Of a DNA stretch of 43,883 nt, positions 1-43,883 are shown in pieces. This stretch comes from a virus, in IMG/VR virus record IMGVR_UViG_3300030116_002904, positions 1-43,883 of that record, one strand, 5' to 3'. Position numbers and translations under genes: made by a program. The notes under the pieces were generated by a model. The model worked only from the letters and a program-made list of their open reading frames with translations. It had not been told where the DNA came from and did no database searches. Position 1 is the stretch's first letter, and each line of letters starts with the position of its first letter.

Positions 1-98
1 TAGCTAACACCATTATCAATAGCAGCTTTGTTGATTCCCTCACTAGAGTCATAAACAGCAATTGCCGCCGCTTTAGCCTTTGCATTAACCGCACGACC
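1..98. repeat. Terminal 98-bp identity with 43784-43881 (circular overlap, left copy)
   Basis: Bases 1-98 are identical to 43784-43881. The repeat lies inside a coding region whose frame is preserved only if the copies are collapsed (503 + 73 = 576 nt). It is therefore an assembly overlap of a circular or circularly permuted genome, not a gene-free terminal repeat. Confidence 0.9.
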
Positions 99-503
99 GC
101 CCATTACCTGGTATATTGCGTCAATCTTGTCGCTGGTAGCTTTAGGCCAGCTAGAAAGCACTTCATGCGTAGGTATAACGCGCTTAACCGCTAAACGCTT
201 GCCGTTGTACTTGGTCGCTTTGTGGTGCGGGTAGTCATTGTTGTAAGCGTCCATATCAAACAGATAAAGCCTTGCCGCTTCTTCCACTTGCTCACTTGGA
301 TTAATGCCTGATAACACCTTGCTTAGTAATCCCATGATGTAATCAAACTGCTTAACGCTTGCTAATGGGTTTGCATCTTTGTAATTAGGCAATTGCTCAA
401 ACTCACCTTTAACTAAGTTTACACCCATACCATTAAGCATGCGGTTATTGATTCTGCCAACTAGATTTAATTCGTTAACCTTTTCTTGTGGTAGTTTTGT
501 CAT
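1..503 (-). CDS. Putative HTH (KorA/TrfB-like) regulator, N-terminal 167 residues; gene crosses the contig join
   Basis: The ATG is at 503-501, directly after the TAA of the YopX gene, with an AGGAAA ribosome site. The frame is open to base 1 and continues at the other end of the window to TAA at 43713-43711. On the 43,783-bp circle the gene is 576 nt and encodes 191 residues. The C-terminal 50 residues (AIAVYDSSEGINKAAIDNG, then VSYVQVKNMINKVEQF) look like the helix-turn-helix of KorA/TrfB-type regulators. The N-terminal two thirds are not recognised. It is probably a DNA-binding regulator, inferred only from the HTH pattern. It ends next to a short -10-like promoter for the following mini-gene. 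Confidence 0.75.
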   Translation of the reverse strand, partial: MTKLPQEKVNELNLVGRINNRMLNGMGVNLVKGEFEQLPNYKDANPLASVKQFDYIMGLLSKVLSGINPSEQVEEAARLYLFDMDAYNNDYPHHKATKYNGKRLAVKRVIPTHEVLSSWPKATSDKIDAIYQVMGGRAVNAKAKAAAIAVYDSSEGINKAAIDNGVS

Positions 504-902
504 TTATTTTGTTTCCTGTAGTAATTCTGGGTTTTCGTGAATGTTGCCGATGATTTCAAATGCATCAGAATGACTATGAAAGCAGCTTCTGCTTCTAAAT
601 GACTTAAATATCTTGTTTATAGTCCAAGTCAACTCAAACTTTCCATTTTTAAACTCAACAACCTCAATGTGCTGTTTTACTTTTGAGCCGGCAAAGTAGT
701 TGCATTTAACAATATCACCCTCGTAAATCTCAACGCCGTTTTTATCTTTTAAGCCAGTGAATTGCATAACATCACCGTCAATTCTTGATATTGATTCATA
801 GTTATCTATGCAAGCAGTAAATCCGCTAGCCATTAGATTTGGAACTACGCCACAATTAAGCATCCTGCCATCTGTAAATACTCTAAATTTAATATCTCGC
901 AT
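504..902 (-). CDS. YopX family protein
   Basis: 132 residues. The family signature is clear: an N-terminal MRDIKFRVF...GRML segment, QFTGLKDKNGVEIYEGDIVK near residues 48-67, and a C-terminal DAFEIIGNIHENPELL. YopX proteins are common in phages of many hosts and have no settled function. The gene is first in a minus-strand pair with the HTH regulator, whose ATG follows its stop directly. A sigma70-type promoter lies upstream (957-962 and 934-939). A short relative of the same motif is at 41882-42040. Confidence 0.9.
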   Translation of the reverse strand: MRDIKFRVFTDGRMLNCGVVPNLMASGFTACIDNYESISRIDGDVMQFTGLKDKNGVEIYEGDIVKCNYFAGSKVKQHIEVVEFKNGKFELTWTINKIFKSFRSRSCFHSHSDAFEIIGNIHENPELLQETK

Positions 903-933
903 TTGTTAACCCTCATTTAATTAAGATGCGTTA

Positions 934-962
934 AGTATATATCTAAATTTAATTATTGACAA
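934..962 (-). promoter_or_regulatory. Promoter for YopX/HTH pair: TTGTCA-17-TATACT
   Basis: On the minus strand the -35 TTGTCA is at 962-957 and the -10 TATACT at 939-934, with exactly 17 bp between. The -35 overlaps the plus-strand -35 of the divergent promoter by five bases through the shared TTGACAA. Confidence 0.7.
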
Positions 963-984
963 CGCTTAATGTTTAAATTAAATT
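956..984 (+). promoter_or_regulatory. Divergent promoter for the 1015 cassette: TTGACA-17-TAAATT
   Basis: Consensus -35 TTGACA at 956-961; -10-like TAAATT at 979-984; AT-rich TTTAATTA directly upstream, as in an UP element. It drives the three-gene cassette 1015-1550. Confidence 0.6.
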
Positions 985-1014
985 TAACTCAACTTAACAA
1001 AGAGGGTAGAGGAA

Positions 1015-1275
1015 ATGAACAGCCACTTAAAACTTTTGCAATGGTGCATAGATAACACCGACGATAATTTTAAGGCCAATTACAACTATGGGGTTGGTCA
1101 GTCATGGATTAGCGGTACGCATACTATTAACTGTATAGAGCATGATGAGGTAGATAAAGCAATTTCACAGCTTAAAACAGCTAAGCAAGCGCACTCACCG
1201 CTAAAGCTGGCACAAAAGCGCAAACTTGAATTACTAGCAGAATTGGAGCGCTTAAATGCTGAGCTTTCTGAGTAA
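1015..1275 (+). CDS. Hypothetical early protein, 86 aa
   Basis: Start chosen from the strong AGAGG ribosome site 4 nt before ATG. The C-terminal third is a charged amphipathic helix (KLAQKRKLELLAELERLNAE) likely to coil. No family recognised. First gene of a short plus-strand cassette with its own promoter and terminator, lying between minus-strand structural genes. An early host-takeover role would fit but is only inferred. Confidence 0.75.
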   Translation: MNSHLKLLQWCIDNTDDNFKANYNYGVGQSWISGTHTINCIEHDEVDKAISQLKTAKQAHSPLKLAQKRKLELLAELERLNAELSE

Positions 1276-1378
1276 TTACGGATTATTATTTTTTGGCGCT
1301 ATAGGTGTAGCGCTTTGTATTGGATTGCAAATAGTAGATTTTATTAACTGGATTAGTGGAGACAGCGAGAATGAATAA
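1256..1378 (+). CDS. Small single-span membrane protein, 40 aa
   Basis: ATG at 1256, eight bases after a GGAG ribosome site (AATTGGAGCGCTTAA), overlapping the end of the previous gene by 20 nt. One hydrophobic segment runs from about residue 9 to 28 (LLFFGAIGVALCIGLQIVDF), followed by a short acidic tail. Function unknown. The overlap implies translational coupling. Confidence 0.65.
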   Translation: MLSFLSNYGLLFFGAIGVALCIGLQIVDFINWISGDSENE

Positions 1379-1550
1379 CATGAGTGATTTAAGTTTTACA
1401 CAAACAAGCCGAGCAATGAAAAGTACACACTTATCGCGTGTAAGCAATGAATATCGACCTATATGGGTTATTGCTGCGACTAGCAATGCAAAGTCTAAAA
1501 AGGTTCGACTGCACAAATGTAAAAAACCTAACGTGTTTACTAGCCTATAA
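1371..1550 (+). CDS. Small basic hypothetical protein, 59 aa
   Basis: Start set at ATG 1371 because GGAGACAGCGAG supplies a ribosome site; an upstream GTG at 1356 in the same frame is less likely. It overlaps the previous gene by 8 nt. It is rich in Ser, Thr and Lys with a basic C-terminal half (NAKSKKVRLHKCKKPN). No family recognised. It ends directly before a bidirectional terminator. Confidence 0.65.
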   Translation: MNNMSDLSFTQTSRAMKSTHLSRVSNEYRPIWVIAATSNAKSKKVRLHKCKKPNVFTSL

Positions 1551-1554
1551 AAAC

Positions 1555-1578
1555 AAAGCCCCTAATTAAAGGGGCTTT
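1555..1578. terminator. Bidirectional intrinsic terminator
   Basis: Stem AAAGCCCC / GGGGCTTT with an AATTAA-type loop and a T-tract on the plus side; A-rich on the left, so it can also serve the converging minus gene that stops at 1582. One of three closely related AGCCCC..GGGGCT terminators with AATTAA loops in the genome. Confidence 0.85.
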
Positions 1579-1581
1579 TTA

Positions 1582-2817
1582 CTATCTTTGCTCAACCAAC
1601 AAATACCCGTCAGTTTCAGCGGTAACATTCGCAGTGCCTGAGTTATTGGCTATTTGAAGTTTGATATAATCGTTTTGATCTAAAGTTGTATTTACGTTTA
1701 CATTAAAAAACGCAACATCGCGAGCGCCTATAAGATTATTGACTGGCCTAACTTGATCTAACACAGTAACAAATGATGATGCAGAGTTATCCCACTTGCT
1801 AACCCTTAGTGTTAACACATCATTATTGGCACCCTCAATAGTCAATGAAGCTACTGCTTTGTACTCCCTTGGGTTTATACCTAAGTGCCTAAGCTGTCCA
1901 TTTACTGGATTGTCGAAGTGCTGTAAATCAGCGGTTATCCACGACAAAGCTGCGACATCTTCAAAAACATCAATAGTATTTATAGTTGTTACTGCCGATG
2001 CGCCTATGCCAATTGAGCCACCTTCAAACGTGTTTGGCATCCCTACGTTATTAGACCATGAGCATGCTAAATCGCTCGCTGATATGTTAGGTGTATAGTT
2101 TGAGTCTGTAGCATCTTGCACACCAAGCCTAGTAACAATGGCGCTATCAACTTGCAGCGTTGACGGATTAGGGAAGTTAGCTGGGATAAAGTCAAACAAT
2201 GATACGCTTGCGGGTAGGTCAACATTCATGTTTGTTCTAAATCTCGACCCTAGCGTGAGCGCCGCACCAGCTTTAAATAGTGAGTAAGCGCCATCGGCTA
2301 AGATTCTTACAATTGACGACTCAATGAAGTACCCGCCAACCCATGTACCTGATAGCGTTAACTCAGGCTTTCCGCCAAATCTACCTGTACCAGTTTCAAA
2401 ACCCTGTCTGTAGTTGTTAATCTCACCAAGCGATTCGCAGTTATTGTAATTTATACGACTTAACTCAAAAGCCTCAAAGCCTGTATTACCGCTAATATCA
2501 TAAACCTTTGAGCTTGCCCCTGTAACCTCGACACCATAATCTTTACCCACGATATTTCCACTACCAACCAAAGGCGATGTGAACATGGTATAGTTTGGCT
2601 CGCTAGATACTAACTTGCTAATATCGAAATTATGTCCTGATATATAAAGCCCCCCCTCTGGCACTTCTAAAGACCTATCAGAAAGGTCAACCACACCATC
2701 TATGAAGTAGACAACATCGCTCGACAATACAGCAGGAAAGTCGAACCTTGACTTTATAATCTTTGCTTTTGATGGTATTTCACTAAAGGGAACCCCGCCC
2801 ACTGGTCTAATACTCAT
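1582..2817 (-). CDS. Fibre-like virion protein, 411 aa
   Basis: 411 residues, Gly/Ser/Asn/Val-rich with alternating hydrophobic pattern typical of beta-rich phage fibres. It starts MSIRPVGGVPFSEIP, continues with a segment on imposed display of a profile (VVDLSDRSLEVPEGGLYISG) and ends ETDGYLLVEQR, an ending common in tail-fibre tips. No enzymatic motif is seen. It abuts the 95-aa gene upstream (stop and ATG adjacent) and lies downstream of the capsid genes rather than in the tail operon. It may be a head or tail fibre; the family relation is from memory of marine phage proteins and not verified. Confidence 0.6.
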   Translation of the reverse strand: MSIRPVGGVPFSEIPSKAKIIKSRFDFPAVLSSDVVYFIDGVVDLSDRSLEVPEGGLYISGHNFDISKLVSSEPNYTMFTSPLVGSGNIVGKDYGVEVTGASSKVYDISGNTGFEAFELSRINYNNCESLGEINNYRQGFETGTGRFGGKPELTLSGTWVGGYFIESSIVRILADGAYSLFKAGAALTLGSRFRTNMNVDLPASVSLFDFIPANFPNPSTLQVDSAIVTRLGVQDATDSNYTPNISASDLACSWSNNVGMPNTFEGGSIGIGASAVTTINTIDVFEDVAALSWITADLQHFDNPVNGQLRHLGINPREYKAVASLTIEGANNDVLTLRVSKWDNSASSFVTVLDQVRPVNNLIGARDVAFFNVNVNTTLDQNDYIKLQIANNSGTANVTAETDGYLLVEQR

Positions 2818-3105
2818 CTACTCAACCTCCACGTTTATAGCGCCATTATCACCAACAGATAAAGCCCACAAGCCAACATCATTAGTAGCGGACACAGGTG
2901 CGTCATCAATAGTTAGTCGCCTAAAGCCGTCACTATCTAACGGTTGCGTGCCTTTTTCGCAAAGCCTGACTGTTTCTGACTCAGCCTTAACATTTAATGC
3001 AGTACCCAAAGAGACGGCAGGAAAACCAACTTGTGCGTTGAGTGCCGCATTTACGTCAACCCATACACCAGCTGGTAAATTAATATTCGGTCTAGTATCT
3101 GCCAT
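2818..3105 (-). CDS. Small virion-associated protein, 95 aa (putative)
   Basis: Starts MADTRPNINLPAGVWVDVNAAL, a style shared with small beta-sandwich phage structural proteins that precede fibre genes. An AAGAGG ribosome site lies 9 nt before ATG. The stop abuts the ATG of the 411-aa protein, so the two are co-translated. Probably a base or partner of the fibre-like protein; this is inference from context. Confidence 0.6.
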   Translation of the reverse strand: MADTRPNINLPAGVWVDVNAALNAQVGFPAVSLGTALNVKAESETVRLCEKGTQPLDSDGFRRLTIDDAPVSATNDVGLWALSVGDNGAINVEVE

Positions 3106-3122
3106 TTTAAAATCCTCTTAGT

Positions 3123-3140
3123 TATAATTGCTTAATTATA
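3123..3140 (-). promoter_or_regulatory. Inverted repeat carrying a TATAAT box upstream of the fibre pair
   Basis: TATAATT-GCTT-AATTATA is a perfect 7-bp inverted repeat. Read on the minus strand, its first arm supplies TATAAT (3140-3135), 30 bases before the ATG at 3105. No good -35 is visible, so promoter assignment is tentative. Confidence 0.4.
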
Positions 3141-3215
3141 CCGCATACAAAAACACCTTGCTTTATTATAATTAATCAATTACATTTAGGTTTAAATTAA
3201 TTGGAGGGTTTATTT

Positions 3216-3569
3216 ATGAGAGATTTAACAGAAGAAGAATTAAAATTAGCGCCGGATTGGGCGACGCATTATCAGGTGTCAGAATCCAACTATTTAATAT
3301 GGGAGAGTAAAGATAAATATCAAACGCCAATAATGAGAGCGCCAAAAAAGCAAAAGTCAAAGCTAACCAAGTGCAAAAAGATACCAGTTAAAAAGCCTTT
3401 TGATATAAGTGAGCATGAGTTTAGTGATGAGATGTCAAATTTAAAAGCGATGCTGTCAGGGCGTGGTGATGTTGTTATTCGCATTGGATCTTCATGGATA
3501 TTCTTGGATAAATCCGACTCCATAGCAATAGCTAAAGCACTAGGTGTAACAGGTGGGGATTTATTGTGA
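3216..3569 (+). CDS. Hypothetical protein, 117 aa
   Basis: ATG 3216 is chosen because TTGGAGGGTTTATTT places GGAGG at ideal distance; an upstream TTG at 3201 overlaps that site. It contains a basic linker (KKQKSKLTKCKKIPVKK, about residues 45-61) and a C-terminal domain (GRGDVVIRIGSSWIFLDKSDSIAIAKALG) that could form a small beta-alpha fold. Function unknown. It belongs to a two-gene plus-strand cassette inserted between minus-strand structural genes. Confidence 0.7.
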   Translation: MRDLTEEELKLAPDWATHYQVSESNYLIWESKDKYQTPIMRAPKKQKSKLTKCKKIPVKKPFDISEHEFSDEMSNLKAMLSGRGDVVIRIGSSWIFLDKSDSIAIAKALGVTGGDLL

Positions 3570-3712
3570 CCAACACAAAAAGGCGCAAACAATATGAACA
3601 AAGGCTAAGCGAGCATGGTTATGATTACCAATCACTATTAAACCGCAAGCTTAACGGTATGAAGATTCAAAGTGAGATAAGAAACAGGCAGACACAAAAA
3701 AGCCCCAATTAA
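3566..3712 (+). CDS. Small basic protein, 48 aa, GTG start
   Basis: Start GTG 3566 overlaps the TGA of the preceding gene, with GGTGGGG upstream as ribosome site. The product is very basic (TNTKRRKQYEQRL...KIQSEIRNRQTQKSPN), compatible with nucleic-acid binding but unproven. Its TAA stop (3710-3712) is in the loop of the terminator hairpin. Confidence 0.55.
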   Translation: MTNTKRRKQYEQRLSEHGYDYQSLLNRKLNGMKIQSEIRNRQTQKSPN

Positions 3713-3720
3713 GGGGCTTT
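3699..3720. terminator. Bidirectional intrinsic terminator with stop codon in loop
   Basis: Stem AAAGCCCC / GGGGCTTT around loop AATTAA; A-tract on one side, T-tract on the other. Serves the plus cassette and the minus-strand capsid operon that ends at 3737. Confidence 0.85.
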
Positions 3721-3736
3721 TAATTAGCAAGTTAGA

Positions 3737-3904
3737 TTACTTTTTAGTAGCTGGTTTTTTAGTTTCGGCTTTAACCTCAACATCAACAGCGTAACCTTTT
3801 TTAACTAGCTTTTCAGAGTCACCTTTCGGAGCATCTTCACCAGTTTTGATTAACGCTGTTTTACCATCAACTAAACAATAAACATCTTTTAACATCTTAG
3901 CCAT
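3737..3904 (-). CDS. Small Lys-rich protein downstream of capsid, 55 aa
   Basis: ATG 3904-3902 follows a GGAGTAACTA ribosome site just after the capsid stop; TAA at 3739-3737. The middle (KDVYCLVDGKTALIKTGEDA) resembles short phage head proteins that sit after the capsid gene; the tail is Lys/Thr-rich (ETKKPATKK). Role unknown; possibly head-associated by context. Confidence 0.7.
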   Translation of the reverse strand: MAKMLKDVYCLVDGKTALIKTGEDAPKGDSEKLVKKGYAVDVEVKAETKKPATKK

Positions 3905-3914
3905 TAGTTACTCC

Positions 3915-4949
3915 TTACGATGCGTAAAGCGCACATTTACGACCTTCATAATCGGTCTTAGCTAAGAAACCTACAGCAGTCATCATAATGAAAGCATGGT
4001 CACTGTTAGGCATTGTGCGTGGCACTGCGTAAGATGACATACCCATGCCAACTACAGGATGGAAGCCTTCTTGGTCATCCCAGTATAGCGCAAGCTCATT
4101 GCCAACTAATTCGCTATCTTCGTAAATCTCAGAGATGCCGCGTAATTGACCAACGAATGAAGCGATTGTGCCAAATGTACCGTCAGCAGTTGAGAAAGCA
4201 CGTTCCCAGTTGCTTAGGATTTCACGCGATACACCAAGGCGTAATTGGTTAGTACAGTTATTCGTGATGTAAAGAATGTCACGAATACGAGCAACTTCTG
4301 AGCGAATTTCTTCTGGAGTTGTTGCCGATGCGCTTAAATCAACCGCAATAGTTGCTGTTGCAACGCTTGGGTCGTTTTTAATACCTAACCACTTAGAACC
4401 TTTAAGTGCTAAGTTTGCGTTACCATCCCATAAGTACGTATTAAGCGTACCCATAAGAGCGCGACGGGCTTCGCGAGCATCATCAACTAATGCATCGTAA
4501 CCATCAGAGCGCATAGCTTCAAGCGCACGCCAGCGACGACCAAAGCCTTTGTCGTGAATTGGAACAACTGTACCCGCGTACTTTTCAGCAACTTTATCTA
4601 AGTCAACACCAACTTGACCAGACATTGAGCTTTGACCTTGGTCCATGTTAGACGTTTGGCGGTATTCAAATACTTCTTTACCAATGTTGATAGAGCGTGA
4701 TTTTTGAAGTAGGCGTGTTAATGTTGCGTACTCACCCGCTGGAACCATGTCGATTTTTGATGTTAAATCAAACTCGCGGTAAGCTTCTGCCGGTGTTCGT
4801 GCAGCGTTAGCGCCGAACATTGTTAGCATATCCTGAAAGTCTTTTGATGAACCTTCACGAAATACAGCGTTTAAATGGTTATATTGCTCAGTCATAACTC
4901 GCGCTTGTTGAGCGTTAGCAGCTAAGCTTCTACGTAATGCTAATGACAT
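3915..4949 (-). CDS. Major capsid protein (HK97 fold)
   Basis: 344 residues, immediately downstream of the scaffold/protease (DUF2213) and decoration genes, as in many siphoviruses. It has the helical, Arg-rich N-arm followed by an E-loop-like segment (SINIGKEVFEYRQTSNMDQGQSS, split here only by name) and a P-domain helix with EAMRSDGYDALVDDAREARRALM. The C-terminal half contains the beta-rich A-domain (GISEIYEDSELVGNELALYW). It resembles the DUF2184/DUF6260 group of capsids; family name not verified. Confidence 0.85.
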   Translation of the reverse strand: MSLALRRSLAANAQQARVMTEQYNHLNAVFREGSSKDFQDMLTMFGANAARTPAEAYREFDLTSKIDMVPAGEYATLTRLLQKSRSINIGKEVFEYRQTSNMDQGQSSMSGQVGVDLDKVAEKYAGTVVPIHDKGFGRRWRALEAMRSDGYDALVDDAREARRALMGTLNTYLWDGNANLALKGSKWLGIKNDPSVATATIAVDLSASATTPEEIRSEVARIRDILYITNNCTNQLRLGVSREILSNWERAFSTADGTFGTIASFVGQLRGISEIYEDSELVGNELALYWDDQEGFHPVVGMGMSSYAVPRTMPNSDHAFIMMTAVGFLAKTDYEGRKCALYAS

Positions 4950-4960
4950 ATTATTGCTCC

Positions 4961-5410
4961 TTACGCCTTACGCGCTTTAACTAAAGTGTTGTTCGCGGTA
5001 ACGTTAACGATTTCTTCAGAGTAAAGTAAAACTTGCTCTGTACCGCCTGTAGCTGCGATTTTAAATTGACCGTCGCCATTTGAAGATAGCGCCGTACCTT
5101 TACTTAGAATGTTGTTGCCAGTTGCGACACGAACGTTAACAAACTCACCAGAGCGAACGTTAGCAGACAAGCAAACATCACCAATAGTATAAGCTGTATC
5201 AACATCTTGACCAACGTGCGAGCCGTACTCTTCTGCAATCAATACTTGCGAATCAAATACAGTAGCAGCCTTGTCGCTAGTAGCTAAACCAGCGGCAGTT
5301 TGTTTAACTAAAGAGCCAGGTAATACAGCGTCAACTGCTAAGCCTTCAACTCGTAGCGCGTGAGGTGCGCCGCTATCAGCAGGGCCTAAAAAAATCTTAT
5401 GTTTAGCCAT
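4961..5410 (-). CDS. Putative head decoration protein, 149 aa
   Basis: Small beta-rich protein starting MAKHKIFLGPADSGAPHALRVEGLAVDAVLPGSLV, with repeated Gly-Asp turns, typical of decoration proteins of the DUF2190/gpD-like type. It lies between scaffold and capsid genes with a good ribosome site (GGAG). Decoration of capsid capsomers is the likely role by position and composition. Confidence 0.65.
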   Translation of the reverse strand: MAKHKIFLGPADSGAPHALRVEGLAVDAVLPGSLVKQTAAGLATSDKAATVFDSQVLIAEEYGSHVGQDVDTAYTIGDVCLSANVRSGEFVNVRVATGNNILSKGTALSSNGDGQFKIAATGGTEQVLLYSEEIVNVTANNTLVKARKA

Positions 5411-5421
5411 CTTATAATCTC

Positions 5422-6513
5422 CTATTCAGGCATGTCTGAGTCAAGCAACTCAGCGCTATTAATTTGCGATGCACGACCGCGTGGTGCAGCGTAATCTGCA
5501 ACGTATTCAGCAGAGTTAGCAGCTAAAAATGCTTTTGCTTTAGTTAAGCCTAATGCTTTTGCATCTTCTGCGTCTAAGCCTTTGTTAAGCGCTGCAACTT
5601 GTTCAGCAACTTCGTTAAGCTCTTTATCTGCATTAGCTGTAAGCTGGTCTTGCAATGGCTTAACAGCGGCGTTAACAGCTTGCTCAACAATTGAAGTAAC
5701 TGCGCTTTCGTCTAAAACCTCACTAGCGTTTGCGGCAAGCTTAGTTTTTAGTAGTGTTTTAAGCTCATCGTCTGTGACTTGGCTATTAGTAGCTAAGCCT
5801 AGCGCTTCGAGCATTTCAGTACGATCCATAATAGGAGCCTCGTGGTTTGTGTTTAAATCAGTGTTATTGTAACCCATGCTGAATTTCTTAGCAAAAGCGT
5901 TAAGTGCGCGGGTTATGATTGTCTCTGTTGACTCTGGTTTGACGGGTTTAATATCTTCAAAGTTAAACGCCTGAACGTCTTCACCATTGAAACGCATAAC
6001 GGTAGCATCGCCACCCGCTGGCTTTTCAGATTCGTGAAGCATGGCCAAGTGGTCAAATTCCATGTTGCGAGCAATCATGTCGTAACCTTCGCCCGACTCG
6101 TTATTAGCTTCAAAGGTCAACCCAGTGCTAACGCCAATCGGCAAGTTATCATCAAGACGATTAGCAAAGTACTCACCCTGCTCACTTGCTCTTAGCTTTT
6201 TCTCGTCAATATCTGAGTTAGCATACCAAACACCGTCCTTATTGTACGTGTTAGTAATCTTGCCACCCGAATAGAAGTCGATTCCACTAGGTGAGAATAC
6301 CGACACGTTGCGCCCTTCTTCATCAGATGGGTGCGTTAACGTCATAGGCATACCGTTTAACGTACTCATGCCCTTGGCGTTTTCTTCTGCCGTGTATTTA
6401 ATTTTGTTCATCGTGGCATTATCGACCGTAATCGGAATACCTGTTATTTTGTATTTACCATCAACCTTTGTGACTTTCGTCTTAGCTGTATTGGTAGCTA
6501 GTATGATGCGCAT
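5422..6513 (-). CDS. DUF2213 prohead scaffold/protease-like protein
   Basis: 363 residues. The N-terminal 170 residues match DUF2213 by eye (GIPITVDNATMNKIKYTAEE, MTLTHPSDEEGRNVS, LPIGVSTGLTF, FDHLAMLHESEKPAGGDATV). The Ala/Glu/Leu-rich C-terminal half (about 210-340) is helical and scaffold-like. Members are thought to act as head maturation protease and/or scaffold; conserved His and Ser (MTLTHPS; GVSTGL) could be catalytic. The ATG lies immediately after the T-run of a terminator-like hairpin and behind an extended -10 promoter. Confidence 0.8.
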   Translation of the reverse strand: MRIILATNTAKTKVTKVDGKYKITGIPITVDNATMNKIKYTAEENAKGMSTLNGMPMTLTHPSDEEGRNVSVFSPSGIDFYSGGKITNTYNKDGVWYANSDIDEKKLRASEQGEYFANRLDDNLPIGVSTGLTFEANNESGEGYDMIARNMEFDHLAMLHESEKPAGGDATVMRFNGEDVQAFNFEDIKPVKPESTETIITRALNAFAKKFSMGYNNTDLNTNHEAPIMDRTEMLEALGLATNSQVTDDELKTLLKTKLAANASEVLDESAVTSIVEQAVNAAVKPLQDQLTANADKELNEVAEQVAALNKGLDAEDAKALGLTKAKAFLAANSAEYVADYAAPRGRASQINSAELLDSDMPE

Positions 6514-6518
6514 AAAAA

Positions 6519-6552
6519 AGCCCTATCGTTTTAAGATAAGGCTATTATATCA
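6519..6552 (-). promoter_or_regulatory. Extended -10 promoter overlapping a terminator hairpin at the DUF2213 start
   Basis: Read on the minus strand: TG (6552-6551), TATAAT (6549-6544), then stem AGCCTTATC / GATAGGGCT (6543-6519, one A:C-type mismatch) and T6 ending at the ATG (6513). The predicted start site (about 6537) falls in the 5' arm, so locally started RNA lacks the hairpin while upstream RNA would terminate. Confidence 0.6.
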
Positions 6553-6556
6553 GCTA

Positions 6557-6709
6557 TTAGTTATTGGTGGTATTTTGACTTATAAACCGCTCATAATTCG
6601 CTATCTCTTTATTAATACGTTTAACCTCTGATTCATTGCACAGGTCAGCATTAGCAATTAATTTAGCCTCTAGCTTTTTAATTTGTCGCCTGTAGTAGCT
6701 AAGATTCAT
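6557..6709 (-). CDS. Small coiled-coil hypothetical, 50 aa
   Basis: ATG 6709-6707 overlaps the preceding TGA (ATGA) and follows GAGGAG. The product is a charged helix (YYRRQIKKLEAKLIANADL, then KRINKEIANYERF). Last gene of the 8.4-6.5 kb minus cluster. No family recognised. Confidence 0.65.
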   Translation of the reverse strand: MNLSYYRRQIKKLEAKLIANADLCNESEVKRINKEIANYERFISQNTTNN

Positions 6710-6906
6710 TGTTGCTCCTCAAAAAAACCAAGTAAAGACCTGAAAAACATAAATGCAGGCCATAGGGCGACCGCAAATAAATCTATAAACGAAAACGTAT
6801 GACCCTGAACTTTATTCACATCGCTAACAAATCCAGCGCCCATTACTATATAGTAAAAAATACCAGCCAAAATTATCAGCACATCAAATATACTAAACAA
6901 CATCAT
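6706..6906 (-). CDS. Small two-span membrane protein, 66 aa
   Basis: Start placed at ATG 6906 (or 6903) because GAGGGG lies 7-8 nt upstream; ATG 6918 is possible but lacks a site. Hydrophobic segments at about residues 1-22 and 36-57, ending in FFEEQQ. It overlaps the gene before it by about 14 nt. Function unknown. Confidence 0.6.
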   Translation of the reverse strand: MMLFSIFDVLIILAGIFYYIVMGAGFVSDVNKVQGHTFSFIDLFAVALWPAFMFFRSLLGFFEEQQ

Positions 6907-7072
6907 TAAACCCCTCATCTTCTATTAAGCGCCAACCTGTGACGCGGTTAATTGGAAATAGGCCATTATTAGCATAAAAGCGACCCATTTTATATGTAGC
7001 AACAATGTACCCAGCGTGAGCGCCATCGTTGCCGTTAAATTTGCATAGTAGTGGTGTGTTAGTTGGTATCAT
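6893..7072 (-). CDS. Hypothetical protein, 59 aa
   Basis: ATG 7072 is chosen because GGGGTTG sits 6-12 nt upstream; ATG 7078 in the same frame is too close to it. It contains a small beta-domain pattern (GYIVATYKMGRFYANNGLFP) and FPINRVTGWRLIEDE, seen in short phage hypotheticals. Overlaps both neighbours. Confidence 0.6.
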   Translation of the reverse strand: MIPTNTPLLCKFNGNDGAHAGYIVATYKMGRFYANNGLFPINRVTGWRLIEDEGFNDVV

Positions 7073-7766
7073 TATCATCAACCCCATGTAATTTACACAG
7101 TATATCAACCTGCTTTTTAAGCGCCACTAACTCACGCTTTAATGAGTTTTTATTGTTGGCAATCCTAGGAAGTGTTTTCAATATATGAAACCCTGCGCCC
7201 GTATCTTCCCATGAGTTAATCTTCCACATGCGATTAACAAAGTAGGCATCAACTTTAATTTGACCGGCTTTTATATCTTCTTCGTTCAACTGGTAAAAGT
7301 GATTATAGTGCTCGTCTGACCAATCACTATTAAACTCAACATCCGGAGTTAAGTCCGGAGCTATTTTAGGTGCGGGCTCTTCACCGTGCTTCCCGTAATT
7401 TAACAAATGCTCACGCTCAATCATAGCTCGTTTTAATTTACCGATTGCCATTAGTTGTTGGTAGGTTATTTTTCTTGGTGACTCATGAATGGTATGCCCG
7501 TAACCCTCTTCAGTCACTGTTATTGGGTTGTGATTCATGGCGTCCCATCCACCATATCGTCTAAGCGGCTCAAATCCAAACAGGGAAAGCACATCAATAG
7601 TTTTAGCGTACTCATCTAAGCCTCTTATTTCCAACTCATCTCCTATACGTATTTCGTTTAGTTGGAAGTCATCAATACCCAGAATTACTTCATTGTTAAG
7701 GACGTGATTCCACTGCTTACCAACCGCATAAGAAACCGCCCCTTCTTCCCATTTAATATTACTCAT
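7059..7766 (-). CDS. Hypothetical protein, 235 aa
   Basis: Starts MSNIKWEEGAVSYAVGKQWN; includes GIDDFQLNEIRIGDELEIRG (residues 30-49) and a helical C-terminus. Its start overlaps the upstream stop as TAATG. No family recognised. It lies in a cluster of small genes between terminase and head genes, transcribed towards the head genes. Confidence 0.7.
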   Translation of the reverse strand: MSNIKWEEGAVSYAVGKQWNHVLNNEVILGIDDFQLNEIRIGDELEIRGLDEYAKTIDVLSLFGFEPLRRYGGWDAMNHNPITVTEEGYGHTIHESPRKITYQQLMAIGKLKRAMIEREHLLNYGKHGEEPAPKIAPDLTPDVEFNSDWSDEHYNHFYQLNEEDIKAGQIKVDAYFVNRMWKINSWEDTGAGFHILKTLPRIANNKNSLKRELVALKKQVDILCKLHGVDDNDTN

Positions 7767-8089
7767 TATCTAACCCCTACATTAAAATCATCTGCCATTT
7801 GCCATAAGTGAAACCTAACAACATTAGATACCACATTGTTAAGTTGGTCGCGATAGTCACAACACTCACCACCCTGCAACCAATCAACTAAAAGCTTCTT
7901 TACCTCATCCATACCCATTACATCCTCCATGACATTATCAAGCGAGATAAAAGCCTCTTTACTATTCCATGTGCTGCGGTCATATTGATACTCACCACTC
8001 ATTACCAAATCAGTAGCGCCGTTTATCCAATCTTCGCGATTGATATTAGTTGCAGCCTCTGCCGCTTTTGTTGCGTGTGTTGTAATCAT
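7766..8089 (-). CDS. Hypothetical protein, 107 aa
   Basis: ATG 8089 follows GGAGG and overlaps the upstream TGA as ATGA; an upstream non-ATG start is unnecessary. Acidic, helical (AFISLDNVMEDVMGMDEVKKLL) with a CC pair (GGECCDYRDQ). Function unknown. Confidence 0.65.
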   Translation of the reverse strand: MITTHATKAAEAATNINREDWINGATDLVMSGEYQYDRSTWNSKEAFISLDNVMEDVMGMDEVKKLLVDWLQGGECCDYRDQLNNVVSNVVRFHLWQMADDFNVGVR

Positions 8090-8358
8090 TTCACATCCTC
8101 CAAGCCGTAGTCGCACATGTGGGATACATCAGGAGATATGCAGATTTCACTCCTAATCTCTTCTGTAACCTCTATCGGCTCGCTTTGTACTGACTCTTGG
8201 CTAATTACACCCCAGCACACACTATCAACTTCATCAGACCACCCCTCACTGGCATTATCTCGATAATAGTCAATCATATCGCTGGCAGCTTTTATAGCTT
8301 CGCCTTTAGTGTTATGAGTTTCAAAACCCGAATCACTATCATAGCTAAAATATTTCAT
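8086..8358 (-). CDS. Conserved phage hypothetical, 90 aa
   Basis: Begins MKYFSYDSDSGFETHNTKGEAIKAASDMIDYYRDNA, followed by WSDEVDSVCWGVI; this pattern recurs in phage hypotheticals of unknown role, often in early regions. First gene of the minus cluster, with promoter TTGTCA-17-TATAGT upstream and AAGAGG as ribosome site region. Confidence 0.75.
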   Translation of the reverse strand: MKYFSYDSDSGFETHNTKGEAIKAASDMIDYYRDNASEGWSDEVDSVCWGVISQESVQSEPIEVTEEIRSEICISPDVSHMCDYGLEDVK

Positions 8359-8388
8359 CTTCTTATCCTCTTTATTAAACTTGCACTA

Positions 8389-8417
8389 ACTATAATCCTA
8401 TAATTAATCATTGACAA
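8389..8417 (-). promoter_or_regulatory. Promoter of the 8.4-6.5 kb cluster: TTGTCA-17-TATAGT
   Basis: Minus strand -35 TTGTCA at 8417-8412, -10 TATAGT at 8394-8389. It shares its -35 bases with the plus promoter, exactly as at 956-962. Confidence 0.65.
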
Positions 8418-8438
8418 GTATTATTTATAGTTTATATT
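8411..8438 (+). promoter_or_regulatory. Divergent promoter for 8471: TTGACA-16-TATATT
   Basis: Consensus -35 at 8411-8416 and TATATT at 8433-8438, preceded by TATAATTAATCA. The same CTATAATTAATCATTGAC string precedes the promoter at 21705. Confidence 0.65.
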
Positions 8439-8470
8439 TGAATGGTCTTTTAATTAATAGGAATAGAGAA

Positions 8471-8794
8471 ATGAACAAAGAAAACGAAGCCGGTCACAAC
8501 TTAGTGTTTGCAGGAGGTGAGTGCAAAGAGTGGCCATGTGTTAATGATGAGGTAGCTTGGGGTAATAAAGTTTGCAGTGGCATCATTAAGGCAATTGATG
8601 GTAATTTAGCTTGGATTAAAAACGAGCATGGTAATTACGTTACTGAGTACATTGATAAACTAAAAAAACCAAAAACACCAGAGGAAGCTTTAAGGGATGA
8701 TATAGTGCAACTCATAGATGACGCGGACGGCTTAAGCTCTCACGTTCTGGCGCTCGCCCTAATGGATAAATACAACATAACGCCTAAAGATTAA
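8471..8794 (+). CDS. Hypothetical early protein, 107 aa
   Basis: ATG 8471 follows AGGAATAGAGAA; an upstream in-frame ATG at 8411 would start inside the promoter. The middle (EVAWGNKVCSGIIKAIDGNLAWIKNEHGNYVTEY) looks like a small SH3-like beta-barrel and the rest is helical. Unknown role. It converges on the terminase gene with 4-nt overlap and no visible terminator between. Confidence 0.65.
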   Translation: MNKENEAGHNLVFAGGECKEWPCVNDEVAWGNKVCSGIIKAIDGNLAWIKNEHGNYVTEYIDKLKKPKTPEEALRDDIVQLIDDADGLSSHVLALALMDKYNITPKD

Positions 8795-10185
8795 AGCCAA
8801 TCATCCCAGCCGTTAGACTCAGGTTTAACAAAGGCCATTACCAGTGCGTCAGCTAAGTTAGGTGACGCAACACCCCTTTTCTTCAAATCCTTTTTACTTT
8901 CAACTTTGTCACGCCCGTTATTATCAACATCCCTAAGTGGAGTTGATAGTTCTTTAGTTAGCCTGTCAACATGATCCATCTCACTAGACAGGCTTATTAA
9001 CTGGTCGGTAGTGTAATCTGTATTACCATTAACTAAGTAGTCATACGTATTTCTAAACCTATCAGCCAGTAACCACCAGGACTGCGCTTTTATATTAGCA
9101 AACTTGTCCTTGTTAGTTATCTTATCGTGCTCACTGTAAAAACCATCAGGGTCGATTAAGTCGCGACTACCGGCGTTAAACTTGCTGTACTCAACAGGCA
9201 CATAGCCATTATCAAGACTTCTAGCTTCGTTTATCTCTTCAAACTTAGCTCCTGCCGTAGCGCCAACACCAATAGAGTCGTAATTTATATGAGCATTAAC
9301 CCTTAGCGCATTGCTGTAAGCCCTGCGGCACGACTTAAGCAACTCATCCTCCAAGCCTTTCCATTCGTCACACTCAATAGCCACTGGGCCTTTGGCTAGT
9401 ATGGTGGCGTTAGTATCACCACCATCATCAGCAATGTCATAGCCAAGCGTATGCGAGCCACTAAACATACCATCAATTTTAAGGTGAGCATCAATGGCGG
9501 CCTGAATCCATTTAAGCTTAATAACCGAGCTATCATCGTTACCTTTAGGTATTCCAAGGTAAATATAAGCATGACTATCTGGGTCAGTTTTAGCTAAGTG
9601 CTCTATCCGTCTTTTTGATGTATTGCTTAGGAATGGGTTTTGGTCATAGTTAATATGCTGGTGCACGCAGTAAGGCTCATCTTGAACGACAAACCTATCG
9701 TGTATGTAATCAGTTATTAAATTTGGATTGTAAACACACCATATTTCTGAACCATCTTTACGAATGGTTGGTTCTAGTATGTCCATTTGCTCTTTAGTTA
9801 CTGTTGCAGCTTCTTCTATCCAAAGCACGTCAACAGACTCTATTGACTTCATTTCTTCTAGGTTGCGCTGAATACCATAGAAAAGAAACTCTGACCCAGT
9901 AATGTTATGTATTATTTTATTATTTGTTACAGTGAATCGACTCTTTAACCCGAATCGCTCAATCTGTATTTTAAGAAGGGAGTAAACACTGTCCTCAATC
10001 CTATTCTGGAATTGACGAGTACACAGGAATTTCATTTTACAGTAATCAGCCATGCGTATAGCGTTAGCTGCTGCATCCCATGATTTACCTGAATCTCGAC
10101 CGCCAGAAAGTATCTTAAATCGCGATGGCGTTAACCAAAACGATTTAAGATGCACATTCATTGAAGGCTTGGCAGTATTACTCAT
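8791..10185 (-). CDS. terL: Terminase large subunit
   Basis: 464 residues from the ATG at 10185, which overlaps the small-subunit stop; an upstream in-frame ATG at 10218 is possible. The N-terminal ATPase has Walker A GGRDSGKS (about 28-35) and Walker B VDVLWIEEAA. The C-terminal RNase H-like nuclease has GYDIADDGGDTNA as its first acidic motif and ends with ASPNLADALVMAFV. The order resembles PBSX/Terminase_3 enzymes. It cuts and translocates DNA into the prohead in complex with TerS and portal. The portal gene, normally next in line, is elsewhere (25441). Confidence 0.93.
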   Translation of the reverse strand: MSNTAKPSMNVHLKSFWLTPSRFKILSGGRDSGKSWDAAANAIRMADYCKMKFLCTRQFQNRIEDSVYSLLKIQIERFGLKSRFTVTNNKIIHNITGSEFLFYGIQRNLEEMKSIESVDVLWIEEAATVTKEQMDILEPTIRKDGSEIWCVYNPNLITDYIHDRFVVQDEPYCVHQHINYDQNPFLSNTSKRRIEHLAKTDPDSHAYIYLGIPKGNDDSSVIKLKWIQAAIDAHLKIDGMFSGSHTLGYDIADDGGDTNATILAKGPVAIECDEWKGLEDELLKSCRRAYSNALRVNAHINYDSIGVGATAGAKFEEINEARSLDNGYVPVEYSKFNAGSRDLIDPDGFYSEHDKITNKDKFANIKAQSWWLLADRFRNTYDYLVNGNTDYTTDQLISLSSEMDHVDRLTKELSTPLRDVDNNGRDKVESKKDLKKRGVASPNLADALVMAFVKPESNGWDDWL

Positions 10186-10567
10186 CTTCCCCTGTCGCAT
10201 TATCTGCGTAGAAGTCATGTATTGATTTAGGGGTCATTGATCCATCAGATGAGGTATGGTCAATTTCTTGTTTTTCTCTCCAGTCATCACCAGCCATGTT
10301 TTTAAGTCCGAATATCACAAGTGTAGCATTACCGCCACCTTCAACGGCATTTTTACGCCCTACCATCTCCCACCATGCAGCACAATGAGCCTTCCCAGCT
10401 TTTACGGCTTCTGAAAACTCTGGATTAGCTTCCATCCAAACATTGATAGTTGAGCGAGCGCAATTGATCGACGCTGCGAATGATGTTAGTGAAGCACCCT
10501 CTTTCATGTGTTGAATTACTAAATCACAGTATTCAGGCTTATAATCACTAGGTCTACCACCAGCCAT
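10178..10567 (-). CDS. terS: Terminase small subunit
   Basis: 129 residues, starting MAGGRPSDYKPEYCDLVIQHM and followed by a helix-turn-helix (SLTSFAASINCARSTINVWM, residues 27-46) with the GRKNAVEGGGNATLVIFGLKNM core seen in phage small terminases. It recognises DNA for packaging and feeds the large subunit, which overlaps its end. An extended -10 promoter lies just upstream. Confidence 0.9.
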   Translation of the reverse strand: MAGGRPSDYKPEYCDLVIQHMKEGASLTSFAASINCARSTINVWMEANPEFSEAVKAGKAHCAAWWEMVGRKNAVEGGGNATLVIFGLKNMAGDDWREKQEIDHTSSDGSMTPKSIHDFYADNATGEDE

Positions 10568-10603
10568 AAAACACCTAAAAATAATTAATTAAAATATGCC
10601 TTG

Positions 10604-10612
10604 AGTATATCA
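10604..10612 (-). promoter_or_regulatory. Extended -10 promoter upstream of terminase genes (TGATATACT)
   Basis: TG at 10612-10611 and TATACT at 10609-10604 on the minus strand, directly after the T-rich end of the preceding terminator. No good -35, the same layout as the promoters of other virion genes in this genome. Confidence 0.5.
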
Positions 10613-10614
10613 TA

Positions 10615-10641
10615 AAAAATAAAAGGGGCGCTAAACCCCAT
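10615..10641 (-). terminator. Intrinsic terminator with stop codon in loop
   Basis: Minus strand GGGG-TTTAGCG-CCCC followed by TTTTATTTTTT; short G/C stem but strong T-run. The TAG of the 46-aa gene lies in the loop. Confidence 0.55.
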
Positions 10642-10771
10642 GCACATTAAATTTAACTTTATTAACTCGCCACACTGGAAGGTCTAGCGTATACCCTTTA
10701 GTCCATCCCATCATTTGCATTGTAAGTATGCCGTTAAAATGGGCGTTGCTTCGCGTTCTGCATTGTTTCAT
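10631..10771 (-). CDS. Small hypothetical, 46 aa
   Basis: ATG 10771 overlaps the preceding TGA (ATGA). Basic with Trp residues (MMGWTKGYTLDLPVWRVNKVKF). No family recognised; last gene before the terminator that precedes the terminase promoter. Confidence 0.55.
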   Translation of the reverse strand: MKQCRTRSNAHFNGILTMQMMGWTKGYTLDLPVWRVNKVKFNVHGV

Positions 10772-10947
10772 TTCATAGCCTTATCTATTGCGTTTCGTGC
10801 CTGTGTGAATGCTATCAAGTTAACCCTCTTAACTATCTCTGTAAAAGGCTTGTAGTCCAAATCAACAGTAGACTCCACACATCTAGCATTCCACACCGGC
10901 GGATAATCAGGCCGCCATGGTTCGTGTTGTTGTGGGTAGGTTTTCAT
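10768..10947 (-). CDS. Small hypothetical, 59 aa
   Basis: ATG 10947 follows a perfect GGAGGTTGAT site; longer starts are unneeded. Begins MKTYPQQHEPWRPDYPPVW, Pro/Trp-rich, then a helical C-terminus. Unknown function. Confidence 0.65.
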   Translation of the reverse strand: MKTYPQQHEPWRPDYPPVWNARCVESTVDLDYKPFTEIVKRVNLIAFTQARNAIDKAMK

Positions 10948-10948
10948 A

Positions 10949-11191
10949 TCAACCTCCCAGCTGCCAAACACTAAAAACAAACGCTGTAGCAAACAACGCA
11001 AACGAGCTTAATATCATAATCTTCTCTGTACGCGATTTTAAGCGCTTAACGTCTGCAATATGACACTCAGACTGGCTAAAGTATTTAAAACGCTTCTTGG
11101 CGATGCTACAGGCCATAAATTCGGTTTTAGCCTCAACTTTAAAAGTAATATTCTTAGCAGGGCTGGTTAATGCGATTTTGTATGTGTTCAT
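10949..11191 (-). CDS. Hypothetical protein with C-terminal membrane span, 80 aa
   Basis: Residues 1-55 form a basic soluble domain (ITFKVEAKTEFMACSIAKKRF); residues 58-77 are a single hydrophobic span (IMILSSFALFATAFVFSVW). Probably a tail-anchored membrane protein. Co-transcribed with the 150-aa gene upstream. Confidence 0.65.
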   Translation of the reverse strand: MNTYKIALTSPAKNITFKVEAKTEFMACSIAKKRFKYFSQSECHIADVKRLKSRTEKIMILSSFALFATAFVFSVWQLGG

Positions 11192-11201
11192 TTTTCTATT
11201 C

Positions 11202-11654
11202 CTATTTATATAAGTTGTGTTTGTTTTTTCCGCTAACTGGTGTTCTCGCTCTTTTTACAAACGCATAACCCATCTTTTCAAGATAAGTTCTAAGTTTTTT
11301 AGTGTTAGGCATATTAAGCATGTCACTGGATAAATGACCTAAATGTGTAACATCAAGACAACCTGAAAAAGTGCATTGGTCAGAATACTTTTCGATAGCT
11401 TTTTTCAAACAGTCTTCCTCAATATCAATGGTTTTATTTTTTATCGGCTCAGGTACTCTTTTCAACAAAACATTGTTTGTTGTGTCATCAAGCTCTAAAT
11501 CTATGTGTACACCTCTGTATTTTGAAAGCACTGATGATGCACCAACCAACTTATTAAATTCCGAAGAATTTGAAACCTCACACACTTTTGCTTCACCAAT
11601 CTCTAAATCAGAACAGTAAAGCTCTAAAACGCTTGAAGGGTTAAAAATATTCAT
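11202..11654 (-). CDS. 150-aa protein sharing the C-terminal domain of the primase-helicase
   Basis: The N-terminal half is unrecognised. The last 35 residues (KKLRTYLEKMGYAFVKRAR, then a KHNLYK end) line up with the last residues of the primase-helicase (ALKNALLNLGYEAVGRKR, then KHYVYSK): same small helical or winged-helix ending with L..YL...GY..V.R.RT...NKH..Y.K. It lies just across the candidate origin from that gene with a strong own promoter. Perhaps an origin- or replisome-binding accessory factor; this is inference. Confidence 0.65.
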   Translation of the reverse strand: MNIFNPSSVLELYCSDLEIGEAKVCEVSNSSEFNKLVGASSVLSKYRGVHIDLELDDTTNNVLLKRVPEPIKNKTIDIEEDCLKKAIEKYSDQCTFSGCLDVTHLGHLSSDMLNMPNTKKLRTYLEKMGYAFVKRARTPVSGKNKHNLYK

Positions 11655-11686
11655 AATACCTCTGTTCGTATGTCTCTATAGTCTTA

Positions 11687-11715
11687 ATAATAAGACCTTA
11701 TAACCCGATAGTCAA
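11687..11715 (-). promoter_or_regulatory. Promoter for the 150-aa gene: TTGACT-17-TATTAT
   Basis: Minus strand -35 at 11715-11710, -10 at 11692-11687, 17-bp spacer. A small inverted repeat GTCTTA-ATAA-TAAGAC (11681-11696) covers the -10 and could be an operator. Confidence 0.7.
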
Positions 11716-11730
11716 CACTTGTTTTTGCAC

Positions 11731-12026
11731 GGGTCACGTCGGGTCGGGTTGGGTCATTCTAATTTTAACAAAGACCCATTAAAAGACCCACCCTAAGTTA
11801 TTGTTATTATTAACTATGGTCTAATAGTCGATATAAAGGTCTAAAGAATATAATAACTACATATATAATAAATATTTTTATACGCTTAATATTACGTATA
11901 TACATCCCGTATATAAACTAGAATAGCGTTTTGCTCGACCCGTAGACCCAAAAACGATTAAGCCTATGATTTTAAAATAAAAAAAGCGGGTCATCTTTAG
12001 ACCCGCTCACCTTCAACATTAGACCC
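11731..12026. other. Candidate replication origin: GGGTC/GACCC repeats flanking an AT-rich core
   Basis: No gene is present between 11655 and 12040. GGGTC occurs at 11731, 11741 and 11751 (exactly 10 bp apart); GACCC at 11773, 11785, 11937, 11945, 12000 and 12022; and GGGTC at 11988 in the terminator stem. Between the two clusters (about 11792-11930) lies a 140-bp stretch almost wholly A+T with alternating TA. Iterons flanking an unwinding element next to the primase-helicase gene is classic origin architecture. Function is inferred. Confidence 0.5.
11985..12007 (-). terminator. Intrinsic terminator of the primase-helicase gene
   Basis: Perfect 8-bp stem AGCGGGTC / GACCCGCT, 7-nt loop, followed on the minus strand by T7. 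The stem itself uses one GGGTC/GACCC pair of the surrounding repeat family. Confidence 0.85.
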
Positions 12027-12040
12027 AAACAGCTTTTTAT

Positions 12041-14266
12041 CTATTTTGAATACACATAATGTTTGTTATCACCTTCACTATACTTTGTTCTTTTTCTCCC
12101 AACAGCTTCATAACCTAAGTTCAAAAGAGCGTTTTTAAGCGCCCCCGTCTTCGGAAAGTCCTCCCACTTATCATCAAATGTGGCTGCATCCTTCACAGCT
12201 TTGCTAAGCATAGTTACATCAATTTCACCTTCACCACAGTCAATAACGCTCTCAAACTCCTCTAAAGCGTCTTCCAAAGTTACCTGAACTGATGATTTGC
12301 TAAGCTCTGTCATCATCAATTTAGCGTTAGTGTCTGGCGCTCTCTTGTATGATAAAAACGATTTGCTAATAGTGTGAGACAACAACCAGTTTCTTAACTC
12401 ACCTACATTAGTGCGTACTAATTCGTAAAGGGAGCTGTAATAGTCTGGGTTTTTATCCATGAATTTTTGTAAGTCATCTTTCTTTTGCCACTGGCTAAAC
12501 AGAATACAATAACGCCTATCGTTAGCATCAATTGGTATTGCATCCTTAAAGTTCGTGAGCGCAAAATAGTTAGTTGTGTTGATGACGCTGCGCGGATCTT
12601 TGCCTTTTTTATGTTCTTCAACTATTGGGTTACTGATGTATGGTTTAAGATTGTTTAAAACTTCGTACTTTCTAAAGTTGTCAAGTTTTAATTCCTCTAT
12701 GAACGTCATACATTGACCTGTAGCCCAACCGGTAAAGCTGCTTTCTAATGTTTGCACATTCATAATACGAACATTGTTAAAACCCATTATGTGCTGCATC
12801 ATTTCAGCTAACAAGCTTTTACCATCACCTTGCACACCTTGAAGCACTATTGACCAGTTCATTTTAACGCCCGGGTTCTGCACGTTGTACGCAAGGTAAT
12901 CCAAAACAATAGAGCGTTCTTTATCGTCTGGTAGTAAGTGTTTAAGGTGGTTGCTAACTCTTTCAACAACATCACTAGAACCAACATCAACAAGCTTTAT
13001 TCTCGGTTCTCTATAGGTGTTGATATAATCAAGACCGTTGTGAGTAAATAACTCATCGGCAGACGGGAAATACATACTATTTTCTACAACTTCGATAACA
13101 TCATTACAAAACAACGTTGCTGCTTGTTTTTCACCTTCACCGTTTAAAGGTGTATCACGATTGTGAGCAACATCAAACGAGCGAGGGCCACAAACAGCTT
13201 TTGTTTGTTTGTTCATATACTCGGCCGTTGCCGTCATAAACACATAATCTTCTACATAATCACCTGTGCGTTCGTCACCTCTTAATGCTCTAAGCTCTTT
13301 TTTAATAGCTGGTATACCTGGTTTATTACCTGTCAGCTCTAAATATTTAGATTGCAGAGATTTTAAGGTTATATCCAGTTCAAGGTTATTTAGCTTTATA
13401 TTTGCAATACGCTCCATCTGTTCTCGCAAATCGCTAACAGTCTCAGCATCTTCTAATTTTTTAGCTGTTTGCTTGGCTACTATTTCGCCTTTAGCTTTTC
13501 CGCCACCGGCTAAACTGATCACACTTGCAAAAGTAACAGGATTTGATAGTTGTCTACGTGAAAAACTTTCCCAGCGTCTGCGGTTTGCTTCTTCATCGTA
13601 ATTGTCTGGGCTGCGTTGACTAAATGCGTCAAATATAGCCCAACCATCCTCACCTAATTGATGCCATAACGCCATGCCTACTTTTAACCAGGTGTTTTGG
13701 TCTTGTGCGTGTTCGTCTTTTAGCATATCAATATAAGCTTGAACTTCATCAACACTTATGTCGTGAGGTTCCGCTGCTATAACACTTAAAAGGTCGTCTT
13801 CCTCAACAGGTTCAAATTTAACTGTTAACGCTTCAACGGCTTTGCTTGGTAATTCTGGCAATTCGTCCTGTAAAGCTTCAATGATAGAATCGTGAAACGT
13901 TAAATTTTCATAACCCTCACCGGTAGCAATATAACCTTTACCGCTTGAACGAGCATCGAAACCAACAACACCTAACAAATCAGAACCATTAGGTAGCAGC
14001 GAATCTCTATCAACTTTAAAAGCGTAGTGCATACCACCGTTTAAAGTTGCTTGAAGCTCTGCCCCTTCCCAATCAAGCTCGCAACCTAAAGCCTTATCAA
14101 TATCAGAAGTGTCAACACCTTTATAGGTATCAATATCGATTATAAAAACACCTTGTGGTATCATTACACCGACCATTGCAGTGGTCGCTTCACCTTTATA
14201 GTCTTGCCAGTTAGTTCCTTTTGGTACTGCTGGCGCTTTATTTTTGGATAGTGGAAAAATAACCAT
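12041..14266 (-). CDS. Bifunctional primase-polymerase / SF3-like helicase
   Basis: 741 residues. The N-terminal prim-pol domain (about 1-170) has FIIDIDTYKG as the acidic motif, LQATLNGGMHYAFKV and FDARSSGKGYIATG. A PriCT-like segment follows (about 180-245: DMLKDEHAQDQNTWLKVGMA, WAIFDAFSQRS). The helicase (about 440-660) has Walker A GVQGDGKS (near 478), an acidic motif at MTFIEEL, and a C-terminal winged-helix-like end. It should prime and unwind at the origin that lies just downstream. ATG 14266 overlaps the stop of the Cro-like gene and follows AGAGGG. The C-terminal end is shared with the 150-aa protein at 11202. Confidence 0.9.
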   Translation of the reverse strand: MVIFPLSKNKAPAVPKGTNWQDYKGEATTAMVGVMIPQGVFIIDIDTYKGVDTSDIDKALGCELDWEGAELQATLNGGMHYAFKVDRDSLLPNGSDLLGVVGFDARSSGKGYIATGEGYENLTFHDSIIEALQDELPELPSKAVEALTVKFEPVEEDDLLSVIAAEPHDISVDEVQAYIDMLKDEHAQDQNTWLKVGMALWHQLGEDGWAIFDAFSQRSPDNYDEEANRRRWESFSRRQLSNPVTFASVISLAGGGKAKGEIVAKQTAKKLEDAETVSDLREQMERIANIKLNNLELDITLKSLQSKYLELTGNKPGIPAIKKELRALRGDERTGDYVEDYVFMTATAEYMNKQTKAVCGPRSFDVAHNRDTPLNGEGEKQAATLFCNDVIEVVENSMYFPSADELFTHNGLDYINTYREPRIKLVDVGSSDVVERVSNHLKHLLPDDKERSIVLDYLAYNVQNPGVKMNWSIVLQGVQGDGKSLLAEMMQHIMGFNNVRIMNVQTLESSFTGWATGQCMTFIEELKLDNFRKYEVLNNLKPYISNPIVEEHKKGKDPRSVINTTNYFALTNFKDAIPIDANDRRYCILFSQWQKKDDLQKFMDKNPDYYSSLYELVRTNVGELRNWLLSHTISKSFLSYKRAPDTNAKLMMTELSKSSVQVTLEDALEEFESVIDCGEGEIDVTMLSKAVKDAATFDDKWEDFPKTGALKNALLNLGYEAVGRKRTKYSEGDNKHYVYSK

Positions 14267-14445
14267 TATTTACCCTCTACTAAATCGACTGCTCTAAACT
14301 TCCCGTCTGTATCTTTCTCAATCTTAACGGCCATTAATGCGGGAACTTTCCCCGCTGCAAACCACTGGCACACATAAGCGCGACTAACCTTTAATCTCTT
14401 AGCTAGCCTGTATTGGCTACCGTAATGCTCAATTAATTTATCCAT
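14266..14445 (-). CDS. Cro/YdaS-like HTH regulator, 59 aa
   Basis: 59 residues with a single helix-turn-helix: HYGSQYRLAKRLKVSRAYVC then QWFAAGKVPALMAVKIEKDT, typical of Cro/YdaS proteins. It sits at the divergence point between the two arms, first in the primase-helicase operon (TAATG overlap). Likely represses one or both face-to-face promoters at 14473-14506. No CI-like partner is present. Confidence 0.85.
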   Translation of the reverse strand: MDKLIEHYGSQYRLAKRLKVSRAYVCQWFAAGKVPALMAVKIEKDTDGKFRAVDLVEGK

Positions 14446-14472
14446 TTTATTACTCTTATAGTTAAGTAGTGG

Positions 14473-14501
14473 TTGACAGTATAGTATTTGTTAACTAATA
14501 T
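14473..14501 (+). promoter_or_regulatory. Rightward replication-operon promoter: TTGACA-17-TAATAT
   Basis: -35 at 14473-14478, -10 at 14496-14501. The string TTAACTAATATT (14491-14502) covers the -10 and recurs at 16285-16296 over another -10, a candidate shared operator. Confidence 0.7.
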
Positions 14502-14506
14502 TACAA
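14478..14506 (-). promoter_or_regulatory. Promoter for Cro/primase-helicase: TTGTAA-17-TATACT
   Basis: Minus strand -35 at 14506-14501, -10 at 14483-14478. It overlaps the plus promoter almost completely, so only one can fire at a time. The region GGTTG...CAACC is a rough palindrome. Confidence 0.6.
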
Positions 14507-14543
14507 CCGAATTAAACACTAAAACCTAGAAGGTATAAAACAA

Positions 14544-14903
14544 ATGAATGAACAAATCTTAGAACAATTAACACGCATCGCTAACGCTCTTGAGCTTGCA
14601 ATACTTCCGCAAAATAACGACGCTTATGCTGCTAAAGTAAAAGAGACTTTAAACGTTGATGACGCTAAGCAAGAATTAGCACCTAAAACCGAAAAGGTCG
14701 AAGAAGTTAAAGAACTTGAAACGCAAACATACACGCACGATGATTTAAAAGCGTTGTGCTTATCTAAGTCACGCGAAGACGTAGCCAACAAGCCAAAACT
14801 AAAAGCCTTATTAAAAGAGTTTGGCGCGGCTAAAGTGTTAGATGTTAAAAGCAAAGAAGACTTAACAACTATCATTACTCGCATTAATTCTGGGGAGTTT
14901 TAA
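14544..14903 (+). CDS. Hypothetical early protein, 119 aa
   Basis: A helical N-terminus (EQILEQLTRIANALELAI) is followed by an acidic linker and a C-terminal domain (about 68-117: YTHDDLKALCLSKSREDVAN, LLKEFGAAKVLDVK) seen in phage proteins near ssDNA-binding genes. It could be a replication or recombination accessory protein. First gene of the plus operon; AGAAGG ribosome site. Confidence 0.65.
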   Translation: MNEQILEQLTRIANALELAILPQNNDAYAAKVKETLNVDDAKQELAPKTEKVEEVKELETQTYTHDDLKALCLSKSREDVANKPKLKALLKEFGAAKVLDVKSKEDLTTIITRINSGEF

Positions 14904-14905
14904 AG

Positions 14906-15142
14906 ATGGAATTTAAATATAATATTGAGTTAATTCGTTTTAAGAAATCAGGTAAGTACTACGATACTGTTACCTTTGCCACTAATAGTAACATGGTATT
15001 TGATGTATCTGATGAGATTGAAGAAGCATTTAATAGTAATGTAATCAGTCAAGAATTTGACTATATGATTACAGGTGAGGGTTTTCCTGATACGGGTTAT
15101 CCTGCATTATTGAAATTAGCATCTAGTAAGGTTAGCCAATGA
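14906..15142 (+). CDS. Hypothetical protein, 78 aa
   Basis: Starts 3 nt after the previous stop and overlaps the DUF2800 start by 4 nt. Beta-rich N-terminus (YNIELIRFKKSGKYYDTVTF). No family recognised. Tight packing implies a role with the DUF2800 and DUF2815 proteins. Confidence 0.65.
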   Translation: MEFKYNIELIRFKKSGKYYDTVTFATNSNMVFDVSDEIEEAFNSNVISQEFDYMITGEGFPDTGYPALLKLASSKVSQ

Positions 15143-16257
15143 AACACGCTAAATTAAGCGCGTCTGGTTCAGCTCGTTGGTTAAATTGTCCCGGCAGCGT
15201 TGCTGCTGAGGACAGCTTTCCTAATACCAGTTCAAGCGCTGCACAAGAGGGTACGTGTGCCCATGAGGTTGCAGACCGTTGTTTGCGTAACCAATTAACA
15301 GCCGATAGCTTTTTAGGTCAAGTTGTTGATGGTGTCGAAGTTGATCAAGAAATGGTTGAGCATGTTCAAGGGTACGTTGATTATGTATTATCGTTTGAAG
15401 GTGAATTGTTACCAGAACAACAAGTAGATTTTAGCCCTTGGGTTCCTGATGGGTTCGGTACTTCTGACTCTATTGTCATCGGTGAAACAACGGTAAGAAT
15501 AATAGATCTAAAGTACGGGAAAGGTGTTCCTGTCTATGCTGAGAACAATTCACAAGGCATGTTATACGCGCTCGGTGTCTATAATGATTTTGGTTATCTG
15601 CTAGACGGTCAAGATAGATTCATAGTTGATATATACCAGCCCCGTATAGGCAATTTTAGCCAGTTTGAGATTAGCTTAAGGGATTTGCTCAAGTGGGGTG
15701 AATGGGTAAAGCTACAGGCGGATTTAGCGCTAAGTAAAGATGCTGAACGTGTACCAGGTGATAAACAGTGTTTATGGTGCAAGGCTAAAGGTGACTGTAA
15801 AGCGCTAATGAACTACACGCAAAATATCATCATGGCTGAGTTTGACGACTTAAGCGCATTAGATGATCCAGAGTCATTAAGCAAAGAACAAAAACGCCTA
15901 GTAATTGAGAATAGACCTCTAATTGAATCATGGTTAAAAAGCGTTGAACAATCAGTTACTGCATTATTGCTTGATGGTGGTAAATTCGCAGGGTTTAAAC
16001 TCGTTGAAGGTCGTAGCGTACGCAAATGGTCTAATGAGGAAGAAGCTCAAAAGGTGTTGTTAACTGCTAAAAGTGAAGATGAAATATTTACTAAAAAGCT
16101 AATAAGCGCACCACAGGCCGAAAAGCTATTAGGTAAAAAGGATAAAGACTTAATATCAAACTTAATAATTAAACCAGAAGGTAAACCAACGTTAGCGCCA
16201 GAGTCGGATAAACGTCCTGCAATCGGTGACGTATCAGATTTATTTCAAGAAATATGA
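15139..16257 (+). CDS. DUF2800 PD-(D/E)XK nuclease-like protein
   Basis: 372 residues with the family start (HAKLSASGSARWLNCPGSVA), GTCAHEVADRC, and the nuclease core GTSDSIVIGETTVRIIDLKY, whose D and K match a Cas4/RecB-type active site. A Cys cluster (CLWCKAKGDCKAL, about 213-225) suits the Fe-S motif of such enzymes. Probably a recombination or DNA-end-processing nuclease working with the DUF2815 protein. Confidence 0.88.
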   Translation: MKHAKLSASGSARWLNCPGSVAAEDSFPNTSSSAAQEGTCAHEVADRCLRNQLTADSFLGQVVDGVEVDQEMVEHVQGYVDYVLSFEGELLPEQQVDFSPWVPDGFGTSDSIVIGETTVRIIDLKYGKGVPVYAENNSQGMLYALGVYNDFGYLLDGQDRFIVDIYQPRIGNFSQFEISLRDLLKWGEWVKLQADLALSKDAERVPGDKQCLWCKAKGDCKALMNYTQNIIMAEFDDLSALDDPESLSKEQKRLVIENRPLIESWLKSVEQSVTALLLDGGKFAGFKLVEGRSVRKWSNEEEAQKVLLTAKSEDEIFTKKLISAPQAEKLLGKKDKDLISNLIIKPEGKPTLAPESDKRPAIGDVSDLFQEI

Positions 16258-16266
16258 AAATAACAC

Positions 16267-16319
16267 TTTACAGTTAAGAATATATTAACTAATATTCGTA
16301 TTGTCCTTTGAGACAATAC
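16267..16319 (+). promoter_or_regulatory. Promoter TTTACA-17-TAATAT plus 8-bp hairpin before the DUF2815 gene
   Basis: -35 at 16267-16272, -10 at 16290-16295, then GTATTGTC-CTTTGA-GACAATAC (16298-16319), a perfect 8-bp stem that straddles the expected start site. The ribosome site (AAGGTATAAAACAA) lies outside it. TTAACTAATATT is shared with the promoter at 14473. Confidence 0.6.
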
Positions 16320-16349
16320 AACTTTTAAATACTATAAGGTATAAAACAA

Positions 16350-16856
16350 ATGTCTAAAATCAAATTATCTAATGTTCGTCTTTCTTTTCCTAACATTTTC
16401 AAACGCGCAACATTCCAAGGCGTTGAAGGTAAGTTCGAAGCTACGTTTTTATTAAACAAAAAGACGCAAGCCGATCAAATTGAAAAGCTTCAAAGCGCTA
16501 TTGATGAAGCAATAAAAGAAGCTAAAGTAAAAGTTCCTAAAGATAAATATTGTCTTAAAGACGGTGACGACTTTGAGTATGATGGTTATGAAGGTCACAT
16601 GGCTTTTAAGGCGTCAACAAATAAGCGCCCTACTTTAATCGACCGTGATAAATCACCACTTGTTGAAGACGACGGTAAGCCTTACGCGGGTTGTTACGTT
16701 AACGCCATTGTTGATATTTGGATTCAGTCAAACGATTTTGGAAAACGTGCAAACAGTAATTTGTTCGGAATTCAATTCTATGCTGATGGTGATGCGTTTG
16801 GTTCTGGTGATATTGATGTTACCGACGAATTTGACGAGTTTGAAGACGATTTTTAA
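16350..16856 (+). CDS. DUF2815 single-stranded DNA-binding protein
   Basis: 168 residues starting MSKIKLSNVRLSFPNIFKRA, with FEATFLLNKKTQADQIEKL, GYEGHMAFKAS and CYVNAIVDIWIQSNDFGKR: all conserved in DUF2815, an OB-fold ssDNA-binding family. The very acidic C-terminus (DVTDEFDEFEDDF) is typical of SSBs that recruit partners. It has its own promoter and terminator, consistent with high expression. Confidence 0.9.
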   Translation: MSKIKLSNVRLSFPNIFKRATFQGVEGKFEATFLLNKKTQADQIEKLQSAIDEAIKEAKVKVPKDKYCLKDGDDFEYDGYEGHMAFKASTNKRPTLIDRDKSPLVEDDGKPYAGCYVNAIVDIWIQSNDFGKRANSNLFGIQFYADGDAFGSGDIDVTDEFDEFEDDF

Positions 16857-16877
16857 TCTCCAATAATCTTTGACCCA

Positions 16878-16905
16878 AAGCCTAGTTTAACCGCTAGGCT
16901 TTTTA
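16878..16905 (+). terminator. Intrinsic terminator after the ssDNA-binding gene
   Basis: AAGCCTAG-TTTAACCG-CTAGGCTT, 8-bp perfect stem followed by T5 on the plus strand. Confidence 0.85.
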
Positions 16906-16935
16906 TTATGTGGCTACTCCACTACAGGTAATAAT

Positions 16936-18717
16936 ATGAATAATGCAAAGGTGCTTGATACCGAATGTTATAAAGACTACTGGCTTTTATCCCTAAAGTG
17001 CGTCCGTACTAATAAAGTTAGAGAGTTTGAACTCTATGAAGGTCATCCACTTGACCGCCAATCAATTACTAAAATAATGAATAACAACCTTACTGTTAGC
17101 TTTAATGGTAACGGTTACGACTTGGCAATGATTACGGCCGCTTTAAAAGGTTGGTCTAATGAAAACCTAAAGAAATTGAGTGATAAAATAATACTTAGCG
17201 GTAAAGCTATTTGGACTGTTTGCCGTGAACATAAATTATTTATTCCTAAAGAATGGGATCACATCGATTTGATACAGGTTGCACCAGGGGCAGCTAGCTT
17301 AAAAATATACGGTGGTAGATTACACTCTAAAAAGCTGCAAGACCTTCCAATTGATCCAGATGAATCAATCACGCCTGAATTGCGACCGTTAATGCGCTCT
17401 TACTGCATTAATGATTTAGACACTACGATTGATTTATTTAAAGCTCTTGAAAAGCCTTTAAAACTTAGGGTTGAAATGAGCGAGCTATACGGTATTGATT
17501 TGCGCTCTAAATCAGATGCACAGATAGCTGAGGCTGTTCTTAATTCAGAGCTTAGAAACATTGGTGTTGACGTAGGTAAAAACCCGATTGATGAAGGTAC
17601 GGTGTTTAAATACAAACCCCCATCATTTATAAAGTTTAAAAGTGATAAGTTAAAAGAAATGTTCTGCACTGTAATTGATGCTGAATTTGTAGTGCAGGAA
17701 AGTGGACAAGTTAAACTACCAAAAACACTCAATAAGGCCATAGATTTTGACGGGGCTAAATATAAATTTGGTATAGGTGGTTTACACTCACAAGAAAAAT
17801 CACAGGTTGTTGAGTGTGGGGACGATGACTTTTTATATGAAGCCGATTTTGCCAGTTATTACCCGTTTATTATACTTGGCGAACAATTTTACCCTGAACA
17901 TCTTGGTGAAGGCTTTTTAAAGGTGTATAACGACATTGTTCAAAAGCGTATTGAAGCTAAGCGAACTGGTGATAAATCAACCGCTGACAGCCTTAAAATA
18001 TCAATCAATGGTAGCTTTGGTAAGCTGGGTAGTAAATACAGTACGCTATATAGCCCTAACTTACTTATACAAACAACGGTAACGGGGCAGTTATGCTTAT
18101 TCATGCTAATCGAAGCTGTCACTGCACTTGGGGCTAAAGTTGTTAGTGCTAATACTGACGGTATTGTGATCCACTGTAATAAGTCAATTTACAGCGACGT
18201 TGGCCAAGCTCTATTTAACTTCGAGCTAATTAGCGGCTACACGTTAGAAGAAACCTTTTATAAAGCCATTTACAGCCGTGATGTTAACAGTTATTGCGCT
18301 ATAAAAACCGACAAAAGCATTAAGGGTAAGGGTGCTTATGCTAGCGGTGGACTTATGAAAAATCCTAACAATAATATTTGTATAAGTGCAGTTAAAAGCT
18401 ACTTAGTATCAGGTGTAAATATCGAGCATACTATAATGAGTTGTTCTGATATTACCCAATTTGTAGCAGTTAGGCAGGTGACTGGCGGAGCAATATACGA
18501 TGGTGAAAACTTGGGTAAAGCTGTTAGGTTTTACCACTCATTGCGCGGTAAAGGTTTAACTTACAAAAAAAACGGCAACAAAGTACCAACTTCTGACGGT
18601 TGCAAACCTCTAATGAATTTACCAGACACGCTCCCTAACGATATTGATTATGGTTGGTATATTAAAGAATCCTTGGAATTATTAAGCAAGTTGGGGTACA
18701 ATGAAGGGGTACATTAA
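16936..18717 (+). CDS. Family B DNA polymerase, compact phage type
   Basis: 593 residues. The 3'-5' exonuclease carries Exo I VLDTE (D8, E10), Exo II NGNGYD (N57, D62) and Exo III YCIND (Y156, D160). The polymerase has motif A EADFASYYP (D304), motif B KISINGSFGKLG (K354-G365) and motif C SANTDGI (D408). The first Asp of the usual DTD in motif C is replaced by Asn406. No protein-primed TPR insertions are obvious. It is the replicative polymerase, working with the primase-helicase and DUF2815 protein. Its 3' end contains the left arm of an inverted repeat controlling the next gene. Confidence 0.88.
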   Translation: MNNAKVLDTECYKDYWLLSLKCVRTNKVREFELYEGHPLDRQSITKIMNNNLTVSFNGNGYDLAMITAALKGWSNENLKKLSDKIILSGKAIWTVCREHKLFIPKEWDHIDLIQVAPGAASLKIYGGRLHSKKLQDLPIDPDESITPELRPLMRSYCINDLDTTIDLFKALEKPLKLRVEMSELYGIDLRSKSDAQIAEAVLNSELRNIGVDVGKNPIDEGTVFKYKPPSFIKFKSDKLKEMFCTVIDAEFVVQESGQVKLPKTLNKAIDFDGAKYKFGIGGLHSQEKSQVVECGDDDFLYEADFASYYPFIILGEQFYPEHLGEGFLKVYNDIVQKRIEAKRTGDKSTADSLKISINGSFGKLGSKYSTLYSPNLLIQTTVTGQLCLFMLIEAVTALGAKVVSANTDGIVIHCNKSIYSDVGQALFNFELISGYTLEETFYKAIYSRDVNSYCAIKTDKSIKGKGAYASGGLMKNPNNNICISAVKSYLVSGVNIEHTIMSCSDITQFVAVRQVTGGAIYDGENLGKAVRFYHSLRGKGLTYKKNGNKVPTSDGCKPLMNLPDTLPNDIDYGWYIKESLELLSKLGYNEGVH

Positions 18718-18733
18718 ATAGGAGTCCCCCAAC
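18673..18733 (+). promoter_or_regulatory. Promoter nested in an inverted repeat before the GIY-YIG gene
   Basis: TTGGAA (18673-18678), 18 bp, TACAAT (18697-18702). GTTGGGG (18690-18696) is directly upstream of the -10 and its complement CCCCAAC (18727-18733) fills the space between the AGGAG ribosome site (18720-18724) and ATG 18734. Read-through RNA can pair the arms; RNA started locally cannot. Confidence 0.55.
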
Positions 18734-19477
18734 ATGATCGGAATATATTCAATAACCAATAGCGTTAATGGTAAGCGTTATGTTGGTAAATCTAAGAATA
18801 TAAAGCGCAGATTCTACCAACATAAATATTCCATGAAAAAGCTTAATCCAAAAACCACATCAAGCCATTTACGCAATGCTGTATCTAAATACGGCATTGA
18901 CGCCTTTAGATTTGAAATCCTTGAAACTATTCACACACTTGACGAGTCGCTGTTATCCGATTTGGAAGTGTTTTATATGGATGAGTTTAAAACCAACGAT
19001 CCTAATTATGGCTATAATCTAAAACGTGATAGCTCAACATCATGCGACATTAGGTCAGAAGTTAGAAAAAAGATGAGTGATAACTCCAAGGGTGAACTTA
19101 ACGCCAATTACGGTAACAAATGGACTGATGAGCAAAAACAAAACCTATCTGAAAAAGTAATTGCTAATCATAAAAAGGGTGTTTATCAGCACGTTTACAA
19201 TGCTGAACATGGTAAAAAAAGTTCGGATAGGTGGGCAAACTATACCCAAAATGAGATTGATAAAATAATGACTAAACAATCTCTAAACTCATCTAAATAT
19301 AATTATATACAAATGGATATGGAATGTAATCACATTAAAACTTGGGCAAGTATCCGAGAGATAACTAGTGCAAACCCTACATACCGTAGACAGGGTATAT
19401 ACAGTTGTGTTAATGGTTATAAAGGGTCTCATCGTGGTTACAAGTGGGAAAAGGTGCTTAAAGATGTTAGAAAGTAA
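18734..19477 (+). CDS. GIY-YIG homing endonuclease (free-standing)
   Basis: 247 residues. GIY (3-5), YVG (16-18), Arg25/26 and Glu78 in the order of the GIY-YIG catalytic site, then NUMOD-type DNA-binding repeats: RKKMSDNSKGELNANYG (about 113-129) and a C-terminal SIREITSANPT...CVNGYKGSHRGYKWEKV. It inserts between the polymerase and VRR-NUC genes, overlapping the latter by 14 nt. It likely cuts phage lacking the insert. Its ribosome site is flanked by an inverted repeat reminiscent of the control of I-TevI. Confidence 0.9.
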   Translation: MIGIYSITNSVNGKRYVGKSKNIKRRFYQHKYSMKKLNPKTTSSHLRNAVSKYGIDAFRFEILETIHTLDESLLSDLEVFYMDEFKTNDPNYGYNLKRDSSTSCDIRSEVRKKMSDNSKGELNANYGNKWTDEQKQNLSEKVIANHKKGVYQHVYNAEHGKKSSDRWANYTQNEIDKIMTKQSLNSSKYNYIQMDMECNHIKTWASIREITSANPTYRRQGIYSCVNGYKGSHRGYKWEKVLKDVRK

Positions 19478-19733
19478 AATTGAAAAAGACAGCGTGAAAG
19501 CCGCTAAAAAATTAGGTTGGTATAGTTTTAAAGTTTTGAGCCAGTTAAACAAAGGTTTGCCAGATAGAGCTTTTATTAAAGATGGTTTAACTATCTATAT
19601 CGAATTTAAGCAACCGAGTAAAACAGCAACGCCGCTACAGTCTAAAGTGCATCAAATATTTTCTGATCATGGTGTTAAAGTTTACATCGCTACAAGTGTA
19701 GACGAAACAGTAAGGATATTGACTAATAGCTAG
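19464..19733 (+). CDS. VRR-NUC domain nuclease, 89 aa
   Basis: ATG 19464 lies inside the end of the GIY-YIG gene. It has the minimal VRR-NUC fold: KLGWYSFKVL, LPDRAFIKDGLTIYIEFKQP (PD...E-x-K) and TPLQSKVHQIFSDHGVKVYIA. Phage VRR-NUC proteins act on structured DNA, often Holliday-like junctions, and usually neighbour SNF2-type helicases, as here. Confidence 0.9.
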   Translation: MLESKIEKDSVKAAKKLGWYSFKVLSQLNKGLPDRAFIKDGLTIYIEFKQPSKTATPLQSKVHQIFSDHGVKVYIATSVDETVRILTNS

Positions 19734-19791
19734 TTGAAAAGGTTTTACCGTTGTTATATACTTAAATCTAAATTAGTAACAACGGTAAAAC
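19734..19791 (+). promoter_or_regulatory. Promoter with 15-bp inverted repeat before the HNH-AP2 gene
   Basis: TTGAAA (19734-19739), 17 bp, TATACT (19757-19762). GTTTTACCGTTGTTA (19742-19756) is in the spacer and its perfect complement TAACAACGGTAAAAC (19777-19791) is in the leader, 4 nt before ATG 19796. The -10 is in the 20-nt loop. Confidence 0.65.
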
Positions 19792-19795
19792 ACTT

Positions 19796-20335
19796 ATGAT
19801 TTCTCACCCATTATCTTATCAGCAATTCAAAGAGCTTATCAAGTACGAGCCTGATACAGGCGACTTGTTTTGGTTACCTCGAAACGACAAGTATGTTCAT
19901 CACACCCGCGTAAATTCTTGGAATACTAGGAATGCTAATAGAAAAATAACCACTATTGATAGTAAAGGTTATTTGCAAATTAACGTGCTCGGAAAAATGT
20001 ACCGAGGTCATCGAGTTGCTTGGTTTCTCCATTATGGTGAATGGCCCAACTTAATTGACCACATCAACGGGGTAAGGGACGATAACCGAATTGATAATAT
20101 GCGCTCAGTTGATGTTCAAAAAAACCACCTTAATCAAAAGCAAAGTAGTAAAAACACTAGCGGTGTGACAGGTGTCTATTTTAATAGGAAACGAGGCACG
20201 TGGTGTGCTCAAATGAAATTTAATAACCATACTTACCATCTTGGTAGTAGTAAGGACTTCTTTGAAGCTATTTGTTTACGCAAATCAGAAGAACGTAAGT
20301 TAGGGTTTTCATTAGAGCATGGAGTTAGAAAATGA
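19796..20335 (+). CDS. HNH-AP2 homing endonuclease
   Basis: 179 residues. An HNH core of the phage type (GHRVAWFLHYGEWPNLIDHING, RDDNRIDNMRSV, about residues 67-103) is followed by an AP2 DNA-binding domain (SGVTGVYFNRKRGTWCAQM, TYHLGSSKDFFEA, about 122-160). Such genes are mobile and lie between phage genes, here between VRR-NUC and helicase genes, which are neighbours in many phages. The end overlaps the helicase start by 4 nt. Confidence 0.9.
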   Translation: MISHPLSYQQFKELIKYEPDTGDLFWLPRNDKYVHHTRVNSWNTRNANRKITTIDSKGYLQINVLGKMYRGHRVAWFLHYGEWPNLIDHINGVRDDNRIDNMRSVDVQKNHLNQKQSSKNTSGVTGVYFNRKRGTWCAQMKFNNHTYHLGSSKDFFEAICLRKSEERKLGFSLEHGVRK

Positions 20336-21669
20336 AGTTGACTAGAGATTTATTACATGATTATCAAGAACGCGGAGTCAAGTTTATAAAAGAGGTTGGT
20401 AAATGTGGTCTTTTTATTGACCTCGGGATGGGCAAGACATTAACCAGCCTCACAGCAATTAGTGATTTAAGCGACTCTATGGACGTTAGCAAAGTGCTTA
20501 TAATCGCACCTTTACGTGTTGCTAATACTACCTGGCACAAAGAGCTTAAATCTTGGGAGCATACAAAACACTTATCTTATAGTATTTGCACAGGTAGCGA
20601 GAAAAACAGATTACAGGGTTTAATGAAAAACTCTGACATTTACATAATAAACCGTGAAAACGTCAAATGGTTAGTTGATCACTACGGTAAGAAATGGCCG
20701 TTTGATATGGTTGTAATTGACGAGTCGAGTAGTTTTAAGAGCGCAACCTCTCAACGCTGGAAAGCTTTGCGTAAAGTTACGCCTTATATTGATAGGACCG
20801 TATTGTTGACAGGTACGCCAGCACCTAACGGGCTTATGGATTTATACGCACAAGTTTACTTGCTCGACACCGGTGCGCGATTGGGTCGCAATATGACAGC
20901 TTATAAAGCACGTTTCTTTGAAACCGATTATATGGGTTATAAGTACACACCGCGCGAAGGCTCTGAGAATATAGTTTATTCATTGATAAGCGATTTAGTA
21001 ATGACCATGCGAGCTGAGGATTATTTGCAATTGCCTGATAGAATTGATCTAGTTCAATCAGTAACTCTACCAACTAAACTTAAAGCTCAATACGACACAT
21101 TAGAAAAAGAGTTTATAGCCGAGATAAACGACACAGAATTAGCAGTATTCAACGCCGCTGCATTGGCTAACAAACTTTTACAGTTCAGTAATGGTGCTGC
21201 ATACACAGACGAGCATAAAAACTGGGTTGAGCTTCACAATGGTAAACTGGACGCGCTAAAAGAAATTGTAGAGGATAACAGCGGGGAAAATATCCTAGTT
21301 GCTTATAACTACAAAACAGACCTTGAGCGCTTGCAAAAGACTTTCCCTAACGCTGTAGTGTTAGATAAAGAAGGGTTATCTGTTGACAAATGGAATAGGG
21401 GTGAGATTAAAATGTTATTGGCTCACCCTGCTAGCGCTGGCCATGGTCTAAACTTGCAGCATGGTGGCTCGATGATTGTATGGTTTGGGCTTAACTGGTC
21501 ATTAGAACTTTACCAGCAGTTTAACGGCCGCTTACATCGTCAAGGGCAAACCAAGCCTGTTAGGATTATTCACCTTGTAGCTGAGGGTTGTATTGATGAA
21601 AAAGTAATGACAGCTATAGAGGGTAAAGCAAAGACGCAAGATGAATTGTTAGACTACCTTAAACAATAA
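20332..21669 (+). CDS. SNF2/DEXH helicase
   Basis: 445 residues, with Walker A DLGMGKT (30-36), motif Ia IIAPLRV, DEAH-like box VVIDESS (D130, E131), motif III LLTGTPAPNG, and C-terminal motifs GHGLNLQ and QFNGRLHRQGQ. SF2 translocase of the phage type that accompanies VRR-NUC nucleases; probably remodels forks or recombination intermediates. Confidence 0.92.
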   Translation: MKLTRDLLHDYQERGVKFIKEVGKCGLFIDLGMGKTLTSLTAISDLSDSMDVSKVLIIAPLRVANTTWHKELKSWEHTKHLSYSICTGSEKNRLQGLMKNSDIYIINRENVKWLVDHYGKKWPFDMVVIDESSSFKSATSQRWKALRKVTPYIDRTVLLTGTPAPNGLMDLYAQVYLLDTGARLGRNMTAYKARFFETDYMGYKYTPREGSENIVYSLISDLVMTMRAEDYLQLPDRIDLVQSVTLPTKLKAQYDTLEKEFIAEINDTELAVFNAAALANKLLQFSNGAAYTDEHKNWVELHNGKLDALKEIVEDNSGENILVAYNYKTDLERLQKTFPNAVVLDKEGLSVDKWNRGEIKMLLAHPASAGHGLNLQHGGSMIVWFGLNWSLELYQQFNGRLHRQGQTKPVRIIHLVAEGCIDEKVMTAIEGKAKTQDELLDYLKQ

Positions 21670-21704
21670 ACCTTAAATTAATTCAAATAAACTATAATTA
21701 ATCA

Positions 21705-21733
21705 TTGACGACATAAATTTAATTGTTTATAGT
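21705..21733 (+). promoter_or_regulatory. Promoter TTGACG-17-TATAGT for 21771-25384
   Basis: -35 at 21705-21710, -10 at 21728-21733. The upstream CTATAATTAATCA is identical to the sequence at 8399-8410. It restarts transcription after the helicase gene. Confidence 0.7.
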
Positions 21734-21770
21734 TTGCTTACTGAAACGCGATAACTAAAGGGTTGGTTAT

Positions 21771-21989
21771 ATGAACAACACAAAATACAAGCAGACCAAA
21801 AATAAATGCGGTTTACCTGCAATGAGTACGATTGAAGATATATTTACTAAGCACTGTGTTATTGACGATTACAAGGTAGGTATTGCTATTAGTCCTTGCG
21901 GTAAGTTTTGCGACTATGGCAAGTTTGACGATATGCCCGATAAATTAAATGCACAGTGGGAATTTTGTAAGGAGTTGGAAGGTGTCTAA
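21771..21989 (+). CDS. Hypothetical protein, 72 aa
   Basis: First gene after an early promoter, GGG-type ribosome site. Has Cys residues (NKCGLPAMS, SPCGKFCDYG) and PDKLNAQWEFCKELEG at the end. No family recognised. Confidence 0.65.
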   Translation: MNNTKYKQTKNKCGLPAMSTIEDIFTKHCVIDDYKVGIAISPCGKFCDYGKFDDMPDKLNAQWEFCKELEGV

Positions 21990-22254
21990 ATATTACAGGG
22001 TAAACACATACGGAAAACCAAGTGTTGATATTGTTGATGTTATCAGGGTTAACAGGGGTACAGTTGTTTATATGGATGACAGCGGAACTCAATATAAAGA
22101 TGATGAAAAGTCAAGGTATGGAATATACTGCAAAGAAAGAAGTGACGCGCAGAAGTTCATAAACGACGAATACTATAGAGCTGAAAAGCTAGCTAGAGAT
22201 AAACAGTTAGAGTTAACAAATCTACTAAGGGAGGTTTGCAAAACGGATGATTAA
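21982..22254 (+). CDS. Hypothetical protein, 90 aa, GTG start
   Basis: GTG 21982 follows AAGGAGTTGGAAG, a better site than any for the upstream ATG, and overlaps the previous stop. An SH3-like N-terminus (KYYRVNTYGKPSVDIVDVIR, VYMDDSGTQY) and a helical C-terminus. Unknown role. Confidence 0.6.
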   Translation: MSKYYRVNTYGKPSVDIVDVIRVNRGTVVYMDDSGTQYKDDEKSRYGIYCKERSDAQKFINDEYYRAEKLARDKQLELTNLLREVCKTDD

Positions 22255-22849
22255 GTCAGTTTACGAAAATCAAATCGATATACTTAAATCAATAATGACT
22301 TTATGCAATATCGAGCGCTTTGATGTTGATGTCACTTTCGGCAACGGTATGTTTTATAAGGATATACAAAAGCCAGTGCATTGCTTTGATATTGACCCGG
22401 CTCTTGTTGATACGCCAGCAAGTAGCGATAACTTACCACTTGGTGATAAATCAGTGTCAAGCTTAATATTCGACCCGCCATTTTTAACATACGTCAGGGC
22501 TGCCCGTGAGGGTAACGGGGATATGGTTATGGCTAAAAGGTTTGGTGGTTACTGGAGGTATGATGAGCTTGAAACGCACTACAGAGAAACTTTAACCGAA
22601 GCAGCTAGGGTTTTAAAGAAAAAAGGTGTAATGGTCTTTAAGTGTCAAGATATTATACACAACCATAAAATGCACTGCACGCATGCCAATGTGATTAACT
22701 GGGCCGCTGAAAATTTCAGGTTAAAAGATTTATTTATACTTCCAGCAAAAACAAGGATGGCGATACCACAGCAAAAAGGAACTAAAAAGAAAGTACAAAA
22801 ACACGCAAGGATTTTTCATAGTTACTTTTTGGTATTGGAGAGGCATTAA
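22247..22849 (+). CDS. DNA methyltransferase-like protein (DPPF)
   Basis: 200 residues with a Rossmann-type layout: DVTFGNGMF (about 28-36) as a divergent SAM motif, FDIDPAL (acidic loop), and the catalytic DPPF (76-79). It resembles small amino-methyltransferases (N6-A or N4-C). The rest (RVLKKKGVMVFKCQD, FHSYFLVLER) fits the class I fold. Orphan; probably protects phage DNA. Target unknown. Confidence 0.8.
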   Translation: MIKSVYENQIDILKSIMTLCNIERFDVDVTFGNGMFYKDIQKPVHCFDIDPALVDTPASSDNLPLGDKSVSSLIFDPPFLTYVRAAREGNGDMVMAKRFGGYWRYDELETHYRETLTEAARVLKKKGVMVFKCQDIIHNHKMHCTHANVINWAAENFRLKDLFILPAKTRMAIPQQKGTKKKVQKHARIFHSYFLVLERH

Positions 22850-22851
22850 TA

Positions 22852-23316
22852 ATGAAAAACCGCAAAGGTAAAAAATACAACCCAGCTAAAACTGCTCGCG
22901 TATTTTCGAGTAAAGGGCTTGATAATCTTGGCGTGTTTTACGATTACCGTTCAGAAGGTAAATACCCGTTTGAGTTGGTTAATCTAAAATCATTTAACCC
23001 GGTAAAGCTTACTGATGTTTTAAGCTACACATTAAAAGAGTCAAAGCACAATTGGACTATTGTTTTAATTATCACTGGCTTAGATAGCGAAGGCGAGCAA
23101 GCATACTGTTATGGTTTTGCTAGTAATGGCACTTACTGCTACCAACGCGACTTAGTTGAAGAATTGCGAATCAAACACCGTGAATTTGCATACAACAACG
23201 ATGAGATAGCAGAAATACAAAATCATTGTTGGTTAGCCATACCAAATATTGAGCGTTGTCCAGAAGTGGACGACCAGACAATATTTAACTTACTTAATAA
23301 ATACGGGGCGTGGTGA
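22852..23316 (+). CDS. Hypothetical protein, 154 aa
   Basis: Starts MKNRKGKKYNPAKTARVFSS, has a beta-rich centre (NWTIVLIITGLDSEGEQAYC) and a C-terminal helical part. Not recognised. Stop overlaps the next ATG (TGATG). Confidence 0.65.
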   Translation: MKNRKGKKYNPAKTARVFSSKGLDNLGVFYDYRSEGKYPFELVNLKSFNPVKLTDVLSYTLKESKHNWTIVLIITGLDSEGEQAYCYGFASNGTYCYQRDLVEELRIKHREFAYNNDEIAEIQNHCWLAIPNIERCPEVDDQTIFNLLNKYGAW

Positions 23317-23513
23317 TGTTTAATTATAACAAAACCTACAGCATTGCAGATATGGACGCGATAGTTTTTGGTAAGGCTAAAGGCTATGGATTTAAAATCA
23401 TTGCTGAATCAATGGGAAGGACTGAACAAGGCGTAAAAGATGCGTTTAAGCGAGCGTTAAGAATACCACTTTGGAAAAATACATTTAATCAATATAGAGG
23501 AATAGAGAAATGA
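23316..23513 (+). CDS. Small HTH-like protein, 65 aa
   Basis: ATG 23316 overlaps the previous TGA with GGGGCG upstream. The stretch KGYGFKIIAESMGRTEQGVK followed by DAFKRAL looks like a helix-turn-helix. A DNA-binding role is inferred only. Confidence 0.6.
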   Translation: MFNYNKTYSIADMDAIVFGKAKGYGFKIIAESMGRTEQGVKDAFKRALRIPLWKNTFNQYRGIEK

Positions 23514-23869
23514 AATTAAACGACTACCAATTAGACGCTATGGAATTTGCAAAGTACAGAAACAACGATTACCCATTTTTAGCGCTATCAGAAGAAGTGG
23601 GCGAAGTATCGGGTAAGTTAGCAAAGTACGTGCGTAAAAATGAATGCTCATTATCAACGGCTATTTATGATGTTAATAATGGCTCTTGTAATAACTCAAA
23701 AGCACTGAGAGCTGATTTAAAGAAAGAGCTTGGTGATGTGTTATGGCAGTTGCAAGCGTGTTGTGCAGAGCTTGGTTTTAGCCTTGAAGAAGTTGCAGAA
23801 TTAAACCTTGATAAGCTTAGCGGCAGAAGTGAGCGCGGCACTATTGTTGGTGAGGGTGATGAAAGATGA
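23510..23869 (+). CDS. MazG-like nucleotide pyrophosphohydrolase
   Basis: 119 residues. Metal-binding SEEVGEV (E28, E29, E32) and KKELGDVLW (E73, D76) are the four-acid signature of all-alpha NTP pyrophosphatases. It may lower alarmone or non-canonical nucleotide levels during infection. Ribosome site AGGAATAGAGAA, the same as upstream of 8471. Confidence 0.85.
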   Translation: MKLNDYQLDAMEFAKYRNNDYPFLALSEEVGEVSGKLAKYVRKNECSLSTAIYDVNNGSCNNSKALRADLKKELGDVLWQLQACCAELGFSLEEVAELNLDKLSGRSERGTIVGEGDER

Positions 23870-24204
23870 CTAAATACGATAAATACCTACGCATGATGAA
23901 TTTAAACAAGAAAAGCCCACTACCAGAAGGTACTTTACGTGCAATGTGGGAAAACTGGCTTTGTAATGATGAAGATGAAAAGCAGCACCCGTATTTTTGC
24001 GGTATTAATCAAGGCTGGCGTGAACGTCAAATTAAAGTTATGCGCGAGCTAGGTATTGATGAGCCAGTAAAATACACGGTAGGCGGTGACAATCGGGTTA
24101 AGCCTATTAAGTTTTCAGATAGTACAAAGCATTTATTTGCAACGTGCCAAAACTTAATAGCTAGTAAAGCGCACTTTAACGAGCATAGCGGGGTAACGGT
24201 ATGA
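23866..24204 (+). CDS. Hypothetical protein, 112 aa
   Basis: ATGA overlap with the MazG-like gene. A GTLRAMWENWLCNDEDEKQH segment and a TCQNLIASKAHFNEHSG end; no recognised family. Last gene before the HNH-AP2 insertion. Confidence 0.65.
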   Translation: MTKYDKYLRMMNLNKKSPLPEGTLRAMWENWLCNDEDEKQHPYFCGINQGWRERQIKVMRELGIDEPVKYTVGGDNRVKPIKFSDSTKHLFATCQNLIASKAHFNEHSGVTV

Positions 24205-24233
24205 TTGCTATAAATCTAGTTGTAATGTATAAT
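24205..24233 (+). promoter_or_regulatory. Promoter TTGCTA-17-TATAAT for the second HNH-AP2-like gene
   Basis: -35 at 24205-24210 in the end of the previous gene, perfect -10 at 24228-24233. As with the other mobile endonucleases, the gene seems to carry its own promoter. Confidence 0.6.
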
Positions 24234-24263
24234 TAACTTACACATTCTAACTTGGTAGTAATT

Positions 24264-24980
24264 ATGTTTTACAAAAAGAAGGCGACAAAAAGGTCAATAT
24301 CTCTTAGGCGAAAAGTGCTTGGTGTTGGGGTTAATGATTCTGAGTTTTGTACATCGGTTTATGTTGATGGCAAGCAGATTGTTAGCCCTGCTTATAGCTG
24401 CTGGATGAAAATGCTAAATAGGTGTTACTCTGAGAAATACAAGGAATTGCATCCATCTTACTGTGGCTGCTTAGTTCACCCAGACTGGCTTAAGTTTTCA
24501 GTATTTGAGCGGTGGTTTGATAATGAGTTTTCTGATGGAATGTGCTTGGATAAAGACCTTTTTGGTGATGGCTCAACATATAGTGAGGATAACTGCGTGT
24601 TTATATCTCAGAGGTTAAATTCAATAATTAGGGATTTTTACAACTCAAGAGACGTTGAATTTGCACACAAACTAAAGTCAAATGGCACATACCAAGCCAA
24701 GTGCCATAATGGGAAGAAGCAGGTTCACCTAGGTACGTTTCACAGGGAAGTTGACGCTATATCGGCTTACGCAAAAGAAAAAGGCAGGCAAGTTGAACTC
24801 GCCTTGGTTGGTGAGCCTAGAGCTAGGGTGGTTGATAGGGTGAGGTTTATGGCTGGTAAGTTTTTGCATAAAATACAATCTAAAAGCCTAATCGAGCAAA
24901 ACGCAGAGTTACACAAAGAGCTTGCAAAGTTAAAAGCTGAGCGTGTTTTTGTGGTAAATAATGAAGAAGGTAAAAAATAA
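24264..24980 (+). CDS. Endonuclease-like protein with AP2 domain
   Basis: 238 residues from ATG 24264 (GGTAG nearby). The N-terminal two thirds (SCWMKMLNRCYSEKYKELHP, VHPDWLKFSVFERWFDNEF, LDKDLFGDGSTYSEDNCVFI) match a group of phage HNH-like homing proteins with an N/H-rich core. The C-terminal SNGTYQAKCHNGKKQVHLGT is AP2-like, then a coiled tail. Probably a mobile endonuclease; catalytic residues not certain. Confidence 0.75.
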   Translation: MFYKKKATKRSISLRRKVLGVGVNDSEFCTSVYVDGKQIVSPAYSCWMKMLNRCYSEKYKELHPSYCGCLVHPDWLKFSVFERWFDNEFSDGMCLDKDLFGDGSTYSEDNCVFISQRLNSIIRDFYNSRDVEFAHKLKSNGTYQAKCHNGKKQVHLGTFHREVDAISAYAKEKGRQVELALVGEPRARVVDRVRFMAGKFLHKIQSKSLIEQNAELHKELAKLKAERVFVVNNEEGKK

Positions 24981-25384
24981 TGAAAAAGATATACGGGAAA
25001 TTAATTAGCGCAGCAATAACATCAACTCTTGCAGCGTCTTGGTATTTTGAGCTTCATAGCTTACAGTCTTTTGTTGCTGTTATTTATTGGATGTTGATTA
25101 CTCTTGTTGTTCTTGCTGGTATTGCTGTGGCTTACTACATTACTGAGTTTGACGAGGGTGAAACGAAAAACAAAGATGCTATAAAGCGCTTTAAGCCGTT
25201 TGGAACAAAGACGTTATTTGACTTTGCCTTTAGCGGTTTTTTATCTTCTGTAAATGTCGGATTGCTTATTTTGATAGATAGTCCTGTAGTTGCGGCTTTG
25301 TATTTGATTTCATCACTATGCAGCTTCAAGATGTCTAGCTCATGCGCAAGTCGATACGAAAAGGCGCTAGATGCCGACAAATAG
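24980..25384 (+). CDS. Membrane protein, 134 aa, about four spans
   Basis: Hydrophobic segments at about 7-25, 33-53, 79-97 and 101-118 with a charged loop between the second and third (EFDEGETKNKDAIKRFKPFG). No family recognised. It lies at the end of the early operon; could modify the host membrane or serve superinfection exclusion, only a guess. Confidence 0.65.
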   Translation: MKKIYGKLISAAITSTLAASWYFELHSLQSFVAVIYWMLITLVVLAGIAVAYYITEFDEGETKNKDAIKRFKPFGTKTLFDFAFSGFLSSVNVGLLILIDSPVVAALYLISSLCSFKMSSSCASRYEKALDADK

Positions 25385-25401
25385 CCCACCTTAACAATCA
25401 A

Positions 25402-25440
25402 TGATACAATAAAGCCATACTATTAACGTGTGGCTTTTTT
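25402..25440 (+). promoter_or_regulatory. Extended -10 promoter merged with a terminator hairpin at the portal start
   Basis: TG (25402-25403), TACAAT (25405-25410), then AAAGCCATAC-TATTAAC-GTGTGGCTTT (25411-25437, one mismatch) and T-run to 25440, with ATG at 25441. For early RNA this is an intrinsic terminator; RNA started at about 25417 lacks most of the 5' arm. Same layout as at 6519-6552. Confidence 0.65.
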
Positions 25441-26817
25441 ATGCTTAAAAATAAATTAAATTCTACATTTGCGGCAAATATGGCACAGCCAACAAGCCGC
25501 ACAAGAAACCTATCACAATTGTTTTCATCACCTGTTAATTTTGGTGATACAAACAGAGATGATTCAAAGTCGTATGGATACCCTGACGCTTTAACGTTTG
25601 ACATTATGTATAACGCATATAATCGAGGTGGATTCTTTAAGGCTATTGTTGATATTGTACCGGAGCGATGTTTTTCAGAGCAGCCAACTGTTATTGATGG
25701 TGCCGATGAAGATACAGAGCAAGACACGGCGTTTGAAATTGCATTTAAAGAGTTTGCACGTAAACATGATTTTTGGCGTGTAATGCGTGAAGCGTTTAAG
25801 CAATCAAGACTTGGTAGCTATTCGACTATTGTGCCTATCTTTACTGAAACAAGCTCCGATGCAAAGTTAATGGATGAGATAACAAGCGCGCGCAGCGTAT
25901 TAGCAATTAATCCGTTTTACCAAGCGCAATGTGAAGGCGCGACTGAATACGTTAGCGATTACTTTGACAAAGATTGGAATAAGCCTAAATGGTACGAGCT
26001 AAACCCTGCCGCACTTGCTGATAAGCAAATGACCAACGCAGAACAAAAGAATTTGCACCGCAGTCGTGTATTTGTTGTTACCAATGCAGTTGGCGCACAA
26101 ATAGAAGGTACACCCGCTTTAGAGGCTCCATTTAACGCCCTGTTTGATTGTAACAAGATACGCGGCGCATCCGCTGAAGGTTATCGCAAAAACGCCAAGC
26201 AACGTACTGTGATGAGTGCAAACGACCCTAAAGCCGCTCAAGCTATGGCAGCCAAGAAAGAAGAAATCGACCAAGCTATCGATGACTTTGAGAATGGCAT
26301 AAACAACTATTTAAAACTTGCTGGTTCAAGTGTTAGCTCGCTTCAATCAAATCTAGCTGACCCAACTGGCGCGTTTACCATTGCAATGCAAGAGGCGTGT
26401 GCAGCACAGCGCATACCAGTTACTGAATTAATCGGATTTATGACGGGTGAGCGCTCAAGCACTGAAAACTCAAGCGCATTTAGTAAGCGTTTACGAAGTG
26501 AGCAAAATAACGAATACGGACCAACTATCATTAAGTTTTTACAATGGCTTGTTGACTTAGGTGTACTGCCTGAGCCTAAAGATGAAATCAAAATTAAATG
26601 GCCTGATATTTCTGAGCCTACCAAAGCTGAAAAGCTGGCAAATGCCAAGTCCATGATTGAGCAAAATAAGATTGCGTATGAAGCGCAAGAGGAAGAGCCG
26701 TGGACAATGGAGGAAATACGCGAAGCAGCAGGCGCAGATAAAGAAAAGCCGAAAAGCGAATATGAAACGTTAGGCCCTAAAGATGAGTTAACGCTTGATG
26801 AAAATACGCCAGATTAA
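25441..26817 (+). CDS. Portal protein (DUF1073 family)
   Basis: 458 residues. DUF1073 signature: YNAYNRGGFFKAIVDIVPER (about 58-77), FREAFKQSRLGSYSTI-type region, RSVLAINPFYQAQ, and the late helix region QEACAAQRIPVTELIGFMTG followed by ERSSTENSSAFSKRL. The portal forms the dodecameric DNA gate at one capsid vertex. The ATG sits at the end of a T-run; a second ATG at residue 14 is an alternative start. It is on the opposite strand from, and 15 kb away from, the terminase. Confidence 0.9.
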   Translation: MLKNKLNSTFAANMAQPTSRTRNLSQLFSSPVNFGDTNRDDSKSYGYPDALTFDIMYNAYNRGGFFKAIVDIVPERCFSEQPTVIDGADEDTEQDTAFEIAFKEFARKHDFWRVMREAFKQSRLGSYSTIVPIFTETSSDAKLMDEITSARSVLAINPFYQAQCEGATEYVSDYFDKDWNKPKWYELNPAALADKQMTNAEQKNLHRSRVFVVTNAVGAQIEGTPALEAPFNALFDCNKIRGASAEGYRKNAKQRTVMSANDPKAAQAMAAKKEEIDQAIDDFENGINNYLKLAGSSVSSLQSNLADPTGAFTIAMQEACAAQRIPVTELIGFMTGERSSTENSSAFSKRLRSEQNNEYGPTIIKFLQWLVDLGVLPEPKDEIKIKWPDISEPTKAEKLANAKSMIEQNKIAYEAQEEEPWTMEEIREAAGADKEKPKSEYETLGPKDELTLDENTPD

Positions 26818-27853
26818 AAACGGGCCAGTCATGCCAAAAGATGCAGCCGACCCAGCGCATCAAAAGAAAAACTTATCACGTGAGCAGCGTGAGTTAAAAG
26901 TTAGGTTTGAGCGCATCTTAACGGGTGTGCGTAAACTTGTGGCTGACCAGGCTAATTATCGCACCGTATCCGCAGTTAATAAGGAATGGCAGCCGCTTGT
27001 ATACTTCACAAATGCAAATGGCGAGTTAGATACACACCGCTCGTCAATTGCAGTTAATAAAACGACTTACTACGAATATCAAATAGACGTAGCGCGTTAT
27101 GAGTCGATTAACGAATTTATTGAGCGCCTTTTGTATGATGAGATATTAGGATCATACACAGGTAAAAAGCCGCCTAACTGGTTTTTCCAATCTTACTTAT
27201 CAAGCGCGTTTAACGATGGTATTAACGATACTATTCAAGATATTAAAAACCAGTCAACGCCTAGCCTTGTTGGTGATATTGTATCGCGTCAAATTCAATC
27301 GTTAAGTGGTGACGAGTTTAATCCGCAAGCAACACAATCATTAGCGTTAGTTTATGGTCGCGTATTTAATGAAATGAAAGGTTTAACTGACTCGATGAAA
27401 GTCGACCTATCAGAAACATTAACGCGCGGCATGGCTGACGGCTTGGGTATTCGTGCAATATCAGCGGACGTGCAAAAGCGTGTAGGCGTAGGTTTTAGTC
27501 GAGCGCAACGAATCGCACGTACTGAAATTTTAGGCGCTTACAGAACCGCACAGCGAGCAAAAACGAAAGAGATTAACGAAACGGTATTCGACGACTCGCC
27601 GTATGAGTTTAAGCAGTTATGGTTTAGCGCCTTGGCTGAAAGCAGCCGCCCTAATCATGTGAGTAGGCATGGAAGTATTTATACTCAGCAAGAGGTGGAA
27701 AAGTTTTACTCTATCGGAGCATCATCCATAAATTGTTTATGTAGCCAATCTCCAATATTGGTAGATAGCAAAACTGGAGAGCCATTGATTGACGACACTG
27801 TAAAAAGAATGAAAGAACAAAAGGAAAAGTATCAAGCTACACATACCAATTAA
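26798..27853 (+). CDS. MuF-like minor head protein
   Basis: 351 residues from ATG 26798 (20-nt overlap with portal). C-terminal MuF/SPP1 gp7 domain: FSRAQRIARTEILGAYRTAQ (about 238-257), SSRPNHVSRHG (about 287-297) and ASSINCLCSQSP (about 309-320). It binds the portal and may be ejected with DNA. Complete despite the endonuclease gene inserted after it. Confidence 0.88.
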   Translation: MKIRQIKNGPVMPKDAADPAHQKKNLSREQRELKVRFERILTGVRKLVADQANYRTVSAVNKEWQPLVYFTNANGELDTHRSSIAVNKTTYYEYQIDVARYESINEFIERLLYDEILGSYTGKKPPNWFFQSYLSSAFNDGINDTIQDIKNQSTPSLVGDIVSRQIQSLSGDEFNPQATQSLALVYGRVFNEMKGLTDSMKVDLSETLTRGMADGLGIRAISADVQKRVGVGFSRAQRIARTEILGAYRTAQRAKTKEINETVFDDSPYEFKQLWFSALAESSRPNHVSRHGSIYTQQEVEKFYSIGASSINCLCSQSPILVDSKTGEPLIDDTVKRMKEQKEKYQATHTN

Positions 27854-27856
27854 AAC

Positions 27857-27865
27857 TGTTATAAT
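27857..27865 (+). promoter_or_regulatory. Extended -10 promoter (TGTTATAAT) before the zinc-ribbon HNH gene
   Basis: TG at 27857-27858 and TATAAT at 27860-27865, starting four bases after the MuF stop. No clear -35. Confidence 0.45.
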
Positions 27866-27897
27866 TAATTTGCGGATAGGGTAGCTCCTGAAAAGAC

Positions 27898-27954
27898 ATA
27901 CCACAGCTCTATGTCCTTCCGTAAACACTTAAGAGCTGGTAAATACTGTGGTGT
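27898..27954 (+). promoter_or_regulatory. Alternative hairpins in the leader of the zinc-ribbon HNH gene
   Basis: ACCACAG (27900-27906) pairs with CTGTGGT (27946-27952), which ends 6 nt before ATG 27959. CAGCTCT (27904-27910) pairs with AGAGCTG (27932-27938). The two stems share three bases, so they compete. Confidence 0.4.
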
Positions 27955-27958
27955 TATT

Positions 27959-28714
27959 ATGAATTCGCATATCCTAATAGGCGACTTAGCCGACTCTAGG
28001 GAAGAAGCTATACGTCTTTCCGTAAAAAGATACATATCAAATTCAAATTGCTCTAAATGCGGCTTTAATATAAGGCTTGTTAGCACTTGGCAATGTACGC
28101 GATGCCTAAAAAGAAGAGGGTCTATGTTAAGAGGCGCTCCCATTACTGGCACTAGGAAGGCAGCTCAATTTAAGCGAATAATGGCTAGAAATATTGGGCG
28201 TACAAAATACAAAAGCACCCCATGCGGCAAATGCAATAATTATGATAGGCTTGTTAGTACAAATCAATGCGTTAATTGCCTAAAGGAAAGGGATAGGGAA
28301 GGTGAGAAAATCCAGCCTTACTCGAAGTTTAAGGATAAGACAAACTCTAGGAGAAGAACTAGAGCTGGAAGGGTTAGGAATAGAAGGTACTGCAGGAAGT
28401 TGAGGGAAAGGAGGGAGCACAAGATAACTTCATTTATGCGGGCGTCTATAAGAAGGCTTTTATCATTGCAGCCATACAGGAAATTCAGCGTAAAAAAGAT
28501 GAGTTACAATAGAGATGAGCTTATATCTCACCTTGAGAGTTTATTCACAGAAGGTATGACTTGGGATAATTATGGCGATTGGCATATAGATCATATAAAA
28601 CCTATCTCTGCATTTATAAGTGAAGGCAATCTTGATCCAAACCAAGTTAACGCGCTATCCAATCTACAGCCGTTGTGGGCTTATGATAATCTTTCAAAAG
28701 GTAGTAAATATTGA
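27959..28714 (+). CDS. HNH homing endonuclease with two zinc ribbons
   Basis: 251 residues from ATG 27959 (an ATG at 27911 has no ribosome site). Two repeated CxxC...CxxC modules: CSKCGFNIRLVST..CTRC and CGKCNNYDRLVST..CVNC, then a highly basic linker (SRRRTRAGRVRNRRYCRKL) and a C-terminal HNH core: HIDHIKPISAF, with Asn in ALSNLQPLWAYDN. Common as free-standing mobile genes in phages. It follows the MuF gene. Confidence 0.85.
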   Translation: MNSHILIGDLADSREEAIRLSVKRYISNSNCSKCGFNIRLVSTWQCTRCLKRRGSMLRGAPITGTRKAAQFKRIMARNIGRTKYKSTPCGKCNNYDRLVSTNQCVNCLKERDREGEKIQPYSKFKDKTNSRRRTRAGRVRNRRYCRKLRERREHKITSFMRASIRRLLSLQPYRKFSVKKMSYNRDELISHLESLFTEGMTWDNYGDWHIDHIKPISAFISEGNLDPNQVNALSNLQPLWAYDNLSKGSKY

Positions 28715-28724
28715 CACACACTAA

Positions 28725-28745
28725 AAAGCCCCGCTATGGGGCTTT
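28725..28745. terminator. Bidirectional terminator, AAAGCCCC-GCTAT-GGGGCTTT
   Basis: Perfect 8-bp stem between the converging HNH gene and the small minus pair. The TAG of the 41-aa minus gene lies in the loop. Confidence 0.85.
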
Positions 28746-28859
28746 GTTTTTATATATTCCAATAGTTAGTATTGTTACAGACAGTAAGGCGGGAGCAATA
28801 ACCAACACTGTAAATGAGAATATTAAACCTGCATTTAGGCACTCTTCATTTTCAAACAT
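28734..28859 (-). CDS. Small single-span membrane protein, 41 aa
   Basis: ATG 28859-28857 lies within the end of the upstream gene and follows GAGG. Acidic start MFENEECLNA, one span (about 11-35: LIFSFTVLVIAPALLSVTIL) and a short basic tail. Unknown; perhaps membrane-related to the nearby lysis cassette. Confidence 0.6.
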   Translation of the reverse strand: MFENEECLNAGLIFSFTVLVIAPALLSVTILTIGIYKNKAP

Positions 28860-28975
28860 ATTTTTATAGCCTCATTTATTGATTTTTCATAGCCATTCTT
28901 GGATAAATTATGGCCTCCGTCAGAGTGTATTATAGCTAACAGCTCCTTGATTAGCTTTTCTTCATCTCTGCTCAT
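28835..28975 (-). CDS. Small hypothetical, 46 aa
   Basis: ATG 28975 follows AGAGGGG. Charged, helical: SRDEEKLIKELLAIIHSDGG and SINEAIKICLKMKSA. First of a two-gene minus unit with its own promoter and terminator. Confidence 0.6.
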   Translation of the reverse strand: MSRDEEKLIKELLAIIHSDGGHNLSKNGYEKSINEAIKICLKMKSA

Positions 28976-29000
28976 AAATAACCCCTCTTAAAATTAATTA

Positions 29001-29052
29001 TTGAATTGTCACTATAACGTGCTAGTATGATAAAAACAACATAATTAATTAT
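29001..29052 (+). promoter_or_regulatory. Promoter TTGAAT-16-TAGTAT and palindrome before the lysis-side genes
   Basis: -35 at 29001-29006, -10 TAGTAT at 29023-29028; ATAATTAATTAT, a perfect 12-bp palindrome, at 29041-29052 in the leader, 6 nt before ATG 29059. Confidence 0.5.
29011..29039 (-). promoter_or_regulatory. Promoter TTGTTT-17-TATAGT for the minus pair
   Basis: -35 at 29039-29034, -10 at 29016-29011 on the minus strand, interleaved with the divergent plus promoter. Confidence 0.5.
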
Positions 29053-29058
29053 AACCTT

Positions 29059-29247
29059 ATGACAGACGACTTACTTCAACAAGCACGACTAGCCGAATAT
29101 GAAGGAAACGCAAAAAAGGCGCGTAAGTTTTATCTTATGCTTGCACGTAAATGCGAGCGGGTAAATGATATAGTTAATGCCCATAGCTACGAGATAAAAG
29201 CCGAAGTTTACAACGATGACAAACCAATGAGGTTTATAAATGAATAA
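29059..29247 (+). CDS. Hypothetical protein, 62 aa
   Basis: Helical and TPR-like in pattern (LLQQARLAEYEGNAKKARKF, YLMLARKCERVNDIVNAHSY). No strong ribosome site; leader is short. Unknown role. Confidence 0.6.
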   Translation: MTDDLLQQARLAEYEGNAKKARKFYLMLARKCERVNDIVNAHSYEIKAEVYNDDKPMRFINE

Positions 29248-29392
29248 CTACAAAGTCACACTAAAAAACGCAGATGGTGAAAAGTGTTATATCACTATTT
29301 ACGATTGCGACTCCATGCAAAGCGCTAAAGAAGAAGCGGAAATTGAGCGCGGCAAGGGTTGGATGGCAACGGATTGTAAGGAGGTTAAATGA
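29240..29392 (+). CDS. Small hypothetical, 50 aa
   Basis: ATG 29240 overlaps the previous stop by 8 nt; GAGG upstream. Beta-strand start (NNYKVTLKNADGEKCYITIY) then a helix; resembles short phage single-domain proteins. Stop overlaps next ATG (ATGA). Confidence 0.6.
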   Translation: MNNYKVTLKNADGEKCYITIYDCDSMQSAKEEAEIERGKGWMATDCKEVK

Positions 29393-29556
29393 AGAATCTA
29401 AGCGGTAATTGGATTGATTTTTTAAATTTCTATGAATACTACATAGATGCACCGGCAGACTCTAGTATTCAGCTAAGTCGCGAAGATATGAGAATGGCTT
29501 ATCAATCTGGTTACGAAAAAGCCCATAAAGAAATTAAAGAAAAGGAGTTGATATAA
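29389..29556 (+). CDS. Small hypothetical, 55 aa
   Basis: ATG 29389 follows AAGGAGG. Middle DFLNFYEYYIDAPADSS and a helical end (AYQSGYEKAHKEIKEKELI). Stop overlaps the DUF5675 start (TAATG). Confidence 0.65.
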   Translation: MKNLSGNWIDFLNFYEYYIDAPADSSIQLSREDMRMAYQSGYEKAHKEIKEKELI

Positions 29557-29945
29557 TGAAGTTATTAACAATTAAGCGTATTCAGCAAGATGATTGCACT
29601 ATTGGTATTATTAATTTTGGAAATAACAGAGCTTACACTCTTGAATTACCGTGGAAAAATAATGCAAAAAATATAAGTCGAATCCCTAGTGGTAGGTACA
29701 TTTGCTCAGTTGGTTACAGTGAAAAGAATGGTGATATGATTTCTGTGCATAATGTTCCGCAGCGTACCTTTATACAAATCCACAAGGGTAATTTCACGAG
29801 AGATATTGAGGGCTGCATACTTGTTGGCGATTCGATAAAAGATATTGATTCAGATGGCTTGCCAGATGTAACTAACAGTAAAAATACGCTAGATAAGATA
29901 ATCAGCTATGTTGGTGAATCTTCTTTTATATTGGATATACTATGA
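29556..29945 (+). CDS. DUF5675 family protein, putative lysis-associated
   Basis: 129 residues: LTIKRIQQDDCTIGIINFGN, TLELPWKNN, SRIPSGRYICSVGYS, FIQIHKGNF, GCILVGDSI. These are the family's conserved blocks (ELPW, IP.G.Y, I..GN, GCI..G). Phage members sit in lysis or morphogenesis cassettes and have been proposed to act on the cell wall. No other endolysin is visible, so this is the best candidate; activity unproven. Confidence 0.8.
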   Translation: MKLLTIKRIQQDDCTIGIINFGNNRAYTLELPWKNNAKNISRIPSGRYICSVGYSEKNGDMISVHNVPQRTFIQIHKGNFTRDIEGCILVGDSIKDIDSDGLPDVTNSKNTLDKIISYVGESSFILDIL

Positions 29946-30124
29946 CCGCCCACATCGACACAGAAAACCTTGAAACAGAAGCGCAAGAATGTGACCCGCA
30001 CGACGTACACGCATTGCAAAAGACACTGCAAAGAGTTAACGACTCAAAGCGCGGGTATATGTTTTGGTTAGCTGTATCAGTATTTTTTAACTTAATATTT
30101 ATTATTGGGAGGGCTACACAATGA
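29942..30124 (+). CDS. Small membrane protein in the lysis cassette, 60 aa
   Basis: ATGA overlap with DUF5675. An acidic N-terminus, short helix (HALQKTLQRVNDSKRGY) then one span (about 40-56: MFWLAVSVFFNLIFIIG). Orientation N-in likely. Could be a spanin-like or holin-partner protein; not recognised. Confidence 0.65.
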   Translation: MTAHIDTENLETEAQECDPHDVHALQKTLQRVNDSKRGYMFWLAVSVFFNLIFIIGRATQ

Positions 30125-30204
30125 AAGTAACACGATGGACTAAAGGCGCGTTTATATTAAGTGCCGGGCTTTGGGCTTTATTCTTTTATGTGGTGTTGTT
30201 ATGA
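30121..30204 (+). CDS. 27-residue membrane peptide in the lysis cassette
   Basis: ATG 30121 overlaps the previous TGA and its own TGA overlaps the holin ATG (ATGA at both ends). Basic start MKVTRWTKG and one span (FILSAGLWALFFYVVLL). The double overlap suggests it is translated; function unknown. Confidence 0.55.
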   Translation: MKVTRWTKGAFILSAGLWALFFYVVLL

Positions 30205-30674
30205 GCTTTGACCCGTTAAGCGCTGCATTATCATTAGGTGAAGCAGCAATAAATAGAATCTGGCCAGATGAAACTAAACGCGCCGAAGAAATGCGAAAGC
30301 TGAAAGAGCTAGAGCAAAAAGGTGATTTAGCGCAATTAAACGCGCATGTTTCGCTAATGCTAAAGCAAGCTGAAATCAATTTAGCAGATGCAAATAGCAG
30401 TTCAAAGTTTCAGTCTTGGTGGCGACCCGCTGTCGGATGGGTAGGCGTTGTGTCGTTGTTTTGTATGTATGTACCAAAAGCTATTGTTATGACTTACATT
30501 TGGTCTTATCAGGCTTTCACAGTGCTTAACGCTTGGGATGGTACAGGTAATTTAATGTTGCCAAACTTCCCAAATTTAGGTGCTACAGATATGATTGCGT
30601 TAATAGGCTCACTGCTTGGCGTTGCTGCAATGCGTAGTCACGACAAAGTTAAAGGTGTAGCAAGTAAAAAATAA
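30201..30674 (+). CDS. Holin, 3TM family
   Basis: 157 residues. An amphipathic N-terminus (DPLSAALSLGEAAINRIWPD) and coiled segment, then WWRPAVGWVGVVSLFCMYV, a second span (IWSYQAFTVLNAW) and a third (MIALIGSLLGVAAMRS), ending KVKGVASKK: the layout of the GTA-type 3TM holins. Forms the lysis pore. ATG 30201 chosen over upstream starts because of the ATGA overlap. Confidence 0.85.
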   Translation: MSFDPLSAALSLGEAAINRIWPDETKRAEEMRKLKELEQKGDLAQLNAHVSLMLKQAEINLADANSSSKFQSWWRPAVGWVGVVSLFCMYVPKAIVMTYIWSYQAFTVLNAWDGTGNLMLPNFPNLGATDMIALIGSLLGVAAMRSHDKVKGVASKK

Positions 30675-30766
30675 CAACCAAGCTAACAAATACATTTACG
30701 CCAGTGTCTGCCGTATTTAATTGTATCTGCTAGTTTCCATGTTAATTTTATAACGTTAAGAAAGGT

Positions 30767-30793
30767 AAACAGCCCCAATTAAGGGGCTGTTTT
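30767..30793. terminator. Bidirectional terminator between holin and tail spike
   Basis: AACAGCCCC-AATTAA-GGGGCTGTT, 9-bp perfect stem with A/T tracts on both sides. Between 30675 and 30766 I see no gene. Confidence 0.85.
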
Positions 30794-30797
30794 ACAC

Positions 30798-33371
30798 TTA
30801 CGCCTCAAGCATATTTAACGCCAACCAGTCAACCCTGCCAGCGTGAGCGCTACCATTACTTAGACGAAGGTATTCCGTTGTTATCGGGTCTCCCACAAGG
30901 ACAGGTGTTATCGTATCCCTTACCACCCTATCACCAGAAACCCACGTGCCAGCGCTTGGCTTTGCTGCATCCGTGTGTATCTCAATATTATTATCAAATA
31001 TTTTAAATCTCTTAGAAAGCCCGTTGTTATTTAGTGATAACATTCCACCTACAACCATGGCCTTCCATGGGAATCCAGAAAGAGATTCACCATCATCGTA
31101 TAGCTTGCCTGAGTTAACGATGGGGATATCAACATAATTGCTGTACTGCCCAGAACTTGTACCGCGATACACCCGCAGCTTAACACCTGAAAAATCCTCA
31201 AACGCGCTTTTATCTAGGTACAGAACTGGTATATCATCCTGACTTACCACATCAATTGAAATCTCGCTATTAATTACGGTACGGCCTATTAATCTATCTG
31301 CATCAAGCAATACTTGGCACTGATAGTAATATGTCCCTGTAGCTTCTTTAAAGCTATCTTGATCTATATTTACGACCGATGAATTGGCCCCGAATCCGCC
31401 GTAATTCTTATTAAAAGATCCAAACGAGTGACTTAAATGGGCTTTTCCGCCTGAAACTTTAACTTTGCTAATACTGAGATGTTCAGAGTATTTATTGAAA
31501 GCATTATCTAAATTTCCATTCATATCAATAATTATGCCGAATGTAGACTTTGTAGCTATCTCGCCTGATATACTTGTGGTTCGATAGTTATTCTCTAATA
31601 TTGCCATAGAGCTAGCGTTTGCAAAGGTTATGTCTGCTCTCTCACTGTTACCCCATCCGCCGCGACGGTTTGGAACTCTAGTAAATTGGTTGTCTTTTAT
31701 TACAGAAACCCATTTATTTAGGAAAGCATCAGAGTTATTTACCAAAACACCGCTTTGCGCGTTATCTACTTCTGTAAAGAATACATTACCGCTTACAATA
31801 ACTTCGCTGTTTACTAACTCATAGTATCCGCCTTCCAAGTGACCAGCGCTAATAGTAACGCCAGAAGTGTTATTAAAGGTGCTAATACCATTTATCAAAC
31901 CTGTCACGTGTCCAGACCTGCATGTACCTAGATTCAGATTTTTTGTAATCCCTGATTGGTTATCTATATAACCAGATGCTATATCTTCAATTACGTAAGC
32001 GTCACCAAGACCGGGTATGTCAAGCAAATAATCTGTGGTGTTTTTCCTGTAGCTTGCGTGTATCTGCTTTATGCTAACAGCGTCAGTGTATAAGCCTACA
32101 GGCTTACCAATTAGCGTCCCAACACCTCTACAGCGAAGTTCCTCAAACTTGTGACTGCCTCCGAACTTAAAGCCGTTATAACCCACGTTAGACGTTGCCG
32201 CATCAATAGATAGATTACTGACACCACCGCTGCCTTTGTTTGGAAATTGCGTAACCCAGCTTTCAGGGTTATTTATATCTATATTTAAAAAGAATAAGTA
32301 ATTCTCAATGTAAATGCCAGTATCCAACGGGTATAGCACTGCCGACTTGTTGAAGTCAGGCTCTGCGGTAGTACCCCTATTAAACGTGGCGCTATCCCCT
32401 TTAAGGTAAACTCCAACAGGTATGAAAGTTGTTCTTTCTATTGTGTGCCTGCCGTTATTAATTTTAAGAGTGCCGCCGCCTACACTGTTAATTAACTCCC
32501 CGCCCCTTTCAAACCTATCAGCTACACTTTGCGATTGCTCGCCTGTACAACCTAGGTTGGTGGTTGAAATCTCTGCTGATGCTGGAAGCCTGAAGCCAAA
32601 AGACGTATTAGCCGTGCTAAGTATTTGGTCTATATCGTTTGGTGTTATAGTGATAGATGCTACAACCTCAAAATAAGCTTGGCGGTCTTTTAGGTAAACG
32701 CGATTACCTGAAAGCTTATCTATTTTAGTAAATGCAATAGCGTCAGCAACAGTATCAAACTCTCGTCCATCCAATTGATCTTGAACTGTACCGCCGTTAG
32801 CTACAAAAATATTATCTGCTGTGTTTGGCGCTACAGGCTGAACATCATCTAAATCCGGAGTTGCACCAGTAGTGTACGGTAATGACGTCTCAGGCTTTGG
32901 TTGATAAGCCGTACCGCTAAATACAAGATATTGATTGTATGCTGTAAAATCAATACCAGATTGCCAAGCACCATCAACACCAATAGCTGTTAATTTATAT
33001 TTACTGTCAAGCTCGGCAATTGTTGCATCAACATTAGCTGCTGCATTATCAACGGTTACTTTGCTTGCATTTATAGATGAAAGCGCTACCGTTACCGCGT
33101 TATCAACCGTAGTTACATCAGAGTTTATAAGTGATGTCGCAGAGTTTTTAAGGGTGTCAACCGTTGCCACATCTTCATTTATAGCCACTATAGCCGCATC
33201 GCCTTGAGTGTCAAGGTTGTCAATCAGCGTATTAAACTCGGTATTCCATCCATCAACTAAATATTGATAGCTAGGTTTTGGCCCGTTCCGCAAAGTTGGT
33301 ACAAGTGCGTTATCATTTACTAAACCGTCCAAGGACGTTGCATTAGCTTCCGCATCAGTTATTTTCGACAT
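30798..33371 (-). CDS. Tail spike / receptor-binding protein
   Basis: 857 residues. The N-terminus (about 1-130) has helical repeats (KITDAEANATSLDGLVNDNA, ALSSINASKVTVDNAA) ending in a head-binding-like domain (YLVFSGTAYQPKPETSLPYT). Residues 200-255 (FDTVADAIAFTKIDKLSGNR) start a pectate-lyase-like segment, then a long beta-helix rich in Gly/Asn/Ser. The C-terminus ends AHAGRVDWLALNMLEA. Typical of depolymerase spikes, though no catalytic pair is certain. Last gene of the tail operon. Confidence 0.8.
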   Translation of the reverse strand: MSKITDAEANATSLDGLVNDNALVPTLRNGPKPSYQYLVDGWNTEFNTLIDNLDTQGDAAIVAINEDVATVDTLKNSATSLINSDVTTVDNAVTVALSSINASKVTVDNAAANVDATIAELDSKYKLTAIGVDGAWQSGIDFTAYNQYLVFSGTAYQPKPETSLPYTTGATPDLDDVQPVAPNTADNIFVANGGTVQDQLDGREFDTVADAIAFTKIDKLSGNRVYLKDRQAYFEVVASITITPNDIDQILSTANTSFGFRLPASAEISTTNLGCTGEQSQSVADRFERGGELINSVGGGTLKINNGRHTIERTTFIPVGVYLKGDSATFNRGTTAEPDFNKSAVLYPLDTGIYIENYLFFLNIDINNPESWVTQFPNKGSGGVSNLSIDAATSNVGYNGFKFGGSHKFEELRCRGVGTLIGKPVGLYTDAVSIKQIHASYRKNTTDYLLDIPGLGDAYVIEDIASGYIDNQSGITKNLNLGTCRSGHVTGLINGISTFNNTSGVTISAGHLEGGYYELVNSEVIVSGNVFFTEVDNAQSGVLVNNSDAFLNKWVSVIKDNQFTRVPNRRGGWGNSERADITFANASSMAILENNYRTTSISGEIATKSTFGIIIDMNGNLDNAFNKYSEHLSISKVKVSGGKAHLSHSFGSFNKNYGGFGANSSVVNIDQDSFKEATGTYYYQCQVLLDADRLIGRTVINSEISIDVVSQDDIPVLYLDKSAFEDFSGVKLRVYRGTSSGQYSNYVDIPIVNSGKLYDDGESLSGFPWKAMVVGGMLSLNNNGLSKRFKIFDNNIEIHTDAAKPSAGTWVSGDRVVRDTITPVLVGDPITTEYLRLSNGSAHAGRVDWLALNMLEA

Positions 33372-33401
33372 GTTTTAAATCTCTTATCAATAAGTTGGTT
33401 T

Positions 33402-33407
33402 ATTATA
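33402..33407 (-). promoter_or_regulatory. Possible -10 (TATAAT) before the tail spike gene
   Basis: Minus-strand TATAAT at 33407-33402 between the stop of the tip protein and the spike ATG, followed by CTTAT-TG-ATAAG. No -35 or TG extension, so weak. Confidence 0.3.
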
Positions 33408-33415
33408 GCGTAAAT

Positions 33416-35881
33416 CTAATCAGCTTCATAAATGCGCTCGTCATAACCTATCATGCTTATTTGCACATCATATCCCGCTGTTTCGCGCTCCATAACACGC
33501 CAGCGTCTATTTATAGTACCGTTAACCTCTGTTATGTAGTAGCGGCTACCTATTGCGCCACCTTCAAAGCCTTCAAGATAAACTTGAGATAAATCACCAC
33601 ATGTAAAGCTGTTAGCAGTCGATGCAGTTACCGTTTGTGGCCCTATAACTTCACCTAGCGCGTTAGTGTAATAAACTTGGTAAGTTGTACCACCTTGCAA
33701 GTTAAGTTCTTCACGTACCGTAGCAGTGCCGCCGATAACTGATAGTATTTCACCACCCCATGCATCGCCACCTTCGTATACCTCGTTATACATAACAACT
33801 GCGCCACGCTCTAGGAATCTATGCGCATCGATAAACGTATCTGATAAAGTCCAGCGTTGATATAGCATTTTGCGTATTTCTAGCTCAGCGCGATTTGTTG
33901 CGTTAACTAGATTTTGACAGCCACTTAAAACAACTTGCTTGGCGTTTGCACCAGCTACGTTTTGAATTGTGCCGGTGCCGTCAATAGAGCGGTAAATGTA
34001 AGCCTTCTTATTAATCTCTCGGTCAATGTATTCAATCTGCACGCTATCGTATTCGCCACTGACAAAGCTGCTTCGTGATATTGAATAACTACGGTCTGAC
34101 TCTGCTGCTAGGTCTGCGCGACTTAATAATGCTGAATTAAACGCTACTGCTTCATCACGCCAAAATCTAATCTGTTGACCATCCCAGTATTTATACACGC
34201 GAGCAACATTTAAAATAATATCCATAACCGTACCGACACCATTGCTTGTGTCGTCAAATGTATAGTCAAACATTTTTAAATCTTCTGGCAATGAATCCGC
34301 TATCGTATAAAGCTCATCAAGGTTAAGAATACTAACGTCTTGCCCGTAGAAGTCACGCCATACAAATAAAGCAGCATCGGCAAAGTTGCGACTAGGTGCA
34401 TCAGCAAGTATGGTTTGCGTTGCCTTGTCATAACTTGGCATCATAACCTGACCGTTAATTAGGTTTATTTTATTATCAACACCTGACCCTGTTGGGATTT
34501 GCGTTGTTGGCATCTTAACGGATAGCATCGTGCCGCCATCTGGAAAGTTATAATTGCCTAGCTCTTGAATGCAATAAACAGCTTCTAGCGTTGGTATATC
34601 TGGCTTTTCAGTATCTTGCGATGCTTCGTTTGTGCGCTTAACCTCAAATTCATACCAAGTTCGCCCCGCAGTAGGTGTGACGGTAAACGTCTCGTAAACC
34701 GCATCAACTGTATCATCATCATAAATCACGCTAAATACTTGCGATACACCTGTGCGCGTACCACCTTTTGAATCTAGCTCGTAAGTTGTAACGCTGATAG
34801 GAACTGACTTTTTAAGACCTCGGTCAAACTTAATATTAAAGAATAGCTTTTCACATTCGATAGGGCATGAAAACGGGCCAATAGTATTATCAAGCTTCAT
34901 GGTAAATATAAACGGGTCATCGTAAGTTGTTTCGCTTTTCAGGCCGTTAAAATTAACTATGTTTACCGTGTACTCTGTACCGCTTAGCGTCATGCTGCTA
35001 ATTCTGCCGGTGCCGCTTGTCGTTGTAGGCTCAGGACCACCGCCTGGTTCAATTGTTATGAAAACACCATATTGCAACTCGACATTCTCATTACCAGAGT
35101 CAAAACTGGCCTTTAGACCGTCGCTTTGCGCATCTTGCGCAAGCTTAACTGTAAAAGTTGTACCGCCGTAAGTTGATGCGCTTGGCCCTTCACTGCATGA
35201 GAATGTAGCTCCATCTTGCCCTTCGTTTGTACCTTTTATTATTTGCCCGTCAACCTCGTCAACTTTTTGACCAATGCGATAATCGGGAATAGTTGTTACG
35301 CCGCTTGATGGATAATACAAAGCCGTTGCCGCTGTACCAAACTTTGCTATGTTGGTGTTGCCTGCTTGTATTGTTGGGCTATCTAAAACGCCAGTACACA
35401 CTTCAAAGTATTGCTCTGACTGCTTAACGTTGCTCTGGTAATACTCTATAGCTTGACCTATTAAGTCGGGGAATATAACAGGGCTACCAACAACTAAAGG
35501 GCGTTGAGAATAAGCTCTAGCCGTATTGGTTTGCGATGAATAGTTATTGTTAGGGCTTGTTTCTTCGCTGGTTGAAAAGTCGGGTATGTCAATTAAGAAA
35601 TCTAAAGCACCTTTTAATACGTCGCCTGCAACACCTATGAAGCCACTAAAAACACCTTTAACTTCATGTGTAACTGTAACGCTATCTTTATCGCCAATAA
35701 GCTCAAACATTAACGGACTATAAGGTGGTACTAATTTATCATTTAGATGTATTGTAACTTTGCTCGGGTCTATCTTTTCAAACTTAAGTTTTACCGCATC
35801 AATAACGCGCATCGAGTCTGTTATTGGGTAAACTTCCGGCGCTCTTAATTTTAATTGGTCTTGTACGATTAACTTAGCCAT
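33416..35881 (-). CDS. Tail tip host-specificity protein (lambda J-like)
   Basis: 821 residues. N-terminal RAPEVYPITDSMRVIDAVKL and a hydrophobic glycine-rich early segment (FSGFIGVAGDVLKGALDFLI) are typical of TipJ proteins, followed by long beta-rich domains and the conserved late region (FWRDEAVAFNSALLSRADLA, KAYIYRSIDGTG, LLYQRWTL-type). Assembles at the tail tip, linking tube to spike. Overlaps the NlpC/P60 gene by 8 nt. Confidence 0.85.
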   Translation of the reverse strand: MAKLIVQDQLKLRAPEVYPITDSMRVIDAVKLKFEKIDPSKVTIHLNDKLVPPYSPLMFELIGDKDSVTVTHEVKGVFSGFIGVAGDVLKGALDFLIDIPDFSTSEETSPNNNYSSQTNTARAYSQRPLVVGSPVIFPDLIGQAIEYYQSNVKQSEQYFEVCTGVLDSPTIQAGNTNIAKFGTAATALYYPSSGVTTIPDYRIGQKVDEVDGQIIKGTNEGQDGATFSCSEGPSASTYGGTTFTVKLAQDAQSDGLKASFDSGNENVELQYGVFITIEPGGGPEPTTTSGTGRISSMTLSGTEYTVNIVNFNGLKSETTYDDPFIFTMKLDNTIGPFSCPIECEKLFFNIKFDRGLKKSVPISVTTYELDSKGGTRTGVSQVFSVIYDDDTVDAVYETFTVTPTAGRTWYEFEVKRTNEASQDTEKPDIPTLEAVYCIQELGNYNFPDGGTMLSVKMPTTQIPTGSGVDNKINLINGQVMMPSYDKATQTILADAPSRNFADAALFVWRDFYGQDVSILNLDELYTIADSLPEDLKMFDYTFDDTSNGVGTVMDIILNVARVYKYWDGQQIRFWRDEAVAFNSALLSRADLAAESDRSYSISRSSFVSGEYDSVQIEYIDREINKKAYIYRSIDGTGTIQNVAGANAKQVVLSGCQNLVNATNRAELEIRKMLYQRWTLSDTFIDAHRFLERGAVVMYNEVYEGGDAWGGEILSVIGGTATVREELNLQGGTTYQVYYTNALGEVIGPQTVTASTANSFTCGDLSQVYLEGFEGGAIGSRYYITEVNGTINRRWRVMERETAGYDVQISMIGYDERIYEAD

Positions 35882-36284
35882 TAATTACCTCGTGAAAACT
35901 TACCGCTTTATATGCTTTTGATAGTGCGCTAATAGAGTGAATCTCTACCTTGCCGCCGTTTTCTTCATTACCGCGAGCGTGTAGCACTTGCTGATTACCA
36001 ACGCAAATACCTATATGCATTGGCTTCATAGATTGGTCGTAAAATGTAACCATTGCACCATTCGTCCACGTGCCTATTTGCCACCAGGTACGCTTAGTTT
36101 CTCTGCGCCAAATACCATCAAATGCAAAGCCTTCCTTGTAGCCTGTAGCCTGTGGTAGCTCCACACCTTCAACCATTTGCTTATAAAGCTTAACTAGCCC
36201 GTAACAATCAACCGCATCAACTGTATCAGCGCGATTAACCCATGGCTTACCAATCATTAAGTTAATGAACTCTGTTTGCGTCAT
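35874..36284 (-). CDS. NlpC/P60 tail-tip peptidase
   Basis: 136 residues. Catalytic triad visible: Cys27 in VDCYGLVKLY, His90 in MHIGICVG, and polar residue at His102 (QVLHARG). In lambda-like tails this is the gpK counterpart; cleaves cell-wall peptides or aids tip assembly. TAATG-type overlap with the DUF1833 gene. Confidence 0.9.
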   Translation of the reverse strand: MTQTEFINLMIGKPWVNRADTVDAVDCYGLVKLYKQMVEGVELPQATGYKEGFAFDGIWRRETKRTWWQIGTWTNGAMVTFYDQSMKPMHIGICVGNQQVLHARGNEENGGKVEIHSISALSKAYKAVSFHEVING

Positions 36285-36787
36285 TATAGCCCCTGTAAAC
36301 CCACGTAGATAGATGGGTCATATATTTTGTTAACCTTGGTTTGTTTCTCAAGGTTTTCTGTTGTTAGAGCTAGTTTAACCTGTCTTGCGCCTGCCGTGAA
36401 ATTAGACATATAAGCAGAGTAATCATAAAGCGCGTCTTGCTCACCTTCTAAGTAAGTTAAAAACCTAACAGTCACCGCTTCAAATGTTGGTGCATCATCA
36501 AGCTTTCGCATTTCGCTAACCACCTCAAAGCCTACACGGTCAAATGCAACTTCCCCCTTATCAACGTCATCGCTTGATAGTATTGATTGTTCAGGGATTG
36601 ACGCGACACAACCGGTAAACTCCTTAGTCGCACCATCAACGTATAAATCTAGGTTGTCAGATTGGTCTATAACAAATCTAAACTCGCCAATAGTTGGACT
36701 ACTAATAATAAACGCATTATAAACAATGCGCTCACTATCTTGTGTTACGTAAAACTGCTTTAACTCATCATTCATTGCTCTGGCCAC
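36284..36787 (-). CDS. DUF1833 tail protein
   Basis: 167 residues: MARAMNDELKQFYVTQDSER, FIISSPTIGEFRFVIDQ, PTFEAVTVRFLTYLEGEQDA and a late KQTKVNKIYDPSIYVGL. Conserved between a gpM-like protein and the NlpC/P60 protein in many siphoviruses. Probably a minor tail-tip component, similar in place to gpL. Confidence 0.8.
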   Translation of the reverse strand: MARAMNDELKQFYVTQDSERIVYNAFIISSPTIGEFRFVIDQSDNLDLYVDGATKEFTGCVASIPEQSILSSDDVDKGEVAFDRVGFEVVSEMRKLDDAPTFEAVTVRFLTYLEGEQDALYDYSAYMSNFTAGARQVKLALTTENLEKQTKVNKIYDPSIYVGLQGL

Positions 36788-37248
36788 CTTTCATTGACTG
36801 CAATATCAAGCGGGTCATAACCGTTGTTAGCTGCTAGCAAATCCCAATAATCGTCCTTCTCTTGCTCTGTGCTATCTTCCCAGCCTTGCAATAACTTATC
36901 AGCGTAAATGGTGCCTGAGTAAGTGTAATAGCCGTTTTCCTCTGTTGGGTTTATCGGTGCATCTTTCCACTTACAAGTATATTCATTAAATCCGCCCTCA
37001 GTTTTGAGTGTCATTTTAAATGATTGTCCATCATCCACACCTTCAAGCCATAACGCCATTAGCTGCGACTTTGCATAAGGCACTAAAAACGACACGTTAA
37101 AATAAACAGTAGAGCTATCACGCTTTTTACGTGTTAGCATCTTACCGTCAAAGTTTTCGCGTGTATCATACGTTTGCTGTACGCTGCGTTGCTTACCGAC
37201 TAAAGGCGCTGGCAATAAATCATGTGGGTAGTCTATAGGGATTGGCAT
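36772..37248 (-). CDS. Minor tail protein (gpM-like by position)
   Basis: 158 residues: MPIPIDYPHDLLPAPLVGKQ, FNVSFLVPYAKSQLMALWLE, YTYSGTIYADKLLQGWEDS. Lies between tape measure and DUF1833 with 16-nt overlap. By place and beta-rich composition it is a distal tail-type protein; family not named. Confidence 0.7.
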   Translation of the reverse strand: MPIPIDYPHDLLPAPLVGKQRSVQQTYDTRENFDGKMLTRKKRDSSTVYFNVSFLVPYAKSQLMALWLEGVDDGQSFKMTLKTEGGFNEYTCKWKDAPINPTEENGYYTYSGTIYADKLLQGWEDSTEQEKDDYWDLLAANNGYDPLDIAVNERWPEQ

Positions 37249-37251
37249 TTA

Positions 37252-39444
37252 TTACCTCTTAGCATCGTTTTTGTAGTTTCCGCCTGACTTCATTGCATTA
37301 TACATGTTGCCGCGCCCTTTTTGTAACTTGCTAGCTTCGTTGCCAATCTCGACTTTTGCAATGTTAGTTGCTTGGTCTTGCGTTACAAATACTTGGTATG
37401 GCGTATAGTTGTTTACTTGCACTGTCATGCCGCCACTATTACCACCCATTTTATTAGCTGGTATAACTTCGCCATTCTCACCTGGTATCATTGACAGGTT
37501 GCCTAAGTTATCTTTATAAAACTCAGGCTTACCCTTTTCACCAACGCGATACATTGAGCCAGCACTAACAGGGCCGCCAAACTCTCGACCGCCAGCCAAT
37601 GCTGTTGCACCAACCAAGCCGCCAATGATTAACCCGATAGTCGAAAGAGTGATGCCAGAAGCTGCCGCAGGAGCCGCACCAGCCGTCGCTATTGATGTAG
37701 CTGCCGCTGCCGGAGCCATGGCTGCTGTTATTGCCACACCCGATGCAACTGTTGCCGCTGTTGTTGTTGCTGTTGCTGCTGTTGCCGCCGCTGCTTGTGC
37801 GCCTATCCCACCAACTACCGCCGCAGTCTCCGCGCCTTTTTGCGCTATAAACCCAGCACTAACTAAAGCTGATGTTACTTGCTCTTGAATTAAAGCACCT
37901 ACAACCTGAGTTAATATTGTGTTTGCTAAGCTTCTGAATGCTTCCTCGCCATCTTGAGCGCCTAGAGCGATACTGCCAAGCGTACCGGCTATTTGCGTAT
38001 CAAGATTACCAAAAGCATTTTCCATAAATTCATTAGTGTTGCTTTGCAGTCCTTGTATAGCTTCCTGCTTCTCAGCTTCTATTTGCTTATAGCGCTCAGC
38101 ATACGTACCTACTATTTCAATCTTTTCAGCTTCAGCTTGCTCAAGTAGTGCTTTTTCAGCTTGGTAACGCGCTTGTATTTGCTCCAGTGGAGTCAATCCA
38201 ACACTTTGCACCTGAGTTGTTAGCGTCGCTTTGCGTTGCTCATCCTTTTTCGTGCTGTCGCTGCTTTCCTTGTCAAAGAATGAATCTAGCTCGTCGTTGA
38301 CGCTTTTAATTGACTCTTTGTAATCCTCGTTTGCTTTTTGGGCTAGCTTAACCGCTTCTGCTTCATCCTCAAGCGCCTTCTTTTTTCTAGTTAGCGTGAT
38401 TATTTGATCTATTTGGTCTGAGTTTAATCCATCAAGTAAAAGCGAGTATCTTAGCGCTGCCTCTTCCCCACTATTCAACTCTATTATTTGAGACCTTAAA
38501 GCGTCTTTTATTGACTTGAATTGGCTTTCAGCATCCTTTGTAGATGATGCCATGTCATCCATTGACACACTAAGCGCTTTATTATTTGCGATAGCTTGTC
38601 TAGTTGCGTCTGAAAAGGTGAAGAACTCAGCGGCATACTCTGCAAGTTCTTTAGTTGGAAACGCTCCGTTTTTACGCATGTTTAACAATGCTTTTTCGGC
38701 GGTATCTAGCGCTTTTAACTTTTTATCATCACTAGTGGCTGCGTTGAAGTCATTCATTGCACCAGTCAAGCTAAGTATGTCGTTTGTGCTAGATGTTAGA
38801 CCTGTTAGCCTTTTAGCTGCGTCTGTAGCATCCTCTTGAAAGTCTATAAGCTCCGCCCTTAATGCGGATGCTTCTTTCTTTGATGCCTTTAGCGCTTCGG
38901 CGTTTTCGGTCATCGCTAAAGCTATTTTTATTTTGGCTAAGCTTTCAGACGCAGTATTTAGGCGCTTAATTTCTTCTGTGTACTCTGCTACACCACTAGC
39001 ACCAACGGTCATTACAGCCTTGGTGTTTTCGATTGCCTTTTGTAGCTTTTCTATATTAGATACACTGCCAAAAATAGCAGGGGCTAAAGTACCAGCAAGC
39101 ACAGCGGCTAATGATACGAATACACCAATTAGCGGAGCGCCTAGCACAATACCTAAATCCGCTGATTGCTGAGCAAGGGCAACCATTGCAGATTGACCAC
39201 CTTGTAACTGACCTACAAACTGTTGAACCTGAATACCAGCTTGCCCTAAGTTGGCGTTCATAGCCCTTTTAACGCCAGCGGATGCTTTAGTGACTTGCGT
39301 ATTTAGGGTTTTAGTGGCATTGTCAACCTTCTTAAAGTTGTTAACCATACTGTCAGTGGTTTTACCTACGACAGTATCAGCTTTTAACGTGCTAGCCGTA
39401 TTAACTTCTACGTCATACCTAATCGAGCCTAAATTTTCAGCCAT
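37252..39444 (-). CDS. Tail tape measure protein
   Basis: 730 residues. The N-terminus carries NFKKVDNATKTLNTQVTKAS and VQQFVGQLQGGQSAMVALAQ, a tape-measure hallmark, then hydrophobic ADLGIVLGAPLIGVFVSLAA. The middle is long coiled coil. The C-terminal third has an Ala/Thr-rich hydrophobic block (about 535-610). Its length predicts a tail near 100-110 nm by the usual 1.5 angstrom per residue rule. Confidence 0.93.
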   Translation of the reverse strand: MAENLGSIRYDVEVNTASTLKADTVVGKTTDSMVNNFKKVDNATKTLNTQVTKASAGVKRAMNANLGQAGIQVQQFVGQLQGGQSAMVALAQQSADLGIVLGAPLIGVFVSLAAVLAGTLAPAIFGSVSNIEKLQKAIENTKAVMTVGASGVAEYTEEIKRLNTASESLAKIKIALAMTENAEALKASKKEASALRAELIDFQEDATDAAKRLTGLTSSTNDILSLTGAMNDFNAATSDDKKLKALDTAEKALLNMRKNGAFPTKELAEYAAEFFTFSDATRQAIANNKALSVSMDDMASSTKDAESQFKSIKDALRSQIIELNSGEEAALRYSLLLDGLNSDQIDQIITLTRKKKALEDEAEAVKLAQKANEDYKESIKSVNDELDSFFDKESSDSTKKDEQRKATLTTQVQSVGLTPLEQIQARYQAEKALLEQAEAEKIEIVGTYAERYKQIEAEKQEAIQGLQSNTNEFMENAFGNLDTQIAGTLGSIALGAQDGEEAFRSLANTILTQVVGALIQEQVTSALVSAGFIAQKGAETAAVVGGIGAQAAAATAATATTTAATVASGVAITAAMAPAAAATSIATAGAAPAAASGITLSTIGLIIGGLVGATALAGGREFGGPVSAGSMYRVGEKGKPEFYKDNLGNLSMIPGENGEVIPANKMGGNSGGMTVQVNNYTPYQVFVTQDQATNIAKVEIGNEASKLQKGRGNMYNAMKSGGNYKNDAKR

Positions 39445-39446
39445 TT

Positions 39447-40019
39447 TTAAATCATCCCATTCTGTTTCATGTACTCGACCATAGCTTTTTGCTCACTCGC
39501 CTTTGCTGCTTCGGCTGCTTGCTTCTTGTGTGCCTCGGGGTACTTAGTGCGCATACGCCTAACAAATTGTGTCATTGTCATTTTTGCCGCTTCATCGTAG
39601 CTTAAGTTAAAATGCTCAACAGCTAAGTCTATGTATTCGTATGCGTCAAATTCTGTTAGTGGCTCGCCTTCACCACCTTTAAAGTCAACCTTGCCAACGA
39701 TTCCATGAAGCACGCAGTGATTGGCTAGCACGATTAAATCGTTAATTTGCTCTGGTGAAACGTCTAGTTTATTTATGCCGTCTTCAGTCATTGATAAATC
39801 ACCAAACAATTCGCGTGGAAAATCTTTATCGCAACAAGACTGAAGGATAGAAAAAGCAGAGCTATAAACATCAAGAGGGTCATCGCTGTGCAAGCCGTTA
39901 ACCGTGTTTATTATTTCTTCTGGTGTACCTATGGCTGATATGTTTATAAAAGATGGCACGATGATGTATTTAACATCACCGTACTCTATACAGCCGTGAC
40001 CGTACTCTTTTAAAAGCAT
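39447..40019 (-). CDS. Tail assembly chaperone (single frame)
   Basis: 190 residues between tail tube and tape measure. N-terminal half acidic and helical (gpG-like), C-terminal half FDAYEYIDLAVEHFNLSYDE, MTMTQFVRRMRTKYPEAHKK (gpT-like). No slippage is needed because both parts are in one frame, unlike lambda G/GT. Start overlaps the tail-tube stop. Confidence 0.75.
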   Translation of the reverse strand: MLLKEYGHGCIEYGDVKYIIVPSFINISAIGTPEEIINTVNGLHSDDPLDVYSSAFSILQSCCDKDFPRELFGDLSMTEDGINKLDVSPEQINDLIVLANHCVLHGIVGKVDFKGGEGEPLTEFDAYEYIDLAVEHFNLSYDEAAKMTMTQFVRRMRTKYPEAHKKQAAEAAKASEQKAMVEYMKQNGMI

Positions 40020-40531
40020 TACGCAATAGTTTCCGTTTGGTATGCTGGGTTAGTGCTATCGTCTGTTGAAATCATTACAAAGTTGAAATCACCAGTGTTA
40101 ACATCTTCATTACCGTATGAGCGTGAAACGTCATTAACTAAACAGAATACATATTCTTTAATGCCTAGTTGTGGGTTTGTAAGCTCAAGCCATAATGTAG
40201 CTTGACGACCCGCTGTAATTTCAGTGCGGCGGTAAATTCGCAGTTCTTCCTGTGTACTGATATCAACAATGTCAGCCGATGTAAATACAGAAACAGGAAT
40301 TTCCATACCTAAACCAGTTTGTAATGTTTTCTGATATGCGCCTGATGTGTCGTTATTCGCATCAGTAGTACGTGTTGACTCGTTGATTGCTTTGGTTGTT
40401 GTATAACCAAGCGGCTTGTAAGTTAGTGGGGTTGTAGCTGTTGAAAGTGGATCTTCTGAACCACAAGCTTCTGCCCAGCGCACAATTAGATTGCGGCCAA
40501 TGTCTAAATCTTTTTGACAACCTGTTGCCAT
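40019..40531 (-). CDS. Major tail tube protein
   Basis: 170 residues, beta-rich: TGCQKDLDIGRNLIVRWAEA, TLQTGLGMEIPVSVFTSADI, LWLELTNPQLGIKEYVFCLV, GDFNFVMISTDDS. Position directly before chaperone and tape measure identifies the tube protein. Strongly expressed genes need tight timing, and this one alone has a 13-bp hairpin over its ribosome site plus its own promoter. Confidence 0.82.
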   Translation of the reverse strand: MATGCQKDLDIGRNLIVRWAEACGSEDPLSTATTPLTYKPLGYTTTKAINESTRTTDANNDTSGAYQKTLQTGLGMEIPVSVFTSADIVDISTQEELRIYRRTEITAGRQATLWLELTNPQLGIKEYVFCLVNDVSRSYGNEDVNTGDFNFVMISTDDSTNPAYQTETIA

Positions 40532-40533
40532 AA

Positions 40534-40578
40534 TAATTACTCCGAAGTTAAATGAATTAATTCGGAGTAATTATACCA
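40534..40578 (-). promoter_or_regulatory. Tail-tube leader: extended -10 promoter inside a 13-bp inverted repeat that covers the ribosome site
   Basis: TG (40578-40577), TATAAT (40575-40570). TAATTACTCCGAA (minus, 40573-40561) pairs perfectly with TTCGGAGTAATTA (40546-40534), 14-nt loop. The GGAG ribosome site (40544-40541) is in the second arm, 3 nt before ATG (40531). RNA started at about 40563 keeps only three bases of the first arm. Confidence 0.75.
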
Positions 40579-40596
40579 CTTGCGGACGGATAAAAG

Positions 40597-40622
40597 AAAA
40601 CCCACCTTTTACAGTGGGTTTT
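40597..40622 (-). terminator. Intrinsic terminator upstream of the tail-tube promoter
   Basis: AAAACCCAC / GTGGGTTTT, 9-bp perfect stem with 8-nt loop; on the minus strand followed by CTTTT. It isolates the tail-tube promoter from the small unit upstream. Confidence 0.85.
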
Positions 40623-40631
40623 AGAGGGTTG

Positions 40632-40730
40632 GAATAGAGAAGAGTGTATAGGTTGTGCAAGCTTACTTTGTTGACCGCTTGAGTTGGGCTGATTTACTTT
40701 CTGCTGCACACCTATAAACTCTATTTATAT
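40632..40730 (-). ncRNA. Possible structured RNA: long imperfect inverted repeat
   Basis: AATAGAG near 40632 pairs with CTCTATT near 40723, and TATAGG.TTGTGCA with TGCAC.ACCTATA inside it, giving a roughly 100-nt imperfect hairpin just upstream of the terminator. It overlaps the end of the 40-aa reading frame. It may be an RNA element or coincidence. Confidence 0.3.
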
Positions 40731-40785
40731 CTGTTAAGTGATTGCGTTTAAATTCTATCTCACGACCGTATTTAAACAACACCAT
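40663..40785 (-). CDS. Possible small protein or C-terminal remnant, 40 aa
   Basis: ATG 40785-40783, TAA 40665-40663. Sequence is protein-like (FKYGREIEFKRNHLTDINRV, then YRCAAESKSAQLKRSTK) but the ATG lacks a ribosome site. The frame extends upstream without ATG as LDAIIDK, which suggests the C-terminal half of a broken gene. The 24-aa frame upstream could be the N-terminal half, in another frame. Confidence 0.4.
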   Translation of the reverse strand: MVLFKYGREIEFKRNHLTDINRVYRCAAESKSAQLKRSTK

Positions 40786-40850
40786 TTTATCGATAATGGC
40801 ATCGAGATTTTATCACCGCCTTATCTAGTAAGTTAATGAAAAAACTACTT

Positions 40851-40925
40851 TTAACGCTCTTTCGCAATCAGCGCGTTTACTGATTCTGTGGGTGAAATTT
40901 CAAAACCAATGCTTGTATATTTCAT
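40851..40925 (-). CDS. Possible small protein or N-terminal remnant, 24 aa
   Basis: ATG 40925-40923 with GGTGG 7 nt upstream; TAA 40853-40851. MKYTSIGFEISPTESVNALI, then AKER; looks like a real N-terminus. It lies behind a good promoter (41044-41016). Either a mini-gene or the start of a decayed one. Confidence 0.4.
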   Translation of the reverse strand: MKYTSIGFEISPTESVNALIAKER

Positions 40926-41015
40926 TATAGCCACCGATGGAAAAAGGGAAACCATCTAACTTCAACTATAAATCGGCGCATATACCAGACGATCTTTTTA
41001 TTGTCTACATGGCAA

Positions 41016-41044
41016 ACAATAGTCTAATTAAATTTACAGGTCAA
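41016..41044 (-). promoter_or_regulatory. Promoter TTGACC-17-TATTGT of the intergenic unit
   Basis: Minus strand -35 at 41044-41039, overlapping the stop of the tail terminator gene; -10 at 41021-41016. Together with the terminator at 40597-40622 it frames a self-contained unit. Confidence 0.65.
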
Positions 41045-41490
41045 TCACTAATTGCATTAAATTTAACTATTAGCGGTATTTCACAATAAGGACGGCTGTC
41101 ATCCATAGGGTATGGGCCGCCTTTTCCTAATACCTGGATGCTAATAATACACTCGTCAGAGCTTGAAAAGTTCTTACGCAACCAATTTCTAATATCATCT
41201 GTTAAGCCTGTAACTATTGGCGCATCATCAAGATTAGCTTTACCAAACACATAAACGCTAACAGGGTATTGGCTAAAGCCAACTGAGCCGTCTGCAATTT
41301 GGTCATTACCAGCTAAGCGTACTTGTACCAACCTTTCATTAGTTGGCAGTTCTGTCAAATTAACAATACCAGACGCGCTATCTGTAGTACCTTGTGCATT
41401 ACCTTGGTAATCGGTAAATGCTGTTAATAAGCCGCTTGTGCGTATGTGATTTAGTACGCGCTGACTTTCAAAGCTTGCAAGTAATGTCAT
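41041..41490 (-). CDS. Tail terminator-like minor tail protein
   Basis: 149 residues: MTLLASFESQRVLNHIRTSG, RLAGNDQIADGSVGFSQYPV, VYVFGKANLDDAPIVTGLTD and DSRPYCEIPLIVKFNAI. Size, place after the HK97 gp10-like gene and the late beta strand fit the gpU-type terminator family. ATG overlaps the upstream stop by 4 nt. Confidence 0.75.
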   Translation of the reverse strand: MTLLASFESQRVLNHIRTSGLLTAFTDYQGNAQGTTDSASGIVNLTELPTNERLVQVRLAGNDQIADGSVGFSQYPVSVYVFGKANLDDAPIVTGLTDDIRNWLRKNFSSSDECIISIQVLGKGGPYPMDDSRPYCEIPLIVKFNAISD

Positions 41491-41882
41491 ATTTTAAATA
41501 TCTCTAAGTATTTTTTAATCATTGCTTGACCCTCTGGTGATTCAAAGCCGTATTCTAAAAAGTGCGGTGTCGCATTAGGATTCCATGCTGGGCCTTTCTT
41601 ATTTGCTGGCGGTCTTGGATTCCATTTGTATTTACCGTCATTCAGTATTGATGCGTACAAAGTATTATAGCTTAATGAGCCTATTACCCGCCCTGCATTT
41701 TTAACAACGTCAAACCGCTGACTGTTATGCAAAGTACCATACTCAAGTGGAGCTTTTTCCTTTGACAATATACCAGCGCTTGAGCCAACAGCATTAACAA
41801 ACTGCATAGCCTTTTTATCGCTAACGTCACTAACAAAGCTTTTCATTCTAGCTTTTATTTTATTAGCTCCGACAACTGGCAT
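41487..41882 (-). CDS. HK97 gp10-like tail completion protein
   Basis: 131 residues: KAPLEYGTLHNSQRFDVVKN, IGSLSYNTLYASILNDGKYK, and ATPHFLEYGFESPEGQAMIK. This is the HK97gp10 signature (Y...H.G...PHFL..G). ATG 41882 overlaps the TAA of the mini-YopX gene by one base. Confidence 0.85.
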   Translation of the reverse strand: MPVVGANKIKARMKSFVSDVSDKKAMQFVNAVGSSAGILSKEKAPLEYGTLHNSQRFDVVKNAGRVIGSLSYNTLYASILNDGKYKWNPRPPANKKGPAWNPNATPHFLEYGFESPEGQAMIKKYLEIFKI

Positions 41883-42040
41883 TAGGTTACAATCTCAAGC
41901 ACTGAGTTATGGTATCGGTGCAATGGTATTTCACCACCGCAAAGCACGCCATTAACACTTTTTACTTTTATGGTGGTAACAAAGTTCACGTGTTTTATTG
42001 TGTCGCCTTCCTTTATTTCAACGCCATTTTTGTCAATCAT
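41882..42040 (-). CDS. Mini YopX-like protein, 52 aa
   Basis: ATG 42040-42038, TAA 41884-41882. It begins MIDKNGVEIKEGDTIKHV, matching the core DKNGVEIYEGDIVK of the full YopX protein at 504-902, followed by one more strand set (KSVNGVLCGGEIPLHRYHNS). It lacks the usual N-terminal part and IGN tail. Translationally coupled on both sides with neck genes. Role unknown. Confidence 0.7.
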   Translation of the reverse strand: MIDKNGVEIKEGDTIKHVNFVTTIKVKSVNGVLCGGEIPLHRYHNSVLEIVT

Positions 42041-42393
42041 GTAATCACCTTCAAGTCATCAACATCACCAAGCTCTGAACAATCCTGCAAAGCTACAATT
42101 CGAATTGACTCTGCCTTTTCTGCGTCGCTTGGTTTAGCTATTAAACTTTGATCGCCTAATGCTACAAAGTCACCTAGTCTCGGATTCTCGCTAAGCACCT
42201 CAAGCCAAAACGTTGACTGCGGCGTAAAATTAACGCCTGTCGTGTCAGTGTATTGACGACTACCGCCTTGCTCATAACATGCCTTAGTTGTCACAACATC
42301 ATAAGTTGTGGTCTTTTCGTTACCAAAACCTGTAACACGCTTAAACCATATTGTAATGGTTTTATTTGATGCTTCACGCGTTTCTATGCTCAT
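42037..42393 (-). CDS. Putative head-tail connector (stopper-like), 118 aa
   Basis: Small beta-rich protein: NKTITIWFKRVTGFGNEKTT, TPQSTFWLEVLSENPRLGDF, VALGDQSL. By position between adaptor and gp10 it is likely the neck stopper. ATGA overlaps at both ends. Confidence 0.65.
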   Translation of the reverse strand: MSIETREASNKTITIWFKRVTGFGNEKTTTYDVVTTKACYEQGGSRQYTDTTGVNFTPQSTFWLEVLSENPRLGDFVALGDQSLIAKPSDAEKAESIRIVALQDCSELGDVDDLKVIT

Positions 42394-42773
42394 TGTGGGT
42401 TATCCGCAGGGTAAACGGTGCCAGCAGTGCCGATAACAAAATAAGAGTCATCAACAGGCAAGCAGAAATTAGTATCCGCTTCGTATGCCTGTTTTAATCG
42501 CGCATTATCATATTCACCCGAATCGCCGTATTTGTCTTGCTTGAAGTTACGACTTGCACCGTTTGGCGCTTTACGACTTGTTACTTGACCTTCACCGCTA
42601 GCCGCTTGCAATGTGCCAGCTATGTACTTGTTTGCTATCAAGTCAGCTTTAGCACTATCGTAAGAGCTTGTTAGACATGCGTAAACACTCGCAAAAGCGT
42701 CAATTTCATCTTGAATAACAATATCGTTACCTGTACCGCCGTATGCTTTTACTGTTTCTAATGTGAATGGCAT
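42390..42773 (-). CDS. Putative head-tail adaptor, 127 aa
   Basis: MPFTLETVKAYGGTGNDIVI, DEIDAFASVYACLTSSYDSA, with an all-helical N-terminal half and a SRNFKQDKYGDSGEYDNARL segment. It resembles the gp6-like head-tail adaptor proteins by order and helix pattern. ATGG-type tight spacing to the next gene. Confidence 0.65.
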   Translation of the reverse strand: MPFTLETVKAYGGTGNDIVIQDEIDAFASVYACLTSSYDSAKADLIANKYIAGTLQAASGEGQVTSRKAPNGASRNFKQDKYGDSGEYDNARLKQAYEADTNFCLPVDDSYFVIGTAGTVYPADNPQ

Positions 42774-43090
42774 TACGCACCCCCTGTCTTTGCAAACATA
42801 ATACCGCCAATAATAGCTACAACAAGTATAGTTGCTATAGCTCCATACACCGCTCTTTTTGCATCTCTACTATGCTCACGCATATCTGCTATAAGTGGCA
42901 TTTGGTTTTCGATTGCTCTTAATCTTTCATCGTGCTTATCCATTTTAGCCTCTAGCTTGTCGACTCGCTTAACTGTATCAGCTTGTGATTTCTCCACAGT
43001 CTCAGCCAAATGCTCAACTTTGATTGCTAGGTTATTTATACTCCCTAGAACCTCCATTAACTGTATCGGGTTTACTTGATCGCCTGACAT
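42773..43090 (-). CDS. Coiled-coil membrane protein, 105 aa
   Basis: N-terminal coiled coil (MEVLGSINNLAIKVEHLAET, VDKLEAKMDKHDERLRAIEN) and one C-terminal span (YGAIATILVVAIIGGIMFA). Size and layout resemble phage haemolysin-XhlA-like or holin-partner proteins. It heads the connector operon; a second ATG at 43093 is adjacent. Confidence 0.7.
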   Translation of the reverse strand: MSGDQVNPIQLMEVLGSINNLAIKVEHLAETVEKSQADTVKRVDKLEAKMDKHDERLRAIENQMPLIADMREHSRDAKRAVYGAIATILVVAIIGGIMFAKTGGA

Positions 43091-43107
43091 CATAATCTCT
43101 GGTTGTT

Positions 43108-43686
43108 TTATCTATACCTAGAAGTATACCAAAAATATGACACAAGGCGAAAATAACGAAAAGCAAACATGAAACCATAAACATGATTGGTAATAGAGTT
43201 ATAGATTTTGGTTGTGTTATAAAGTGATAAGCATATAGCAACATGAATAACACTAACGATATATGGGTAAGCCTTAGAAAGAAAGCTTTCAGTATTATAA
43301 GTGTTGGCATACCAATCAACAGCCATTAATAAATAAAGTGTCAACATTGTACCACAACAAAAAAGCAACCTTTTGTTTCTACTAAATATTATATGTGGGA
43401 ATATACACAGCATCCATGTAAGCATTGTCGCACACCACCATAGTAAACCGTAGTAAATATCGTGATTAAACCCATCAAGATAACTTATTGCGTCATATAT
43501 CAACCCAAAAAAGTCATGGGATGAAGCGACAAGACAAAGAAAAAAACCCGCAGCAAAAGCGCGGGTTCTTTTTATAGTTACAATGTATGCTAAAGCAATA
43601 ACCAAGTTACTTTGGCTTTGTGTCACCTGGCTTTGTTGGTTTAGTAGGTTGATTTCCGCTACCCATGTTAGTAATTCCTCAATCAT
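43108..43686 (-). CDS. Multi-span membrane protein, N-terminus uncertain
   Basis: An open frame of 192 codons from ATG 43686; about four hydrophobic segments after 43540 (GLLWWCATMLTWMLCIFPHI; LLFCCGTMLTLYLLMAV; YPYIVSVIHVAICLSLY). The first 40 codons overlap a 19-codon gene with a much better ribosome site and a terminator hairpin, so real translation may start further in. A second hydrophobic frame (43032-43319) overlaps it. No family recognised. Confidence 0.45.
   Translation of the reverse strand: MIEELLTWVAEINLLNQQSQVTQSQSNLVIALAYIVTIKRTRAFAAGFFLCLVASSHDFFGLIYDAISYLDGFNHDIYYGLLWWCATMLTWMLCIFPHIIFSRNKRLLFCCGTMLTLYLLMAVDWYANTYNTESFLSKAYPYIVSVIHVAICLSLYNTTKIYNSITNHVYGFMFAFRYFRLVSYFWYTSRYR
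43542..43577 (-). terminator. Intrinsic terminator, AACCCGC / GCGGGTT with T7
   Basis: Minus-strand stem AACCCGC-GCTTTTGCT-GCGGGTT followed by TTTTTTT. It ends transcription of the YopX/HTH/mini-gene unit and lies in the open frame of the membrane protein. Confidence 0.85.
43605..43664 (-). CDS. 19-residue Pro/Lys-rich peptide
   Basis: ATG 43664 sits behind TTGAGGAATTACTAAC (GAGG, ideal spacing) and the TAA is at 43607-43605. Product MGSGNQPTKPTKPGDTKPK. It is followed 30 nt later by a strong terminator and preceded by an extended -10 (TGCTACAAT, 43710-43702). Short Pro/Lys peptides of this kind occur in other phages without known role. Confidence 0.5.
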
Positions 43687-43701
43687 ATTAATAGAGCCTA
43701 T

Positions 43702-43710
43702 ATTGTAGCA
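43702..43710 (-). promoter_or_regulatory. Extended -10 promoter TGCTACAAT
   Basis: TG at 43710-43709, TACAAT at 43707-43702 on the minus strand, starting one base after the HTH gene's stop. Confidence 0.45.
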
Positions 43711-43883
43711 TTAAAGTTTGCTGTATTCCTCAGCAGCTAAATCGAACTGCTCAACTTTATTAATCATGTTTTTAACTTGCACGTAGCTAACACCATTATC
43801 AATAGCAGCTTTGTTGATTCCCTCACTAGAGTCATAAACAGCAATTGCCGCCGCTTTAGCCTTTGCATTAACCGCACGACCTC
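43711..43883 (-). CDS. C-terminal part of the HTH regulator that begins at 503 (split by the contig ends)
   Basis: This is the continuation of the gene at 1-503; stop codon at 43713-43711. It encodes the end of the helix-turn-helix and the tail VEQFDLAAEEYSKL. Bases 43784-43881 duplicate 1-98, so only 43711-43783 add new sequence. Base 43882 (t) differs from its counterpart at 99 (g), which I read as an end error. Confidence 0.75.
   Translation of the reverse strand, partial: GRAVNAKAKAAAIAVYDSSEGINKAAIDNGVSYVQVKNMINKVEQFDLAAEEYSKL
43784..43881. repeat. Terminal 98-bp identity with 1-98 (circular overlap, right copy)
   Basis: Right-hand copy of the end overlap. One mismatch follows (43882 against 99), then a match at 43883. 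Confidence 0.9.

Follow-up and report, generated by a model that had tools for sequence, protein, structure and literature searches.

The leaders of the IS10 and IS50 transposase genes silence outside transcription via a hairpin that is formed only by RNA started outside the gene, and the transposase must stay low. In phage T4, the promoter of gene e (as well as those of soc, 49 and I-TevI) lies in the DNA of a hairpin 5' arm, such that read-through RNA is sealed and locally started RNA is not; the hairpin lowers synthesis from gene e about 100-fold, and the structure is absent in some T4 relatives (PMC3014915).

We analysed an IMG/VR virus record of 43,883 bases from a marine phage (the window, by which we mean this whole stretch of DNA), whose close relatives are the Pseudoalteromonas phages XCL1123 and H103. 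The leader of its tail-tube gene shares the start-in-hairpin geometry of T4 gene e, and an earlier interpretation made from the letters only (the sequence-only reading) was right to draw the parallel with e and soc (PMC3014915); in both phages the structure varies among relatives. T4, however, relies on late promoters of its own (TATAAATA), recognised by a late sigma factor, whereas the promoter in the window is a sigma-70 extended -10 of host type and not such a late promoter. The read-through RNA is early in T4, whereas in the window a terminator stands in front and the upstream genes are structural; at the window's portal and coat operons the hairpin itself is a predicted terminator, again unlike gene e. 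As in IS10 and IS50, the hairpin would shield a gene from impinging transcription, but this gene encodes a very abundant structural protein, and the effect would be insulation and not repression. Ordinary phage terminator-promoter junctions have the same order as is seen upstream of the tail-tube gene, terminator then promoter, whereas at the portal and coat genes the order is reversed and the elements overlap, with the -10 preceding the terminator and the predicted start lying within the terminator's 5' arm. We propose, with a probability of roughly 0.6, that the tail-tube leader is an insulated, self-contained expression leader, and that the same rule holds in a merged form at the portal and coat operons.

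Anatomy and predicted folding of the tail-tube leader

The gene and its leader comprise the following features, the first of which bears out the earlier naming of the gene.

40019..40531, minus strand: major tail (tube) protein gene, 170 aa, PHROG 1407 (E 1.9e-22)
40597..40622, minus strand: intrinsic terminator just before the promoter, with a T-run that fills the -35 region
40570..40578, minus strand: extended -10 TGGTATAAT, seen in the sequence, without a good -35
40561..40574, minus strand: hairpin 5' arm (ATAATTACTCCGAA), overlapping the -10 and the 6-nt discriminator
40562..40563, minus strand: predicted start of transcription, at G40563 or A40562 (7-8 nt past the -10)
40554..40563, minus strand: perfect palindrome GAATTAATTC, starting at the predicted +1, single copy in the genome
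40540..40543, minus strand: Shine-Dalgarno GGAG, entirely within the 3' arm, 8 nt from the ATG
40533..40546, minus strand: hairpin 3' arm (TTCGGAGTAATTAT), seen in the sequence

On the minus strand the leader reads AGTGG TATAAT TACTCC GAATTAATTC ATTTAACTTC GGAG TAATTATT ATG, with the ATG at 40531-40529. The sequence-only reading described a 13-bp perfect inverted repeat with GGAG in its 3' arm, 3 nt from the ATG. The perfect repeat exists and GGAG is inside that arm, but the repeat is 14 bp long (arms 40574-40561 and 40546-40533, loop of 14 nt), and it is the end of the 3' arm, not GGAG, that comes close to the ATG, at 1 nt. Folding adds four further A-U pairs and one bulged C inside the stem. 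Perfect stems of at least 14 bp with a loop of up to 60 nt can be counted three times in the window (two distinct repeats), as against 0.01 per Markov-shuffled genome, and the local folding z-score at the hairpin, computed on the plus strand, is -4.3. The extended -10 alone is not rare, its 80 near-matches in the window being the expected number; TGNTATAAT is found at the equivalent position in nearly all relatives. No known RNA family in Rfam matched across the tail-tube leader. A genome-wide repeated operator was considered and rejected: TTACTCCGAA, the sequence of the arm, occurs no more often than expected, and each palindrome is present in a single copy. Another perfect inverted repeat of the window (19742-19791, 15 bp, 20-nt loop, GTTTTACCGTTGTTA) just precedes a gene at 19796 encoding an HNH endonuclease (PHROG 99).

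With RNA parameters, the calculated cost of opening GGAG is 14.8 kcal/mol in read-through RNA and 0.7 kcal/mol in locally started RNA, which places the ribosome site within a stable hairpin in the former and agrees with the earlier claims that the 5' arm overlaps the extended -10, that RNA started at about 40563 lacks this arm and has a free ribosome site, and that read-through RNA is sealed. By sequence geometry as well as folding, the predicted start falls within the 5' arm. Opening costs for individual starts, calculated on sequences cut slightly differently from those behind the values above, are 0.8 kcal/mol for G40563, 1.3 for A40562 and 2.1 for C40564, and rise to 5.0 for C40565 and 10.7 for A40568; the predicted switch would thus fail if transcription started merely 2-3 nt upstream. 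Purines 7-8 nt from the -10 are normal sigma-70 starts, and the tail-tube start is therefore expected on the open side. Of 200 random 6-nt discriminators, none matched the sealing of the window's own.

Directly upstream of the tail-tube gene lie co-oriented genes of the tail-completion and neck/head-closure types, as judged from PHROG matches and the annotations of H40/1 and Vibrio 1.247, so that read-through RNA would come from the same structural module. The sequence-only reading had suggested that the hairpin delays translation of the tube protein until a late promoter fires, early read-through transcripts being silent. The geometry is indeed that of T4 gene e (PMC3014915), but with structural genes upstream, a promoter that resembles an ordinary host sigma-70 extended -10 site, and neither a phage RNA polymerase nor a sigma factor in the subset of window ORFs scanned, such a timing switch appears quite unlikely, and we dropped this part of the earlier proposal. 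Since the upstream genes are structural, insulation of operon dosage fits better than a delay and is the more likely purpose.

Inferred from sequence and folding, the start sites, termination, translational effects and purpose would combine as follows. Host sigma-70 polymerase would start at about 40563, within the hairpin 5' arm, and the local RNA would thus be unable to form the hairpin and leave GGAG free. RNA from the upstream head/neck and tail-completion genes would mostly be stopped at the terminator at 40622-40597, and any read-through RNA that leaked past would carry the whole hairpin and go untranslated. The tube protein would then be made only from its own promoter, its dose being set independently of its neighbours. 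A role of the hairpin as sole or main barrier to read-through is not supported, because this strong terminator lies immediately upstream and has equivalents with different letters in 16 of the 18 leaders compared; with the terminator in place, the tail-tube hairpin may add little.

Two further observations were made upstream of the tail-tube gene. In phage C7 (L010 2616-2687), a tRNA gene separates the tail-completion gene from that of the major tail protein, at a position that holds ninX or nothing in other relatives. At 40640-40760 on the minus strand, the window contains a conserved element, AAAGTAAATCAGCCC...CAAGCGG..CAACAAAGTA, with pairing arms on either side, which is also present in phage HS2 (L013, about 2990-3065); it may be a structured RNA and had no match in Rfam.

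Sealing among the leaders of relatives

The leaders of 18 tail-protein genes were compared. Their recurrent features are a terminator, TGNTATAAT, a discriminator of 6-7 nt, a palindrome at the predicted +1, a ribosome site and the ATG. Sealing varies. Opening costs in read-through and local RNA, 14.8 and 0.7 kcal/mol in the window, are 9.4 and 0.7 in H103, 9.8 and 3.4 in TW1, and 6.9 and 1.7 in L204. They fall to 5.7/1.4 in C7, 5.6/1.3 in L025, 5.4/1.3 in L095, 5.2/1.1 in L017, 4.9/1.0 in L019 and 3.8/1.2 in L020. In H40/1, L014, L005, L015, L026 and L043 the read-through cost is about 2-3 kcal/mol, and H40/1, L014, L015, L026 and L043 show little sealing, with a difference of 0.9-1.6 kcal/mol between the two RNAs. 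No sealing was seen in L021/L022 or in the enteric tail-protein leaders, where the promoter is present. Given this spread, sealing is a tendency with strong cases and no fixed feature, and strict conservation of the hairpin is not supported: leaders of the H40/1 type hardly have any sealing, and L005, with 91% tail-protein identity, has largely lost the hairpin and most of the sealing with it. In the nearest relatives, changes in the 5' arm go uncompensated, H103 having one mismatch.

One alternative is that terminator, extended -10 promoter and a short leader are all that functions here, and that the long hairpin of the window group arises as a by-product of a pyrimidine-rich discriminator that faces a purine-rich ribosome site. 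In its favour, conservation of the terminator and the promoter far exceeds that of sealing, L005 has lost sealing, and the enteric leaders manage without. However, swapped pyrimidine-rich discriminators seal less well: the leaders' own discriminators outperformed those swapped between leader groups with p values of 0.0007-0.005 when the window group was included and 0.006-0.023 without it, values that ignore common descent. Hairpins of different sequence also speak against a by-product. In TW1 (33% tail-protein identity) the hairpin is rebuilt with different letters, and in L204, which was found after the swap test and stands outside it, CCTAGA pairs with TCTAGG, in place of ACTCCGAA and TTCGGAGT in the window, a degree of sealing reached by 0.25% of random discriminators. 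As the portal and coat leaders, moreover, keep the logic nearly everywhere (see below), we regard the by-product explanation as improbable, though it is the strongest of the alternatives. That local RNA is open and read-through RNA closed is still the best reading of the anatomy and predicted folding, and the leaders of the portal and coat genes lend it further weight.

L095 carries a window-type leader on a different tail protein, which suggests that the leader can move as a unit. On one contig, IMGVR_UViG_3300007276_000011 (L201 and L203), there are two major-tail-protein-like genes, and an insulated leader is found on only one of them.

Portal and coat-operon leaders

Two other leaders in the window combine the same parts more tightly.

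6514..6552, minus strand: coat-operon leader, with TGATATAAT at 6552-6544, terminator arms at 6543-6535 and 6527-6519, a T-run to 6514 and the ATG at 6513
25402..25440, plus strand: portal leader, with TGATACAAT at 25402-25410, terminator arms at 25411-25420 and 25428-25437, a T-run to 25440 and the ATG at 25441

The coat leader (6552-6511, minus strand) reads TGATATAAT AGCCTTATC TTAAAAC GATAGGGCT TTTTT ATG, and the portal leader (25402-25443, plus strand) TGATACAAT AAAGCCATAC TATTAAC GTGTGGCTTT TTT ATG. In both, the terminator 5' arm directly follows the -10, the 3' arm carries ribosome-site-like purines (the match, GTGG, is weak in portal leaders) and the U-run forms the spacer to the ATG. 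The hairpins have GC-containing stems of 9-10 bp with -11 to -12 kcal/mol, followed by T-runs, as in intrinsic terminators. Opening the ribosome site costs 13.3 kcal/mol in read-through and 5.0 in local RNA for the coat leader, and 11.9 and 2.0 for the portal leader; overall, leaders of this kind require 12-15 and 2-5 kcal/mol, respectively. Because the stem comes directly after the -10, RNA started 7 nt downstream would carry only a small part of the 5' arm, and neither termination nor sealing is expected for it.

The rule came from visual inspection and was put to the test afterwards. A strict scan for promoters in terminators then returned two sites in the window, exactly those of portal and coat, compared with 0.013 per shuffled genome. 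Two to three sites each were found in the related Pseudoalteromonas phages H40/1, C7, TW1, XCL1123 and H103, and none in pIS4-A or Yersinia P400; apart from a third match in H103, these sites again belong to portal and coat genes and, in C7, also to a minor head gene. A looser scan discriminated poorly (4 sites vs 1.2 in shuffles) and was abandoned. The design is present in 22 of 24 coat and portal loci fetched from relatives, several of which are duplicates of one leader. Inner stem pairs change together with pairing kept, and a leader's own arms pair better than swapped ones (p 0.0002 for coat and 0.018 for portal, common descent being ignored in both values). Similar leaders occur in Vibrio phages BUCT006 (portal), 1.123.O and 1.023.O and in Acinetobacter phage WCHABP1 (head protein), where the start codon is uncertain since the annotated start lies 20 codons upstream in frame; having been found by sequence similarity, these leaders show breadth and are no independent test. 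A blastn match in Acinetobacter phage AB1 (L243) was discarded, being an ordinary terminator and no leader.

There is perhaps an even chance that promoter, intrinsic terminator and ribosome site form one element here, a shared insulated leader of about 40 nt that serves structural operons as a general insulation device. Transcription would start inside the terminator 5' arm, the 3' arm would provide the ribosome site and the U-run the spacer, so that the sealing hairpin would itself be the terminator, and the element would terminate and seal foreign transcripts while passing its own. The tail-tube leader would represent this element in split form, a palindrome lying at +1, and the element would extend to unrelated phages of Pseudoalteromonas, Vibrio and Acinetobacter. 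A literature search, with most subscription journals outside its coverage, found no paper describing such a promoter-terminator-ribosome-site arrangement, and as far as searched the merged form is undescribed. An element of this kind suggests how a multi-operon phage could keep the dose of each structural operon independent without extra factors, and offers a natural 40-nt insulator consisting of a promoter, a one-way terminator and a ribosome site. It would also mean that the logic of T4 gene e need not be confined to the timing of lysis, nor to late promoters of the T4 type.

The palindrome at the predicted start

Most tail-tube leaders compared have a perfect palindrome that starts 6-7 nt after the -10, and one is also found in Aeromonas pIS4-A, Klebsiella VLCpiS13a and Salmonella Skate (in Skate with one central base). 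Its sequence differs by group, being GAATTAATTC, GGATTAATCC, GATAACGTTATC, TGGTAATTACCA or GTTTAGCTAAAC, or GTTAGCAGCTAAC with one central base; such palindromes lie at 40554-40563 of the window and in L162, L163, L164, L204, L206 and L207, phages of enteric hosts included. The palindrome was spotted by eye first and tested afterwards: in eight genomes, hardly any extended -10-like site other than that of the tail-protein gene has a palindrome placed in this way. Candidate roles are a dimeric protein's site and a 5' RNA stem.

If a DNA-binding dimer used the palindrome as an operator controlling the promoter, the longer repeat would be an extension of that site. The start of perfect palindromes of several sequences at the predicted +1 in relatives is consistent with this, as is the self-complementarity of the inner four bases in palindromes of even length, which an RNA hairpin does not need. 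Yet a single copy per genome (among those checked) is unusual for a regulator's site, the sequence differs between phages, and an operator leaves the pairing of discriminator and ribosome site unexplained; we thus hold it to be unlikely, somewhat more so than the by-product explanation. Alternatively, the palindrome could fold into a short stem at the 5' end of the RNA and make an abundant mRNA more stable, as for ompA or papA, a precedent that appears among the references of PMC3997798. Its first base coincides with the predicted 5' end, and the Skate and H40/1 types can form stems of 4-5 bp, but the window palindrome allows only 3 bp and the predicted fold uses other pairs, making a stabilising stem improbable to about the same degree as the timing switch.

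A host promoter motif consisting of the -10 plus GATAACGTTATC was also considered and rejected, as its 34 matches were scattered over bacterial genomes, a number of the size that chance would give (about 15 by our estimate), and none was in Pseudoalteromonas. Lastly, GATAACGTTATC is found at a predicted +1, directly after a terminator, before an unrelated phage gene (MAALSDYLESGLLSHIF...) in L027, L033-L036 and L038 and at L035:4670-5434.
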